A stretch of DNA of 64,000 bases from contig JAJPIW010000102.1 of the NCBI GenBank assembly GCA_021324575.1, positions 1 through 64,000 on the forward strand, in the 5' to 3' direction. This DNA is from Intrasporangiaceae bacterium (GTDB lineage: Bacteria; Actinomycetota; Actinomycetes; Actinomycetales; Dermatophilaceae). Below are positions 1-64,000 of this stretch, one piece after another (the stretch's first letter is position 1; the number at the start of each line of letters is the position of its first letter). The position numbers and the translations under genes are program-made. The notes beneath the pieces are model-generated. The model was given only the letters and a program-made list of their open reading frames with translations, was not told the DNA's origin and did not search any database.

Positions 1-112
1 CCCGCCGCGTCTTCGGCGGCAGCGACGGACGACCTCGTCGAGCAGTCATTGCTCCAAACCCCATCTCTGATCAGGGGTGTTGCACTAACCGCGTGAGCCC
101 GCCTACTCCCCT

Positions 113-170
113 CTGCACCCGACAAGGCAACTCGGGTGCAGAAGGGACTAGTCCGAGGACCCGATAGTTT
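113..170 (-). repeat. Intergenic 3'-UTR repeat copy 1: box AAACTATCGGGTCCTCGG plus stem-loop CTGCACCCGA/TCGGGTGCAG
   Basis: CTGCACCCGA-caaggcaac-TCGGGTGCAG at 113-141 and CCGAGGACCCGATAGTTT at 153-170; same arrangement at ~5172-5228 and ~17463-17518; sits just past the stop (185) of a minus-strand CDS. Confidence 0.75.
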
Positions 171-184
171 GGAGGTGGGGACGG

Positions 185-919
185 TCAGGCGGACAGGCCG
201 AGCCGCGCCATCCGTTCGCTGTGCCGATCGGTGATCCGCGCGAAAATCCGGCCCACCTCGGCCAGGTCGGCGCCTCCGCGCTCCGGGCCGCCCACGAACA
301 GCGATGCCAGGCCATCGCGCTCGACGGCCACCTGCTGGCCCTGGGTGAGCGCCTCGCCCACCATCCGCCGGCCGAACAGGGCCAGCCGACCGGCGATCCG
401 CGGATCGGCCCTGATCGCATCGCGGACCACGGACACGACGAAGTCGGCCCGCCCGCTGTCCTGGAGCGCAGCCATGATGACCCCCCGCGTCGGCTCCTCG
501 ACGTAGCGGGCGACCTCGGTGTAGAAGTCGGTCGCGATGCCGTCGCCGATGTAGGCCTTGACCAGTCCCTCGAGCCAGGTCGACGGCTTGGTCCGCTCGT
601 GGAACGCGTCGAAGGCCGGGATGAACGGAGCCATGGCCGCCTCCGGGTCGACACCCAGGTCGGACAGGGCCGTGACGACCTGCTCGTAGTGGCCGAACTC
701 GGTCACGGCGACCTTGGCCAGACGTGCCTTGAGCGGCTGGGTGGGCGCCAGGTCGCTGTCGGCCGCGAGGCGGGAGAACGCGGTCAGCTCGGCATACGCG
801 AGGACCCCGAGCAGGTCCACCACACCCTCGGCCGGGGCCCTTCCGCTCGGGCTCTCGCCGGTGGTCGGCTCGGTCTCAGGAGCCGCGGGGGCAACCGGGC
901 CGGGTGCGTCGTCGGACAT
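185..919 (-). CDS. Ferritin-like fold protein (MiaE-like/ferritin-like domain)
   Basis: ORF MSDDAPGPVAPAA...LLGVLAYAELTAFSRLAADS...EFGHYEQV...; start chosen at ATG 919. Confidence 0.75.
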   Translation of the reverse strand: MSDDAPGPVAPAAPETEPTTGESPSGRAPAEGVVDLLGVLAYAELTAFSRLAADSDLAPTQPLKARLAKVAVTEFGHYEQVVTALSDLGVDPEAAMAPFIPAFDAFHERTKPSTWLEGLVKAYIGDGIATDFYTEVARYVEEPTRGVIMAALQDSGRADFVVSVVRDAIRADPRIAGRLALFGRRMVGEALTQGQQVAVERDGLASLFVGGPERGGADLAEVGRIFARITDRHSERMARLGLSA

Positions 920-1128
920 GGCGCCAGCGTAGTGGCGGGGCGCCGGCGGCCGGGCCGGTACAATGGCGTTGACCACCGGTGCCCGGTCGGCACGACATCT
1001 CGCGAGACCAGGTCTCGCCAGGCGGAGGCACGAGTTCCGCCCAAACCCCAAGAAGACCTCCGATCGGCCCGCCACAGCAGCGTGCGTATGCCGCGCGCGG
1101 CCGAGCCAACGAATGAGGACTCTCCCCC

Positions 1129-2766
1129 GTGAGTGACACCACCCTGACCGATCCCGTCATGCCCGACGTCGAGACGACCCCCGAGGTCGTCGAGGCGGTG
1201 AACCCGTCCTTCGCCGACTTCGGCGTGCACCCCGACATCGTCGCCTCGCTCGCCGACGGCGGCATCGAGCGCACCTTCCCCATCCAGGCGATGACGCTTC
1301 CGGTCGCCCTCGGTGGCCACGACATCATCGGCCAGGCCAAGACCGGTACCGGCAAGACCCTCGGCTTCGGCGTCCCGCTCCTCAACCGGGTCGTTGCCCC
1401 CGGCGATGCGGCATACGAGACGATGCCGCGCGCAGGGAAGCCGCAGGCCCTCGCCGTGGCCCCCACCCGCGAGCTCGCGGTCCAGGTCTCTGGCGACCTG
1501 GAGAAGGCCGGCAAGCGACGAGGCATCCGCGTGCTCACTGTCTACGGCGGCCGTGCGTACGAGCCGCAGATCGACGCCCTCAAGCGCGGCGTCGAGGTCG
1601 TCGTCGGCACGCCCGGACGGCTCATCGACCTGGCCAAGCAGGGCCACCTCGACCTGTCCGGTGTCAAGGTCGTCGTGCTCGACGAGGCCGACGAGATGCT
1701 CGACCTCGGCTTCCTGCCCGATGTCGAGAAGCTCCTCGCCCAGACGCCGGCCTCTCGCCAGACCATGCTCTTCTCGGCGACCATGCCCGGCGCCGTCGTG
1801 GCCCTGGCCCGCCGCTACATGAGCCAGCCGACCCACATCCGGGCGATGACCGAGGACGGCGACAACGCCCACACGGTCAAGGCGATCGAGCAGTTCGTCT
1901 ACCGCGCCCACGCGATGGACAAGACCGAGATGCTCGCCCGGATGCTGCAGGCCCGGGAGCGCGGGCTCACGCTCATCTTCAGCCGGACCAAGCGCACGGC
2001 AGCCAAGGTGGCCGACGAGCTCGCCGACCGCGGCTTCGCCGCCGCCGCGATCCACGGCGACCTCGGCCAGGGTGCCCGCGAGCAGGCGCTCCGGGCGTTC
2101 CGCAACGGCAAGGTCGACGTGCTGGTGGCGACCGACGTCGCCGCGCGTGGCATCGACGTGGAGAACGTCACCCACGTCATCAACTTCCAGTGCCCCGAGG
2201 ACGAGAAGACCTACGTCCACCGGATCGGCCGGACCGGCCGGGCCGGCAACACCGGTATCGCCGTGACCTTCGTCGACTGGGACGACATCCCGCGGTGGGG
2301 CCTGATCAACAAGGCCCTGGACCTGGGCATCCCGGACCCACAGGAGACCTACTCCTCCTCGCCGCACCTGTACGCCGAGCTGGACATCCCCGAAGGCACC
2401 AAGGGCCGGCTCCCGCGCTCCGCGCAGCACCTGGCCGGCCTGGACGCCGAGGTACTTGAGGACCTCGGCGAGACGGGCAAGTCCAGTGGCCGTCGCGGAC
2501 CCGGTGGCCGTGACGGTGCCCGTGGTGGCTCGCGCGAAGGCGGACGTGGTGGCTCGCGCGACGGCGCTCGGAGTGGTGCGCGCGACGGCGACCGTGGTGG
2601 CTCGCGCGACGGCGACCGTCGCAAGGGCGGCGCCGGACACGGGGCCGGCGAGAGCCGGGCCGCAGGCGGCGACGCTGCCCCGGCGGGCGACCGCCCGGAG
2701 CGTAGCAACCGCTCACGCAACCGCCGTCGTACCCGAGGTGGCAACCCCGCCAGCGCCGACTCCTGA
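1129..2766 (+). CDS. DEAD/DEAH-box RNA helicase with RGG-like Arg/Gly/Asp-rich C-terminal tail
   Basis: AKTGTGKT, PTRELA, VLDEADEMLD, SAT, HRIGRTGRAG motifs; tail GGRDGARGGSREGGRGGSRDGAR. Confidence 0.95.
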   Translation: MSDTTLTDPVMPDVETTPEVVEAVNPSFADFGVHPDIVASLADGGIERTFPIQAMTLPVALGGHDIIGQAKTGTGKTLGFGVPLLNRVVAPGDAAYETMPRAGKPQALAVAPTRELAVQVSGDLEKAGKRRGIRVLTVYGGRAYEPQIDALKRGVEVVVGTPGRLIDLAKQGHLDLSGVKVVVLDEADEMLDLGFLPDVEKLLAQTPASRQTMLFSATMPGAVVALARRYMSQPTHIRAMTEDGDNAHTVKAIEQFVYRAHAMDKTEMLARMLQARERGLTLIFSRTKRTAAKVADELADRGFAAAAIHGDLGQGAREQALRAFRNGKVDVLVATDVAARGIDVENVTHVINFQCPEDEKTYVHRIGRTGRAGNTGIAVTFVDWDDIPRWGLINKALDLGIPDPQETYSSSPHLYAELDIPEGTKGRLPRSAQHLAGLDAEVLEDLGETGKSSGRRGPGGRDGARGGSREGGRGGSRDGARSGARDGDRGGSRDGDRRKGGAGHGAGESRAAGGDAAPAGDRPERSNRSRNRRRTRGGNPASADS

Positions 2767-2802
2767 CGCCTGGGCCTAAGACGCTACTCCCCCAACGCTT
2801 TT

Positions 2803-2828
2803 CCTAACCTCTGCTAGCAGAGGTTAGG
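2803..2828. terminator. Perfect 26-bp palindrome CCTAACCTCTGCTAGCAGAGGTTAGG downstream of the helicase gene; part of an ~80-bp multi-hairpin repeat
   Basis: Exact self-complementarity; a near-identical ~80-bp block recurs inverted at 49011-49090. Confidence 0.7.
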
Positions 2829-2945
2829 ACACTCAGCAGAGGGTGCAACCTGTGCTGAGTGACCTAGCTTCTGCTAGTGAGGCTGCGCCTCTGACCGCCG
2901 AGTTTGGGGCTGGCTTGGACGCGTTGGTGCGCGCACGCTGGGGTG

Positions 2946-4151
2946 ATGGTCGAAACGGCAACGGTGGGTGATCTGCTCGATGGTCATGGGGTGCTGGATG
3001 TCGAGTGCCTGGACCGGGTGTATCTGAACGGGTATGTGCCGAACCTGCAGGTCGGTGGCCAGGTGGTCTCGTTCATGACCAAGCATCTGGGATTGCCGAT
3101 CCCGTCGCCGGCGGTGATGGAGAAGATCGGTACCCGGTTCCGCAACTCGGTGCGCTCGTTCGCCGAAGCCGACCACATCCCGGTCGTCCGGTTCGCCAAG
3201 GGGGACCGAAAGATCGAGGTGATGGGCCGCTACCTGGCCGCCCAAGCCAGGACAGGCCGGTCCGGGGTGGCTGCGATCGGGGTCGCTCAGGAGTACCAGA
3301 ACGTGTTCGCCGGCACCGAACACCACGGCCTTGGCGGGGTGAAGTGGTTCTCCTTCACCAAGGCCGACCGGCGGGTCACGTGCTTCTACTTCTACGTCTG
3401 GGATGTCGACTTCGGGGCCGGGTTCATCAAGGTGTGCGCGTACTTCCCGTACCCGGTCAAGGTGTGGGTCAACGGGCACGAGTGGGCCAAACGGCAAGCC
3501 GCGCACGCCGGGATCGGGTTCACCGCACTGTCCAACGGGTTCGCCACGTGCCAGGACCCGGCCGCGTTGCAGGCCATCTGTGACCGGCTCGGCCCGAGCG
3601 ACATCCAGGGGTTCTTCGACCGGTGGATGAACATCCTGCCGTTGCCGCTGACCGAGCACGACCAGTGCGGCGGGTACTGGTGGGAGCTGTCGATGCGCCA
3701 GGTCGAGGTCTCCCGCACCATCGTGTTCGACGCCCCCCGCCACGCCCGCGGCTTCTTCGAAGCCCTGGTCGTCGACAACCTGGACATCGGCCGTCCCGAG
3801 TCCGTCGAGCTGATCTTCCACGGCCCCTACCGTCCCGGACACGGCCGCCGGGTCACCCTGGGCTGCCAGCCCAAGACCAAGGTCGTCACCCGCGACACCG
3901 ACGTCACCGTCAACGCGTTCTTCAAACACTCCCGGGTCAAGCAGTACCTCAAGGACGGCCGGGCGCTGCGGATCGAGACCGTCATCAACTCACCCACCGA
4001 CCTGGGCTGCCTGCGCCGCCTGGTCCACCTGGAGGAGCTGCAAGCCAAGGGTCGTGCCGTCAACCGTCGCCTGCTCGATACTGAACGTGTCGGGCAGGGT
4101 TGTGTCCTTGCGAGAGCCCAGCCTTTGAGCGGGTCGCACAGTCCACCCTGA
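2946..4151 (+). CDS. Uncharacterised mobile-element-type protein, N-terminal part (frame 3)
   Basis: MVETATVGDLLDGHGVLDVECLDRVYLNGYVPNLQVGGQVV...; resembles a family of actinobacterial hypothetical proteins I recall only by sequence pattern; ORF may start at TTG 2904. Confidence 0.6.
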   Translation: MVETATVGDLLDGHGVLDVECLDRVYLNGYVPNLQVGGQVVSFMTKHLGLPIPSPAVMEKIGTRFRNSVRSFAEADHIPVVRFAKGDRKIEVMGRYLAAQARTGRSGVAAIGVAQEYQNVFAGTEHHGLGGVKWFSFTKADRRVTCFYFYVWDVDFGAGFIKVCAYFPYPVKVWVNGHEWAKRQAAHAGIGFTALSNGFATCQDPAALQAICDRLGPSDIQGFFDRWMNILPLPLTEHDQCGGYWWELSMRQVEVSRTIVFDAPRHARGFFEALVVDNLDIGRPESVELIFHGPYRPGHGRRVTLGCQPKTKVVTRDTDVTVNAFFKHSRVKQYLKDGRALRIETVINSPTDLGCLRRLVHLEELQAKGRAVNRRLLDTERVGQGCVLARAQPLSGSHSPP

Positions 4152-4564
4152 CCCAGGATGGCAGGAGGTCGCCCGCGCTCCGGTTCGGCGATCCTCGGGT
4201 CATGGCCCTGCTCGGCGCCCTGTGTATCGCCCTGAACGCCCTGGGGTTCACCCATCGGAGCCTTCGCGCCCAGGTGAGCCACCTCCTGTGCGCCACCTAC
4301 ACCACCAACCAGATGAGCTACGACCTTGCCCGGCTGCGGCTCAACGGCCTGGTCGAACGCCGCGAGCACACCAACACCTACGACCTGACCCCGGACGGGC
4401 AACGCGTGGCGATCTTCTACACAAAGGTCCACGACCATCTCCTGCGCCCTCTGATCGCCGCCGACTCCCCACCGGCACCCCACGACCTCCGCCAAGCACT
4501 ACGCACCATCGACCGACACGTCCACGACTACACCCACCGCGCCCGACTCGGAACCGCCGCCTAA
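4100..4564 (+). pseudogene. C-terminal winged-helix-like continuation of the preceding ORF in another frame
   Basis: ...SPAFERVAQSTLTQDGRRSPALRFGDPRVMALLGAL...YDLARLRLNGLVERREHTNTYDLTPDGQRVA; frame change around gcgAGagc (4110-4117). Confidence 0.55.
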
Positions 4565-4716
4565 AACTCAAGATCAACCTCAGAGTTTGAGGAACCAAGA
4601 GACCTAGCAGAGGTTGGGTCAGAGGGGCGGCCGCGGGCGCGGGTGGGCTGCAGCCAGCAAGTCTGCTGGAGTGGCGGCGAGGTGGACCCGGGCGGATGTC
4701 AGGGCTAGTCAGCGAG

Positions 4717-5079
4717 TCAGAAGTCGAGCTGCGACTGCCAGTCGGCGGGTACCCGACCGACCGGGCCGGGTGCCCCTTGCTCGACCGGGTGGCTCGTCGG
4801 TGGCGTCAGGGCCGGGCCTTGCAGCATGACGTTCCGTCGGTAGTCGAAGAACCAGTCCTCACCGGGCTCGTAGCTGGCCATCACCGGGTGCCCGGTCTCC
4901 CGGAAATGCGCCGTCGCGTGCTTCATCGGTGAGGAGTCACAGCAGCCGATGTGCCCACACGCCGCACACCGGCGCAGGTGCACCCACCAGCCGCCGGCCT
5001 CGTCGCACTCGACGCAGCCAGGCCCACTCGGCGGCACGCCCGGGTCGATCGGATCGGGCCTCGTCGCGTCGTCGCTCAT
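4717..5079 (-). CDS. UBP-type zinc finger domain protein
   Basis: CVECDEAGGWWVHLRRCAACGHIGCCDSSPMKHATAHFRETGHPVMASYEPGEDWFFDY. Confidence 0.9.
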   Translation of the reverse strand: MSDDATRPDPIDPGVPPSGPGCVECDEAGGWWVHLRRCAACGHIGCCDSSPMKHATAHFRETGHPVMASYEPGEDWFFDYRRNVMLQGPALTPPTSHPVEQGAPGPVGRVPADWQSQLDF

Positions 5080-5171
5080 GGCTCGAACCTATGCCTGCGC
5101 GACTGCCGGCGCCACGGCATACGACGTCCGGCGCCGGCTCCGCGCGCGTCCGGACCCGACTACTTGCGTGC

Positions 5172-5228
5172 GCACCCGACAAGGCAACTCGGGTGCAGAG
5201 CCAACAACCCCGAGGACCCGATAATTTT
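5172..5228 (-). repeat. Intergenic 3'-UTR repeat copy 2
   Basis: GCACCCGA-caaggcaac-TCGGGTGC (5172-5196) + CCGAGGACCCGATAATTTT (5210-5228), directly past the stop of the ADH gene at 5232. Confidence 0.8.
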
Positions 5229-5231
5229 GCG

Positions 5232-6311
5232 TCAGGAGGTGGGGGGCGGCGGCGGAGGCGTGATGGTCGAGGTGTCGATGACGTACCGGTAGCGGACACC
5301 GCCGGCGACGACCTTGTCGTATGCCGCGTCGATCGTCTTCGTGTCGCTCGCGTCGAGCGTCTCGATGGTGGCGCCGAGGCCGTGCTCGGCGCAGAAGTCG
5401 AGCATCTCCTGGGTCTCGGGGATGCCGCCGATCTGGGAACCGGTGAGCACCTTGTTGCCACCGATCAGGTTGAACGGGCGCACCGAGTAGGGGTTCGTCG
5501 GCAGGCCGACGTTGACCAGGGCCCCGAACGGCTTGAGCAGCCGCAGGTAGGCCTCCATGTCCAGGTCGGCGCTGACCGTGTTGAGGATGAGGTCGAAGGT
5601 GCCGCGCGCGGCCTTCATCGCGTCGGCGTCGCTCGTCGCGACGTGCTGACGCGCCCCGAGTGCGGCGGCGTCGTCGGCCTTGTCCATCGACCGCGACAGG
5701 GTCGTCACGTCGGCGCCCATCGCCGCGGCGATCTTGACGCCCATGTGCCCCAGCCCGCCCACGCCGACGACGGCCACCTTCTTGCCCGGCCCGGCGCCCC
5801 AACGCTTGAGCGGCGAGTAGGTGGTAATGCCCGCACAGAGCAGCGGCGCCGCCTCGTCCAGGCCGATCCCGTCGGGCACGCGCAGGACCATCCGCTCGGT
5901 GACGACGACCTGCTGGCTGTATCCGCCGGCCGTCCACTCGCCGTCGTAGCCCCGGCTGTTGTACGTGCCCACGGCCGGCTTGGTGCAGAACTGCTCGTGG
6001 CCGTCCTTGCACGGCTCGCACTCGCCGCAGCTGTCCACGAGACAGCCGACGCCGACCCGGTCGCCGACCTTGAACTTGGTGACCCCATCGCCTACTGCCG
6101 CAACGGTTCCGGCGATCTCGTGGCCGGTGACGATCGGGTAGTGCGCGGCCCCCCACTCGTCGCGGACGGTGTGGATGTCGCTGTGGCAGATCCCGGCATA
6201 CGCGATGTCGATGAGGACGTCGTCGTCACGCAGGTCGCGACGCTCGAGCAGGACCGCCTCGAAGGGCGCGCCGGCGGACGGGACGGAGAGTGCGGGAGTG
6301 GTGGTGGGCAT
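5232..6311 (-). CDS. NAD(P)-dependent zinc alcohol dehydrogenase
   Basis: YAGICHSDIHTVRDEWG, VGDRVGVGCLVDSCGECEPCKDGHEQFC, GVGGLGHMGVK. Confidence 0.95.
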   Translation of the reverse strand: MPTTTPALSVPSAGAPFEAVLLERRDLRDDDVLIDIAYAGICHSDIHTVRDEWGAAHYPIVTGHEIAGTVAAVGDGVTKFKVGDRVGVGCLVDSCGECEPCKDGHEQFCTKPAVGTYNSRGYDGEWTAGGYSQQVVVTERMVLRVPDGIGLDEAAPLLCAGITTYSPLKRWGAGPGKKVAVVGVGGLGHMGVKIAAAMGADVTTLSRSMDKADDAAALGARQHVATSDADAMKAARGTFDLILNTVSADLDMEAYLRLLKPFGALVNVGLPTNPYSVRPFNLIGGNKVLTGSQIGGIPETQEMLDFCAEHGLGATIETLDASDTKTIDAAYDKVVAGGVRYRYVIDTSTITPPPPPPTS

Positions 6312-6361
6312 GTCTCCACCGTATGCCGGGGGCGCCCGGCGAGCGCAACCCGGGGCAGTCC

Positions 6362-7180
6362 TCAGAGCCTCGGGAGCAAGGCCTTGGCCACGTCGCGGTA
6401 GGCCTTGGCGCCCTTGGTGGTGCGCCCCGTCGCAAGGATCGAGCGCCCCACGGCGGGAGCCTCGGCGAAGCGGATGGTCCGCGGGATCGGTGGCTCGAGC
6501 ACCGGCAGGCCGTAGCGCTCCCCCACGTCGTCGAGCACCTCGCGGGAGTGGTTGCTCCGCCCGTCGTACATCGTCGGCAGGATGCCCAGGACCTCGAGCT
6601 TCTTGTTGAGGATCCGCTTGACGTCGGCGACGGTGTCGAGCAGCTGGCCGACGCCGCGGTGGCCGAGCATCTCGGCGGGCATCGGGATGATGAGTCCCTT
6701 GCTGGCGGTCAGGGCGTTGAGGGTGAGGACGCCCAGGCTCGGGGAGCAGTCCAGCAGGATGATGTCGTATGCCGCGAGCACGGGTTCGAGGGCGGACTGT
6801 AGGACGTACTCGCGGGCCGGGCGGCCGAGGAGCTGGGCCTCCGCGCCGGCGAGGTCGATGGTGCTCGGGACCAGGTCGACGCCGTCGTCGCAGTGCAGGA
6901 TCGCCTCGCTCAGCTCGGCCTTGCCGAGGAGGACCTCGTGGATGCTCGTCTCGACGGCGTCGGGGTCGACGCCGAGGCTGAAGGTCAGGCAGGCCTGGGC
7001 GTCGAGGTCGACGAGCAGGACCCGCTGTCCGAGCTCGGCGAAGGCGGCCCCGAGGGACGCCACCGAGGTGGTCTTGGCGACGCCACCCTTCTGGTTGGCG
7101 ACCGCGATGACGGCGGCGGACTTCTTCTTGCGCTTGGCGGGCGGCACGGGCCAAAGTCTCTCAGATCGCCGGCCCGGCAC
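6362..7180 (-). CDS. ParA family ATPase
   Basis: VIAVANQKGGVAKTTSVASLGAAFAELGQRVLLVDLDAQACLTF; start may be internal. Confidence 0.9.
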   Translation of the reverse strand: MPGRRSERLWPVPPAKRKKKSAAVIAVANQKGGVAKTTSVASLGAAFAELGQRVLLVDLDAQACLTFSLGVDPDAVETSIHEVLLGKAELSEAILHCDDGVDLVPSTIDLAGAEAQLLGRPAREYVLQSALEPVLAAYDIILLDCSPSLGVLTLNALTASKGLIIPMPAEMLGHRGVGQLLDTVADVKRILNKKLEVLGILPTMYDGRSNHSREVLDDVGERYGLPVLEPPIPRTIRFAEAPAVGRSILATGRTTKGAKAYRDVAKALLPRL

Positions 7181-7269
7181 CGCGCGGGCAGCGGGCGACC
7201 TACCTCACGTCTGCAGCGGTCCGCAGGCGTCCGCCGCGGCCAGGTGCGGTCAGCTGTCGCGCAGAGCGC

Positions 7270-7704
7270 TCAGCCGTCGGGATCGGTGTCGGGCACAGCG
7301 ATCAGGCCGACGGGCCCGGGGTTCCAGGCGATCTCCCACCGGTAGCCGTCGGGATCGGCGAAGTAGCCGGAGTAGCCGCCCCAGTCGCGATGCTCCGCGC
7401 CCCGCACCTCGGGGGACCCCGCCGCCTCGGCGGCCGCGAGCACGGCGTCGACTCCCGCACGCGTGGCTTCGTTGTGGGCGATGGTGATGGGGACCAGCCC
7501 CGGCCCCCGCCGGATCGGGCCGACCTCGGCCTCGAAGCCGGCCTCGGACCACAGCGACAGGACCAGCCGCTCCCCGACCTTGATCATGAGCACCTCCCCC
7601 GGCACGTCGAGCTCGGTCGGCCAGCCGAGGCCGTCGACATAGAAGGTCCGGGTGGCATCGAGGTCGGCGACGGCCAGGGTGATGAACGACACGCGAGGAT
7701 CCAT
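7270..7704 (-). CDS. VOC family (glyoxalase-like) protein
   Basis: MDPRVSFITLAVADLDATRTFYVDGLGWP...FADPDGYRWEIAWNP. Confidence 0.9.
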   Translation of the reverse strand: MDPRVSFITLAVADLDATRTFYVDGLGWPTELDVPGEVLMIKVGERLVLSLWSEAGFEAEVGPIRRGPGLVPITIAHNEATRAGVDAVLAAAEAAGSPEVRGAEHRDWGGYSGYFADPDGYRWEIAWNPGPVGLIAVPDTDPDG

Positions 7705-7707
7705 GGC

Positions 7708-8583
7708 TCACTCCACATCGGTGTTGGGTGGGAGGTCGGGCTCGTCGAGCCCGGCCCAGCCCGACTTCTCCGGGCCGATCGTCTGCCCCTCGGGGCAGTG
7801 CGCCCGGAAGTCGCACCACTGGCACAGCACGGAGGTGCGCGCCGGGAACGCCGCGGACTCGACACCCACCAACGCGTAGTCGGCGTCGGCGGCGCGTGCG
7901 TCGATGGCGATCGACTGGGCTTCGGCGACCTTGCGGGCGATCGACTCGCGCGTGTGCGTGTGACCGACGACCTCGCCGGTGGGCACGTGGTGCAGCTCGA
8001 CCCGCAGACAGGTGCGCTTGAACATCTTCCACACCGTCGCGGCGTACAGGGCCAGAGGCAGTGACGTGCGGGCGTCGTCGTCGGTGGGCGGTCGACGGCT
8101 CGCCTTGTAGTCGACGATGACGAGCTCGCCCGCGCGGTCGTCGAGCCGGTCGACGCGGCCCTGGAGCCGCAGCGGTCCGGTATACATCGAGACGGTCCGC
8201 TCGATGCCGCGGGGCTGGTCGTGCGGGTCGACCCGCTCGAGGTAGGCGGCGACCTGCCCCTGGGCGCGCGCCCGCCAGCGGACCGACTGGTCGGGGTCGC
8301 GGAAGCCGACATCGATCCAGTCGCTGCGGACCAGCTCGGCACCGCCGGCCGGTGTGCGCTGCCGGTCGGGCAGGTCCCACCAGTCCCGCAGGGCGTTGTG
8401 GATCGCCAGGCCGACCGACGTGTGCGCCCGCTGCGGGCGGGCCGCCGGCTTGGGCCGGTCGAGGTACTGCATCCGATAGCGGCGCGGACAGTCCAGCCAG
8501 GCGAGCAGACGGGACGGCGACGCGGCATACGAGGGGGTGGGCATCCCCTCGAACGTCGCCTGGACCGCGGTCGTCTCACTCAC
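7708..8583 (-). CDS. RecB-like PD-(D/E)XK nuclease family protein
   Basis: SPSRLLAWLDCPRRYRMQYLDRP...ELVIVDYKAS...CQWCDFRAHCPEG. Confidence 0.85.
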   Translation of the reverse strand: MSETTAVQATFEGMPTPSYAASPSRLLAWLDCPRRYRMQYLDRPKPAARPQRAHTSVGLAIHNALRDWWDLPDRQRTPAGGAELVRSDWIDVGFRDPDQSVRWRARAQGQVAAYLERVDPHDQPRGIERTVSMYTGPLRLQGRVDRLDDRAGELVIVDYKASRRPPTDDDARTSLPLALYAATVWKMFKRTCLRVELHHVPTGEVVGHTHTRESIARKVAEAQSIAIDARAADADYALVGVESAAFPARTSVLCQWCDFRAHCPEGQTIGPEKSGWAGLDEPDLPPNTDVE

Positions 8584-8703
8584 GTCGGTCACGTTAGCCC
8601 GCGGCACCGACACCCCGGCGCCGTCCACAAGGCCTTGCCGCCACAGGCACCCCGGACCTACGCTGAGCCCACCATTGTCGCGTATGACGAAACGAGTTGC
8701 ACG

Positions 8704-9549
8704 ATGAGCAACGCCTATCCGTCGACGGTCCTCCGCCGGCTGCTCGCGCACCCCCGGTTCGAGGTCCTGCCGACGCCGTCGGCCGAGGACCAGGTCCGGG
8801 CGCACGTCCCGACCGAGGTGACGGTGACCGTCACGGCGTCCCCCGCCAAGCCGTTGGCGACCACCATCGACCTGACCTGCCGGCTGGCCGCCGACGGCTA
8901 TGACGTCGTCCCGCACATCGCCGCCCGGATGGTGTCCGGGCGCCCCGAGCTCGCCGATCTCGTCGCCCGGCTCACCGAGGCAGGCGTGCGCAAGGTCTTC
9001 GTTCCGGCTGGCGACGCCAAGGAGCCCGCCGGCACCTACATCCAGTCGCTCGACCTGCTGCGCGACCTGAAGGAGCTCGGCAGCCCCTTCGCCGAGGTCG
9101 CCATCACCGGCTACCCGGAGACCCACCCCTCCATCGATGACGACGTCACCGTCCAGGCGATGTGGGACAAGCAGGACTTCGCGTCGCACATCGTGTCGAA
9201 CATGACCTTCGGCGACGAGCACCTCGCCCAGTGGGTCGAGCGGATCCGCCGGCGCGGGATCCTGCTGCCGCTCTATGTCGGGGTTCCGGGCCCGGTCGAG
9301 CGGGCCAAGCTGCTCGGCATGGCGACCAAGATCGGGGTCGGCGAGTCGATGCGGTTCCTCGCCAAGCAGAAGGGCATTTTCGCCCGGATCGCCGGGCCTG
9401 GCTTCGCCACCGACGCCTTCGTCCACCGGGTCGCAGCCCTCGCCGCCAACGATCGGCTCGCGATCGCCGGGCTGCACGTGTTCACGTTCAACCAGTTGGA
9501 GGCCGCCGAGGCCTGGCGGCAGCGGATGCTCGCCGAGGACGGCCGCTGA
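8704..9549 (+). CDS. Methylenetetrahydrofolate reductase family protein
   Basis: MSNAYPSTVLRRLLAHPRFEVLPTPSAEDQVRAHVP...GYPETHPSI...DFASHIVSNMTFG...LPLYVGVPGP. Confidence 0.8.
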   Translation: MSNAYPSTVLRRLLAHPRFEVLPTPSAEDQVRAHVPTEVTVTVTASPAKPLATTIDLTCRLAADGYDVVPHIAARMVSGRPELADLVARLTEAGVRKVFVPAGDAKEPAGTYIQSLDLLRDLKELGSPFAEVAITGYPETHPSIDDDVTVQAMWDKQDFASHIVSNMTFGDEHLAQWVERIRRRGILLPLYVGVPGPVERAKLLGMATKIGVGESMRFLAKQKGIFARIAGPGFATDAFVHRVAALAANDRLAIAGLHVFTFNQLEAAEAWRQRMLAEDGR

Positions 9550-9555
9550 ACGCAC

Positions 9556-9581
9556 CGGCATACGGACCTTCTCGTATGCCG
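9556..9581. terminator. Inverted pair of GGCATACG words (CGGCATACG-gaccttct-CGTATGCCG) in the intergenic gap
   Basis: 9-bp perfect arms between two + strand genes. Confidence 0.55.
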
Positions 9582-9608
9582 CTCGCCCGGCCTGCGTAGC
9601 CTGCTGGG

Positions 9609-10493
9609 GTGACCACGAACCGCCTCTCCGCCCTGCTGGCCGGCCGCCCCGCCATCCTCGACGGCGGCTACGGCTGGCTTTTGCAGGAGCGGGGCCTGCC
9701 CGCCGGCGACGCGGCAGAGCTGTGGAACCTCGAGAACCGTTCTGCCATCGAGGATCTGCACGAGGAGTATGCCGCGGCCGGCGCCCGGATCCTCACGACG
9801 AACACCTTCGGCGGCACCTCGGCCCGGCTGGCGATGAACGGTCTCGAGGACCGGGTGCACGACGTCAACGCGGCCGGGGCCGCCATCGCCCGTGCCGTCG
9901 CCGACCGTCACGGCATCCTCGTCGCCGGCGACCTCGGACCGACCGGTGAGCTGCTGGAACCGTTGGGAACCTTGACGATCGAGGATGTGACGGCGCTGTT
10001 CGCCGAGCAGCTGCGGGGGCTCGTCGAGGGCGGTATCGACCTGGTCCTCATCGAGACGATGAGCGACCTGGGTGAGACGAAGGCCGCCGTCGCCGCAGCG
10101 GTCCAGGTGGCGCCGAACCTGCCGATCGTGGCGACGATGAGCTTCGACACCAACCTGCGCACGATGATGGGCGTCACCCCTGCGGCGGCTGTGACCGCGC
10201 TCGCCGAGGCCGGGGTCGACGCTGTCGGGGCCAACTGCGGCCGCGGGCCCGAGGAGATGACCCAGATCGCCGCCCAGCTGGTGGCGGCCCGGCCCCATGA
10301 CCACGTGCTCGTCATCGCCCAGTCCAACGCCGGGCTCCCCCACCTCGAGGGCGACGCGTTCGTCTACACCGTCGACCCGGCCGGAATGGCCCGGCACGCA
10401 ACGGAGCTGCGCTCCCTCGGGGTGGACGTCATCGGCGCCTGCTGCGGCTCCTCGCCCGCCCACATCAAGGCGATGAGCGACGCTCTGGGCTGA
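9609..10493 (+). CDS. Homocysteine S-methyltransferase family protein (BHMT-like)
   Basis: AILDGGYGWLLQERGLP...TNTFGGTSARL...GANCGRGPEEM...IGACCGSSPAHI. Confidence 0.85.
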   Translation: MTTNRLSALLAGRPAILDGGYGWLLQERGLPAGDAAELWNLENRSAIEDLHEEYAAAGARILTTNTFGGTSARLAMNGLEDRVHDVNAAGAAIARAVADRHGILVAGDLGPTGELLEPLGTLTIEDVTALFAEQLRGLVEGGIDLVLIETMSDLGETKAAVAAAVQVAPNLPIVATMSFDTNLRTMMGVTPAAAVTALAEAGVDAVGANCGRGPEEMTQIAAQLVAARPHDHVLVIAQSNAGLPHLEGDAFVYTVDPAGMARHATELRSLGVDVIGACCGSSPAHIKAMSDALG

Positions 10494-10509
10494 CCGATGG
10501 GCGCCTAGC

Positions 10510-11553
10510 ATGGCCGGAGTGCGGACCAGGGTGAGCATCGTCGGTGGCGGGATCGCGGGGTTGTCACTGGCCGCCGCCCTCGACCCGACGCGGTTCGACG
10601 TGACCGTCCACGAGGCCCAGCCCGGCCGGGCCGCCACCGGTGCGGCCCTGGGCCTGTGGCCCTCCGCGCGGCGGGCGCTGGGGCGGCTCGGCGTCCTGGA
10701 CGTGGTCGAGCGCTCGGGTGGCCAGGTCAGCGGGGGCTACCTGCACGACCTCACCGGCCGGCCGCTGCTACGCGCTCCGGACGTAGGGCTGCTCATGGTC
10801 GCCCGGCCGGTGCTGCTCGACGCGCTGCGGGCGGCCCTGCCGTCGAGCACCCGCCTGGTCACCGAGGAGGTGCTCGACCCACGCGACCTCGACGCCGACC
10901 TCGTCATCGGCGCCGACGGCGTGCGCAGCGTCGTCCGCGGGCTCGTCGCACCAGGTGCGGCGGACCGGCGAGCCACCCCGTGGGTGGCGCTGCGCGGCAT
11001 ACGGGATGGAGACGTGCACTCCTCGGAGGTGGGCGAGTACTGGGGAGCCGGGCGCCTGTTCGGGATCGTTCCACTGGTCGACGGGCGGACCTACTGGTTC
11101 ACGGCACAACCGAGCGTCGCCGGCCCCGAGCCGCTCGACCCGTCGGCTGTCCTGACGGAGGCGAGACTGGCGTTCGCCGGTGCGGCGCCGGTCATCCGGC
11201 GCCTGCTCCGCGAGGCCGGACTGGACACGCTCGCGACCCGGCTCTGGGTCGCGCCGCCGATGTACCGGTACTTGCGGGGCCGGTATGCCGTGATCGGCGA
11301 TGCCGCGCACGCCATGGCTCCCAACCTGGGTCGCGGTGCCTGCGACGCCATCGTTGATGCGGTCACCCTGGCCGACGCGCTGCAGGGTGGTCGACGATCC
11401 GGCAGCCGGCTGTGGGGGTGGCAGGCACGACGGGTGCCACTCACCCAGGCCGCGCGGCTGGCGTCAGGACGGCTGATGCGGGTCGCCCTCGCTGAGGCAC
11501 CCCGGCGCGACCGGGTCCTCCGGCTCGTCCAGCTCCGCCGCGCCGACTCCTGA
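10510..11553 (+). CDS. FAD-dependent monooxygenase
   Basis: VSIVGGGIAGLSLAAAL...DLVIGADGVRSVVR...AVIGDAAHAMAPNLGRGACDAI. Confidence 0.9.
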   Translation: MAGVRTRVSIVGGGIAGLSLAAALDPTRFDVTVHEAQPGRAATGAALGLWPSARRALGRLGVLDVVERSGGQVSGGYLHDLTGRPLLRAPDVGLLMVARPVLLDALRAALPSSTRLVTEEVLDPRDLDADLVIGADGVRSVVRGLVAPGAADRRATPWVALRGIRDGDVHSSEVGEYWGAGRLFGIVPLVDGRTYWFTAQPSVAGPEPLDPSAVLTEARLAFAGAAPVIRRLLREAGLDTLATRLWVAPPMYRYLRGRYAVIGDAAHAMAPNLGRGACDAIVDAVTLADALQGGRRSGSRLWGWQARRVPLTQAARLASGRLMRVALAEAPRRDRVLRLVQLRRADS

Positions 11554-11580
11554 CCGCTGGGCCAGTGCCCGAGTCGGACA

Positions 11581-11628
11581 GGTCACCAGTCGAAGAGGTC
11601 ACCAGTCGAAGAGGTCACCAGTCGAAGA
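11581..11628. repeat. 16-bp tandem repeat (GGTCACCAGTCGAAGA) x3 overlapping the 3' end of the next gene
   Basis: Three exact consecutive units. Confidence 0.9.
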
Positions 11629-12937
11629 GGCAGCCGCAGCCGTCCAGGCAGCCGTCGGCATCGGCGAGGTCACCGATGCTGCCGGCGAACGAGCCCACTG
11701 CGTCGCCCACACCGGACAGGAGGTCGCCGAGGTCGAGATCGGGCAGGTCGAGGTCCGGCAGGTCGATGTCGCCCAGCCCCAGGTCCGGCAGGTCGGTGAG
11801 AGCCGTCAGGTCGGGCAGGTCGTCGGGCACGAGGTCGACGAGGTTCCCGAGCAGCTGGATGGAGCCAGGGTCGCTGGCCAGGTCCAGAGCCAGACCGACC
11901 GCGTTCTCGCCGGCCTCGTGCAACGCCGCCGACCGCGCGACGGAACCCACAGCGGCCGACCAGTGCTCCGCCACACCGAAGGCCACGGCATACGGGAGGA
12001 ACGTGGGGAAGATGCGTCGCGCCTCCTCCCAGTTCAGCTGGTCCGCCTCCGCGGTGGCAAGGTACTTGCGGAAGCCGAGCGACTGGATGCGCACCGCCGT
12101 GCCGAGGGCGGTGCGTGGGGTCCGGCCGCGGCCCAGGCGGACCATGGCGACCGCGCCCAGCCCGACGCCGACCGCCAGGGTCGGGATCCACAGGGCCTCC
12201 CGACCACCGTCCCAGCGCACCGCCGCGACCACCGCGCCGATGACCGCTCCGAGGAGGAGGAGCAGGCCGAACGTCGCGAGAACGTTGTTGCGGGAGCGGG
12301 GGTGACGCCGGTACCAGCCGCGGTCGACGACCTCCCGGTAGAACTCGACCTGGGCGGCGCGCAGGGCCATCGCGAAGTCTGCGGATCGCAGCTGGGACAG
12401 CAGCACAGTGGACCCGCCGCCGAGGAATGCCGTGAGCGCGGCCCGCTCGTGAGGGCTCAGCGCGTGCGGACCGGGCTCGTCGCCACCGGCCGTGCGGGTG
12501 ATCCGCCAGTCGTCGCCGCGCTTCATCGGCCCGGCCTCGTCCGACTCCGTGTCGGCGGGCGTGATGTCGACCTCTCGACGCACGGCCAGGTCGATGAGGG
12601 TCGCCGTGAGATCGCGGACATCGGCGACCCCGTCGATGACCGTGCCGGCCAGACCCGGCGGCACGCCATCGGGCCGGGTGAAGCGAGGAGCCAGCGGACC
12701 GTCCCACTCGCCGCCTCGGACCCGGGCCGTGCCGACGGTACGGGTGGGCGCAGGGATCTCCCCGGGCGTGATCCCCACGAACTCCTCGTCGCGCCGCCGC
12801 AGACGAAACCACCACAGGACGATGGTCGCGACCGCCAGCGGCAGCGCGACGGCTGCCACCGCCTCGGCCGCCGACGCTCCCGCTGCCAGCTCTCCCAGCG
12901 CACTCGGCACTGCACTCCCCATCGCACTCCCCGCCAC
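11615..12937 (-). CDS. DUF2207-like membrane protein
   Basis: VALPLAVATIVLWWFRLRRRDEEFVGITPGEIPAP...GTVIDGVADVRDLTATLIDLAVRREVDI; LPDLD-rich tail ending GCLDGCGCLFDW. Confidence 0.75.
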   Translation of the reverse strand: MAGSAMGSAVPSALGELAAGASAAEAVAAVALPLAVATIVLWWFRLRRRDEEFVGITPGEIPAPTRTVGTARVRGGEWDGPLAPRFTRPDGVPPGLAGTVIDGVADVRDLTATLIDLAVRREVDITPADTESDEAGPMKRGDDWRITRTAGGDEPGPHALSPHERAALTAFLGGGSTVLLSQLRSADFAMALRAAQVEFYREVVDRGWYRRHPRSRNNVLATFGLLLLLGAVIGAVVAAVRWDGGREALWIPTLAVGVGLGAVAMVRLGRGRTPRTALGTAVRIQSLGFRKYLATAEADQLNWEEARRIFPTFLPYAVAFGVAEHWSAAVGSVARSAALHEAGENAVGLALDLASDPGSIQLLGNLVDLVPDDLPDLTALTDLPDLGLGDIDLPDLDLPDLDLGDLLSGVGDAVGSFAGSIGDLADADGCLDGCGCLFDW

Positions 12938-13027
12938 GGGGGAACTCTAGGGCCCCCTCCGAGTGGGTGAGCTCGTCGCCGCATAGGGTGATGGAGAAGG
13001 CGATGCACGCAGGCAGCGGAGGCTCGA

Positions 13028-14077
13028 GTGAGCGAAGGTGGTGCGGGGAGCGCCGGGCGTCGCCCGACCATGCGCGACGTGGCCCGTGCAGCTGGAGTGT
13101 CGCCGACCTCGGTGTCGTTCGTGCTGAACGGCCGCCGGGATGCGCGCATCGCCGCCCACACGCGCGAACGGATCATGGCCGCCGCGGACGAATTGGGCTT
13201 TCGTCCCAACCTGACCGCTCGCCAGCTGCGGCTACAGCAGACCCACACGATCGGCATGCTCACCGACGGCATCGCCTCCTCGCCGTTCGCCGGCCCCATC
13301 GTCCGAGCGGTGCACGATGTCGCATGGACGGGCCGTCGGCTGGTGTTCGTGGTGAACACCGACGGCAACCCCGAGGTGGAGAAGACCGCGGTGCTCGAAC
13401 TGCTCGATCGACGGGCAGACGGCCTGATCTTCGCGACGGTATTCGCCCGCGAGGTCGTGGTGCCTCCCGAGATGTCAGCCGCCCCTGCAGTCCTTATCAA
13501 CTGCTTCCCGCACCCGGACTCGACCCAGCTGCCGGCCATCGTGCCGGCAGAGCGCTATGGCGGCGCTCTGGCTGCCCAGTGCCTGATCGACGCCGGACAC
13601 CGCGACATCCACTACCTGGCCGGTGACGAGCAGGTCTGGGCGACGCAGGAGCGCACGACTGCATTCCGTGAGCGGATGACCCTCGCCGGCGCGCCGGTCG
13701 ACAGCGGCACGATCAGCTACGGCGACTACACGATCGACTCCGGCTACGACCGGGCCATCACGCTCCTTCGCGGCGAGGACCGCCCCACCGCACTCCTGTG
13801 CGGCAACGACCGGATCGCGCTCGGGGCCCTCCTTGCGGGGCAGTCGCTGGGCCTCGACATCCCTGGCGACCTGTCGCTGGTCGGCTACGACGACCAGGAG
13901 GAGCTCGCCGACCGGATCCGGCCACTCCTCACGACTGTCGGCCTGCCGCACTACCGGCTCGGTGAGCTCGGGATGCAGACCCTGCTCGCCATCGTCGAGG
14001 GCTCAGACGTCCCCCCTCGGCAGGAGGTCCGCGGGGAGCTCGTCGAGCGCAGCTCGGTCGCCCCGCCGCGCCAGTAG
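13028..14077 (+). CDS. LacI-family transcriptional regulator
   Basis: TMRDVARAAGVSPTSVSFVLNGRRDARIAAHTRERI. Confidence 0.95.
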   Translation: MSEGGAGSAGRRPTMRDVARAAGVSPTSVSFVLNGRRDARIAAHTRERIMAAADELGFRPNLTARQLRLQQTHTIGMLTDGIASSPFAGPIVRAVHDVAWTGRRLVFVVNTDGNPEVEKTAVLELLDRRADGLIFATVFAREVVVPPEMSAAPAVLINCFPHPDSTQLPAIVPAERYGGALAAQCLIDAGHRDIHYLAGDEQVWATQERTTAFRERMTLAGAPVDSGTISYGDYTIDSGYDRAITLLRGEDRPTALLCGNDRIALGALLAGQSLGLDIPGDLSLVGYDDQEELADRIRPLLTTVGLPHYRLGELGMQTLLAIVEGSDVPPRQEVRGELVERSSVAPPRQ

Positions 14078-14170
14078 TGCCCGGAGCCCCCGTAGCGCCC
14101 ATCGCGCACCCCCGCGCAACAACGGGAGCCCTTGTGCTTTCCCTGGACCAGGGCCAGACTGACCCGCGTT

Positions 14171-14188
14171 GATAAATCGAATTATCAC
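14171..14188. promoter_or_regulatory. Putative LacI-type operator TGATAAATCGAATTATCA upstream of the GH32 gene
   Basis: Near-perfect 18-bp palindrome with central CG between the LacI regulator and the GH32 gene. Confidence 0.65.
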
Positions 14189-14241
14189 ACCAACATCACG
14201 CTGGGCAGTGCTGCGCAGCTTGAGGAACGAGGAGGTTCCTG

Positions 14242-16746
14242 ATGTTCGACTCCCCCCGGCGACCCAAGGCGGTGGCCACGGCATCCGCCGTCCTGACCGC
14301 GGCGCTGGCGCTCACCGCGGCCACGTCGGCGAGCGCCACGTCTACGCCGTCCCCCAGCGGGACGAGCTACGACGAGCTCTACCGGCCGCAGTTCCACTTC
14401 AGCCTTCCCAAGGGCTGGATCGGCGACCCGAACGGGCTGGTCTACCGCAACGGCAAGTACTACCTCTACAGCTACGGGAGCTGGGAGGGTGCCGTCAGCA
14501 CGGACCTGGTGCACTGGACCGACATCCCGGTCACCGGCCCGCAGCGCGACGAGGGCAGCAACGCGTTCTTCTCCGGCAGCGCGGTGGTGGACAAGGAGAA
14601 CACCAGCGGGTTCGGCACGAAGAAGAACCCGCCGATGGTGGCGATGTACACCAGCGTCGAGCAGGGCACCAACGTCGAGAAGCAGTCACTGGCCTACAGC
14701 ACCGACCAGGGGCGCACCTGGACCCGGTATGCCGGGAACCCCGTCCTCGACCTGCAGTCGGTGAACTTCCGCGACCCGAAGGTGTTCTGGTACGCGCCCA
14801 CCCACAGCTGGCGAATGGTCATCACCCTCTCCGACCAGTACAAGGTGTCGGTCTACTCCTCCCCCGACCTGAAGTCCTGGTCGCACCTGAGCGACTTCGG
14901 CCCAGCGGGCTCGACGAGCGGCGTCTGGGAGATGCCGGACCTCTATCAGCTGGCCATCGACGGAAACCCGCGCAAGACCAAGTGGGTCATGAGCGTCAGC
15001 GTGGGGAGCACCGGCGTCCAGTACTTCGTCGGTCAGTTCGACGGCACTCGCTTCGTCGCTGACGGCCCGGCGGCATACACCCCGCCCGCCGGGACAACGC
15101 TCGCCGACTTCGAGGACCCCGACTACGGCACCTGGACCACGACCGGAACGGCCTTCGGCACGGCACCAGCGACCGGCGCCCTGCCCGACCAGCAGGGCGT
15201 AGCCGGCTTCCACGGCGCCCAGCTCGTGAACAGCTACAACGGTGGCGACGGCTCGACCGGAACCCTCACCTCGCCCACCTTCACGATCTCCAAGGGTCGC
15301 CTGAACTTCCTTGTCGGCGGCGGCAACCACCCGTATGCAGCGGACGCCGTCGCCCCGGGAACGCTGCCGAACCACACTGTCTTCACGGACTTCTCCGGCG
15401 ACACCTACGATCCCGGCTGGACCACGACCGGGGACTTCGTCGGCACAGGTCCCAGCCACGAGACGCTGGGCGGCCAGATCAGTGCGGGTGTTCTCGACAC
15501 GTGGGGACCGAACGGCGACCCCAGCAAGGGCACGATCACCTCGCCCAGCTTCACCGTGAGCAGCCCCTCCATCGACCTGCAGGTCGCCGGTGGCAACCAC
15601 CCGAATGACCAGCCCAACCCGACTGCGGTCAACCTGGTCATCGGCGGCAAGGTCGTGGCTACGGCGACCGGCGACAACTCCGGAACCCTCTCCTGGCGGA
15701 ACTGGGACACCACTGCGTACCAGGGCCAGCAGGCGCAGATCCAGGTCGTCGACCAGAGCGACGGGTCGACCGGCTGGGGCCACATGATGGTGGGTGACAT
15801 CCTCTTCGCCGACGGCGCCGTGCAGCCGTGGGACACCCAGACCAGCGTCAACCTGGTCGTCGACGGCCAGGTCGTCCGGTCCACCACCGGCGCCAACAGC
15901 GAGTCCCTCGACTGGGCCTCGTGGGACCTGCGCGACCTCGCCGGCAAGCAGGGGCAGATCCAGGTCGTCGACCACAACAACGGCGGCTGGGGGCACATCC
16001 TCGCGGACGACTTCACGCTCAGTGACTCGCCCGCGCTGAACACGAACCAGCGCGCCCACTGGGTGGACTTCGGGTCTGACTTCTACGCCTTCAACACGTG
16101 GAACGATGCTCCGGACAACCAGCGGATCGGCATCGCCTGGATGAGCAACTGGGACTATGCGGGTCAGGTTCCGACCAGCCCGTGGCAGGGTGCACAGACG
16201 TTCCCGCGGACCCTGAAGCTCGCCACCATCGCCGGCAAGGTGCAGCTCGTGCAGCAGCCGGTCGACACGCTGAAGGAGCTGCGCAAGGGTGCGCCCACCC
16301 AGATCGCGCGGGTCTCGGCAACCAGCAGGACGACGCCGCTGAACCTCAAGGGCACGACACTGGATGTCACGGCTCACCTGACGGCCGGAACGGCAAGCAC
16401 TTTCGGGTTGAACGTCCGCACCGGAGCCGGCCAGTACACGCAGATCGGCTACGACACCCGCAACGGGCAGCTGTACATCGACCGAACCCATTCCGGCAAG
16501 GTGGACTTCAGCTCGGCGTTCCCCGGTGTGAAGACGGCCCCGCTCGCGCTCGACCACGGCGGCGTGACGTTGCGCGTCCTCGTGGACAACGACTCCGTGG
16601 AGGTCTACGCCGACCACGGCCAGGTCGCTCTCACCGAGCAGGTGTTCCCGGACGCCACGAGCAACGGGGTCAGCTTCTTCGCTGACAACGGCTCCGCGAG
16701 GCTCGACCAGCTGACCGGCTGGCACCTGGAGTCGAGCTGGCAGTAG
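14242..16746 (+). CDS. Secreted GH32 family glycosidase (levanase/inulinase-like) with internal beta-sandwich-like insertion
   Basis: Signal peptide; YRPQFHFSLPKGWIGDPNGLVYRNGKYYLY (WxxDPNG), FRDPKVFW, EMPDLYQL; long insertion ahead of WVDFGSDFYAFNTWND. Confidence 0.9.
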   Translation: MFDSPRRPKAVATASAVLTAALALTAATSASATSTPSPSGTSYDELYRPQFHFSLPKGWIGDPNGLVYRNGKYYLYSYGSWEGAVSTDLVHWTDIPVTGPQRDEGSNAFFSGSAVVDKENTSGFGTKKNPPMVAMYTSVEQGTNVEKQSLAYSTDQGRTWTRYAGNPVLDLQSVNFRDPKVFWYAPTHSWRMVITLSDQYKVSVYSSPDLKSWSHLSDFGPAGSTSGVWEMPDLYQLAIDGNPRKTKWVMSVSVGSTGVQYFVGQFDGTRFVADGPAAYTPPAGTTLADFEDPDYGTWTTTGTAFGTAPATGALPDQQGVAGFHGAQLVNSYNGGDGSTGTLTSPTFTISKGRLNFLVGGGNHPYAADAVAPGTLPNHTVFTDFSGDTYDPGWTTTGDFVGTGPSHETLGGQISAGVLDTWGPNGDPSKGTITSPSFTVSSPSIDLQVAGGNHPNDQPNPTAVNLVIGGKVVATATGDNSGTLSWRNWDTTAYQGQQAQIQVVDQSDGSTGWGHMMVGDILFADGAVQPWDTQTSVNLVVDGQVVRSTTGANSESLDWASWDLRDLAGKQGQIQVVDHNNGGWGHILADDFTLSDSPALNTNQRAHWVDFGSDFYAFNTWNDAPDNQRIGIAWMSNWDYAGQVPTSPWQGAQTFPRTLKLATIAGKVQLVQQPVDTLKELRKGAPTQIARVSATSRTTPLNLKGTTLDVTAHLTAGTASTFGLNVRTGAGQYTQIGYDTRNGQLYIDRTHSGKVDFSSAFPGVKTAPLALDHGGVTLRVLVDNDSVEVYADHGQVALTEQVFPDATSNGVSFFADNGSARLDQLTGWHLESSWQ

Positions 16747-16806
16747 CCCACCTCACGCCTGCTCGGCGCCGCGGAATCGGCGCCGAGCAGGCGTGGCGGG
16801 AACCCC

Positions 16807-17388
16807 CTAGGCCTCGACCAGGCCGGCGAGTGCCCGCTCGAGCCCGGTCAGGCCGGTGTGCCGCACCTGCAGCGGCAGCCCGATCCGCTCGGCCGCGCGC
16901 TGGGCCAGCTCGCGGAGCTCGGCCTGCTCGTCCGCGTCCTCCGTCTGTTGGAGCCAGACGATCCGGGTGTAGTGACCGAAGTAGTCGTCCCGCAGCTCGG
17001 GCCACCGGTCCAGACCCAGCTCCTGGATCACGGTGCGGGAGAACGACTTCACGAGGAAGTCGGTGAGCAGGTAGGTGCCCGGCTCGTCCTCGAACGCCGC
17101 CTGCACCCGCTCGGCACCGGCATACAGGTCGTAGCAGTGCAGCCCCGGGAGCCGCTCGACAGCGAGCCGCTCACAAACCTCGTCGAGGGCGCCGTACGTG
17201 CCGCAGTCCGCGTACCCGACCACGACCCGGTCGTACCGTTCGCGGAGCTCGGTCACCAGTCGCTCGACCTCGCCCGGGATGCGCCCAGGAGCGTTGTGCA
17301 ACAACGGGTTCAGCGGGTGCACGTCGATCGGCCAGGTATGCCGGGCGCTCACCTCCGCGGCCGGCTGGGCGATCGCGCCGCACGCCAC
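16807..17388 (-). CDS. DUF1638 domain protein (corrinoid-methyltransferase-cluster associated)
   Basis: VACGAIAQPAAEV...VDVHPLNPLLHNAPGRIPGEVERLV...VGYADCGTYGALDEVCE; N-terminus uncertain, may extend upstream. Confidence 0.75.
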   Translation of the reverse strand: MACGAIAQPAAEVSARHTWPIDVHPLNPLLHNAPGRIPGEVERLVTELRERYDRVVVGYADCGTYGALDEVCERLAVERLPGLHCYDLYAGAERVQAAFEDEPGTYLLTDFLVKSFSRTVIQELGLDRWPELRDDYFGHYTRIVWLQQTEDADEQAELRELAQRAAERIGLPLQVRHTGLTGLERALAGLVEA

Positions 17389-17462
17389 GAGCGCGACCCG
17401 GTCTCCCTTCGCTCCCCTCGCACCCCTCGATAAGTTATCGGGTTCTTGGACTAGCTCCCTGG

Positions 17463-17518
17463 TCACCCGAGAAGATTTGTCGGGTGAGGAGGCAACTTCC
17501 CCGAGGACCCGATAATTG
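17463..17518 (-). repeat. Intergenic 3'-UTR repeat copy 3
   Basis: TCACCCGA-gaagatttg-TCGGGTGA (17463-17487) + CCGAGGACCCGATAATTG (17501-17518), directly past the stop at 17525. Confidence 0.8.
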
Positions 17519-17524
17519 TGGGAG

Positions 17525-19465
17525 TCAGCTGGGGAAGGAGAGGTGGTCGATGAACCGGTCGTTGAAGTCGGAGCGGTCCGAGAGCTCGACATAGCGCACC
17601 TCCTCCAGCAGCGCCTCAGCGCCCGCGCGCTCGCGCGAGGACAACAGCGCCATCTTCGCTCCCTCGCCGGCAACGTTGCCAGCGCTGACGATTCGCAGCA
17701 CCGGCAGCTTCGGGACGAGCCCGATCCGGATGGCCGACGCCGGCGAGAGGTACGACCCGAACGACCCGGCGAGCAGGACCTGCTGGATGTCGGCCTGGTC
17801 GACGCCGATCTCCTCGCAGAGCAGGGCCCAGCCGGTCGCGATCGCGCCCTTGGCGAACTGGAGCTCGCGGACGTCGCGCTGGGAGAGGTAGACCGAGTCT
17901 TCTGCGGGTTCGCCGTCGGTATGCCGGTGGAGGACGAAGACGCGCTCCTTGCCGATGGCTGTGAGCCGGTCAGCCAGGTGCGGAAGTCGTTCTGCGGCAA
18001 CCCCATCGGGGATGAAGCGGCCGCTGGCGTCGAGGAGCCCGACCTTGGCCAGCTCGGCCACGACGTCGACCAGACCCGATCCGCACAGACCCCGTGGCAC
18101 GGTCTCACCGATGACGCCGAGCACGACCGGCGACTCGCCGTCGACCGGCTCGGCCGCGATGCGGACTGTCTCGATCGCGCCGTCCGAGGCACGCATGCCG
18201 CACCGGATGGCTCCGCCCTCGAACGCCGGACCCGCCGGCGCGGCAGTCGCGACGATGGTGTCGCCGTCGGACAGGACGATCTCGCAGTTGGTGCCGACGT
18301 CGATGAACAACCTGGTCCGCTTGTCGCGGTCCATCCCCGCGGCCAGCATGCCGGCGACGATGTCACCGCCGACGTAGGCGCCCAGGGCCGGGAAGATGAC
18401 CGCGCGGGCGCCCGGGTGCAGGTCGAGCCCGACCTCGGTCGCGGGCAGCGTCGGCCACGAGGCGGTGCTCTGGATGAAGGGGGCGACCCCGAGCGGCTCG
18501 GGGTCGACGCCGAGCAGCAGGGCAGTCATCGTCGCGTTGCCCGCGACGGCCACCTCGAGGACCTCGGTCAGCTCGACGCCACCCTCCCGACACACGTCGG
18601 CAGCGAGCTCGGCCAGCGTTGCCTGGGCGAGAGACCGGAGCCGTGGCAGCGCCTCGGGGTCCATCATCGTGGCGCTGATCCGGGTGATGACGTCGGCGCC
18701 GAACGGCTGCTGCTTGTTGAGCATCGACTCGACGGCGAGCGGGGTCCCGGTCCCGAGGTCGAGCAGGGTGGCGACAACGGTCGTGGTGCCCAGGTCGAAG
18801 GCCATGCCGAACCGGCGATCGGTCGTGTCCCCGCCCTCGACGTCGACAAGGGCCTCGTCGACGATGGCTGCGGTCACCTTGAAGTCGTTGTCTCGCAACA
18901 CCTTTGGCAGCTGCCGCAGAACGTGCAGATCGGCCGTCAGCTCGAGGTCGTCGATCGCGTCGAGGACCCGCTGGAGGTCGGTCCGCTGGTCGCGCAGGGT
19001 CGGCTCGTCGAGCTCGAGATAGCGCTTCTGGACCGCCGGCCGGAGGATGACCTGACGCCCGACCCCGACCGTGGCCGCCTTGGGCCGGGTCATGAGCGGC
19101 GGGACGTGGACGTCGAGGTCGGCCGTCGCCCGGACGAGGCAGGCGAGGCGCCAGCCGTCCCTGATCTCCGACGCCGTGAAGGTCCGCTGGTCGTGCGAGG
19201 TCACCGGGGCCGAGCCCGACGTCAGCTGGACCTTGCACTTGCGGCACGTCCCGTGACCCCCGCAGGTCGAGTCGATGGCGATGCCGTTCCACGACGCCGC
19301 GTCGAACACCGACACACCCGGTGGGACCCGCACGTCGCGAGACGCCGGGGCGAACCGCAGCAACACCCGCCCGGTGCCGTCGTGCGCGACCTCGCCGCCG
19401 CCGCGACGCGGCAGCAGGCCCTCGCGCCGCAGGTCCTCGACGTCGATCGGCTCCTGGTCACTCAC
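17525..19465 (-). CDS. 2Fe-2S/ASKHA-domain corrinoid activation (reactivase) protein, RamA/DUF4445-like
   Basis: CGGHGTCRKCKVQL ferredoxin motif; GMAFDLGTTTVVATLLDLGTG; FIDVGTNCEIVLSDGD. Confidence 0.85.
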   Translation of the reverse strand: MSDQEPIDVEDLRREGLLPRRGGGEVAHDGTGRVLLRFAPASRDVRVPPGVSVFDAASWNGIAIDSTCGGHGTCRKCKVQLTSGSAPVTSHDQRTFTASEIRDGWRLACLVRATADLDVHVPPLMTRPKAATVGVGRQVILRPAVQKRYLELDEPTLRDQRTDLQRVLDAIDDLELTADLHVLRQLPKVLRDNDFKVTAAIVDEALVDVEGGDTTDRRFGMAFDLGTTTVVATLLDLGTGTPLAVESMLNKQQPFGADVITRISATMMDPEALPRLRSLAQATLAELAADVCREGGVELTEVLEVAVAGNATMTALLLGVDPEPLGVAPFIQSTASWPTLPATEVGLDLHPGARAVIFPALGAYVGGDIVAGMLAAGMDRDKRTRLFIDVGTNCEIVLSDGDTIVATAAPAGPAFEGGAIRCGMRASDGAIETVRIAAEPVDGESPVVLGVIGETVPRGLCGSGLVDVVAELAKVGLLDASGRFIPDGVAAERLPHLADRLTAIGKERVFVLHRHTDGEPAEDSVYLSQRDVRELQFAKGAIATGWALLCEEIGVDQADIQQVLLAGSFGSYLSPASAIRIGLVPKLPVLRIVSAGNVAGEGAKMALLSSRERAGAEALLEEVRYVELSDRSDFNDRFIDHLSFPS

Positions 19466-20384
19466 GTCGCGAGAGCCGCCTGCGCCGCCTCGGCCGCCTG
19501 CGCCAGCGCTGCCTCGGCCGCCTGCCTGCGCCGGAACGCCGAGATCCACGCGCCACCCCACTCGTCGTGCCCGAGGAGCAGGTCGGCGGCCCGCACCGCC
19601 TCGACGACCTGTGGCGTCCGGGCGTCCATGATCGCGCTCGTCATGCCCACACCCATCGCGAGCGGGAGCCAGGCGGCGTTGATCGCGTGCCGACCCGGCA
19701 TACCGAACGACACGTTGGAGGCGCCGCAGGTCATGTTCAGGCCCCAGCGCTCGTGGATCGCCCGGATCGTCTCCAGCGCGGCCACCCCCACCGTGGGGTC
19801 CGCGCCGATCGGCATCGCGAGCGGGTCGATGACGATGTCCTCGATGGCGATGCCGTACTCCTCCGTCGCCACCCGGACGATCTTCTCGGTCAGCTCGATC
19901 CGCTTGCCGGACTCCATCGGGATCTCGTCGTGGTCGTTGGGCAGCGCGATGATCGCCGCGTCGTACTTCTTGACCAGCGGCAGTACAGCGGCGAGACGGT
20001 CATCCTCTGCCGTACAGGAGTTGACCAGCGCACGACCCTTGTATGCCGCGAGCCCGGCCTCGAGCGCCTCGACCACCGAGGAGTCGATGCAGACCGGCAG
20101 GTCGGTGAGCGACTGGACGATGCCGATCGCCCGGACGAGCAGCTCGGGCTCGTCGGTGAGCGGGACGCCCATGTTGACGTCGAGGACGTCGGCGCCGCCG
20201 GCGACCTGGGCCAGGACGTCCTTCTCGATCGCGGAGTAGTCGCCCGCACGCAGCTGGGCCTGGAAGACCTTGCGGCCGGTCGGGTTGATCCGCTCACCGA
20301 TGATGCAGAACGGGCGGTTGCTTGCGAGGACGACTTCCTTTGTCGCAGAACGCAACCGGGTCTCGCGGACGGGTGCAGCCCCCA

Positions 20385-20385
<1 letters not shown>
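19462..20385 (-). CDS. Methyltetrahydrofolate:corrinoid methyltransferase (pterin-binding family)
   Basis: IIGERINPTGRKVFQAQLRAGDYSAIEKDVLAQVAGGADVLDVNMGVPL...CIDSS...GASNVSFGMPGR. Confidence 0.85.
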
Positions 20386-21046
<661 letters not shown>

Positions 21047-21050
<4 letters not shown>

Positions 21051-21802
21051 GCGGCGCCATCCTTTCGGTGTCGGCTGATCTGGTCGGACAGAGTGCGGGC
21101 GGCCCGCAGGACGGTAGGCCCCAGAGTGGACAGCTGGTCGGCAAGCCGGGCCGACGGGCCCGAGACCCCAAGCGCTGCAATGCATTTGCCGTCGACGATG
21201 ACGGGGGCGGCGACCCCGGTGAGGCCCACCTCGAGCTCGTCGACGGTCGTGGCATAACCACGAGCGCGTATGCCGGGCAGCTGGGCCCGCAGGGCGGCGG
21301 TCGTCGCGACGGCGGCCTTGGTCGGCCGCGCCAGGCGGCCCACCGGCGGGTCGAGGACGCGCTCGGCATACAGGACCTTGCCCAGGGCGGACAGGTGCGG
21401 CGGGACCTGGACACCGATCCAGTCGCGGCTCGCGAGCATGAAGGTGCCCGCGACCTGGGCGATGTGGACGACCTCGCCGCCGCGGGCGACACCGACGTTG
21501 ACCGTCTCGCCGGTCAGCACGCGCAGGTGTTCTATGACCGGCTGGGCGAGCTGAGCCAGCTCCTCGTCCCGCCCCTGATGCGCGGCGAAGTGGGAGAAGA
21601 GCGACCCGGCGACCCATGCACCGCTGTCGTCGCGACCCAGTAGGGCAGACCGCTCCAGGGCGGCTAGCAGCCGGGAGGTCGTGCTGCGCGGCATCCCGGT
21701 CTCGAGGCACAGGTCGGAGAACGAGGCGGGTCGATCGGCCCGGACGACGAGCGCGACGAGGTGCGCGGCGCGGTCGACGGCCTGAGTGCCAGTGCTCGCC
21801 AT
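21047..21802 (-). CDS. IclR-family transcriptional regulator
   Basis: AVDRAAHLVALVVRADRPASFSDLCLETGMPRSTTSRLLAALERS; C-terminal effector domain. Confidence 0.85.
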
Positions 21803-21829
21803 CGCCGTCCTTTCCTGGTGCCCACGATA

Positions 21830-21845
21830 TGGAACCAATGTTCCA
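21830..21845. promoter_or_regulatory. Putative operator TGGAACCAATGTTCCA between divergent IclR and MttB genes
   Basis: 6-bp perfect arms, 4-nt spacer; TGGAA...TTCCA type like IclR-family sites. Confidence 0.6.
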
Positions 21846-21894
21846 CATGATGAGGCTAGGATCTGAGGCACCTCACGTCAAGAAGGAGATGCAA

Positions 21895-23334
21895 ATGTTT
21901 CGCAATGCGATGCCACGCTACGAGATCCTGTCGGCCGATGCCCTGGCCAAGCTGGACGCAGGGTGGCGCCGGCTGGTCAGCGAGATCGGCGTCGAGTTCA
22001 TGAGCGACCGGGCTCTGGACCTCTTCCGCGCGGCCGGTCAGCGCGTGGAGGACAAGACGGTCTTCCTGGACCCCGAGTTCGTCCTGGCCCAGGCGGCCAA
22101 GGCGCCCAGGGAGTTCGACGTGCAGGCCCGCAACCCCGAGAAGTCGGTCCACATCGGCGGCGACGCCATGGCTTTCGGCGCGGTCTACGGGCCCCCGTTC
22201 GTCCGCCAGGGCGACGTGCGCCGCGACGGCACGATGGAGGACTTCCGCAACTTCTCCCGGCTGGCCCAGAGCTTCGACGTCCTGGACTCCGCGGGCGGCG
22301 TCGTCAACGAGCCCAACGACGCTCCCCTCGACAGCCGGCACCTCGACATGACGTTTGCGCTGCAGACGCTCACTGACAAGATCTACATGGGCAACGTCGT
22401 GTCCGGCGTCAACGCCGCCGACACCATCGCCATGGGGTCCATCCTGTTCGGCGGCCGCGACAAGATCGAGCAGACGCCGTGCTCCATCTCGCTCATCAAC
22501 TGCAACAGCCCGCTGCGCTGGGACGACCGGATGCTCGACGCCATGTTCGAGTACTGCGAGGCGGCCCAGCCGGTCGTTCTCACCCCGTTCATCCTGATGG
22601 GCGCGATGTCGCCGGTGACCATCCCTGCTGCGCTCGTCCAGCAGATGGCCGAGGCGCTGTCCGGCATCGCCCTGGCCCAGTTGATCCGGCCCGGCTGCCC
22701 CGTCATCTTCGGCTCGTTCCTGTCCAACATCGACATGCAGAGCGGCTCCCCGACCTTCGGCACACCCGAGTCGGCCATCGGGCTGCTCTGCACGGGGCAG
22801 ATCGCGCGCCACTTCGGTCTGCCGTTCCGCTCCGGTGGCGGCCTCACGTCCTCCCAGCTGCCCGACGCCCAGGCCGGCTACGAGGCGCTCATGACCCTCA
22901 TGCCGACCTTCCTCGCTGGCGCCAACTGGGTCATGCACACGGCCGGCTGGCTCGACGGCGGCCTCGTCGCCTCCTTCGAGAAGTTCGTCATCGACTGCCA
23001 GATCACCGAGATGCTCAAGCACATGTTCAAGCCGCTGGAGATCGACGAGGGCTCGATCGCCTTCGACGCACACCAAGAGGTCGGCCACGGCGGTCACTTC
23101 CTCGGCGCGATGCACACGATGGAGCGCTTCCGCACCTGCTTCTACCGTCCGTTCCTCAACTCCTCGGACAACTTCGAGAAGTGGATGCGCAACGGCGCCC
23201 TGGACACCGCTGCCCGCGCGGGGAACATCTACAAGTCCCGCCTGGAGGCCTACGTTCAGCCGCCGCTCGACGACGCGATCCGCGCCGAGCTGGAGGAGTA
23301 CGTCATCCGTCGGCGGGCCGAGCTCGGGGACTGA
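21895..23334 (+). CDS. MttB-family (trimethylamine/betaine-type) corrinoid methyltransferase, non-pyrrolysine
   Basis: FRNAMPRYEILSADALAKLDAGWRRLVSEIGVEF...; uninterrupted ORF with no in-frame TAG; RBS AAGGAG. Confidence 0.85.
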   Translation: MFRNAMPRYEILSADALAKLDAGWRRLVSEIGVEFMSDRALDLFRAAGQRVEDKTVFLDPEFVLAQAAKAPREFDVQARNPEKSVHIGGDAMAFGAVYGPPFVRQGDVRRDGTMEDFRNFSRLAQSFDVLDSAGGVVNEPNDAPLDSRHLDMTFALQTLTDKIYMGNVVSGVNAADTIAMGSILFGGRDKIEQTPCSISLINCNSPLRWDDRMLDAMFEYCEAAQPVVLTPFILMGAMSPVTIPAALVQQMAEALSGIALAQLIRPGCPVIFGSFLSNIDMQSGSPTFGTPESAIGLLCTGQIARHFGLPFRSGGGLTSSQLPDAQAGYEALMTLMPTFLAGANWVMHTAGWLDGGLVASFEKFVIDCQITEMLKHMFKPLEIDEGSIAFDAHQEVGHGGHFLGAMHTMERFRTCFYRPFLNSSDNFEKWMRNGALDTAARAGNIYKSRLEAYVQPPLDDAIRAELEEYVIRRRAELGD

Positions 23335-23343
23335 CGTCCCGAT

Positions 23344-23375
23344 CTCGTATGCCGGGTGAGCACCCGGCATACGAG
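23344..23375. terminator. Strong hairpin CTCGTATGCCGGGTG-ag-CACCCGGCATACGAG followed by AGATCTTTT
   Basis: 15-bp perfect arms with T-run, immediately 3' of the MttB gene; built from an inverted pair of the GGCATACG word. Confidence 0.85.
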
Positions 23376-23435
23376 AGATCTTTTCAACCGCATGTATCAG
23401 GGGCCCTATCCGGGCCTCTACTGGTCATGCACCTG

Positions 23436-23633
23436 ATGAGCGACCCCGTTGCCGTTGCCCCGCACCTGACACCTGAGCAGATCGTCGAGCGCGAGCACCT
23501 GTACGGGGTCCGTTCTGTGCGCCGGGCCTCGGTGCGAGCCACTCGGGCGCGACTCGCCGCAGATCTCGTCCGACTCGGACGCTGGGAGCGGGGCGGCGAG
23601 CTGTGGACGAGCTCTAGCGAGCAGCTGGCCTGA
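23436..23633 (+). CDS. Small hypothetical protein
   Basis: MSDPVAVAPHLTPEQIVEREHLYGVRSVRRASVRATRARLAADL... Confidence 0.4.
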   Translation: MSDPVAVAPHLTPEQIVEREHLYGVRSVRRASVRATRARLAADLVRLGRWERGGELWTSSSEQLA

Positions 23634-23758
23634 CCAGACCTCGACCAGGCGTCAGGAATGCCGACGGGTCGAGCGGATGGGGGTACCCGCGGGCGCCCGC
23701 GCGACGGAGGGGTCGTGCGGGCACCCGCGCCATGGCAGGTGGTCGCAGCCCGGTCGGG

Positions 23759-24622
23759 TCAGGAGAAGACGACGGTCCGGTCCACGTTGAGCAGGACGCG
23801 GCTCTCGCTGTGCCAGCGGACCGCCCGGGTGAGCACGCGCGACTCGCACTCCTCCCCCGCGCGGACGAGGTCGTCGGCGGTCAGCCGGTGGTCGACGCGC
23901 ACGACGTCCTGCTCGATGATCGGGCCCTCGTCCAGGTCAGCGGTCACGTAGTGCGCCGTGGCGCCCACGAGCTTGACCCCGCGGGCGAAGGCCTGGTGGT
24001 AGGGCTTGGCGCCCTTGAAGCTCGGCAGGAACGAGTGGTGGATGTTGATGATCTTCCCCGACATCTCGCGGGTCAGGTCGTCGGAGAGCACCTGCATGTA
24101 GCGGGCCAGGACGACCAGGTCGATGCCGAGATCGCTGACGAGAGAACGCAGCTCGGCCTCGGCCCACGGCTTGGTCTCGGCGGTGATCGGGATGTGGTGG
24201 TACGGAATCCCGTATGCCGCCGCGAGATCGGCCAGGTCGGGATGGTTGCTCACGATGGCCGGGATCTCGATGTTGAGCGAGCCGGTCCGCCAGCGGTAGA
24301 GCAGGTCGTTGAGGCAGTGCCCGAACTTGCTCACCATGATGAGGGTCCGGTACCGCGCGTGGGCGTCCCACATCTCCCAGGTGATGCCGAACTCCGTTGC
24401 GGCCGAACCGAACTGGGCTCGAAGGTCGTCCAGACCCAGCCCCCCAGCGGGCACCGAGAAGACGATCCGCATAAAGAACCGGCCACCCCGTGGGTCGTCG
24501 AACTGCTGGCTCTCCTCGATGTTGGCGCCCTGCTCGAAGAGCAGCTGGCTGACCCTTGCGACGATACCGGGGCGGTCCGGGCAGGACAGGGTGAGGACGA
24601 GGTCGGTGCCCTCGGCGGTCAT
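23759..24622 (-). CDS. purU: Formyltetrahydrofolate deformylase
   Basis: LTLSCPDRPGIVARVSQLLFEQGANIEESQQFDDPRGGRFFMRIVF...INIHHSFLPSFKGAKPYHQAF. Confidence 0.95.
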   Translation of the reverse strand: MTAEGTDLVLTLSCPDRPGIVARVSQLLFEQGANIEESQQFDDPRGGRFFMRIVFSVPAGGLGLDDLRAQFGSAATEFGITWEMWDAHARYRTLIMVSKFGHCLNDLLYRWRTGSLNIEIPAIVSNHPDLADLAAAYGIPYHHIPITAETKPWAEAELRSLVSDLGIDLVVLARYMQVLSDDLTREMSGKIINIHHSFLPSFKGAKPYHQAFARGVKLVGATAHYVTADLDEGPIIEQDVVRVDHRLTADDLVRAGEECESRVLTRAVRWHSESRVLLNVDRTVVFS

Positions 24623-24769
24623 CGTGGAGTCCCTTCGTCGTACTGTCGGACCGTATCCCGTGGAACCCAAAGGTCCTCCGGCCGGTGCTCCTGACGCAAC
24701 TCGGCGCGGCATAGGCAACAAACGGGATCCTAGACCCCACCCTGTCCGGGAGGGAAGCGTTCGACTAGT

Positions 24770-24786
24770 GTCGCGTCATGCGCAAC
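24770..24786. promoter_or_regulatory. Putative autoregulatory IclR-type operator GTCGCG-TCATG-CGCAAC over the IclR start codon
   Basis: Matches the shared palindrome GTTGCG-N5-CGCAAC with one mismatch. Confidence 0.5.
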
Positions 24787-25560
24787 AGCGAGGCTGCCGA
24801 GCGCGCCACGGTGCAGTCCGTCGACCGGGCGGTGAGCGTGCTGGAGCTGCTCGCCCAGCACGGGACCGCCGGGGTCACGGTGCTTGCGGCAGAGCTGGGG
24901 GTCCACAAGAGCACGGCGTCCAGGCTGCTCGGAGCGCTGGAGGCGCGCGGTCTGGTCGAGCAGGTCGAGGAGCGTGGGCAGTACCGGCTCGGCGTCGGGA
25001 TCCTGCGCCTCGCCGGTGCCAGCAACGCCCGTCTCGACCTCGTCGAGCAGGCCAGACCGATCTGTCGAGCCCTGGCCATTGCCACCAACGACACGGTCAA
25101 CCTGACGGTCCTGGACGCCGGAACGGCTTACTACATCGACCAGGTCACCGGGTCGCCGGCGAACTCGTCGTGGAACTGGGTCGGCCAGCACATCCCTCTG
25201 CACGCGACGAGCAACGGCAAGATGCTCGTCTGCGAGCTGCCGGAGCCGACGCTCACCGAGACCCTCGGTGAGCTTCGTCCCTACACCGCAGCGACGATCA
25301 CCGACCGGGCCGTGCTGGATGTCCAGCTCGCTGCGGCCCGGGAACACGGGTATGCCGTGGCGTCGGACGAGCTCGACCTGGGCTTGACGGCGATCGCGTC
25401 GGCCATTCGCAACGCTCATGGCGAGATCGTCGCGTCGGTCAGTGTGTCGGGGCCGACCTTCCGCCTGGGCTCGGGCGTGCTGAGCAGACTCGCCCCCCAG
25501 GTCATGGAAGCGGGGCGGGCGATCTCGGCACGCCTCGGCTGGCTGCCCCCGGGCGGCTGA
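24778..25560 (+). CDS. IclR-family transcriptional regulator
   Basis: QSVDRAVSVLELLAQHGTAGVTVLAAELGVHKSTASRLLGALEARGLVEQ. Confidence 0.95.
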   Translation: MRNSEAAERATVQSVDRAVSVLELLAQHGTAGVTVLAAELGVHKSTASRLLGALEARGLVEQVEERGQYRLGVGILRLAGASNARLDLVEQARPICRALAIATNDTVNLTVLDAGTAYYIDQVTGSPANSSWNWVGQHIPLHATSNGKMLVCELPEPTLTETLGELRPYTAATITDRAVLDVQLAAAREHGYAVASDELDLGLTAIASAIRNAHGEIVASVSVSGPTFRLGSGVLSRLAPQVMEAGRAISARLGWLPPGG

Positions 25561-25765
25561 TCCCGCGCTGCCCGCGGTCACGGCTCTGCGGTCGACCGAG
25601 CAGTAGACCCACCGTGCGGTTGCCCGGCGGATCGACAGTTCGAGATATATCCGACGGTCATTTCGGCCCTTCTGCAAGATCCGTCGGGTGGCCCCACCCT
25701 GCCCGGGCAGACCCGATCGACGGGTGACCGGACGCGACGCTGACCTGCGGCTTTGCCGGAACGCA

Positions 25766-25801
25766 GGTGCGTATTACGGGACACGGTTCGCATGACGCAA
25801 C
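25766..25801. promoter_or_regulatory. Putative double IclR-type operator upstream of permease/USP operon
   Basis: GGTGCG-TATTA-CGGGAC-AC-GGTTCG-CATGA-CGCAAC; same 19-bp register as 36541-36576. Confidence 0.6.
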
Positions 25802-25970
25802 ACGCGGGCTTGCCCAGGACAGGGGGTCATCGCGATTGTTGGACGTCCTAGTAGCCCTTGCGCAGCTGCTCGTGTGGTCGCTAGCGTTCCCCGCCACTTG
25901 GAGGCATGGGCCCCTCCGGGTGGCGGCGGCGGATTGCCGGCGCGGGATGCCGAAGCCTCAGGAGGTAGCC

Positions 25971-27806
25971 GTGAACGCTCCACCCACCGAGCTGAAGAAG
26001 GGTCTCAGCCAGCGCCATCTGACGATGATCGCGATGGGCGGAGTGATCGGCGCCGGGCTGTTCGTCGGCTCCGGCGTGGTGATCGGAGAGACTGGTCCGC
26101 CCGCGTTCATCAGCTATGCCCTGGCCGGCTTCCTGGTCATCATGGTGATGCGAATGCTGGGGGAGATGGCGGTTGCCAATCCCTCGACGGGTTCGTTCGC
26201 CGACTATGCGCGCAATGCCATGGGCGGTTGGGCCGGGTTCTCGGTCGCGTGGCTGTACTGGTACTTCTGGGTGATCGTCATCGGGTTCGAGGCGGTCGCG
26301 GGCGCCAAGGTGGCCCAGTTCTGGATGCCGAACGTGCCGTTGTGGCTCCTGTCATTGATCCTCATGTCCTTGATGACGGCGACGAACCTGTTCTCGGTGT
26401 CCTCGTTCGGGGAGTTCGAGTTCTGGTTCGCCGGGATCAAGGTGGCCGCGATCGTGCTGTTCCTGGTCTTGGGGGTGCTGTTCATCTTCGGCCTGTGGCC
26501 GCACCACTCAATGGACTTGAGCAACCTGACGGCCCATGGTGGTTTCACCCCGATGGGCGGGTCGGCGGTCTTCGCCGCGATCCTGGTGGTCATCTTCTCG
26601 ATGACCGGGGCCGAGGTGGCCACCATCGCTGCGGCCGAGTCCGAGGATCCGGGTCGCGCGATCCGCAGGGCGACGAACTCGGTCATCGGCCGGATCGCCG
26701 TCTTCTACGTCGGCTCGGTGTTCTTGGTGGTGACCATCGTGCCGTGGAACTCCAAGGGTCTGGCGGCCTCGCCGTATGTGGCGGCGTTCGAGGCGATGAA
26801 GATCCCCGGCGCGGACCAGATCATGAACGCGGTCGTGCTGACGGCGGTTCTGTCCTGCTTGAACTCGGGGCTCTACACCTCCTCGCGCATGCTCTTCGTA
26901 CTGGCCGCCCGCCGGGAGGCGCCGATGGCGCTGATGCGCGTGAACAAGGCGGGCGTCCCGATGGGGGCGATCCTCGCTTCCTCAGTCGTGGGATTCCTCT
27001 GTGTCATTGCCGCCGCGATCTCCCCGGACAAGGTGTTCCTCTTCCTGCTCAACTCTTCTGGCGCGATCATCATGTTCGTCTACCTGTTGATCTGCATCTC
27101 CCAGATCGTGCTCCGTCGCAGGACCTCACCGGACAAGCTCATCGTCAAGATGTGGCTGTTCCCCGTCCTGTCGGTCGTGGTCGCTGGTGGGATCCTGGCG
27201 ATCCTGATCCAGATGGGTTGGGACAAGAGCTCCCGGTCCCAGCTGGTGCAGAGCCTGGGCGCGGTCGCGTTCGTCGTCGTCATCTACTTCGTGACCCAGC
27301 GTTACCGGGAACGAGTCCTGACCGATGCGCCCATCGTGGAGGCCACCGCCCCGGTCAAGCGGGTACTCGTGCTGGCGAACCAGACGGTCGAGGGTCGGGA
27401 GCTGTTCGACGAGCTTCATTCGGTCGAGGGTGCCGGCCACGCGTCGTACTACGTGTGCGTGCCGGCCAACCCGATCGACACCGGGACGGCGATGTTCAAG
27501 GGTGCCGTCTACATGTGGGACGAGACCGTCAAGGCCGCCCAGGCTCGCCTGGACCGCACACTGACGCTCTTGCGCGCCGAGGGCCTGGAGGCCACCGGTG
27601 CGCTCGGCAGCTACAAACCCATGCAGGCGCTGGCCGACGCCGTCGAAGCGTTCGGCCCGGACCAGCTGGTCATCTGCACGCTGCCGGAGCAGCAGTCCGC
27701 ATGGCTACGGTTCGACCTGGTCGACCGGGTCCGTGAGACGTACCAGCTCCCGGTCCGGCACGTCGTCGTCGCCTCTGACCCGGTTCCGGCAGGTAACGCG
27801 CCGTGA
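25971..27806 (+). CDS. APC-family amino acid permease (GABA-permease-like) with C-terminal USP-like extension
   Basis: ELKKGLSQRHLTMIAMGGVIGAGLFVGSG...; C-terminal VKRVLVLANQTVEGRELFDEL. Confidence 0.9.
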   Translation: MNAPPTELKKGLSQRHLTMIAMGGVIGAGLFVGSGVVIGETGPPAFISYALAGFLVIMVMRMLGEMAVANPSTGSFADYARNAMGGWAGFSVAWLYWYFWVIVIGFEAVAGAKVAQFWMPNVPLWLLSLILMSLMTATNLFSVSSFGEFEFWFAGIKVAAIVLFLVLGVLFIFGLWPHHSMDLSNLTAHGGFTPMGGSAVFAAILVVIFSMTGAEVATIAAAESEDPGRAIRRATNSVIGRIAVFYVGSVFLVVTIVPWNSKGLAASPYVAAFEAMKIPGADQIMNAVVLTAVLSCLNSGLYTSSRMLFVLAARREAPMALMRVNKAGVPMGAILASSVVGFLCVIAAAISPDKVFLFLLNSSGAIIMFVYLLICISQIVLRRRTSPDKLIVKMWLFPVLSVVVAGGILAILIQMGWDKSSRSQLVQSLGAVAFVVVIYFVTQRYRERVLTDAPIVEATAPVKRVLVLANQTVEGRELFDELHSVEGAGHASYYVCVPANPIDTGTAMFKGAVYMWDETVKAAQARLDRTLTLLRAEGLEATGALGSYKPMQALADAVEAFGPDQLVICTLPEQQSAWLRFDLVDRVRETYQLPVRHVVVASDPVPAGNAP

Positions 27807-28726
27807 CCGTCCTCGTCGGTCTGGCGCCTGGCCCCAAAGGTCAGAGCGCACTCCACCTGGGAGCGATGCTCGCCCGCTCCGCCGGTGAGGACATGCTGAT
27901 CGCCAGCGTCGTCGGCGAGCCGTGGCCCCCGAACATCGGCGGGGGCGACGCGGAGTACCTCTCCCTCCGGGACGGCATGGCCGCCCAGTCCCTTGCCGAG
28001 GCGCGGGAGCAGATCGAGGCTGGCGTGCCCCATGTCGAGACGCTGTCCCGCCGGGCTCCCTCGGTTGCCTCGGGACTGCTCAACATCATCGCCGAACGAC
28101 GCATCAGCATGGTCGCGCTCGGTTCGTCATCCTCCAGCGTCCTCGGGCGGGTACGGCTCGGAGGTGTCGCCGAGAGGGTCCTCCACGGGTCGTCCCTGCC
28201 AGTCGTCCTCGCCCCCCGTGGCTTCCAGGCCCCCGGGGCACGGGTCGGCCGGGTCAGCGTCGCCGTCGGACGCGCCGACCAGGACGGCGGCCTCGTCCGT
28301 CACGCGGCGGTCCTCGCCGACCGGCTGTTCTCCTCGGTGCGACTGGTCTGCTTCGCGGTGCGTCCTGGCGCTGTTGGCCCAACAGCCGTGCCCGGCGTCG
28401 AGGATCGCCTCGCCGACGAGTGGCGCCAGAACCTTGAGGCCGAGCTCGCCGACGCGATGGGCCCTCTGGGCACGACCGCACTGCATCCGGCCACGGCTGA
28501 GCTGGCCCGCAGGGCGCGGGTCAAGCTCGGTACCGGAGGCACCTGGGAGGCGGCCCTGAGGGATATCCCCTGGACGGCCGGGGACCTCCTCGTCGTCGGC
28601 ACGAGCAGTGGCCCCATCAGCCTGTTCTACCTCGGCTCGCACGCCACCAAGATCATCCACAGCTCGCCCGTGCCTGTCGTCCTGGTTCCCCGTCAGGGCC
28701 ACGACGACCGCCCAGACTCGCCCTGA
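27803..28726 (+). CDS. Universal stress protein family (two domains)
   Basis: TVLVGLAPGPKGQSALHLGAMLARSAGEDMLIASVVGEPW...; ATG/TGA overlap with permease. Confidence 0.8.
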   Translation: MTVLVGLAPGPKGQSALHLGAMLARSAGEDMLIASVVGEPWPPNIGGGDAEYLSLRDGMAAQSLAEAREQIEAGVPHVETLSRRAPSVASGLLNIIAERRISMVALGSSSSSVLGRVRLGGVAERVLHGSSLPVVLAPRGFQAPGARVGRVSVAVGRADQDGGLVRHAAVLADRLFSSVRLVCFAVRPGAVGPTAVPGVEDRLADEWRQNLEAELADAMGPLGTTALHPATAELARRARVKLGTGGTWEAALRDIPWTAGDLLVVGTSSGPISLFYLGSHATKIIHSSPVPVVLVPRQGHDDRPDSP

Positions 28727-28836
28727 CCCGGACCCCGGGCCTGGGCGCACACCGGGCTCTGGCTCAACTTTCGTCTCAGTTCCGTGACGGGATTGGCGAG
28801 AGCCCTTGACCCGGACCCCGGCGGCCGTCATTGTGT

Positions 28837-28873
28837 GTTGCGTACAGCACTCTGCTGTTGCGCACTGAGCAAC
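28837..28873. promoter_or_regulatory. Putative IclR-type operator upstream of aldehyde dehydrogenase
   Basis: GTTGCGTACAGCACTCTGCT-GTTGCG-CACTG-AGCAAC; lies just past a TTGACC-N17-CATTGT promoter-like pair (28806-28834). Confidence 0.6.
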
Positions 28874-28891
28874 GCCCTGATCGGAGGACGC

Positions 28892-30367
28892 GTGCCGGAC
28901 CTGTTCATCGATGGCCAGTGGGTCGGCGCGCCCGACGGCGGGCGCCGCACCATCGTCTGCCCCGCGGACGGGTCCGTGGTCGCCGAGGTGGACGAGGGCA
29001 GCGAGGCCGACACGCTCGCCGCCATCGACGCCGCAAGGCGCGCCTTCGACACCGGTCCCTGGCCGGCCACCCCGTATGCCGCCCGCGCGGCGCTCCTCGG
29101 CCGGGTCGCCGACCTGCTCCAACGGGACAAGGCCGCCATCGCCCGGGCCGAGTCGCTCGACACGGGCAAGCGCTACGTGGAGAGCGAGTACGACGTCGAC
29201 GACGTGACGAGCGTCTTTCGCCACTACGCCGCCGTGGGAGCCGAGCCGGAGGCCGACACCCCCCGGGTCGTGGACCTCGGGCGCGACGACGTCGTGAGCA
29301 CCATCGTCAAGGAGCCGATCGGCGTCTGCAGCCTGATCACGCCGTGGAACTACCCACTCCTGCAGGCCAGCTGGAAGGTTGCCCCCTGCCTGCTCGCCGG
29401 TAACACGTTCGTCCTCAAGCCGAGCGAGGTCAGCCCGAGCACGACGATCCACCTCCTGCGCCTCCTCGACGAGGCCGGCCTCCCCCACGGCGTCGGCAAC
29501 CTCGTCCTGGGCGCCGGCGCGGCCGTCGGGGGCCCGCTCTCCAGCGACCCCCGTGTCGACCTCGTCTCCTTCACCGGTGGGCTCGCGACCGGCAAGCACC
29601 TCATGCGGACAGCCGCCGACACGGTCAAGCGGATCGCGCTCGAGCTCGGCGGCAAGAACCCCAACATCGTCTTCGCCGACGCCGACCTCGACGCGGCCCT
29701 GGACATGGCCCTCACTGCGGTCTTCCTCCACTCCGGCCAGGTCTGCTCCGCCGGTGCCCGGCTGGTCATCGAGGACTCCATCGCCGAGGCCTTCGTCGAC
29801 CGGCTCGTCGAGCGCGCCGAGCAGATCCGGCTCGGCGGCCCGTTCGACGACACAGCCCAGACCGGGCCCCTCACGAGCGAGGCGCACAGAGCCAAGGTCG
29901 AGGCCTACGTGGCCGCCGGCGTCGCCGAGGGAGCACGCCTGCGGACCGGGGGCGCGAGGCCGGATGGCGCGGCATACGAGAACGGGTTCTACTATCTGCC
30001 AACGATTTTCGACCAGGTCTCGGCCGACATGAGCGTGGCTCAGGACGAGTCGTTCGGCCCCGTGCTCACCGTCGAGACCTTCGCGACCGAGGACGACGCG
30101 GTCCGGATCGCCAACGACTCGATCTACGGGCTCGCCGGCGCCGTGTGGACGAGCGACGACGCCAAGGCCGACCGGATCGTCGCGCGGCTGCGGATGGGCA
30201 CGGTCTGGGTCAACGACTACCACCCGTACGTCCCGCAGGCCGAGTGGGGCGGCTACAAGCAGTCCGGCATCGGCCGCGAGCTGGGTCATCTCGGGCTCGA
30301 GGAGTACCAGGAGACCAAGCACATCTGGCGCAACACCGCCCCGACGGTGCAGGGTTGGTTCGCATGA
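28892..30367 (+). CDS. betB: Betaine-aldehyde-type aldehyde dehydrogenase
   Basis: [13 protein letters not shown]...PWNYPLLQ...[17 protein letters not shown]...[10 protein letters not shown]. Confidence 0.85.
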
Positions 30368-32109
30368 AGGCCTCAGTCCGTATGCCGGTCGCTCGCATCA
30401 CCGGCGCGCCGCCCGACGGCGTCGACATCGTCATCGTCGGCGGCGGCTCGGCCGGCAGCGTGCTCGCCAACCGGCTGTCGGCCGACGCCTCGACAACGGT
30501 GCTCGTCCTCGAGGCCGGCCGCTCCGACTTCGCCTTCGACCCCCTCATCAACATGCCGGCCGCACTCCCCTTCCCGATCGGAAACCCGCTCTACGACTGG
30601 AAGTACGAGTCCGAGCCGGAGCCCTTCATGGACGGGCGCAAGGTCTACCACGCGCGCGGCAAGGTCCTCGGCGGCAGCAGCTCGATCAACGGGATGATCT
30701 TCCAGCGGGGCAACCCGATGGACTACGAGCGGTGGGCCGGCGACCCCGGGATGGAGTCGTGGGACTACGCCCACTGCCTGCCCTACTTCAAGCGGATGGA
30801 GACCTGTCTGGCCGGTGCCGACGAGTGGCGTGGCGGCTCGGGTCCCCTTGTCCTGGAACGCGGTCCGGCCAAGAACCCGCTCTTCGGCGCGTTCTTCGAG
30901 GCGGTCCAGCAGGCCGGCTACCCGCTCACCGACGACGTGAACGGCTACCGCCAGGAGGGCTTCGCCCCCTTCGACCGCAACGTCCACAAGGGCCGGCGCC
31001 TGTCCGCCTCCCGGGCGTACCTCCACCCGGTCATGCACCGCCCCAACCTGCACGTCCGCACGCTCGCCTTCACCCGGCAGGTCCTCTTCGAGGGCACCAG
31101 GGCAGTGGGGGTCGAGTACGAGCACCTGGGCAGGCGGCATACGGTCCGGGCATCGGAGGTGATCCTCTGCGGCGGTGCGATCAACTCCCCTCAGCTTCTC
31201 CAGCTCTCCGGCGTCGGCGATGCAGACACGTTGCAACCGTTGGGAGTTCGCATGGTCGCCGACGTCAAGGGCGTCGGGCAGCACCTCCAGGACCACCTCG
31301 AGGTCTACATCCAGTACCAGTCCAAGCTGCCGGTCTCGATCGCCGACGGGCTCAAGTGGTACCGCCGGCCGGGCCTGGCCGCCAACTGGCTGTTCCGCAA
31401 GCAGGGGCTCGGTGCGACGAACCACTTCGAGGGCGGTGGGTTCGCCCGGAGCAACGACGACGTCGACTACCCGAACCTGATGTTCCACTTCCTGCCCATC
31501 GCCATCCGCTACGACGGCACCAGTCCGGTCCAGGGCCACGGCTACCAGGTCCACATCGGCCCGATGTACTCCGACGCCCGGGGCAGCGTGACGATCAAGG
31601 ACACCGACCCGCACACCAAGCCCGCGCTGCGCTTCAACTACCTGTCGACCGACCAGGACCGGCGCGAGTGGGTCGAGGCGATCCGGGTGGCCCGCACCAT
31701 CCTCACCCAGCCCGCGTTCGAGCCGTTCAACGCGGGCGAGATCTCCCCCGGCCCGGCCGTCGAGACCGACGAGGAGATCCTCGACTGGGTCGCCAAGGAC
31801 GCCGAGACTGCGCTCCACCCCAGCTGCACGACCCGGATGGGCGTCGACGACGCGTCCGTCCTCGACCCGATGTCGATGCGGGTCCACGGCGTCGAGGGCC
31901 TGCGGGTCGTCGACGCCGGCTCGATGCCCTACGTCACCAACGGCAACATCTACGCACCAGTCGTCATGCTCGCCGAGAAAGCCGCCGACCTGGTCGCCGG
32001 CAACACGCCGCTCACGCCGAGCGACGCCCCGTGGTTCAACCTTCGCCAGGGCAGCCCGCTGTGGCCGCCGACCACCACCACACCGCCGGCTACACGGCAT
32101 ACGGACTGA
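30364..32109 (+). CDS. betA: GMC-family choline dehydrogenase
   Basis: [33 protein letters not shown]...[25 protein letters not shown]. Confidence 0.9.
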
Positions 32110-32123
32110 TCGGAGCCCCCACC

Positions 32124-33197
32124 ATGCGCACCAGCGACGGCACCCCCGCCCTGCAGGTCCAGAACCTCTGGAAGGTCTTCGGCCCCAGGGCCGAGCGCCT
32201 CATCGGCACCGCTGACCTCCAGCTCTCCCGCAAGGAGCTGCAGGCCAAGAGCGGCCATGTCATCGGAGTGCGCGACGTCTCCTTCGACGTGTCGCCCGGC
32301 GAGGTCTTCGTCGTCATGGGGCTGTCCGGATCTGGCAAGTCCACCCTCGTGCGCCTCATCACCCGCCTGATCGAGCCCACATCCGGCACCGTCGTGCTCA
32401 ACGGCGAGGACATCACCAAGATGAACGACGACAGCCTCCGCGAGATCCGGCGCAAGAACGTCAGCATGGTGTTCCAGCACTTCGGCCTCCTGCCTCACCG
32501 CAAGGTCATCGACAACGTGGCCTTCGGCCTGGAGGTCCGCGGGGAGGACAAGGGCGCCCGCCGCAACCGGGCCCAGGAGGTCGTCGACCTCGTGGGGCTG
32601 CAGGGCTATGAGAACAACTACCCCGACCAGCTTTCCGGCGGCATGCAACAGCGCGTCGGACTCGCCCGCGCCCTGGCCGCCGACCCCGACATCCTCATGT
32701 TCGACGAGCCGTTCTCAGCCCTCGACCCGCTCATCCGACGGGACATGCAGAACGAGGTCATCCGGTTGCATGAAGAGGTCGGCAAGACGATGGTCTTCAT
32801 CACCCACGACCTGCAGGAGGCGCTCAAGCTGGGTGACCGGATCCTCATCATGCGGGACGGCGCCATCGTCCAGATCGGGCGCCCGGACGAGGTCGTCGGA
32901 GCGCCGGCCGACGACTACGTCCGCGACTTCGTCAGCGAGGTCCCGAAGTCTCACGTCCTCACCCTCTCCTGGGTCATGCGCCCGCCGAGCGGCCCGGATG
33001 AAGGCGCCGGAGGGCCCACCCTCAAGGACTCCCAGATCGTGCGCGACGCAGCGCGAACCGTGCTGGAGCACCACGGGCCCTGTCGCGTCGTTGACGGTTC
33101 CGGGTCGGTGGTCGGTGTCGTCGACGAGCAGGACATCATGCGGGTCGTCGTCGCCGAGGATGAGTCCCCTGCAGCCGCGAACCAGGCAGCGTCATGA
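32124..33197 (+). CDS. Glycine betaine/proline ABC transporter ATP-binding protein (ProV-type)
   Basis: [38 protein letters not shown], partial CBS tail. Confidence 0.95.
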
Positions 33198-35314
33198 GCC
33201 CTGTCACGGTCCAGGCTCCTCCCCCACGGCCCGGCGCCATCAAGGAGGAGCAGCCGTACATCGACCCGCAGAAGAAGCGGCACACCGGTAAGAGGCTGCT
33301 GGGGATCCTCGTCTTCTGGCTGGTCCTGTGGGTCGCTCTGCGTGGCAAGCAGACCCTGGCCGTCCCCAACGCGGACACCACGTCCTTCCAGGACTGGCTG
33401 ACCCAGCTCAAGGTCACCTTCTCCAACATGGCCCAGACGAACTGGTTCTTCCACGGGGTCTTGGGGACCATTGCCGATGCCTTCAACTGGATGGTCGGCG
33501 GCCTCCAGGCGCACATCAGCAGCACAGCCCCGGGACAGTACCTCGGCTGGTTCGGCGTACTCGCCGTCGCGATGTGGATCGCGTACGCCGTTGCCGGCCG
33601 GCGCTCGACCATCCTCGTCGGCGTCGTCCTGCTCCTGCTCGGCCTCTTCGGGACCTGGCAGACCGGCATGGACACCCTCATCATCACGATCGTCTCGGTC
33701 CTCATCTCGATGATCGTCGGCGTTCCCGTCGGCATCGCCATGGCCCGCAGTCGACGCACCTCCGCCATCGTCACGCCCATCCTGGACGTGATGCAGACCA
33801 TGCCGTCCTTCGCCTACCTGTCCCCGGTAGCACTCTTCTTCGGGATCGGCCCGGCGACGTCGGTCGTCCTCACCCTGATCTACGCCCTGCCTCCCCTCGT
33901 CAGGATCACCGAGCACGGACTGCGCGCGGTCTCCCCGAACACGATCGAGGCCGGTCGCAGCCTCGGCGTGACCCGCAGCCAGCTGCTGCGCCAGATCGAG
34001 CTCCCGATGGCCAAGCGGACCATCGTCGTCGGCATCAACCAGTCGATGATGGCCGCTCTGTCGATGGCCACCATCGCCGCCCTCGTCAACGGCCCGGGCC
34101 TCGGACAGCCGGTCGTGTCTGCCCTGCAGATCCTCAACGTCGGCCAGGCGTCGGTCGCCGGCCTCGGCATCGTGGCGATCGCCATCATGCTCGACCGGAC
34201 GACGACCGCGGCCAGCGAACGCACCGAGAAGTCGAGCTCGGGACGGGTGGGCAGCGTGGGCTATCCAGGGCTGTCTTCGAAGGTCATCATCGAGCGGCTC
34301 CCACGGTGGGCCCACGAGGGCGCCGGCCGAGGTTCGGTGGGGCACCGACTCACTCCGGCGGGCCGGCGACTCCTGCTGGGCGTGCTTCTCGTCCCCGTCG
34401 TCATCGCGGCCGTCTACTCGACGAGGTATCTCCAGCTGGCCCAGTTCCCCGACCTCTCCGGCACGCCGCTGCTCAAGGAGCTGAGCGGAACCCCGCTCGC
34501 CGGCCACATCAACGACTTCACGGACGCCCTCGTCAACGCCATCCAAGGTCTGACCAACGCGTTCAAGAACACCATCACCTACGCGCTGCTCAACCCTTTG
34601 CAGTCGCTGCTGTCGAACCTGCCCTGGTGGGTCATGGCGGTCGTCCTGCTCGCGACGGCATACGTCCTGGGTGGCTGGCGACCCACCATCACGACCGCGG
34701 TCTGTGAAGCGGTCATCCTGGCCGTGGGGCTGTGGAACGACACGATGACGACCCTGACGATGACCCTCGTGGCGACCCTTCTGGTCATGATCATCGCCGT
34801 CGCCCTAGGTGTCGGCATGGGCCGAAGCAGACGCGTGGACACGCTCATCCGGCCGTTCCTGGACACCTTCCAGACGATCCCCGCCTTCGTCTACCTCGTG
34901 CCCGCCCTCGCACTCTTCGGCTCGAGCCGGTTCACCGCCATCGTCGCCGCGCTCATGTATGCCGTGCCGATCGCGACAAAACTGGTCGCAGACGGGATCC
35001 GTGGGGTCGCGCCCACGACGGTCGAGGCGATGCGCTCGACGGGCTGCACGCGCTGGCAGATGATCTCCAAGGTTCAGCTCCCGATGGCGCGCGAGTCCCT
35101 CGTCCTGTCGACCAACCAGGGCCTGCTCTACGTGCTGTCCATGGTCGTCATCGGCGGCATGGTCGGCGGCGGAAGCCTCGGCTACCTCATCTACCAGGGC
35201 TTCTCACAGGACAACCTCTTCGGCAAGGGGCTCTGTGCCGGTATCGCCATCACGGCCCTCGGCATCATGCTCGACCGGATCGCCCGGCACGCCGCCGAGC
35301 GCTACGGCCGGTGA
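33194..35314 (+). CDS. Glycine betaine ABC transporter permease, tandem two-permease fusion (ProW-type)
   Basis: Two binding-protein-dependent permease domains in one 706-aa ORF ([13 protein letters not shown]... and [31 protein letters not shown]). Confidence 0.95.
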
Positions 35315-35358
35315 CGCCGTCTTAGCGGTCGCCAGACAGCTGTGACACAAACAGGATT

Positions 35359-35377
35359 CCCCGCAGACCGTGCGGGG
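35359..35377. promoter_or_regulatory. Intercistronic hairpin CCCCGCA-gaccg-TGCGGGG
   Basis: 7-bp perfect stem between permease and binding-protein genes. Confidence 0.5.
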
Positions 35378-35395
35378 CATGAGGAAGGAAGCACC

Positions 35396-36367
35396 ATGGC
35401 ACGAGGAAGCATCCGGCTGCTGCCGGTCTGCGCCGCCGCCACGCTCGCCCTCGGGCTCTCCGCGTGCGGTGGCGGCAACATCAACAGCGGGGGCGGCTCC
35501 GCCTCCGGCGGAGCGGCGAGCAAGTGCGGGAACTTCCGCATCGCCGTGAACCCGTGGACCGGCTACGTCGCCGACGCATATGTCGTCGGCTACGTCGCCA
35601 AAACCAAGCTCGGCTGCAACGTCTCCTACCAGAACGTCAAAGAGCAGGTTGGCTGGCAGGGCATGGCATCCGGGTCGATCGACACGATTCTGGAGAACTG
35701 GGGTCACGCAGACCTGGTCAAGCAGTACATCACGGGCCAGAAGTCGGTCCAGGACGCCGGGATGACAGGCAACGAAGGAATCATCGGCTGGTACATCCCG
35801 CCGTGGATGGCCACCAAGTACCCGGACATCACGGACTGGAAGAACCTCAACAAGTACGCCAACCTGTTCAAGACGTCGGAGTCCGGCAGTCAGGGGCAGC
35901 TCCTCGACGGCGACCCGTCCTACGTGACGAACGACCAGGCGCTGGTGACGAACCTCAAGCTCAACTTCAAGGTTGTGGTCGGCGGCTCCGAGGCGTCGCT
36001 CATCGAGAGCTTCCGCAACGCCGAGAAGAACAAGACTCCGCTGCTGGCCTACTTCTACGAGCCGCAGTGGTTCTTCAGCGAGGTCAAGCTCGCCAAGGTG
36101 AACCTGCCTGCCTACACCGCGGGGTGTGACGCCGACGCCAAGAAGATCGCCTGCGACTACCCGCCCTACCACCTCAACAAGCTGATCTCGACGAAGTTCG
36201 CGAACGGCGGGTCCTCTGCGGTGGGCCTGGTGAAGGGCTTCACGTGGACCAACGAGGATCAGAACCTGGTCGCCGAGTACATCGCCAAGGACAACATGCA
36301 ACCGGAGGCAGCGGCCAAGAAGTGGGTCGACGCCAACCCGGACAAGGTCGCGGCCTGGCTGAAGTAG
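35396..36367 (+). CDS. Glycine betaine ABC transporter substrate-binding lipoprotein (ProX/OpuAC-type)
   Basis: Lipobox LGLSACGGG; FRIAVNPWTGYVADAYVVGYVAKTKLGCNVSYQNVKEQVGWQGMASG. Confidence 0.9.
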   Translation: MARGSIRLLPVCAAATLALGLSACGGGNINSGGGSASGGAASKCGNFRIAVNPWTGYVADAYVVGYVAKTKLGCNVSYQNVKEQVGWQGMASGSIDTILENWGHADLVKQYITGQKSVQDAGMTGNEGIIGWYIPPWMATKYPDITDWKNLNKYANLFKTSESGSQGQLLDGDPSYVTNDQALVTNLKLNFKVVVGGSEASLIESFRNAEKNKTPLLAYFYEPQWFFSEVKLAKVNLPAYTAGCDADAKKIACDYPPYHLNKLISTKFANGGSSAVGLVKGFTWTNEDQNLVAEYIAKDNMQPEAAAKKWVDANPDKVAAWLK

Positions 36368-36393
36368 CCCGGACGTCAGCACAGCACGACACG

Positions 36394-36439
36394 GCGTATG
36401 CCGTGGGCTCGCCTCTCCCGGTGCGCCCACGGCATACGC
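36394..36439. terminator. Hairpin of inverted GGCATACG words GCGTATGCCGTGGGC ... GCCCACGGCATACGC
   Basis: 15-bp perfect arms, 16-nt loop, immediately 3' of binding-protein gene. Confidence 0.7.
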
Positions 36440-36498
36440 AACGTCTGCGTCGATGAGGGTTCCCACCGCAGCGCCACGCAGACGCAAGGGACTCACGG

Positions 36499-36527
36499 TT
36501 GACACGGCATACCGAATCGGTTGATGC
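36499..36527 (+). promoter_or_regulatory. Putative housekeeping promoter TTGACA-N17-TGATGC upstream of the dimethylglycine dehydrogenase
   Basis: Perfect -35, 17-bp spacer; the spacer contains a GGCATAC word. Confidence 0.5.
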
Positions 36528-36540
36528 TTTGGTGTCACCA

Positions 36541-36576
36541 GTTGCGTAATTCGCGACACGTTGCGCATGACGCAAC
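36541..36576. promoter_or_regulatory. Putative double IclR-type operator GTTGCGTAATTCGCGAC-AC-GTTGCGCATGACGCAAC
   Basis: Two 17-bp (near-)palindromes in tandem just downstream of the promoter. Confidence 0.65.
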
Positions 36577-36608
36577 AGCCGCGTTCGAGAGATGAAAGAA
36601 GGGCCTCC

Positions 36609-39128
36609 ATGGCCGAGCTCCCCGCCACCGCCAAGTGCGTCGTCATCGGCGCCGGCATCGTCGGCAACTCCCTCGCCTACCACCTGGCCGAGCTGGGCTG
36701 GACCGACATCGTCCAGCTCGACAAGGGGCCGCTGCCCAACCCGGGCGGCTCGACGGGGCACGCGAGCAACTTCATCTTCCCGGTCGACCACAACCGCGAG
36801 TTCGCCGACATCACCATGGACTCGGTGCGCCAGTACAAGGAGCTCGGCGTCTTCACCGAGTCCGGCGGCTTCGAAGTCGCGCGGACCGAGGAGCGGATGG
36901 AGGAGCTGCGCCGCCGGATGAGCAGCGCCAAGGCGTGGGGCATCCCGGCCGAGATCGTCGACCCGGACTTCGTCGTCGACAAGGTGCCGTTCCTCGACAA
37001 GGACGTCATCATCGGGGCGGCCTGGTTCCCCACCGTCGGCGTCGTCGACAGCCTGCGCGCCGGCACGATCATGCGCGAGCGGGCCCTCGACAAGGGCGCC
37101 CTGACCGTCGTCCCCAACACCGAGGTGACCGGCATGGTCGTCGAGGACGGCCGGATCAAGGCCGTCGAGACCAACCACGGGACGATCGAGGCCGAGACGG
37201 TCGTCATCTGCTGTGGCGTGTGGAGCCCCAAGGTCGCCGAGCTGGCCGGGGCCAAGATCCCGCTCACCCCGGCCGTCCACCAGATGATCTCAGTCGGCCC
37301 CTGCCCCCAGCTCGTCGAGCGGCCCGGCGAGATCTCGTTCCCGATCGTCCGCGACATGGACACCCTCTGCTACGAGCGGCAGCACGGCTCGGACATGGAG
37401 GTCGGCTCCTACGCCCACCGCGCGATCCTGCACGACCCCGAGACGATCCCGACCATCGAGCAGGCCAAGCTCTCCCCCACCGAGCTGCCGTTCACCGACG
37501 AAGACTTCGACCCGCAGCTGGAGCAGGCGCTCGAGCTGATGCCGGAGCTGCTGGGCGCCGACGGCGCCGAGATCCGTTATGCCATCAACGGACTGCTCTC
37601 CCTGACCCCCGACGGGTTCCCGATCCTCGGCGAGACTCCCGAGGTGAAGGGCCTGTGGTCCGCCGCCGCCGTCTGGATCAAGGAAGGTCCCGGCACGGCC
37701 CGCGCGGTCGCCGAGTGGATGACCCATGGCAACCCCGAGATCGACCTCGGCCACTCCGACATCGCCCGGTTCTACCCGCACCAGAAGACCCGCGCCCACG
37801 TCAAGGCTCGGACCGGTGAGTCGTTCATCAAGACCTACGGGATCGTCCACCCCTCCGAGCAGTACACCTCCGGTCGTGACGTCCGGCTCGCCCCGATGCA
37901 TGCATCCCAGCAGGATCTGGGGGCAGTGTTCTTCGAGACCGCCGGCTGGGAGCGCCCGCACTGGTACGAGTCCAACGCCGGGCTCGTCGAGAAGTTCGGC
38001 GATGCCGTCATGCCGCGCGACAACTTGTGGGACGCGCGCTGGTGGTCGCCCATCATCAACGCCGAGCACCTCCAGATGCGCGAGACGGCGGCCCTCGTCG
38101 ACCTGTCGGCGTTCGCCATCTTCGACGTCATCGGGCCGGCCGCCCTGGACGCGGTGCAGCGGATCATCGTCGCCCAGGCCGACGTCCGGCCGGGCCGGGT
38201 CGTCTACACCCCGGTCCTCGACGACCGGGGCGTCTTCCGCTCCGACCTCACCGTCATGCGCCTCGGCAAGGACCACTTCCGGGTCGTCACCGGCGGCGCG
38301 CACGGCCTGGCCGACAAGAAGTGGTTCAGCGACCGTATGCCGGAGGGCACCTCGGTCGTCGACCTCACCTCCGCGTTCACCACGATCGGTCTCTGGGGCC
38401 CCGCGGCATACGAGATCCTCGCCTCGGTGACCCGGAACGACGTCTCCAAGGAGGCCTTCCCGTTCGGCTCGTGCCGCGAGATCGAGGTCGGCAACCTGTC
38501 CGTCCTGGCCTCCCGGATCTCCTACGTCGGCGAGTTCGGCTGGGAGCTCTACACGCCGATGGAGGCCGGTGCTGCGCTCTGGGAGCGGCTGCTCGAGGCC
38601 GGCAAACCGCATGGGCTGGTCCCCGCCGGGATCGGGGTCTACGGGACGACTGGGCGCATCGAAAAGGGTTACCGCGCCTACGGATACGAGCTGGACACCG
38701 AGCGCACGCTCGCCGAGACCGGCATGGAGCGCAAGAAGCTCAAGGACGCCGACTTCATCGGCAAGGCGGCACTCGAGGCCCAGGCCGGCATTGCACCCGA
38801 GGCGGTTCTCTGCTCGCTCACTGTCGACGACCACACGTCCGCGTCCGGGGTGAAGCGGTACATGCTCGGTGGCGAGCCGATCGTCTCCAGGGAGGGCGGG
38901 CAGCTCACCGACGGTCATGGACACCACCCCTACGTCACGACGGCCGGGTCGGCGCCGTCGATCGGCAAGCACGTCCTCATGGCGTTCCTCCCGCCCGCGG
39001 AGGCGATCCTCGGCAACCAGCTCGCGGTGTCGTACATGGAGGAGCTCTACCCCGTGACCGTGGCTGCGGTCGACGCGACGCCGCTCTTCGACCCCGAGAA
39101 CCTGCGGATCCGCGGGGTGAAGGCATGA
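36609..39128 (+). CDS. Dimethylglycine/sarcosine dehydrogenase-type FAD oxidoreductase with GcvT-like C-terminus
   Basis: CVVIGAGIVGNSLAYHLAELGWTDIVQLDKGPLPNPGGSTGHASNF...; folate-binding GcvT-like half. Confidence 0.9.
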   Translation: MAELPATAKCVVIGAGIVGNSLAYHLAELGWTDIVQLDKGPLPNPGGSTGHASNFIFPVDHNREFADITMDSVRQYKELGVFTESGGFEVARTEERMEELRRRMSSAKAWGIPAEIVDPDFVVDKVPFLDKDVIIGAAWFPTVGVVDSLRAGTIMRERALDKGALTVVPNTEVTGMVVEDGRIKAVETNHGTIEAETVVICCGVWSPKVAELAGAKIPLTPAVHQMISVGPCPQLVERPGEISFPIVRDMDTLCYERQHGSDMEVGSYAHRAILHDPETIPTIEQAKLSPTELPFTDEDFDPQLEQALELMPELLGADGAEIRYAINGLLSLTPDGFPILGETPEVKGLWSAAAVWIKEGPGTARAVAEWMTHGNPEIDLGHSDIARFYPHQKTRAHVKARTGESFIKTYGIVHPSEQYTSGRDVRLAPMHASQQDLGAVFFETAGWERPHWYESNAGLVEKFGDAVMPRDNLWDARWWSPIINAEHLQMRETAALVDLSAFAIFDVIGPAALDAVQRIIVAQADVRPGRVVYTPVLDDRGVFRSDLTVMRLGKDHFRVVTGGAHGLADKKWFSDRMPEGTSVVDLTSAFTTIGLWGPAAYEILASVTRNDVSKEAFPFGSCREIEVGNLSVLASRISYVGEFGWELYTPMEAGAALWERLLEAGKPHGLVPAGIGVYGTTGRIEKGYRAYGYELDTERTLAETGMERKKLKDADFIGKAALEAQAGIAPEAVLCSLTVDDHTSASGVKRYMLGGEPIVSREGGQLTDGHGHHPYVTTAGSAPSIGKHVLMAFLPPAEAILGNQLAVSYMEELYPVTVAAVDATPLFDPENLRIRGVKA

Positions 39129-39898
39129 CCAACGTCCTGGTCTGCGTCAAGCGGGTGCCGGACTCCTCCGGAGAGGTCACCCTCACCCCGGACGGCCTCG
39201 CTGTCGACGGCCGGTACTCCGGCTACACGATGAGCAACCACGAGGAGGCAGCCGTCGAGGTCGCGATCCAGGTCGCCGACGCGACGGGCGGAACGGTCAC
39301 CGTCCTCACCCTCGGGACCGAGGACGCGGTCGAGCAGCTTCGCACCGCCCTCGCCGTCGGCGCCACCGATGGTGTCCTCATCGAGGCCGAGCCGGATGCG
39401 TTCGGTCCGGCTGACATCGCCTCGGCGATCGCGTCCGTATGCCGCGCGCGCGAGTCCGCGGGCACGGCATACGACCTCGTCCTGCTGGGCAACGACGCGG
39501 CAGACACCGGGGACTTCCAGGTCGGCATCCGCCTTGCGTACGCCCTGGACCGGCCCGTCGTCACCGGCATGCAGACCGTTGCGGTCCAAGGGGATCAGGC
39601 TGAGCTGCGCGGCGAAGGACCTGAGGGGACCGAGGTCTACGAGGTGCCGCTGCCGGCCGTGGTGACGATCCTCGAGGGGGGCGTATCGCCGCGCTATCCC
39701 TCCGTCATGGGCCGGATGAAGGCCAAGAAGGCACCCGTCGAGACGGTCACGCCGGACGCTCCGTCCGTCGGGTCGGGCCGGGTCGGGCTGTCCGTGCCGC
39801 CTCCGCCCGCCACCTCGGTCACCATTCTCGGCGAGGGCCCATCCGCGGCCTCCGCCGTCGTCGACACGTTGAAGCAGCTGGGAGTGGTGGGCCGATGA
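39125..39898 (+). CDS. etfB: Electron transfer flavoprotein beta subunit (FixA-like)
   Basis: VLVCVKRVPDSSGEVTL...SNHEEAAVEVAIQ...GRMKAKKAPVE. Confidence 0.95.
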   Translation: MTNVLVCVKRVPDSSGEVTLTPDGLAVDGRYSGYTMSNHEEAAVEVAIQVADATGGTVTVLTLGTEDAVEQLRTALAVGATDGVLIEAEPDAFGPADIASAIASVCRARESAGTAYDLVLLGNDAADTGDFQVGIRLAYALDRPVVTGMQTVAVQGDQAELRGEGPEGTEVYEVPLPAVVTILEGGVSPRYPSVMGRMKAKKAPVETVTPDAPSVGSGRVGLSVPPPPATSVTILGEGPSAASAVVDTLKQLGVVGR

Positions 39899-40854
39899 GC
39901 ACCCTTGTCCTCGTCGAGATCGAGGAGGGACGGGCTGCGCTCGTCTCCCGCGAGACCCTGACCTTCGCCCGCAGCCTCGGCGGCGAGGTCTCCGCGCTCG
40001 TCGTCGGCCCGGCGGAAGGACTGCCCGAAGCCGTCGTCGCAGACTGCGCCGAGCAGGGCGTCACGACCGTCTACACCGCGCCGACGGCACCGAGCTCGTA
40101 TGCCGCGGCTGCCTGGGCCACGATCATCGAGGCCGCCCTCGACGCGAGTGGAGCGACCAGCCTGCTCGCGGCAGGGACGCCACGGGGCAACGAGCTGCTC
40201 GCTCACGTCGCGACCCGCCGCGACGTCGCCATGGGCGCCAACGTGGTCTCGGTGTCGTCCGTGGAGCCGCTCCAGGTGGTCCGCCAGGTCGTCGGCGGTG
40301 CGGCGCTGGAGGACATGGCTCTTGGAGGCGACCTGCGAGTGTTCACGGTCGCCGGCCACGCGGTCGAGCCGGCCGCCGCCGAATCCGTAGGTGCTGCAAC
40401 GGTTTCGCCGGTTGCGGTCGAGATCCCCGCTGGCGACCTCCGCGCCCGGCTGGTCCGGGTCGAGGGCCACGACAGTGGCGACACCTCTGGCCTGACCTCG
40501 GCCAAGGTCGTCGTCGGCGCCGGCCGCGGCGCAGGCGGGCCGGACGGCTTCGACGGCGTCATCGCCCTCGCCGACAAGCTGGGCGGCGCCCTCGGCGTCT
40601 CCCGCGTGGTCACGTCCCTCGGCTGGCGACCACACCACGAGCAGGTCGGCCAGACCGGGTCGCGGATCAGCCCCGACGTCTACATCCCGTGTGGCATCAG
40701 CGGGGCCATCCAACACTGGGCCGGCTGCGCCTCATCCAAGACGATCATCGCGATCAACACCGACCCCGACGCACCCATGGTCACCAAGGCGACGTATGCC
40801 GTGATCGGAGACATGCACGAGGTCGTCCCCGCCATCCTCGACGCCCTGGGCTGA
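39895..40854 (+). CDS. etfA: Electron transfer flavoprotein alpha subunit (FixB-like)
   Basis: LGWRPHHEQVGQTGSRISPDVYIPCGISGAIQHWAGCASSKTIIAINTDPDAPM. Confidence 0.95.
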   Translation: MSTLVLVEIEEGRAALVSRETLTFARSLGGEVSALVVGPAEGLPEAVVADCAEQGVTTVYTAPTAPSSYAAAAWATIIEAALDASGATSLLAAGTPRGNELLAHVATRRDVAMGANVVSVSSVEPLQVVRQVVGGAALEDMALGGDLRVFTVAGHAVEPAAAESVGAATVSPVAVEIPAGDLRARLVRVEGHDSGDTSGLTSAKVVVGAGRGAGGPDGFDGVIALADKLGGALGVSRVVTSLGWRPHHEQVGQTGSRISPDVYIPCGISGAIQHWAGCASSKTIIAINTDPDAPMVTKATYAVIGDMHEVVPAILDALG

Positions 40855-41001
40855 CGCTTTCGCTGCGGCGCACCCACGTGGGCTGACGCGTCTGCGCCCC
40901 GGTGCACAGACGAACCGCCGGCGCACTCGTCGCTGCGCCGGTGGACGGCCTTTGCGCCATGGCGCTGACGAGAACTGGAGCACGGACGACCGTCGGCCGA
41001 C

Positions 41002-41430
41002 TCAGACCGACAGCGGGTTCACCCAGCGCACCTCGGAGAAGCGCGCGAAGTCACTGTCGGCGGAGACGACCGCCACGCCGAGCTCCAGGGCGAGAGCAGC
41101 GAGCTGGGCGTCGGGAACGAGGTTGCCCGTCACGTGATGGCGTCGGGCGAGGTCGGCGTAGAGGCGCGCGGTTCGTTCGGTGGTTGGTGGCACCCATGAC
41201 GGACCCGCTTGCAACCAGGCGTCGACATGGTCCTGAGCCTTCGCCGCCGTCAGTGGGGATGCCACGATCCGCGGATGGGTCGAGATCTGCAGGAAGGCGC
41301 CAAGGGTCTGCCAAGGCAGCCCCACACGCTCGTCGCCATTGAGCCGCTCGGTGAGCCACGCTGCCGCCCGATCGTGGTGGGGAGACGTGACGTCCACCGC
41401 GTACAGCAGGACGTTGGCGTCGACGATCAC
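41002..41430 (-). CDS. vapC: PIN-domain toxin (VapC-like)
   Basis: MIVDANVLLYAVDVTSPHHDRAAAWL...DAQLAALALELGVAVVSADSDFARF. Confidence 0.9.
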   Translation of the reverse strand: MIVDANVLLYAVDVTSPHHDRAAAWLTERLNGDERVGLPWQTLGAFLQISTHPRIVASPLTAAKAQDHVDAWLQAGPSWVPPTTERTARLYADLARRHHVTGNLVPDAQLAALALELGVAVVSADSDFARFSEVRWVNPLSV

Positions 41431-41669
41431 CGGGCCGGATCCGCTTCCTCGTCGAGCAGCTCGAGCACGGCGCCGATGTCACTGACGTCAACCTTCAGCC
41501 CCAGGGGCTCCGAGACGTGGACGTACGGGTGGGCTGGTAGGCCGCTCGCCCGCGACATCCCGCGCCGAGCCAACAGGTTGAGAGCCTCGCTGGGCCCCAG
41601 ACCCTGCTCGCGGCGGAGTCGCTCGAGCTCTGCCGACACGTCATCGGCGACTGTGATCGTCGTCCTCAT
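41427..41669 (-). CDS. vapB: Ribbon-helix-helix antitoxin (VapB-like)
   Basis: MRTTITVADDVSAELERLRREQGLGPSEALNLLARRG; overlaps vapC start. Confidence 0.85.
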   Translation of the reverse strand: MRTTITVADDVSAELERLRREQGLGPSEALNLLARRGMSRASGLPAHPYVHVSEPLGLKVDVSDIGAVLELLDEEADPAR

Positions 41670-41738
41670 GCCGGCATCCCTAGCATCATGATGCGCGTTC
41701 AGAGACATCGCGATGCGCGGCGGGAAAGCCGGCGATAG

Positions 41739-42353
41739 CTATCCAGCCTTGACGAAGGCGCGCACGCTGTCGGCGATCATCTGAACGGCGATGGCCGACA
41801 GCAGCAGTCCCGCGATCCGGGTGAGCAGGACGATGCCACTCTCCCGGAGGATGCGGTGCAGACTTCCCGCGAAGTGGAAGGTCAGCCACACGATGACCAG
41901 GGCCGCCACGAGCGCCAGCCCGACCGATACCAGCTCCGCTGTCCCAGAAGCCTTCTGGACGGCGAGCATCGTGGCGACGATGGCACCGGGACCGGCGAGC
42001 AGTGGAGTCCCCAGGGGTACCAGAGCCACGTTGACCCCGGCGTCGGCGTGCTCCTCCGAGTCGCTCCCGGTCAACAGGTCGAGGGCGACGATGAGGAGCA
42101 GCAGCCCACCCGCGCCCTGGAGTGCGGGCAGCGAGATGTGCAGGTAGTCCAGGATCCGCTGCCCGAACACGGCGAACGACGCGATGACCCCCAGCGCGAC
42201 GAGGGACGCCCGACGGGCCGCGGCCCGACGGGCTCCGGGCGCAAGACTCCGGGTGAGGCCGAGGAACACCGGGATCGCACCAGGCGGGTCGAGGATGACG
42301 AGCAGGGTGACGAACGTCGAGACGAACATCTGGCCCGCGAAGACCCCACTCAC
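41739..42353 (-). CDS. MarC-family membrane protein
   Basis: FVTLLVILDPPGAIPVFLGLTRSL...GTPLLAGPGAIVATMLAVQ. Confidence 0.9.
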   Translation of the reverse strand: MSGVFAGQMFVSTFVTLLVILDPPGAIPVFLGLTRSLAPGARRAAARRASLVALGVIASFAVFGQRILDYLHISLPALQGAGGLLLLIVALDLLTGSDSEEHADAGVNVALVPLGTPLLAGPGAIVATMLAVQKASGTAELVSVGLALVAALVIVWLTFHFAGSLHRILRESGIVLLTRIAGLLLSAIAVQMIADSVRAFVKAG

Positions 42354-43201
42354 GGCCGAACCACCCGGATGCCGCTCACGGCCTCGGCCTCGATCTGCGC
42401 CAACACCTCCAGAGACGTCGTGTACTCGCCGAGCCGGTTCAGCTTCCCCTCACCGTGGAAGTCGCTCGACCCGGTCGTGAACAGCCCGAGCGACCGCGCC
42501 AGGTCGTGGCCATGGGCGCGCTGCTGGGCCGTGTGGTCGCGGTGCTCGACCTCGAGCCCACCCAGACCCGCGCCCGCCATGGACGCGATGACGGAGTCGG
42601 CCACGACGCGGCCCCGAGCCGACGCGAACGGGTGCGCCATCACCGGCACGCCACCGGCGCGGCGGACGAGCCGGACGGCGGCGACCGGGTCGGGTGCGTA
42701 GTGCGAGACGAAGTAGGGACTCCGATCCGACAGATAGTCGGCGAACGCCGAGCTCCGGTCCGGGACAACACCTTTGGCCACCAAGGCATCGGCGATGTGC
42801 GGCCGACCGACGGTGGTCTCGGGGCCGTCCACCTGACCCAGCACATCGGCATACGAGATCGGTATGCCGGCCGCAGCCATCCGCTCGACCATCCGCTGCA
42901 ACCGGGTGACCCGGCTGCGGCGTGCGTGCTCCAGCTCCTCCGCAAGCGCCTCGTCCGCGGGGTCCGGCAGGTAGCCGAGCAGGTGGATGCTGGTCCCGCG
43001 GTGGCTGCACGAGATCTCGATCCCGCGCACGAGCGCGACGCCGTATGCCGTGCTCGCGCCGACCGCCTCGTCCCACCCGGCCGTCGTGTCGTGGTCGGTG
43101 AGCGCAACGGTCGACAACCCGGCGTCGCGGGCAGCCGCCACGACCTCGGTCGGCGACGTCGTGCCGTCGCTGGCGGTGGAGTGCGCGTGGAGGTCGATCA
43201 T
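42350..43201 (-). CDS. PHP-domain phosphoesterase (TrpH-like)
   Basis: MIDLHAHSTASDGTTSPTEVVAAARDAGLSTVALTDHDT. Confidence 0.9.
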   Translation of the reverse strand: MIDLHAHSTASDGTTSPTEVVAAARDAGLSTVALTDHDTTAGWDEAVGASTAYGVALVRGIEISCSHRGTSIHLLGYLPDPADEALAEELEHARRSRVTRLQRMVERMAAAGIPISYADVLGQVDGPETTVGRPHIADALVAKGVVPDRSSAFADYLSDRSPYFVSHYAPDPVAAVRLVRRAGGVPVMAHPFASARGRVVADSVIASMAGAGLGGLEVEHRDHTAQQRAHGHDLARSLGLFTTGSSDFHGEGKLNRLGEYTTSLEVLAQIEAEAVSGIRVVRP

Positions 43202-43253
43202 GGCGGACCCAGCGTAGGCCCGCGGCATACGGTCGAGGTCGACGCCCGGGCGA

Positions 43254-43278
43254 AACCTCGGGGACCGTCCCGTGCGTA
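43254..43278 (+). promoter_or_regulatory. Putative ECF-type promoter AACC-N17-CGTA (module 1)
   Basis: AACCT at 43254 and CGTA at 43275. Confidence 0.5.
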
Positions 43279-43305
43279 GAGGAGGAGAGGGCGAGGAGGT
43301 GAGCG

Positions 43306-43809
43306 TTGGACGGCGAGGCCAAGCGGGGCAGGGACCGTGACTTCACGGCGTTCGTCGCGAGCGCGACGCCGTCGCTGATGCGGACCGCCCTGCTCCTGAC
43401 CGACTCCCAGGCCGCGGCACAGGACCTGGTCCAGGCGACGTTCGTCAAGGTCTACCTCGCGTGGCCGAAGGTGCGTCAGGGAACGGCGACGGCGTACGCG
43501 CGCCGGGTCCTCGTCAACGAGCGCACCGACACCTGGCGACGCACCCGACGCGAGGTCGTCGTCGGTGAGGTTCCGGACGTGCGGTCCACGCCGGCGGCGG
43601 AGAACGGAGAACGGGAGCAGGTGCTCGCCATGCTCCGCCAGCTGCCGGCGACCCAGCGCAAGGTGATCGTCCTGCGCTACTACGAGGACCTCTCCGAGCA
43701 GACCACTGCCGACCACCTGGGCCTGTCGGTCAGCGCGGTCAAGAGCGCGACCCATCGGGCGATGACGACGCTGCGAACCATCATGAGCAATGAGGAGGCC
43801 CGGCCATGA
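43306..43809 (+). CDS. SigE-family ECF RNA polymerase sigma factor, module 1
   Basis: DFTAFVASATPSLMRTALLLTDSQAAAQDLVQATFVKVYLAW...QRKVIVLRYYEDLSEQTTADHLGLSVSAVKSATHRAM. Confidence 0.9.
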   Translation: MDGEAKRGRDRDFTAFVASATPSLMRTALLLTDSQAAAQDLVQATFVKVYLAWPKVRQGTATAYARRVLVNERTDTWRRTRREVVVGEVPDVRSTPAAENGEREQVLAMLRQLPATQRKVIVLRYYEDLSEQTTADHLGLSVSAVKSATHRAMTTLRTIMSNEEARP

Positions 43810-44909
43810 GCCAGGCGACCGACACCTTCGAGCGAGACCTGCGGGCCGTACTCCACTCCGCCATCGACGGCACCAACGTCCCGCTCGGTGTCCCCACGAC
43901 CGACATCCTCGAGAGCGCCAGCCGAACTCGTCGTCGTCGCAACATGATTCGCACCGTCGGCGGGGTTGCGGCTGTCTCGATCCTGGCCTCGGGCATCTGG
44001 GTCGGCGTCGCGCACCACGGTACGGACAACCTGCAACCGGGCGGACCCCCGACGACCGTGACGATGCTCGAGGCACAGACCGGAGGAAGCGCGGTGACCC
44101 TTCCCACCGTCCGGGTTGTCACCGACGCCCGGGGCTTCACCATCACCACGGGTGCCGATCCCACGGCTGTCATCGGCACGATCGCCAGTGGGAAGCACCC
44201 CATGTGGCTGCGCTCGCAGAGCGACCCGACCGTGCGTTACGGGATCGTCCCTCCGGCGACGACCCTTCCCCAGCCGTGGCCGGCGGCGGTCCAGCCGGTC
44301 GGGCATGCCCTGACCCTCCTGGGCGACGGCAGCGCGGTCTTCGTCATGAAGTTCGCGTCGGCCGCGGACGCCGCCCAGGCTGCCCGCGCCGTGACGTTCT
44401 CGACGGCGGCCACGACGTTCGACGACGGGCGCACGGCGCCGATGACGACCCTGGACTCGCAGACCGACCTCGTGGCCTTCCTGGACTCCAGCGCTCGGAC
44501 GGTCGGGATTCGGGACGGGCTCCTGGGCGGCCCGGAAGGTGTCCCCGTGGTAGCCGCGGGTGCCCTCAAGTACACGAGGACCGCTGCACCCCCGGCCACG
44601 ATCCGCCCCGACGGCGCCGCGTTGGCGTCCACCCAGGGCGTGGCCGACGGGGGAACCACGGCACTGGACACCAAGGAGGTCGACGTCGTCACGGCATACG
44701 GGGTCGTCCCCAAGCACGCGACCGGCGTGTCCCTATGGGCCGGCGGCTCCAGGATCCAGTCCACCCTCCTGACCGGTGAGCTTCCAGGGACGGACTACCT
44801 CGCCTTCTACACGAGCTTCATCCGTGACAAGGGCAAGGGTGCGCCGGCCACCTCGGTCTCCTGGACCGACCCGACCACCGGCGCGCAGCACACGCACAGG
44901 GTGGGCTGA
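43806..44909 (+). CDS. Putative membrane-anchored partner of sigma factor, module 1
   Basis: Overlaps sigma gene stop; short N-terminus, SRTRRRRNMIRTVGGVAAVSILASGIWVG TM segment, secreted domain. Confidence 0.65.
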   Translation: MSQATDTFERDLRAVLHSAIDGTNVPLGVPTTDILESASRTRRRRNMIRTVGGVAAVSILASGIWVGVAHHGTDNLQPGGPPTTVTMLEAQTGGSAVTLPTVRVVTDARGFTITTGADPTAVIGTIASGKHPMWLRSQSDPTVRYGIVPPATTLPQPWPAAVQPVGHALTLLGDGSAVFVMKFASAADAAQAARAVTFSTAATTFDDGRTAPMTTLDSQTDLVAFLDSSARTVGIRDGLLGGPEGVPVVAAGALKYTRTAAPPATIRPDGAALASTQGVADGGTTALDTKEVDVVTAYGVVPKHATGVSLWAGGSRIQSTLLTGELPGTDYLAFYTSFIRDKGKGAPATSVSWTDPTTGAQHTHRVG

Positions 44910-44932
44910 CCGCGCGGCTACCCTTGCCTGGC

Positions 44933-45643
44933 ATGGGGACCGAGGACTCGCACGCCACTGAGACGACCGAGAACGAGCCGGAGGTGCGCAACGCGGAGCG
45001 GCTGAAGTTCTTCACCGATGCCGTCGTGGCCATCGCGATGACGCTGCTCATCCTGCCGCTGCTGGAGAGCATCGCCGAGGCGTCGAACGAGCACCACACC
45101 CCGCACGAGTGGCTGAGTGAGCACGGCGGTCAGCTGTTCAGCTTCGCGCTCAGCTTCGCCATCATCGCCAGCTTCTGGCGCAGCCACCACGAGCTCTTCG
45201 AAGGGGTCCGCGGGTTCACCGGCGGCCTGATGTGGCTCAACCTCGCGTGGATGCTCGGCATCGTCTGGCTTCCCGTCCCGACGGCGATCGTCGGCGCGGC
45301 CAACATGCCTACCGATGTCACCGTCGTCCTGCTCTACATCGGCACCATGCTGGCGACGAGCCTGCTGCTCCTGGCGATGACCCTCCTCGTGCGCAGGCAC
45401 CCGGAGCTGGCCGAGCCCGGCGTTCCCCGTCGCGAGCACGGGGTCTCGGTGGCCGCTGCGACGAGCATCCTGTTCACCGTGTCGCTCGTCATCGCCCTGG
45501 TCATCGTGGCGACCTTCGAGGGAGCGGGCGGCAAGGCCTACTACGCCCTCTTCGTGCTTTTCCTCACCGCGCCGCTGGAGAACCTCCTCTACAAACGCCT
45601 CGAGAGGCGCAAGACGCCGTCTCCCTCGCCGACCAAGTCCTGA
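44933..45643 (+). CDS. TMEM175-family (DUF1211) membrane protein
   Basis: ERLKFFTDAVVAIAMTLLILPLLE...SFALSFAIIASFWRSHHELF. Confidence 0.9.
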   Translation: MGTEDSHATETTENEPEVRNAERLKFFTDAVVAIAMTLLILPLLESIAEASNEHHTPHEWLSEHGGQLFSFALSFAIIASFWRSHHELFEGVRGFTGGLMWLNLAWMLGIVWLPVPTAIVGAANMPTDVTVVLLYIGTMLATSLLLLAMTLLVRRHPELAEPGVPRREHGVSVAAATSILFTVSLVIALVIVATFEGAGGKAYYALFVLFLTAPLENLLYKRLERRKTPSPSPTKS

Positions 45644-45687
45644 ACCGACTCCGTCTCAGCGACGCCGCCCACCCACGGACCTCCTGC

Positions 45688-45711
45688 AACCTTTCCCCGT
45701 GTACTCCCGTA
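45688..45711 (+). promoter_or_regulatory. Putative ECF-type promoter AACC-N16-CGTA (module 2)
   Basis: AACCTTTCCCC at 45688, CGTA at 45708. Confidence 0.55.
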
Positions 45712-45760
45712 GTGCTGGGTGTTCGACACCATTGACGTTCGACGCGACGGAAGGGGCAGG

Positions 45761-46294
45761 ATGTTCGGGTCAGCCAAGGCCGAGCGCGACGCGGCGTTCA
45801 CCGAGTTCATGAGGGCGGCGACACCGTCGCTCCTGCGGACCGCCTGGCTGCTCACCGGGTCTGCCGACACCGCTCACGACCTCGTCCAGGCCGCCCTCGT
45901 CAAGACGTATGCCGCGTGGTCGCGTGTCCGTCGCGAGGACGCCGTCGCCTATGCCCGACGGGTCCTGGTCAACGAGAAGACCGACCGCTGGCGCAAGGGC
46001 CACGGCGAGATCACCGTGGCGGAGCTGCCCGAGGCCGCCCAGCGGATGAGCACGACCGTCGAGGACCGCGACGAGGCCGCGCGGCTGCTCGCCCTGCTCC
46101 CCGACCAACAGCGGCGGGTCATCGTCCTGCGCTACTACAACGACCTTTCCGAGCAGGCCGTCGCCGAGATCCTCGGCCTGTCCGTCGGCGGCGTGAAGTC
46201 GTCGGCCTCCCGAGGGCTGGCCGCTTTGCGAGTGCAGCTCGCCGCCGCCTCCTCCACGTCAACCGCCGCTACCACCGAAGGACGGGTCCGATGA
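45761..46294 (+). CDS. SigE-family ECF sigma factor, module 2
   Basis: SAKAERDAAFTEFMRAATPSLLRTAWLLTGSADTAHDLVQAALVKTYAAW. Confidence 0.9.
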   Translation: MFGSAKAERDAAFTEFMRAATPSLLRTAWLLTGSADTAHDLVQAALVKTYAAWSRVRREDAVAYARRVLVNEKTDRWRKGHGEITVAELPEAAQRMSTTVEDRDEAARLLALLPDQQRRVIVLRYYNDLSEQAVAEILGLSVGGVKSSASRGLAALRVQLAAASSTSTAATTEGRVR

Positions 46295-47310
46295 GCTCTC
46301 TGCAGACCGACCACCAGGATGTCCGCACCTTCCTCCGCAGCGCGACCGACGCCGCCGCAACCGCCCTGCACGCACCGGCGCCGGATGCCATCATCGGGCT
46401 CGGCGCCCAGCGGATCCGTCGCCGCCGCCTTGCGGCCGCAGGCAGCGGCCTCGCCGCACTTGCCATTGTCACGTTCGGCACAACCGCCCTCGGTGGCGGC
46501 TTCCACCGCGCTGACCTGCGCCCGGCCCAGAGCACGTCGTCCGCGGCGGACCCGATGCGCCCCGGGACGGTCAAGGTCGTCGTCCCGCGCAACGCCGGCG
46601 CTGACACGACCTACGTGGTGTCGATCTTTCCCGACACGTCAGGTGGCCATGTATACGTCCAGGACGGGACGGGGACCTCGGAGAATGACTTTGCCCCTGG
46701 CTTCCCGATCGAAGGCGCCACCCCGGACATCCGGCTGGTGATCCTGCCCGCCGACGCCGTGTCGGCCGACCTCCTCCCCGCCGCCCCGACTGGAGGGGTC
46801 ATATCCAGCGGACCGACCCGCGTCCCCGGCACAGCCTGGAGCGTCATGGCCTTCCGGTATGACTTCGCCCCAACCTCGGGCCCCGCCACCGCCATCTGGT
46901 TCCGCGCGGATGGCACACCCGTCACCCGTTCCGGGGCCGGTTCGGTGGTCGACTTCGGCGAGGTCAAGGTCTGGCTGGACAAGGACGCTGACCGGGCCGG
47001 CTTGTCCGTTGACGGCAACCGGGGGGCGTTCGCGATGGCCGGACACGGCCCCCTGAACGCCTTCGAGATGAGCAAGTCCCCCGACGCCAAGACGTGGTTC
47101 ATCGGCGGCTTCATCGAGGGCCCCGCGACGAACATCCGGGCAACCCTGGACAAGGCCGGTCAACGTCAGCTCGGGGACATCCGGGCCAAACCGATCCCGG
47201 GAACGGCTTGGACGGCGTTCGTCATCCAGGTGATGACCGGCGGCCCTGGCCCAGCCGCAACCATCACCTGGACCGGTGCCGACGGGCAGCAGCACTCCGG
47301 CCGCGCTTGA
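46291..47310 (+). CDS. Putative membrane-anchored sigma partner, module 2
   Basis: FLRSATDAAATALHAPAPDAIIGLGAQRIRRRRLAAAGSGLAALAIVTFG then secreted domain. Confidence 0.65.
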   Translation: MSSLQTDHQDVRTFLRSATDAAATALHAPAPDAIIGLGAQRIRRRRLAAAGSGLAALAIVTFGTTALGGGFHRADLRPAQSTSSAADPMRPGTVKVVVPRNAGADTTYVVSIFPDTSGGHVYVQDGTGTSENDFAPGFPIEGATPDIRLVILPADAVSADLLPAAPTGGVISSGPTRVPGTAWSVMAFRYDFAPTSGPATAIWFRADGTPVTRSGAGSVVDFGEVKVWLDKDADRAGLSVDGNRGAFAMAGHGPLNAFEMSKSPDAKTWFIGGFIEGPATNIRATLDKAGQRQLGDIRAKPIPGTAWTAFVIQVMTGGPGPAATITWTGADGQQHSGRA

Positions 47311-47311
47311 C

Positions 47312-47335
47312 AACCTTTGCCCTGCCTGCTTCGTA
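47312..47335 (+). promoter_or_regulatory. Putative ECF-type promoter AACC-N16-CGTA (module 3)
   Basis: AACCTTTGCCC at 47312, CGTA at 47332. Confidence 0.55.
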
Positions 47336-47372
47336 AGGCATGGTGTGCGAGGTCAGCCAGGGAGGGAAGAAC

Positions 47373-47879
47373 GTGAGCAACAGCAGCAAGGCCGAGCGTG
47401 ACCTTGCCTTCGCGGAGTTCATGCGCGACGCGACCCCGTCGCTCATGCGGACGGCGTGGTTGCTGACGGGCAGCACCGAGGCGGCGCACGACCTGGTGCA
47501 GGCGGCTCTCGTCAAGACATATGCCGCATGGCACCGGGTCAGGGAGGACTCCGCTCTCGCGTACGCCCGCCGGATCCTGGTCAACCAGCGCACCGACACC
47601 TGGCGCGGCACGAGGCGCGAGGTGACCGTCGAGCAGGTGCCCGAGACCCCGCACACCGACGGGACGGCCGTCGACGACCGGGACCACCTCGTCCGGCTCC
47701 TGGCCGTCCTGCCCGAGCAGCAGCGGCGGGTGGTCGTCCTCCGGCACTACAACGACCTCTCCGAGCAAGCGGTCGCCGACCTACTCGGCATCAGCGTCGG
47801 CTCGGTCAAGTCGGCCGCCTCTCGCGGTCTGGCCGCACTTCGCGAGCACCACATCGGCACCGAAGGAGGAGTTCGATGA
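47373..47879 (+). CDS. SigE-family ECF sigma factor, module 3
   Basis: SSKAERDLAFAEFMRDATPSLMRTAWLLTGSTEAAHDLVQAALVKTYAAW. Confidence 0.9.
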   Translation: MSNSSKAERDLAFAEFMRDATPSLMRTAWLLTGSTEAAHDLVQAALVKTYAAWHRVREDSALAYARRILVNQRTDTWRGTRREVTVEQVPETPHTDGTAVDDRDHLVRLLAVLPEQQRRVVVLRHYNDLSEQAVADLLGISVGSVKSAASRGLAALREHHIGTEGGVR

Positions 47880-48955
47880 GCGGCGACCGCTTCCTCGAGA
47901 CCCTGCGTGAGGAGATGGGTTCGGTCCTTGCCGATGTCGCTCCCGAACAGCACAGCCCGTCCCTTGCTGCCGTGACGGCTGGCGGACGTCGGCTGGTCCG
48001 GCGGCGTCGAGCGGTGTGGTCGGCGGGGGTGGCGATGGCAGCCCTGGCGATGGTGGCGATGGTCTCTTTCGGCCCCCTTGGCGAGGGCCGAGCGGCTCCC
48101 GTGCTGCCCGGCGCGACCGCGTCACATGCGTCGCCGAACCGGGCTGTCGGCACGGTCGAGGTGTGGGCACCACGCCCGGACGGGTCGGTCACCCGCTTCC
48201 GGGTCGCCCTGACGCGGCACCCGGACGGCTCAGGGAGCATCAATGCCCGCTCCCTGGTCAGTTCCGACTCCGCCGCAGCCACGGTCAGCCATCTCGTGGG
48301 CTCCGTGGCCGAGGCGTCGAACGGGCTGGACTACCTCGCGGTCATCCCCACCGGCGCTCAAGGCCCCCAAATCCTGGATGCTCACAAGCCAAAGGGCACC
48401 ACCCAGTCCGGTCCCCCGACCGACGTCCCCGGGTTGCCGTTGCAGTTGGTGGTATTCAGCTTCGCCAACCTGCACGACGCACCGCCGCACAGGGTGGTCT
48501 GGTTCCGGCCTGACGGGACCCCCTCCACGAACACCGAGGTAGGCGGCCAAGCGCAATGGACGGTCGGAGGCCAGTCCCGTCGGGTTTGGGCCCTTCCCGG
48601 GGCCGGATGGCTGGGAGGCACCGAGAAGCTCTCAACTCCCTTGCAGCCCCTCTCGACCACCTCAGCCCTCTCCGAGCTGAGGTTCAACGACGTCGAGGAC
48701 GGCAGTGGAGTGGTGCATGCGGTGAGAGCGTATGCCGTGAAGGGCGGCGTGCGTTCCGGCTCGGTCGTCGTGCAGTCGCCCCCAGGTCACACGGGCCTGA
48801 CCACGAGTGTCGCCCCGATCGGCACGACGGGGTTCACTGCGATCTTCGTGGCGGTCCAGGTGCCCTACGACGCGGTCGCTACGGCCACCGGGACGGCGGT
48901 CGAGAAGGTGACCTGGATCGACCAGGCAGGCACCCGGCATACGTGGAGGCCGTGA
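47876..48955 (+). CDS. Putative membrane-anchored sigma partner, module 3
   Basis: ATGA overlap with sigma gene; RRLVRRRRAVWSAGVAMAALAMVAMVSFG TM segment. Confidence 0.65.
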   Translation: MSGDRFLETLREEMGSVLADVAPEQHSPSLAAVTAGGRRLVRRRRAVWSAGVAMAALAMVAMVSFGPLGEGRAAPVLPGATASHASPNRAVGTVEVWAPRPDGSVTRFRVALTRHPDGSGSINARSLVSSDSAAATVSHLVGSVAEASNGLDYLAVIPTGAQGPQILDAHKPKGTTQSGPPTDVPGLPLQLVVFSFANLHDAPPHRVVWFRPDGTPSTNTEVGGQAQWTVGGQSRRVWALPGAGWLGGTEKLSTPLQPLSTTSALSELRFNDVEDGSGVVHAVRAYAVKGGVRSGSVVVQSPPGHTGLTTSVAPIGTTGFTAIFVAVQVPYDAVATATGTAVEKVTWIDQAGTRHTWRP

Positions 48956-49010
48956 GTCGTCCCTGCGCCAAAACGCTTGCCGTGCATCGCCCGCCGCCGG
49001 TTTCCGTCCG

Positions 49011-49090
49011 ACTCAGCAGAGCTTGGGTCACTCAGCACAGGTTGCACCTTCTGCTGAGTGAACCAACCTCTGCTAGCAGACGTTGGTTCA
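49011..49090 (-). repeat. Second copy (inverted) of the ~80-bp multi-hairpin repeat found at 2803-2880, without the element ORFs
   Basis: Reverse complement TGAACCAACGTCTGCTAGCAGAGGTTGGTTCACTCAGCAGAAGGTGCAACCTGTGCTGAGTGACCCAAGCTCTGCTGAG aligns along its length with 2803-2880. Confidence 0.85.
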
Positions 49091-49104
49091 GGAGCCGCCG
49101 CCGC

Positions 49105-49644
49105 TCAGGCGTCGCCCACCGGGTGGCCCGGCCAGTTCCGGTCCGGCTGGGGCACTGGACGCCCGGGCTGCTCGCCGCCGCGCGCCTGGAGGTAGCTCTC
49201 CTTGGGCACCATGACCTTGCGCCGGAACGCGCAGACGATCTTGCCGTCCTGGTTGTAGCCGATCGTCTCCACGTGCACGACGCCCCGGTCGTCCTTGCTC
49301 GTCGACTCCCACTTGTCGAGCACCGTCGTCTCGCCGTAGAGCGTGTCGCCGTGGAAGGTCGGCGCGACGTGCCGCAGCGACTCGATCTCGAGGTTGGCGA
49401 TCGCCTTGCCCGACACGTCCGGCACCGACATGCCGAGCAGGATCGAGTAGACGTAGTTGCCCACGACCACGTTCTTGCCGAACTGGGTCGTCTCCTCCGC
49501 GTAGTGGCTGTCGAGGTGCAGCGGGTGATGGTTCATCGTCAGCAGGCAGAACAGGTGGTCGTCGTACTCCGTCACCGTCTTGCCGGGCCAGTGCTTGTAG
49601 GTCGCCCCGACCTCGAACTCCTCATAGCTGCGGCCGAACTGCAT
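49105..49644 (-). CDS. MaoC-like hydratase domain protein
   Basis: MQFGRSYEEFEVGATYKHWPGKTVTEYDDHLFCLLTMNHHPLHLDSHYAE. Confidence 0.9.
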   Translation of the reverse strand: MQFGRSYEEFEVGATYKHWPGKTVTEYDDHLFCLLTMNHHPLHLDSHYAEETTQFGKNVVVGNYVYSILLGMSVPDVSGKAIANLEIESLRHVAPTFHGDTLYGETTVLDKWESTSKDDRGVVHVETIGYNQDGKIVCAFRRKVMVPKESYLQARGGEQPGRPVPQPDRNWPGHPVGDA

Positions 49645-49780
49645 CACGGTCTCCTTCGCACGGCATACGGATCGGTCCTCATCGTGCCCGAGCGACAACC
49701 ATTCCGTATGCCGGTCGCTGCGTGCCGTTCCTCACGTCACCTCTCCCCCAGGTCGCCTCGGAGAGATGCGCACGGGTTGG

Positions 49781-51220
49781 CTAGGTGCCCGGGGCGGTCG
49801 AGAGCGAGGTGCCCTGGCGCCAGGCCGAGAGGACCCGGGCCAGGTAGGTGCCGAGCGAGACACCGGAGGCGAGGCCGAGACCGATCCCGGCGGCACCGGC
49901 CAACGAGGGCAGTCCCCTGGTGAGGCCCACGGCACCGGGCTCGGCGATGATCTGGCTGATGCCGGCATACACCGTCATTCCCGGCAGGAGCGGCACGATC
50001 GACGCGACCGTCACGGCGAGCGCCGACATCCGCAGCCGCCGCGCCCAGAGCCGGGACGCGAAGCCGATGAACGTCGCCGCGGCAGCCACCGACGAAGCCG
50101 CTCCGATGTCGTGGGACTGCAGCATCGAGGAGATCCACCAACCCAGAGCCCCCATGGCGGCGCTCATCAGGGTGGCCCGCCCCACGGCATACGACGAGAT
50201 CGCGAACATCGCCGAGATGACTGCAGAACATGCGAGCTGGATCAACAGGTTGCGTGAGGTGAAGCTCGCGTCCGAGGTCACGGCGATGTACAGCCCGGTC
50301 CGGTTCCCGACCGTCAGGACGAGCGTGACGCCGATGACGATGCCGATCGTCTGGACGATGACCTCGAAGGACCGCGCACCGGCTGTCACGTAGTAGCCCG
50401 CGAGGGCGTCCTCCGCCGCGCCCACGACCGAGAGGCCGGAGAGGAGCAGGACGATGCCGGACGCGACGATGAGCGACGGCGACGCCTGCCCCGCGACGGT
50501 CGACCCCTTGAGGCCCGCGAAGACGACGGCGGTGGCGCCGAGCGAGGGGATCGCCGCCGCGACGACCTGGGAGAAGAACGGCGCCACTCCCACCCTGGTG
50601 AGGGCGTGCTGGGTCCGGTCGATGAGCACGGCGCTGAGGAAGCTGACGACGGTCACCAGCAGGCCGCCACCGATGAGGACCGCGACGGCGGAGGCGAGCA
50701 GAGCGCTGGCGAGGGTGACGACCCAGCGCCGGTACGGGTGCGGCGCGGAGATGACGGCGTCGAAGCGGACCCTCGCCTCCTGGACGTCGACAGGGTGGTC
50801 GACGAGCGACAGGACGAGGTTCCGGAGGCGTTCGAGCCGCGTGTAGTCCTGGGTGCGGTGGGTCACGGCACGCAGCACGGTGACCGGGTCGGCATCCGGG
50901 CCGCGGTGGTAGGAGACCCCGATCGAGGTGAACGTCACGTCGACGTGGACCGACCGCAGCCCGTAGGCCCGGGTGAGCAGCAGGACGGTCTCGTTGACGT
51001 CGGCCGCCCCGGCGCCGGTCGCGAGCATGGCGACACCAGCCCGCAGGGCGAGGTCGATGACGGCCCGGGCGGTCGCCGTGTTGACTCCGTCAGGCGGCGT
51101 CCAGACCGGGATCTCGTCGGTGGGCGGCCCGCTCGGGCGGACCGCTCGGCGCGTTCCGGCGATGAGTCGCGCACCGGCGCGGCTGGCCCGTTCGCTCCGG
51201 TCGTGCGAAGGCCTGGCCAC
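49781..51220 (-). CDS. ThrE-type threonine/serine exporter family protein
   Basis: ALRAGVAMLATGAGAADVNETVLLLTRAYGLRSVHVDVTFTSIGVSYHRG; C-terminal membrane domain. Confidence 0.85.
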   Translation of the reverse strand: MARPSHDRSERASRAGARLIAGTRRAVRPSGPPTDEIPVWTPPDGVNTATARAVIDLALRAGVAMLATGAGAADVNETVLLLTRAYGLRSVHVDVTFTSIGVSYHRGPDADPVTVLRAVTHRTQDYTRLERLRNLVLSLVDHPVDVQEARVRFDAVISAPHPYRRWVVTLASALLASAVAVLIGGGLLVTVVSFLSAVLIDRTQHALTRVGVAPFFSQVVAAAIPSLGATAVVFAGLKGSTVAGQASPSLIVASGIVLLLSGLSVVGAAEDALAGYYVTAGARSFEVIVQTIGIVIGVTLVLTVGNRTGLYIAVTSDASFTSRNLLIQLACSAVISAMFAISSYAVGRATLMSAAMGALGWWISSMLQSHDIGAASSVAAAATFIGFASRLWARRLRMSALAVTVASIVPLLPGMTVYAGISQIIAEPGAVGLTRGLPSLAGAAGIGLGLASGVSLGTYLARVLSAWRQGTSLSTAPGT

Positions 51221-51337
51221 GAGCGCCAAGTATGCCGCCCCGCCCCGCCTCACCGATCGCCCGGCCCCGCCCGGCCCCCCCCCTGGCCCTCCCTCCGAAG
51301 AGCACCCCGACCGGGCGAGTGTTCGGGATGAGGCGAC

Positions 51338-51385
51338 AATGCGCTTCGGCGGCGGATATTTCTCCAGACCTGGAACATTGCTCCA
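51338..51385. repeat. Dispersed upstream repeat copy A (GGAGCAATGTTCCAGGTCTGGAGAAATATCC on - strand)
   Basis: Matches 52509-52549; each lies ~100-140 bp upstream of a minus-strand start. Confidence 0.6.
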
Positions 51386-51431
51386 GCACCTACACCCGTC
51401 GGGCCTCTGTACCGCGAGCGGCCGAGACTCC

Positions 51432-52406
51432 TCAGGCCGCGCTCGCCGCCCGCTGCCGCGCCCGCCGCAGAGCCGCCCGGATCCGCCGCGCCAGCGCGGC
51501 CGGGTCGTCGAGCTCGGACCACACCACCCGGACGACCTCATACCCGAGGTCGACCAGCTTGGACTCCCGGGCCTTCTCGGCGGCCAGCGCCGCGCGGCCT
51601 TGGACGCCCTCATACTTCACCAGCCCGTCGAACTCCACCACCACCAGCCCCTCGACGAGGAAGTCCACGCGGGCGATGACGCTCCGGTCGACCACAATCC
51701 TGTGTTGAGCAACCGCGGAGAACCCGAGGTCCCGCAGCACCAGCCGAGTCCGGGACTCGCCGACGGACTCGGTCAGGGTGTCCACGAGGGCGAGGGCTAC
51801 CCGAGCCGGGTCGTGCCGTCGCGCGGGAAGGGCGTCGATGGCCGCCTCGATCTGGGCAACGGTGCAGCGCTTGTCGTGTACGGCATCGTCCATGCTGCAC
51901 ACTCCCGCCACCACACCAGAGGATCGGGCCAGCAGGGCGAGGGCCATCGGTAGCTTGACCACGCGGAGCCCGTGCAGGCCACCGATCGGAAGCCCATCAC
52001 CAGGGTGCAGTCGCACTCCTCGCTCCAGCCCGACCCGGCGGACGGCGGATGCGAGGTCGATCACGCTCAGATCGCAGCCGTAGAGGTCGACGCCATGCAG
52101 GGCCACCGAGGCATGGTGGCAAGCCGCGTCGAGCTCGGGCCGGCTGCGCAGGATGGCCCGGGTGCGGAGCTGGTAGACCTCCTCCGGTCGCCGACTCCTC
52201 GTGTATGCCGCTCGCTCGCCGTCCGCTGGAACGTCCACGGGCCCCAATGCCGAGGAAACGACGAAGGCACCGCGACGCACCCGTGTGAGCTCCCCCTGAC
52301 GGACAAGCCGGGCGATGGTCGAGGGAGCGATCTCGAGGTCGGCGATGTCGCGGCTCCCGAGCACCAATCCAAGACCGGCCGCCACGGCAGAGAGTCGTTG
52401 ATCCAT
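51432..52406 (-). CDS. AbiEi-antitoxin-like N-terminus + DUF559/Vsr-like endonuclease C-terminus
   Basis: IAPSTIARLVRQGELTRVRRGAFVV...FLVEGLVVVEFDGLVKYEG...ESKLVDLGYEVVRVVWSELDDP. Confidence 0.8.
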   Translation of the reverse strand: MDQRLSAVAAGLGLVLGSRDIADLEIAPSTIARLVRQGELTRVRRGAFVVSSALGPVDVPADGERAAYTRSRRPEEVYQLRTRAILRSRPELDAACHHASVALHGVDLYGCDLSVIDLASAVRRVGLERGVRLHPGDGLPIGGLHGLRVVKLPMALALLARSSGVVAGVCSMDDAVHDKRCTVAQIEAAIDALPARRHDPARVALALVDTLTESVGESRTRLVLRDLGFSAVAQHRIVVDRSVIARVDFLVEGLVVVEFDGLVKYEGVQGRAALAAEKARESKLVDLGYEVVRVVWSELDDPAALARRIRAALRRARQRAASAA

Positions 52407-52481
52407 GCCGCACAGCATCACGCCATCGGCAAGGCGTCACTAGACCCAGTCGCGTCCCTGTGGATAACGGCTCGCGAACCA

Positions 52482-52586
52482 CCGGCATACGTGGGGGGCG
52501 GCAGTACGCAATGGCGCCAGATATTTCTCCAGGCACCTGACATTGCTCCCTCGGCCCGCCCCGCACGAACCACCCACGTATGCCGG
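52482..52586. repeat. 14-bp perfect inverted repeat CCGGCATACGTGGG (52482-52495) / CCCACGTATGCCGG (52573-52586) flanking repeat copy B
   Basis: Exact arms; contains the GGCATACG word; copy B is 52509-52549. Confidence 0.75.
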
Positions 52587-52626
52587 ACAACACTCCCCCA
52601 TCTCCCGCTCGTTAGGCTCCCGAGGC

Positions 52627-54141
52627 ATGGCGGACTTCATCGGCGCGGTCGACCAGGGCACGACGAGCACCCGGTTCATGATCTTCGACCACGACGGGTT
52701 CGAGGTCGGCCGGCACCAGCTCGAGCACTCCCAGCTGATGCCGCGCGCCGGGTGGGTCGAGCACAACCCGCTGGAGATCTGGGAGCGCACCCAGGCGGTC
52801 ATCGGCTCAGCCCTCACCTCCAGCGGCCTGGCCCAGACCGACCTGGCCGCGATCGGCATCACCAACCAGCGCGAGACGACGATCGTGTGGGACCGTCGCA
52901 CCGGCCGCCCGCTCCACAACGCCATCGTCTGGCAGGACACCCGCACCGACTCGATCGCCAAGGCCCTGGACGACGACGGCCGCGGTGAGGTGATCCGACA
53001 CAAGGCCGGCCTCCCTCCAGCCACGTACTTCTCCGGCGGCAAGATCCAGTGGCTCCTCGACAACGTCGACGGCCTGCGCGCCCAGGCCGAGCGCGGCGAC
53101 GCCCTCTTCGGCACCGCCGACACCTGGGTCATCTGGAACCTCACCGGGGGCCCGGACGGCGGCCGCCACGTCACCGACGTCACCAACGCCAGCCGCACCA
53201 TGCTCATGGACCTGCGGACCCTGGACTGGGACGAGGAGCTGCTCGGCTTCTTCGGGATCCCGCGCGCCATGCTCCCGGCCATCCACCCGAGCAGCGACGC
53301 GTCGGCATACGGCTCGTATGCCGGTCTGAGACGAGCCGCGGACGTCCCGATCACCGGCGTGCTGGGTGACCAGCAGGCGGCCACGGTCGGACAGGTCTGC
53401 TTCGCGCCCGGCGAGGCCAAGAACACCTACGGCACCGGCAACTTCCTCCTCCTCAACACCGGGGAGGAGATCGTCCGCAGCACCCACGGGCTGCTCACGA
53501 CCGTCGCCTACCAGCTCGGTGATGCCAAGCCGGTCTACGCCCTCGAGGGGTCGATCGCCGTCACCGGGAGCGCGGTCCAGTGGCTGCGCGACCAGCTCGG
53601 CATCATCAGCGGGGCCAGCGAGGTCGAGACGCTCGCCGCTCAGGTGGACGACACCGGCGGGATGTACTTCGTCCCGGCCTTCAGCGGCCTGTTCGCTCCC
53701 TACTGGCGCAGCGACGCCCGCGGGGCCATTGTCGGGATGAGCCGCTACAACAACAACGCCCACCTGGCCCGGGCGACGCTGGAGGCGATCTGCTACCAGA
53801 GCCGCGACGTCGCCGACGCGATGACCATGGACTCCGGCGTCCCGCTCGAGGTGCTCAAGGTCGACGGCGGTGTCACGTCCAACCGGATCTGCATGCAGCT
53901 GCAGGCCGACATCCTCGGCGTCCCCGTCGTCAAGCCGAGGGTCGCGGAGACGACCGCTCTCGGCGCGGCATACGCTGCAGGTCTGGCGACCGGATTCTGG
54001 TCCGGCACCGATGAGCTGCGGCAGTACTGGCAGGAGGCCGAGCGGTGGGAGCCCACGTGGGGCGAGGAGCGTCGACGCGGCGGGTATGCCGGGTGGCGCA
54101 AGGCCGTCGAGCGCACCCTGGACTGGGTCGACGTCGAGTGA
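52627..54141 (+). CDS. glpK: Glycerol kinase
   Basis: [25 protein letters not shown]...[11 protein letters not shown]-type motifs; [15 protein letters not shown]. Confidence 0.95.
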
Positions 54142-54172
54142 GACCTCGAGTGAGCAGACCGGAGCTCGGCGT

Positions 54173-55885
54173 ATGACCCTCTCCCCCGCCAACCGCACGA
54201 CGGCCCTCGAGCGACTGCGCTCCGGCATGGAGCTGGACGTCCTCGTCGTCGGCGGTGGCGTCGTCGGTTGCGGGGCCGCGCTCGACGCTGTGACCCGCGG
54301 CCTGTCGACCGGGCTGATCGAGGCACGCGACTTCGCCAGCGGCACGTCGAGCCGGTCGAGCAAGCTCATCCATGGCGGGCTGCGCTATCTGGAGATGCTC
54401 GACTTCGGGCTCGTCCACGAGGCCCTCCAGGAGCGGCGCCTCCTGTTGAAAACCCTTGCGCCGCACCTGGTTCGGCCGGTGGCGTTCATGTACCCCCTCA
54501 CCAAGCCCGCGTGGGAGCGCTTCTATGTCGGCTCCGGGATCGCCCTCTACGACGGGCTCGCGTTCGGTGTCTCCAAGTCAGGCGGGCTCCCTCGGCACAA
54601 GCACCTCACCAAGAAGAAGGCCTTGGCGCGGATGCCGAGCCTCAAGCCGACGGCCCTCACCGGGGCCGTCCAGTACTACGACGCCCAGGTCGACGATGCC
54701 CGCTTCACCCTCGAGCTCGCCCGCACCGCAACGCGGTTCGGCGCCACCGTCGTCAACCGGGTGGCGATGACCGGGGTCCTCCACGATGCCGACGGTGTCA
54801 CCGTCATCGGGGTCCGTGCCCGCGACAACGAGACGGGCGAGGAGCTCGACATCCGGGCCCGCCAGGTCATCGGCGCGACCGGCGTGTGGACCGACGAGCT
54901 GGAGGCGATGCTCGGCGGCGACCCGCGCCTGAAGGTCCGGGCGTCCAAGGGCGTGCATCTCGTGGTGCCCCGCGACCGGATCCAGTCCCAGACCGGCGTC
55001 ATCCTGCGGACCGACAAGTCGGTGCTGTTCATCATCCCGTGGGGCGACCACTGGATCATCGGCACGACCGACACCGACTGGCAGCTCTCCAAGGTCCACC
55101 CGGCGGCCACCAGCGCCGACATCGACTACCTCCTCGACACGGTCAATGCCGTTCTCGTGAAACCGATCTCGCGCGCCGACATCGACGGTGTGTATGCCGG
55201 TCTCCGCCCGCTGATCTCCAGCGAGGCCAAGGAGTCCGACGCGACGACCAAGCTGTCCCGCGAGCACGTCGTCGCTCGGGTCGCACCGGGCATGGTCGTC
55301 GTCGCGGGCGGCAAGTTCACGACCTACCGGGTGATGGCCAAGGACGCGGTCGACCTCGCCGTCAGGGACCTCCCGGGCGAGGTGGCCGAGTCTCGGACCG
55401 AGACCATCCCGTTGGCCGGTGCTCGCGGCTTCGAGGGGATGGCCGCTCGCCCCGAGCTGCTCGGGGAGTCCTGCGGACTCGACGGCGACCAGATGCTCGC
55501 CCTCCTCGAGCGCTACGGGTCGCTCACCAACGAGCTCATCGCGCTGATGAACGTCGACCCCACCCTGCGCGAGGAGGTCCCGGGCAGCGAGGGTCACCTC
55601 GCCGTCGAGATCGTGTATGCCGCGGCGCAGGAGGGCGCGCTCCACCTCACCGACGTCATGACCCGCCGGACCCGGATCTCGATCGAGGCCCGCGACCGTG
55701 GGATCGAGGCCGCGCCGCACGTGGCTGCGCTCATTGCGCCGATCCTCGGCTGGGACGACGCCAAGGTGGCCGCCGAGATCGAGATCTACCACCGGCGGGT
55801 CGAGGCCGAGATGACCAGCCAGCAGATGCCCGACGACGTCTCGGCCCAGGAAGAGCGCAGCAAGGCCCCCGACGCCGCGCTCTGA
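54173..55885 (+). CDS. glpD: Glycerol-3-phosphate dehydrogenase
   Basis: DVLVVGGGVVGCGAALDAVTRGLSTGLIEARDFASGTSSRSSKLIHGGLRYLE. Confidence 0.95.
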   Translation: MTLSPANRTTALERLRSGMELDVLVVGGGVVGCGAALDAVTRGLSTGLIEARDFASGTSSRSSKLIHGGLRYLEMLDFGLVHEALQERRLLLKTLAPHLVRPVAFMYPLTKPAWERFYVGSGIALYDGLAFGVSKSGGLPRHKHLTKKKALARMPSLKPTALTGAVQYYDAQVDDARFTLELARTATRFGATVVNRVAMTGVLHDADGVTVIGVRARDNETGEELDIRARQVIGATGVWTDELEAMLGGDPRLKVRASKGVHLVVPRDRIQSQTGVILRTDKSVLFIIPWGDHWIIGTTDTDWQLSKVHPAATSADIDYLLDTVNAVLVKPISRADIDGVYAGLRPLISSEAKESDATTKLSREHVVARVAPGMVVVAGGKFTTYRVMAKDAVDLAVRDLPGEVAESRTETIPLAGARGFEGMAARPELLGESCGLDGDQMLALLERYGSLTNELIALMNVDPTLREEVPGSEGHLAVEIVYAAAQEGALHLTDVMTRRTRISIEARDRGIEAAPHVAALIAPILGWDDAKVAAEIEIYHRRVEAEMTSQQMPDDVSAQEERSKAPDAAL

Positions 55886-55893
55886 CGGTCCCG

Positions 55894-56916
55894 CTAGCCG
55901 AGAAGGGTGAAGGGCGGGCCGTGGAAGTCGCAGCGGGCGACGGCAACCTCGTCGACCTCGACGACCGGATAGTCGGCCGAGTGGTCGGTGACCCGGCCGG
56001 CTCCGGCACCGCGGGCCTCCATCGCGACCCGGGCGAGCGGCATACGGGATCGCGCAGCGTCGATCACGGAGGTGACCCGAGCCACCTCCTCGGCCGGCCA
56101 GTACTGGGCCGTGATCGACTGCCAGACCACCGTCAGCACGCCTTCATCGACAGCCGAGTCCAGCTGTGCCGCAAGCCAGTCCGCCGCCCCCGCCGCATCC
56201 ACCGGCACCGGGTTCGCCCGCGCGATGGCCAGGGCGGCATCGAGCCGACGGTGTCGCTCGAGCTGGAACGGCCAGACGAACGACCGCAGCCGGAGCGCCC
56301 CCTCGTCGGTCGCCGCGTCGACGGGCGACAGGTCACAGCCTCGCCGCGCGACGACCTCGAACGGCTCCGGGACGAACCCGGCCGCCTCCACCCCGGTCAC
56401 GACGAGCGGCGAGTCCGGGGGCCCCGCCGACCACCCGGAGCCGGTGAACGCGAAGCGGTCGACGAGCAGGTTGAGACCCGCCGAGGCACCGGGCTCGAGC
56501 AGCCGGACCCGGTGCAGCCCCGACGCGCGCACGGCATGCGAGAGACCGACGAGCAGGGCGGCAGACCGGCCCACCTCGTTGGTCTGCGGCGCGACCTCGA
56601 GCGCCTCCCGCAGGCGTGCGGCCGAGCGCTCGACGACGGGCCGGGCGACCGCCCAGGCCCCGGACGGGTCCGCCGCTCCGCCGAGGCAGGGATAGAACGG
56701 GCGCAGCTCGTCGGCCCGACCGGTCAGCACCTCGCGGAAGAGCCCGGCGAGCAGCCGGAGTTGGATGACCGCCCCCTCCGGCGCGGACTCCCACCCGGCG
56801 ACGAGGTCAGCGGTCACCCCTCCGGCGTCGATGTCGTCGCCGAGTGCACGGGCCAGGTGCCAGTAGAGGTGGTGCTCCCCGGTGAAGTGGACCCGGAAGC
56901 GGTCGGCGAGGCTCAA
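55894..56916 (-). CDS. DUF2332 domain protein
   Basis: FTGEHHLYWHLARALGDDIDAGG...TNEVGRSAALLVGL...LLEPGASAGLNLLVDRF; TTG start overlaps upstream stop. Confidence 0.8.
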   Translation of the reverse strand: MSLADRFRVHFTGEHHLYWHLARALGDDIDAGGVTADLVAGWESAPEGAVIQLRLLAGLFREVLTGRADELRPFYPCLGGAADPSGAWAVARPVVERSAARLREALEVAPQTNEVGRSAALLVGLSHAVRASGLHRVRLLEPGASAGLNLLVDRFAFTGSGWSAGPPDSPLVVTGVEAAGFVPEPFEVVARRGCDLSPVDAATDEGALRLRSFVWPFQLERHRRLDAALAIARANPVPVDAAGAADWLAAQLDSAVDEGVLTVVWQSITAQYWPAEEVARVTSVIDAARSRMPLARVAMEARGAGAGRVTDHSADYPVVEVDEVAVARCDFHGPPFTLLG

Positions 56917-57683
56917 GAGCAGGCCGGCGCCTTGGCCAGGGCCGCCGCGGCCGTCCCGTATGCCGTGAGGACCGGCTTGGAGTCGGCGACGAAGTCCATC
57001 CACTTCTGGTGGTATGCCGGGCCGGCGGCGGTGGCCTTGGTCTTCATCTGGGCCTGGTGGGCCGCCCACTGGGCGTTGACCTTGGCGCCCGTCGTGGCCA
57101 CGGTCGCCAGCGCCTTCGAACGCGCCACGCACGCGGCAGCGCCTTCAGGTGTGGACGATCCAGCCGCGGACGCGGCCTTGTCCAGCGCGGTACACCCACC
57201 GACCGACCTGGCATAGCGGGGTTGGGCCGCCGCGAAGGCCGCGACGTCAGCGGCCCCGGGCTTCTTGGACGCCGCCCAGATCTTCTCGGCCTGCGCGTAG
57301 GTGATCTTGCCCGCGTCGAGGCGAACCTCCGCACCGGCATGGGCTCCCCAGTCCCGGGCCGAGTCGGCCGCCGCCGACGCCAGTGCCTCGCCGGCCTTCA
57401 CCTCGGCCCGACAGGCCGCGAGCGGGGCCGCAAGTGGGTCGACCGCCGGGGCGGAGGACGACGACGAGGAGGACGACGACGAGGAGGACGACGAACCCGA
57501 CGTGGGAGTGGTTCCGCTCGTGGGTGACGTCCCCCCGGACGAGGAGTGCGCGGCGGGAGGAGGGTCGTCCCGGTGGGCCATGGCATATGCGCCACCAGCC
57601 GCTCCGAGCACCACCACGGCAGCGCCGATCGCCAGTCCTGCCCTTGCCCCACCCGACAACGTCGGGGATCCATGCCTGCCCAC
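56913..57683 (-). CDS. Hypothetical secreted/anchored protein with poly-Ser linker
   Basis: GGARAGLAIGAAVVVLGAAGGAYAMAHRDD...SGSSSSSSSSSSSSSSAPAV. Confidence 0.6.
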   Translation of the reverse strand: MGRHGSPTLSGGARAGLAIGAAVVVLGAAGGAYAMAHRDDPPPAAHSSSGGTSPTSGTTPTSGSSSSSSSSSSSSSSAPAVDPLAAPLAACRAEVKAGEALASAAADSARDWGAHAGAEVRLDAGKITYAQAEKIWAASKKPGAADVAAFAAAQPRYARSVGGCTALDKAASAAGSSTPEGAAACVARSKALATVATTGAKVNAQWAAHQAQMKTKATAAGPAYHQKWMDFVADSKPVLTAYGTAAAALAKAPACS

Positions 57684-57828
57684 GCGGGAGAGTCTGGCAC
57701 GGGACAACCGGCTTATAGCGCACAATCGACAGAACTGCCACTTGAGCGCCCGCCGACGATCGCGGAGGCTTCCGCGGCGTCCGTCGGGCGGCACCGACCG
57801 GAGCCTGCGACCGTGGCACGATGGGCCG

Positions 57829-59325
57829 GTGAGTGCGAGCGAGCAACAGAAGAAGTCCGAGAACCGCCCCCGGCCGACGACCGAGGAGTTCCGCGCGTTC
57901 GTCAAGGAGGGCTGGGCGCCGCGGTCGACGACCTCACCGGAGCGGTCCCCCGTCGCGACGTATGCCGCGCAGCGCCGGGACCGTCTCTCCGCGGCATACG
58001 AGGGTCAGCGGCTGGTCATCCCCGCCGGCGGCCTGAAGGTCCGCAGCAACGACTGCGACTACGTGTTCCGGCCGCACTCGGCGTTCGCCCACCTCACCGG
58101 GCTCGGCGCCGACCGGGAGCCCGATGCGGTCCTCGTGCTGGAACCCACGGAAGGCGGGGGCCACGAGTCGGTCCTCTACTTCCGGCCACTGGCCGACCGT
58201 GACAGCGACGAGTTCTTCGCTGACGCCCGCTACGGCGAGTTCTGGGTCGGCGCCCGGCCGACCCTCGCCGACGTCGAGGCCGAGCTCGGGCTGACCGCCC
58301 GCCACATCGACGAGTTCGACGAGGCCGCGACCAAGGATGCGGGCACCGTCGTCATCCGTCTGGTCCGGGACGCCGACAAGGAGCTCACCGCGGCTCTGGA
58401 CGCCAAGCGGGTCGAGAACGGCGCCACCGCGGAAGGCCTGACCGAGGCCGACGACGAGCTCGCGGCATACCTCTCGGTCCTACGCATGGTCAAGGACGAG
58501 TGGGAGGTCGAGCAGCTGCAAGCGGCCGTCGACGCGACCAACGTCGGCTTCGAGGCGATCATCGCGACGCTCGCCGAAGCAGTCGCCAAGGGTCGCGGGG
58601 AGCGCTGGGTCGAGGGCGTCTTCGGGCTGCATGCCCGGCACGAAGGCAACGGCGTCGGCTACGACTCGATCTGCGCGGCCGGAGACCACGCCAACACCCT
58701 GCACTGGATCAAGAACACCGGCGACGTCAAGGACGGCGACCTCATCCTCGTCGACGCCGGGGTCGAGGTCGACTCGCTCTTCACCGCCGACATCACCCGG
58801 ACCCTCCCGGTCAGCGGCGAGTTCAGCGACGCCCAGCGCGAGATCTACGACGCCGTGTATGCCGCCCAGGAGGCGGCGATGGCGGCGGTCAAGCCGGGCA
58901 ACAAGTTCTCCGACGTCCACGCGGCCGCGATCCGGGTGATCGCCGAGCACATCGCCGACTGGGGCCTCCTGCCCGAGGGCGTCGACGTGGAGGGGACCCT
59001 CGACATCGACCATGGCCAGTACCACCGTCGCTGGATGGTCCACGGCACGTCGCACCACCTGGGCCTCGACGTCCACGACTGCGCCCTCGCGACCCGCGAG
59101 GAGTACATGGACGCCGAGCTGGTCCCGGGCATGGTGCTCACCGTGGAGCCGGGCCTCTACTTCAAGGCCGACGACCTGTTGGCACCCGAGCGGTTCCGCG
59201 GGATCGGTGTGCGGATCGAGGACGACGTCGTCGTCACCGAGGACGGCTTCCGCAACCTGTCCGCCGGTATGCCGCGCAGCAGCACCGACGTCGAGGCCTG
59301 GATCCGCGAGGTCCGGTCGCGCTGA
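57829..59325 (+). CDS. Aminopeptidase P (Xaa-Pro) family M24 peptidase
   Basis: VLVDAGVEVDSLFTADITRTLPVSGEF...GTSHHLGLDVHD...LTVEPGLYF. Confidence 0.95.
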   Translation: MSASEQQKKSENRPRPTTEEFRAFVKEGWAPRSTTSPERSPVATYAAQRRDRLSAAYEGQRLVIPAGGLKVRSNDCDYVFRPHSAFAHLTGLGADREPDAVLVLEPTEGGGHESVLYFRPLADRDSDEFFADARYGEFWVGARPTLADVEAELGLTARHIDEFDEAATKDAGTVVIRLVRDADKELTAALDAKRVENGATAEGLTEADDELAAYLSVLRMVKDEWEVEQLQAAVDATNVGFEAIIATLAEAVAKGRGERWVEGVFGLHARHEGNGVGYDSICAAGDHANTLHWIKNTGDVKDGDLILVDAGVEVDSLFTADITRTLPVSGEFSDAQREIYDAVYAAQEAAMAAVKPGNKFSDVHAAAIRVIAEHIADWGLLPEGVDVEGTLDIDHGQYHRRWMVHGTSHHLGLDVHDCALATREEYMDAELVPGMVLTVEPGLYFKADDLLAPERFRGIGVRIEDDVVVTEDGFRNLSAGMPRSSTDVEAWIREVRSR

Positions 59326-59350
59326 CCGGCCTCGCGGCTCGGGCCGTTCG

Positions 59351-59845
59351 TCAGCCGAGGGCTGCGATGGCGGCGTCGTAGTCGGGCTCGGTCGAGATCT
59401 CCGGGACGAGCTCGGTGTAGACGACCGACCCGTCGGCGTCGACGACGACGACCGACCGGGCGAGCAGGCCCTGCATCGGGCTGTCCGCGAGGGTCACGCC
59501 GTATGCCGTGCCGAAGTCGGAGCGGAACGCCGAACCCACCTTGACCTGGTCGATGCCCTCGGCGCCACAGAACCGGGCCTGGGCGAACGGCAGGTCCTTG
59601 GAGACGCACACCACCGTGGTGTTCTCGAGCCCGGCCGCGCGCTCGTTGAAGGTCCGGACGCTCTGGGCGCAGACGCCGGTGTCAACACTGGGGAAGATGT
59701 TTATGACGAGCCGGCCGCTGAGGTCACCGGAGGAGAACTCCACGAGGTCGGGGCCGACGAGGGTGAAGGACGGGGCAGGGGTGCCGATGGCCGGCAGTTC
59801 GCCGGAGGTCGTGACGGGGGTTCCGCGGAGCGCAGTGGTAGCCAT
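59351..59845 (-). CDS. tpx: Thiol peroxidase
   Basis: [50 protein letters not shown]. Confidence 0.95.
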
Positions 59846-59854
59846 GGGCCAAAC

Positions 59855-60445
59855 CTACGCGCCGGGGGTCGGCTCCTGCCCGGCGGCCTGCGCCTGCTGG
59901 GCGGCCTCGGCCTCCTGGGCTTCGCGCACCTGCTGGCGGGCCGCGGCATACGGGTCGAGCTTGGCAAGCATCTCGCGGGCCGGGGTGACGACCCTGTGCT
60001 CGGCGAGCACCTCGTAGCGGGTGGCGACCACCTGGGTGACCGAGGTGAAGTCGCGGGCGCCACCGGTCAGCCGGTAGCCGATGAACGCCCAGACCAGCCC
60101 GAAGACGGCGCCGAACAGGATGGTGGTCACGAACGAGGCCAGGCTGGCCCCCTTGGTGTCGAAGAGCGCGAAGATCATCGCGACGAAGCCACCGAGCCAC
60201 GCCCCCGAGAGCGCACCGCCGGCGAGTACGCGGCCTCGGGTGATCCGACCGGTGACCCGCTCGAGCTGCTTGAGGTCGGTGCCGACGATCATCAGGTTCT
60301 GGACCGGGAACTCGTGGTCGGAGAGGTAGTCGACAGCCTTCTGGGCGTCCTCGTACTTGTCGTAGACCGCCACGGACATGGGGTACTCGAGGCTGAGCGC
60401 GGCGCGGACGCCCGGCCCGAGGCCGCGAGCAGGTTGGGTACTCAT
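59855..60445 (-). CDS. General stress protein (YflT-like) membrane protein
   Basis: SVAVYDKYEDAQKAVDYLSDHEFPVQNLMIVGTDLKQLERVTGRITRGR. Confidence 0.85.
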   Translation of the reverse strand: MSTQPARGLGPGVRAALSLEYPMSVAVYDKYEDAQKAVDYLSDHEFPVQNLMIVGTDLKQLERVTGRITRGRVLAGGALSGAWLGGFVAMIFALFDTKGASLASFVTTILFGAVFGLVWAFIGYRLTGGARDFTSVTQVVATRYEVLAEHRVVTPAREMLAKLDPYAAARQQVREAQEAEAAQQAQAAGQEPTPGA

Positions 60446-62373
60446 GGGCCCATTGTCGCAAAGTCATCCGGACCGGCGCTGGGTGTGCCCTGTCCCAGCC
60501 CCGTGCCGGTGTCCCGCGGGCGCAGCAGCCGGATGCGGAGCACGCGCTCCCGCTCTCGCGCCTCGGCCTGGTCGCGCTGTCTGGCCGTGAGCAGCTGGGT
60601 GAGCGACACGATGCCCACGACGATCGAGGGACGGTCCCGGTCGACGACGGGGATCCGGTTGACCTCGTGGACGGCCATCAGGTTGGCGACATGCTTGAGG
60701 GTCTGATCGGCGTGCGTGACGACGGGGTCGAGCCGTGCAAGCTCGGCCACCGCGATGTCCGGACCGGAGCTGAGGGCGTCGAGGAGCTGCCGCCGGGTCA
60801 CAACGCCGATCAGCTCGCCGCTTCCGTGGACGACCGGGTAGAGACGTTGCCTCCAGGCGGGGGCGACGCCGTGACCGCCGCCGTGGCCGCCCCCGTCGTC
60901 ACGGGCCGCGACGGACCGGAGGTCCCCGACTGCTTGGCTCACGGTCAGGTCGCCGCCGAGCTCGACGACGTCGCTCGTCATGACCTCCCCGACGAAGTGG
61001 ATCTCGAGCGGGTCGACGTCGTACTCGCGGGTGAGGTGGTATCCGCGGCGGGCGATCTTCTCGGTGAGGACCGATCGCTTCAGAAGGAGGACGGATACGG
61101 CGAACGCGCTCGTCGCACCGATGACCAGCGGCAGCATCGCGTCGAACTGGTGGGTGAGCTCAAGTGCGAACACGACACCGGTGAACGGTGACCGCATCAC
61201 CCCGCCCAGCACTCCCGCGAGGGCCACGAGGGCCCAGAAGCCCGCGCCGACAGCAGGGAAGACGTGGGCCTCGAGTGATCCGAGAGCACCCCCGATCATG
61301 AAGATTGGGGCCAGCACACCACCGGAGGTGCCCGAGCCGAGTGCGAACGCCCAGATGATCGTCTTCACGACGAGAATGCCGGCCACCACACCCAGGGCGA
61401 TGCTCCCGTCGAGCTCTGCACCGATGACGTCGTAACCGACACCGAGGGCCTGGGGGACGAACAGACCGCCGACCCCAACCCCGATCCCACCGAGAGCGGG
61501 CCACCACATCCAGTGGATCGGCAGCCTCGAGAACGCGTCCTCCGACGCATAGACCATCCCCGTGGCCACGAGGGCGAGCAGTCCGGAGATCACGCCGGAG
61601 ACGACACACAGACCGTATGCCGCGGGTCCGAGGGTGAGGTGGGCGTGGACGGGGAAGACCGGTGCCGATCCCAACAGGGAGACCCGGACAACGGCGGCGA
61701 CGCTCACGGCAGCCGTCACCGGGATCATGCTGCGTGGGCGCCATTCGAAGAGGAGCAGCTCGACGGCCAGGACGATCGCGGCCAAGGGGGTGTTGAACGT
61801 AGCGGCCATGCCAGCCGCCGAGCCCGCGACGAGCAGCGTCTTGCGTTCGTCCGCGGTGAGGTGGAGGAACTGGGCGAACAGGGAACCCAGCGCGCCGCCG
61901 GTCATGATGATCGGTCCTTCGGCGCCGAACGGGCCGCCACTGCCGATGGCAATGGCCGAGGCCACGGGCTTGAGCACGGCGACGCGCGGCTGGACCTTGC
62001 TGCGACGCAAGAGCACTGCCTCGATGGTCTCGGGCATACCGTGACCGCGGATCCGCTCCGATCCGAAGCGGGCCAGGAGGCCGACGACAAGGCCGCCGGC
62101 GGCTGGTGCCAACAGGACGAGGAGCGGGTTGTGGTGGGTCGCACCGGGCGCGACGAGCCGGGCGTCGACGCGGGAGTAGAAGACGAGGTTCGTGATCAAC
62201 CCGATCAACCGCAGCAGGAGCCACGAGACGCCAGCGCTCATGGCCCCGATCGGCATGGCCAGTCCGATGACGAGCAACATGCGCGGTGTGGCCGTGAAGT
62301 CGCCGAGGTGGCGCACATCCCGCACCGGCCGGGCTGGTACCGCTGCGACGGAGATCCTCGGGGTCCTGGGCAC
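60442..62373 (-). CDS. ClC-family chloride channel/antiporter with CBS domains
   Basis: GSGGPFGAEGPIIMTGGALGSLFAQFL...GSGTSGGVLAPIFMIGGALG; CBS pair. Confidence 0.95.
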   Translation of the reverse strand: MPRTPRISVAAVPARPVRDVRHLGDFTATPRMLLVIGLAMPIGAMSAGVSWLLLRLIGLITNLVFYSRVDARLVAPGATHHNPLLVLLAPAAGGLVVGLLARFGSERIRGHGMPETIEAVLLRRSKVQPRVAVLKPVASAIAIGSGGPFGAEGPIIMTGGALGSLFAQFLHLTADERKTLLVAGSAAGMAATFNTPLAAIVLAVELLLFEWRPRSMIPVTAAVSVAAVVRVSLLGSAPVFPVHAHLTLGPAAYGLCVVSGVISGLLALVATGMVYASEDAFSRLPIHWMWWPALGGIGVGVGGLFVPQALGVGYDVIGAELDGSIALGVVAGILVVKTIIWAFALGSGTSGGVLAPIFMIGGALGSLEAHVFPAVGAGFWALVALAGVLGGVMRSPFTGVVFALELTHQFDAMLPLVIGATSAFAVSVLLLKRSVLTEKIARRGYHLTREYDVDPLEIHFVGEVMTSDVVELGGDLTVSQAVGDLRSVAARDDGGGHGGGHGVAPAWRQRLYPVVHGSGELIGVVTRRQLLDALSSGPDIAVAELARLDPVVTHADQTLKHVANLMAVHEVNRIPVVDRDRPSIVVGIVSLTQLLTARQRDQAEARERERVLRIRLLRPRDTGTGLGQGTPSAGPDDFATMGP

Positions 62374-62428
62374 GAGCGGAGGCCTTCCGTCGAACGTATC
62401 GTGACCCGATAGATATTAGCCTGATGGT

Positions 62429-62812
62429 GTGCCCACCGACGACCAATATGCCCGCCTGCTCACCTTTCGGACGCGTCTGCGCGAGTTCGACCGCTGGAGC
62501 CGCGATGCGGCGGCGGCGCAGGGCCTGACCCACGCCCAGCATCAGCTGCTTCTCGTGGTCCGAGGATGCGGCGAGCCGACCGGGCCGACGATCGGCCAGC
62601 TCGCGGCATACCTGCTGGTCCGGCACCACACGGCCGGCGAGCTCGCGGACCGGGTGACCGAGCTGGGACTGACCGAACGTGTCCGGGACCGGGCCGACCA
62701 CCGCATCGTCCGCCTCCGCCTCACCCGCAAGGGCCAGGAGGTCATCGAGGACCTGTCCGCCGTCCACCTGGCCGAGCTGCGTCGGCTGGCGCCCGTGCTC
62801 GGCGACCTCTGA
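62429..62812 (+). CDS. MarR-family transcriptional regulator
   Basis: FRTRLREFDRWSRDAAAAQGLTHAQHQLLLVVRG...DRADHRIVRLRLTRKGQEVIEDL. Confidence 0.85.
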   Translation: MPTDDQYARLLTFRTRLREFDRWSRDAAAAQGLTHAQHQLLLVVRGCGEPTGPTIGQLAAYLLVRHHTAGELADRVTELGLTERVRDRADHRIVRLRLTRKGQEVIEDLSAVHLAELRRLAPVLGDL

Positions 62813-62854
62813 GCAACGCGCCCTCCGCACAACCCGCTCGAGGGCTGCGGTCGC

Positions 62855-64000
62855 TCAGCCTTTGAGCTTGTAGTCCTCCAGCAGCCGGCGGCCGATGATC
62901 ATCTTCTGGATCTCGGCGGTGCCCTCGCCGATGAGCAACATCGGCGCCTCCCGGTAGAGCCGCTCGATCTCGTACTCCTTGGAGTACCCGTAGCCGCCGT
63001 GGATCCGGAACGACTGCTCCACCACGTCGGCGCAGTTCTCCGCCGCCAGGTACTTGGCCATCCCGGCCTCCAGGTCGTTGCGCTGGCCGGCGTCCTTGAG
63101 CCGGGCCGCCTTGACCATCATCTGGTGGCTCGCCTCCAGCTTGGTCGCCATGTCGGCCAACCGGAACAGGATCCCCTGGTGCTCGGCGATCTTCTTCCCG
63201 AACGTCTCCCGCTGCTGGGCGTAGGCGATCCCCAGCTCGAAGGCCCGCATCGACACCCCACACGCCCGCGCGGCCACGTTGACCCGGCCCACCTCCACCC
63301 CGTCCATCATCTGGTAGAAGCCCTTGCCCGGCGCCCCACCCAGGATCTGGGCCGTCGAGCTCTGGTGCCCCTGCAGGATCAGCTCGGTGGTGTCGACGCC
63401 CTTGTAGCCCATCTTCTCGATCTTGCCCGGCACCGTCACCCCCTGCGCCGTCTCACCGAAGCCAGAGGTCTTGTCGATGAGGAACGTCGTCATGTTCCGG
63501 TAGGCCGAGCCGGCTCCGAGGTCGGTCTTCACCAGCACCGCAACGAGATTCGCGCTTCCACCATTGGTCAGCCACATCTTCTGGCCATCGATGACCCAGT
63601 CCTCGCTCTCCCCCTGCCGCACCGCCTTGGTCCGGATCGCCGACACGTCCGAGCCCAGCCCCGGCTCGCTCATCGAGAACGCCCCGCGGATCTCCCCGGT
63701 CGCCATCTTCGGCAGGTAGTGCCGCTTCTGCTCCTCGGTCCCGTGCTGGATCAGCATGTACGCGACGATGAAGTGGGTGTTGATGATCCCGCTCACCGAC
63801 ATCCAGCCGCGCGCGATCTCCTCCACACACAACGCATACGTCAGCAGGGACTCCCCCAGCCCGCCGTACTCCTCGGGGATCATCAACCCGAAGATCCCCA
63901 TCTCCTTCATCTGGTCCACGATCGCCTGCGGGTACTCGTCCCGGCGCTCCAGCTCCATCGCCACCGGGATGATCTGCTCGTCGACGAACTCCCTGACCAG
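62855..64000 (-). CDS. Acyl-CoA dehydrogenase (5' end runs off the window)
   Basis: IFGLMIPEEYGGLGESLLTYALCVEEIARG...FRIHGGYGYSKEYEIERLYREAP. Confidence 0.95.
   Translation of the reverse strand: MVREFVDEQIIPVAMELERRDEYPQAIVDQMKEMGIFGLMIPEEYGGLGESLLTYALCVEEIARGWMSVSGIINTHFIVAYMLIQHGTEEQKRHYLPKMATGEIRGAFSMSEPGLGSDVSAIRTKAVRQGESEDWVIDGQKMWLTNGGSANLVAVLVKTDLGAGSAYRNMTTFLIDKTSGFGETAQGVTVPGKIEKMGYKGVDTTELILQGHQSSTAQILGGAPGKGFYQMMDGVEVGRVNVAARACGVSMRAFELGIAYAQQRETFGKKIAEHQGILFRLADMATKLEASHQMMVKAARLKDAGQRNDLEAGMAKYLAAENCADVVEQSFRIHGGYGYSKEYEIERLYREAPMLLIGEGTAEIQKMIIGRRLLEDYKLKG

Follow-up and report, generated by a model that had tools for sequence, protein, structure and literature searches.

Hairpin Downstream of the MttB-Family Gene

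The 64-kb window, i.e., the whole stretch of 64,000 nucleotides that was analysed, contains a gene of the MttB family (trimethylamine methyltransferase) at positions 21895–23334 of the forward strand (Pfam PF06253, E = 4.8e-186), and a hairpin starts 8 nt after its stop codon. The gene assignment thus agrees with the original prediction, in which two inverted copies of an abundant genomic word were taken to form a terminator after an MttB gene. The inverted repeat at 23344–23375 reads CTCGTATGCCGGGTG-AG-CACCCGGCATACGAG and is followed by AGATCTTTT; its position and sequence had been given exactly, whereas the predicted loop of 2 nt is physically a loop of 4 nt (GAGC). An extra outer T-A pair extends the stem to 15 pairs at 23343–23376 (forward strand), and this hairpin is proposed as a 3′-end or terminator element. 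Folded as RNA, it has a free energy of -28.9 kcal/mol (z = -6.2), matched by none of 200 shuffled sequences. Both arms carry the word CGGCATAC in inverted orientation, as had been proposed: the left arm at 23347–23354 on the reverse strand and the right arm at 23365–23372 on the forward strand. The tail GATCTTTTCA (23377–23386, forward strand) has T at 5 of 10 positions and is among the more T-rich tails of word hairpins, and TTTT begins 4 nt past the end of the stem.

Farther downstream, a convergent formyl-transferase/ACT gene (PurU-like by Pfam; 23759–24622, reverse strand) has its 3′ end towards the hairpin, and a 68-aa frame between the two (23427–23633) has no Pfam match. A pterin-binding methyltransferase, IclR regulators, and the PurU-like gene surround the MttB gene within 19465–25557, and this content suggests a one-carbon (methylamine/betaine) catabolic cluster. 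Conservation of the hairpin across MttB genes was considered and rejected, as none of 18 readable homologues in other genomes, that of the congener G007 included, has one; the MttB hairpin is a feature of its own lineage without a counterpart at related MttB genes. Two further word pairs lie in the window, both on the forward strand: a second word-built hairpin with 15-bp perfect arms (36395–36438) approximately 26 nt past the stop of an OpuAC-domain gene (35396–36367, forward strand), and an inverted pair of the opposite (+-) orientation (9556–9581) 6 nt past the stop of an MTHFR-domain gene (8704–9549, forward strand).

Abundance and Placement of the Word

By de novo count, CGGCATAC, mostly with G as the next base, is the most over-represented 8-mer of the 64 kb (79 copies vs 1.1 expected). 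The form GGCATACG has 53 copies in the window against 1.25 expected, all preceded by C, and CGGCATACG occurs 3219 times on the two strands of the 4.24-Mb source genome (1617 + 1602), the density of the word being approximately one per kilobase. The word is non-palindromic (CGGCATAC/GTATGCCG) and is accompanied on its 5′ side by a weaker extended consensus, which stands out most among the intergenic copies (C at -2 in 62%, C at -4 in 57%, and G at -7 in 59%).

Context statistics were obtained from 1.24 Mb of the source genome (the window and L099–L158) plus targeted loci around pairs, with uncurated gene calls from our own script and a codon model (1121 genes, 88% coding). Genic copies use mainly two frames, through the codons GCA and TAT; these codons are rare in a genome of such high GC content, and their use indicates selection at the level of DNA rather than of protein. 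Words are also kept in place, as 16 of 22 are retained in the congener G057 in comparison with 29% of composition-matched 8-mers (p = 2e-5). The two strands are balanced on each long contig beyond chance (chi2 7.8, 25 df).

Low GC content was used as a proxy for acquired DNA, and word density falls to 0.05 per kb at GC < 0.64, a class of 4 windows, from 1.2–1.35 per kb in the core; codon-usage oddity was tried as a marker of foreign genes and gave no clear trend, GC being the better marker. The longest word-free stretch covers 14.3 kb (L145:1847–16174) and is largely a polysaccharide/glycosyltransferase cluster of 58–63% GC in a genome of approximately 70% GC. This cluster was probably acquired. 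An rRNA operon as the content of the stretch was rejected because Rfam gave no match there.

Distribution in the Family and Competence Machinery

Most genera of a single family, Intrasporangiaceae (NCBI), carry the word in abundance, whereas 19 further families from the same order have it at background level. In a ComEC tree, word-rich congeners surround the word-poor genome G070, a placement indicating that an older trait was lost. Within genera g25 and g35, G070 and G126 are without the word and their sister genomes carry approximately 450–1400 copies; RecC is present in G126 and is not listed for its four sampled congeners. A different-word "dialect" in word-poor genera was rejected, since 40–60 kb from each of nine such genomes held no alternative word of comparable strength.

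To our knowledge, transformation has not been studied in Intrasporangiaceae. The source genome (G000) has ComEA and ComEC in intact form, and T2SSF pilus-motor proteins are found in 147 of 149 family genomes. In Micrococcus luteus, pili of the Flp type are used for transformation (PMC4322843). ComEC, ComEA, and the pilus motors are, however, kept in many word-poor genera too, and the presence of ComEC or of pilus motors was rejected as the cause of word presence because these genes are universal. A short tblastn match had raised the suspicion of a broken ComEA in the word-poor G126; this was likewise rejected, the gene being intact (424 aa), and that genome showed nothing broken. N-methyl pilins, the class of Neisseria ComP and the only receptor type covered by the search, occur in 4 of 149 genomes and not in G000. 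Since none of these machinery genes distinguishes genomes rich in the word from those poor in it, and since N-methyl pilins are so scarce, the machinery provides permission for uptake, not proof of it.

Orientation and Spacing of Word Copies

Adjacent words alternate in orientation, with 967 inverted and 496 direct neighbours in the 1.24 Mb of the source genome (p = 3e-35), and five control 8-mers have no such excess. Pairs of the same orientation occur at 0.3–0.4 of expectation below 100 bp, at 0.5–0.7 between 100 and 800 bp, and at approximately 1 near 1 kb, whereas pairs of opposite orientation remain near expectation (0.94–1.4), save at distances under 60 bp, where the hairpins account for an excess. 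Each orientation of CGGCATAC forms its own evenly spaced set. Alternation was also found in four other genera sampled at 200 kb each (254 inverted to 170 direct when pooled, p = 5e-5), being clear in G066 and G099 and not significant in G061 and G039. This avoidance, which extends to approximately 1 kb and is confined to copies of the same orientation, would be explained if the word were recognised on a single DNA strand or from a single direction; under an orientation-blind receptor, opposite copies would be expected to avoid one another as well, and they do not.

The spacing of approximately 1.6 kb between same-orientation copies and the strand-specific avoidance would be in keeping with a signal read on one strand, such as Chi. 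The hairpin could then still be a 3′-end element, with the word itself serving as a site for an intracellular DNA protein in chromosome organisation, repair, or recombination, and DNA uptake would be uninvolved; the failure of the competence genes to track the word accords with this reading. Contigs, however, have no strand bias of the kind known for Chi or KOPS, and near-absence from low-GC islands is unexpected for a chromosome-packing site. Furthermore, RecC is absent from G000, the genome richest in the word, and is present in many word-poor genomes, which excludes a RecBCD-Chi signal. An intracellular site is unlikely on this evidence, and recognition during DNA uptake is preferred here.

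Inverted Word Pairs at Gene Ends

Close inverted pairs in the tail-inward (-+) orientation number 57 in the source genome, as against 16.5 expected from single-word density, whereas close direct pairs number 22 against 33 expected. Across the 149 family genomes, 926 -+ pairs were counted in comparison with 316 direct pairs, some of the latter being tandem duplications, and G015 alone has 29 -+ pairs against 1.5 expected and 0 direct pairs. An excess of close inverted pairs together with rarity of close direct pairs is the signature of known uptake words; per genome, Neisseria and Pasteurellaceae have 0–2 close direct pairs and 14 to 233 inverted ones (PMC1852404). The rarity of close direct pairs here matches the published USS data (PMC1852404), and the counts for both groups amount to the orientation effect at short range.

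As a check, the original prediction named whether inverted pairs concentrate immediately 3′ of genes beyond what single-word density would give, and the count shows that they do. The -+ pairs with spacers of at most 30 are distributed 29 intergenic to 22 coding, in comparison with 266 to 1223 for single words (p = 1e-9), a 6-fold intergenic enrichment, and 28 of the 29 intergenic pairs are located beside a gene 3′ end, in comparison with 123 of 176 unpaired words (123:53; p = 0.0012). Of the intergenic pairs, 22 are tandem, 6 convergent, and 1 divergent in gene context, at a median of 15.5 nt from the nearest stop. Because inverted pairs 3′ of genes far exceed single-word density, the opposite outcome specified in that prediction, i.e., pairs no more frequent there than expected, did not arise.

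It is conceivable that the pairs have no function and that short 3′ gaps, being free of counter-selection, merely collect more copies of a spreading word. Single words are indeed denser in gaps than in genes (1.77 vs 1.12 per kb in the 1.24 Mb), and the MttB hairpin itself is not conserved. Divergent gaps, however, are similar in word density and yet contain only 1 of the 29 tail-inward pairs (p = 0.0012), and direct pairs are depleted where inverted pairs are in excess. In addition, the stem grows past the word mainly at 3′ flanks, by 5.1 bp there vs 2.4 bp in genes (p = 0.01). Passive accumulation is therefore considered improbable, and a role of the word pairs as 3′-end hairpins is the better account.

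The surroundings of genes support such a role. Perfect hairpins of at least 10 bp occur at 13.0 per 10 kb in convergent gaps, 6.5 in tandem gaps, 2.1 in divergent gaps, and 0.7 in coding sequence, and the word lies inside 10 of the 83 (12%) at 3′ flanks and inside 0 of the 7 in divergent gaps; by our estimate, single-word density predicts approximately 1 of 83 at 3′ flanks. From this geography, the genome appears often to end genes with long perfect hairpins, the word supplying approximately one in eight. The content of T beside word hairpins is 22–24% against a background of 16%, so low a value that the classic U-tract is mostly missing; given this slight enrichment, word hairpins are read as terminators or 3′-end elements without a strong U-tract. 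The identification of the word-built hairpins as terminator-like structures at gene 3′ ends is well supported by position, and position together with stem strength suggests that RNA polymerase stops at them.

Other recurrent hairpins occur at gene ends. Perfect hairpins of 23–30 bp after genes at L102:2428–2493, L112:4207–4260, and L128:5876–5929 have the common sequence CAATTGTTCCGG(T/C)AGTCAC, which is unrelated to the word. Recurrent, terminator-like 3′ hairpins with the common sequence GGTTTATCGGGT.ACCCGATAAACC were found at L116:2176–2216, L157:12039–12077, and L151:17511–17547.

Comparison with Known Systems

The comparison with the DNA uptake sequences DUS and USS is based on published counts. 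The Neisseria DUS (GCCGTCTGAA) is likewise a non-palindromic word of approximately 10 bp, present at approximately one per kb, equally on both strands, and in genes and gaps, with close inverted pairs just after genes and rare close direct pairs (PMC1852404, PMC2397512). By contrast, the present word is a different one from an unrelated phylum, most of its hairpins have a weak T-tail or none, an N-methyl pilin receptor was not found in G000, and the role in uptake is here deduced from the genome; moreover, the DUS is present in approximately 55% of terminators, whereas the word is present in approximately 12% of 3′ hairpins. The Pasteurellaceae are nearer to this proportion, with 17–29% of terminators carrying the USS in four genomes (PMC1852404). 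The Haemophilus/Pasteurellaceae USS (AAGTGCGGT) resembles the word in density, strand balance, the occurrence of both pair orientations, and a weakly conserved, one-sided extended flank, and differs in sequence, GC content, and lineage, the T-rich extended flank being absent here.

In high-GC actinobacteria, long perfect hairpins that lack a U-tract are found at 3′ ends. The hairpins described here agree with these in their perfect stems of 10–30 bp directly past stops and in their density in convergent gaps, and they differ in that the word is the building block of approximately one in eight.

The word, being short and extremely over-represented throughout a clade, also recalls the cyanobacterial HIP1 (GCGATCGC), which is palindromic (PMC4390886) and linked to a methylase. 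A DNA-methyltransferase-linked mark of this type is very improbable here, as the word is non-palindromic and a palindrome could not show orientation-specific avoidance. Word hairpins are clustered at L118:8554–14745 and L131:2224–5057, on contigs C43 and C77, with the common interior CGTATGCCGCCCGCTC...GAGCGGGCGGCATACG, and are possibly duplicated gene-end modules. These few are all that would favour copies of a small mobile element (REP/MITE-like), an explanation that is scarcely credible because loops and flanks differ in almost all hairpins, which have only the 8–9 bp word in common, and single word copies far outnumber pairs.

Perspective

Taken together, we judge it slightly more probable than otherwise that the hairpin after the MttB gene is a transcript 3′-end element formed from an inverted word pair and that the word is a DNA uptake sequence of the family. 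This uptake reading, which the original prediction had advanced, fits the data better than the rivals tested, the uptake itself being deduced: it gains from the restriction to one family, strand balance, near-absence from low-GC DNA, conservation in place, and rarity of close direct pairs, and it draws nothing from the ComEC and pilus-motor genes, which do not track the word. As with DUS and USS, copy number is high on both strands, the inverted-pair signature lies 3′ of genes, the word is depleted in low-GC DNA, and competence genes are present, the latter equally in word-poor genomes; as in intrinsic terminators, a strong GC-rich hairpin soon follows the stop. In the proposed mechanism, a machine of the pilus/ComEA/ComEC type would prefer DNA carrying the word, and transformation would spread the word and hold its density at approximately one per kilobase. 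Chance pairs arising just after genes would be kept because they are also good hairpins, the MttB hairpin most likely acting as a terminator and possibly also as an RNA-stabilising end.

The uptake words described to date come from two Gram-negative families, and our search of the open-access literature found no report of one in Actinobacteria/Actinomycetota. The chances appear about even that sequence-specific uptake exists here outside Neisseriaceae and Pasteurellaceae, by means of a strand-specific word that is ancestral to the family, was lost in several genera, and was reused in hairpin terminators. If this is true, an uptake word, including its doubling at gene ends, would have originated independently in a high-GC Gram-positive family, and the dozens of related genera in which the word was kept or lost would constitute a natural experiment for finding its receptor.
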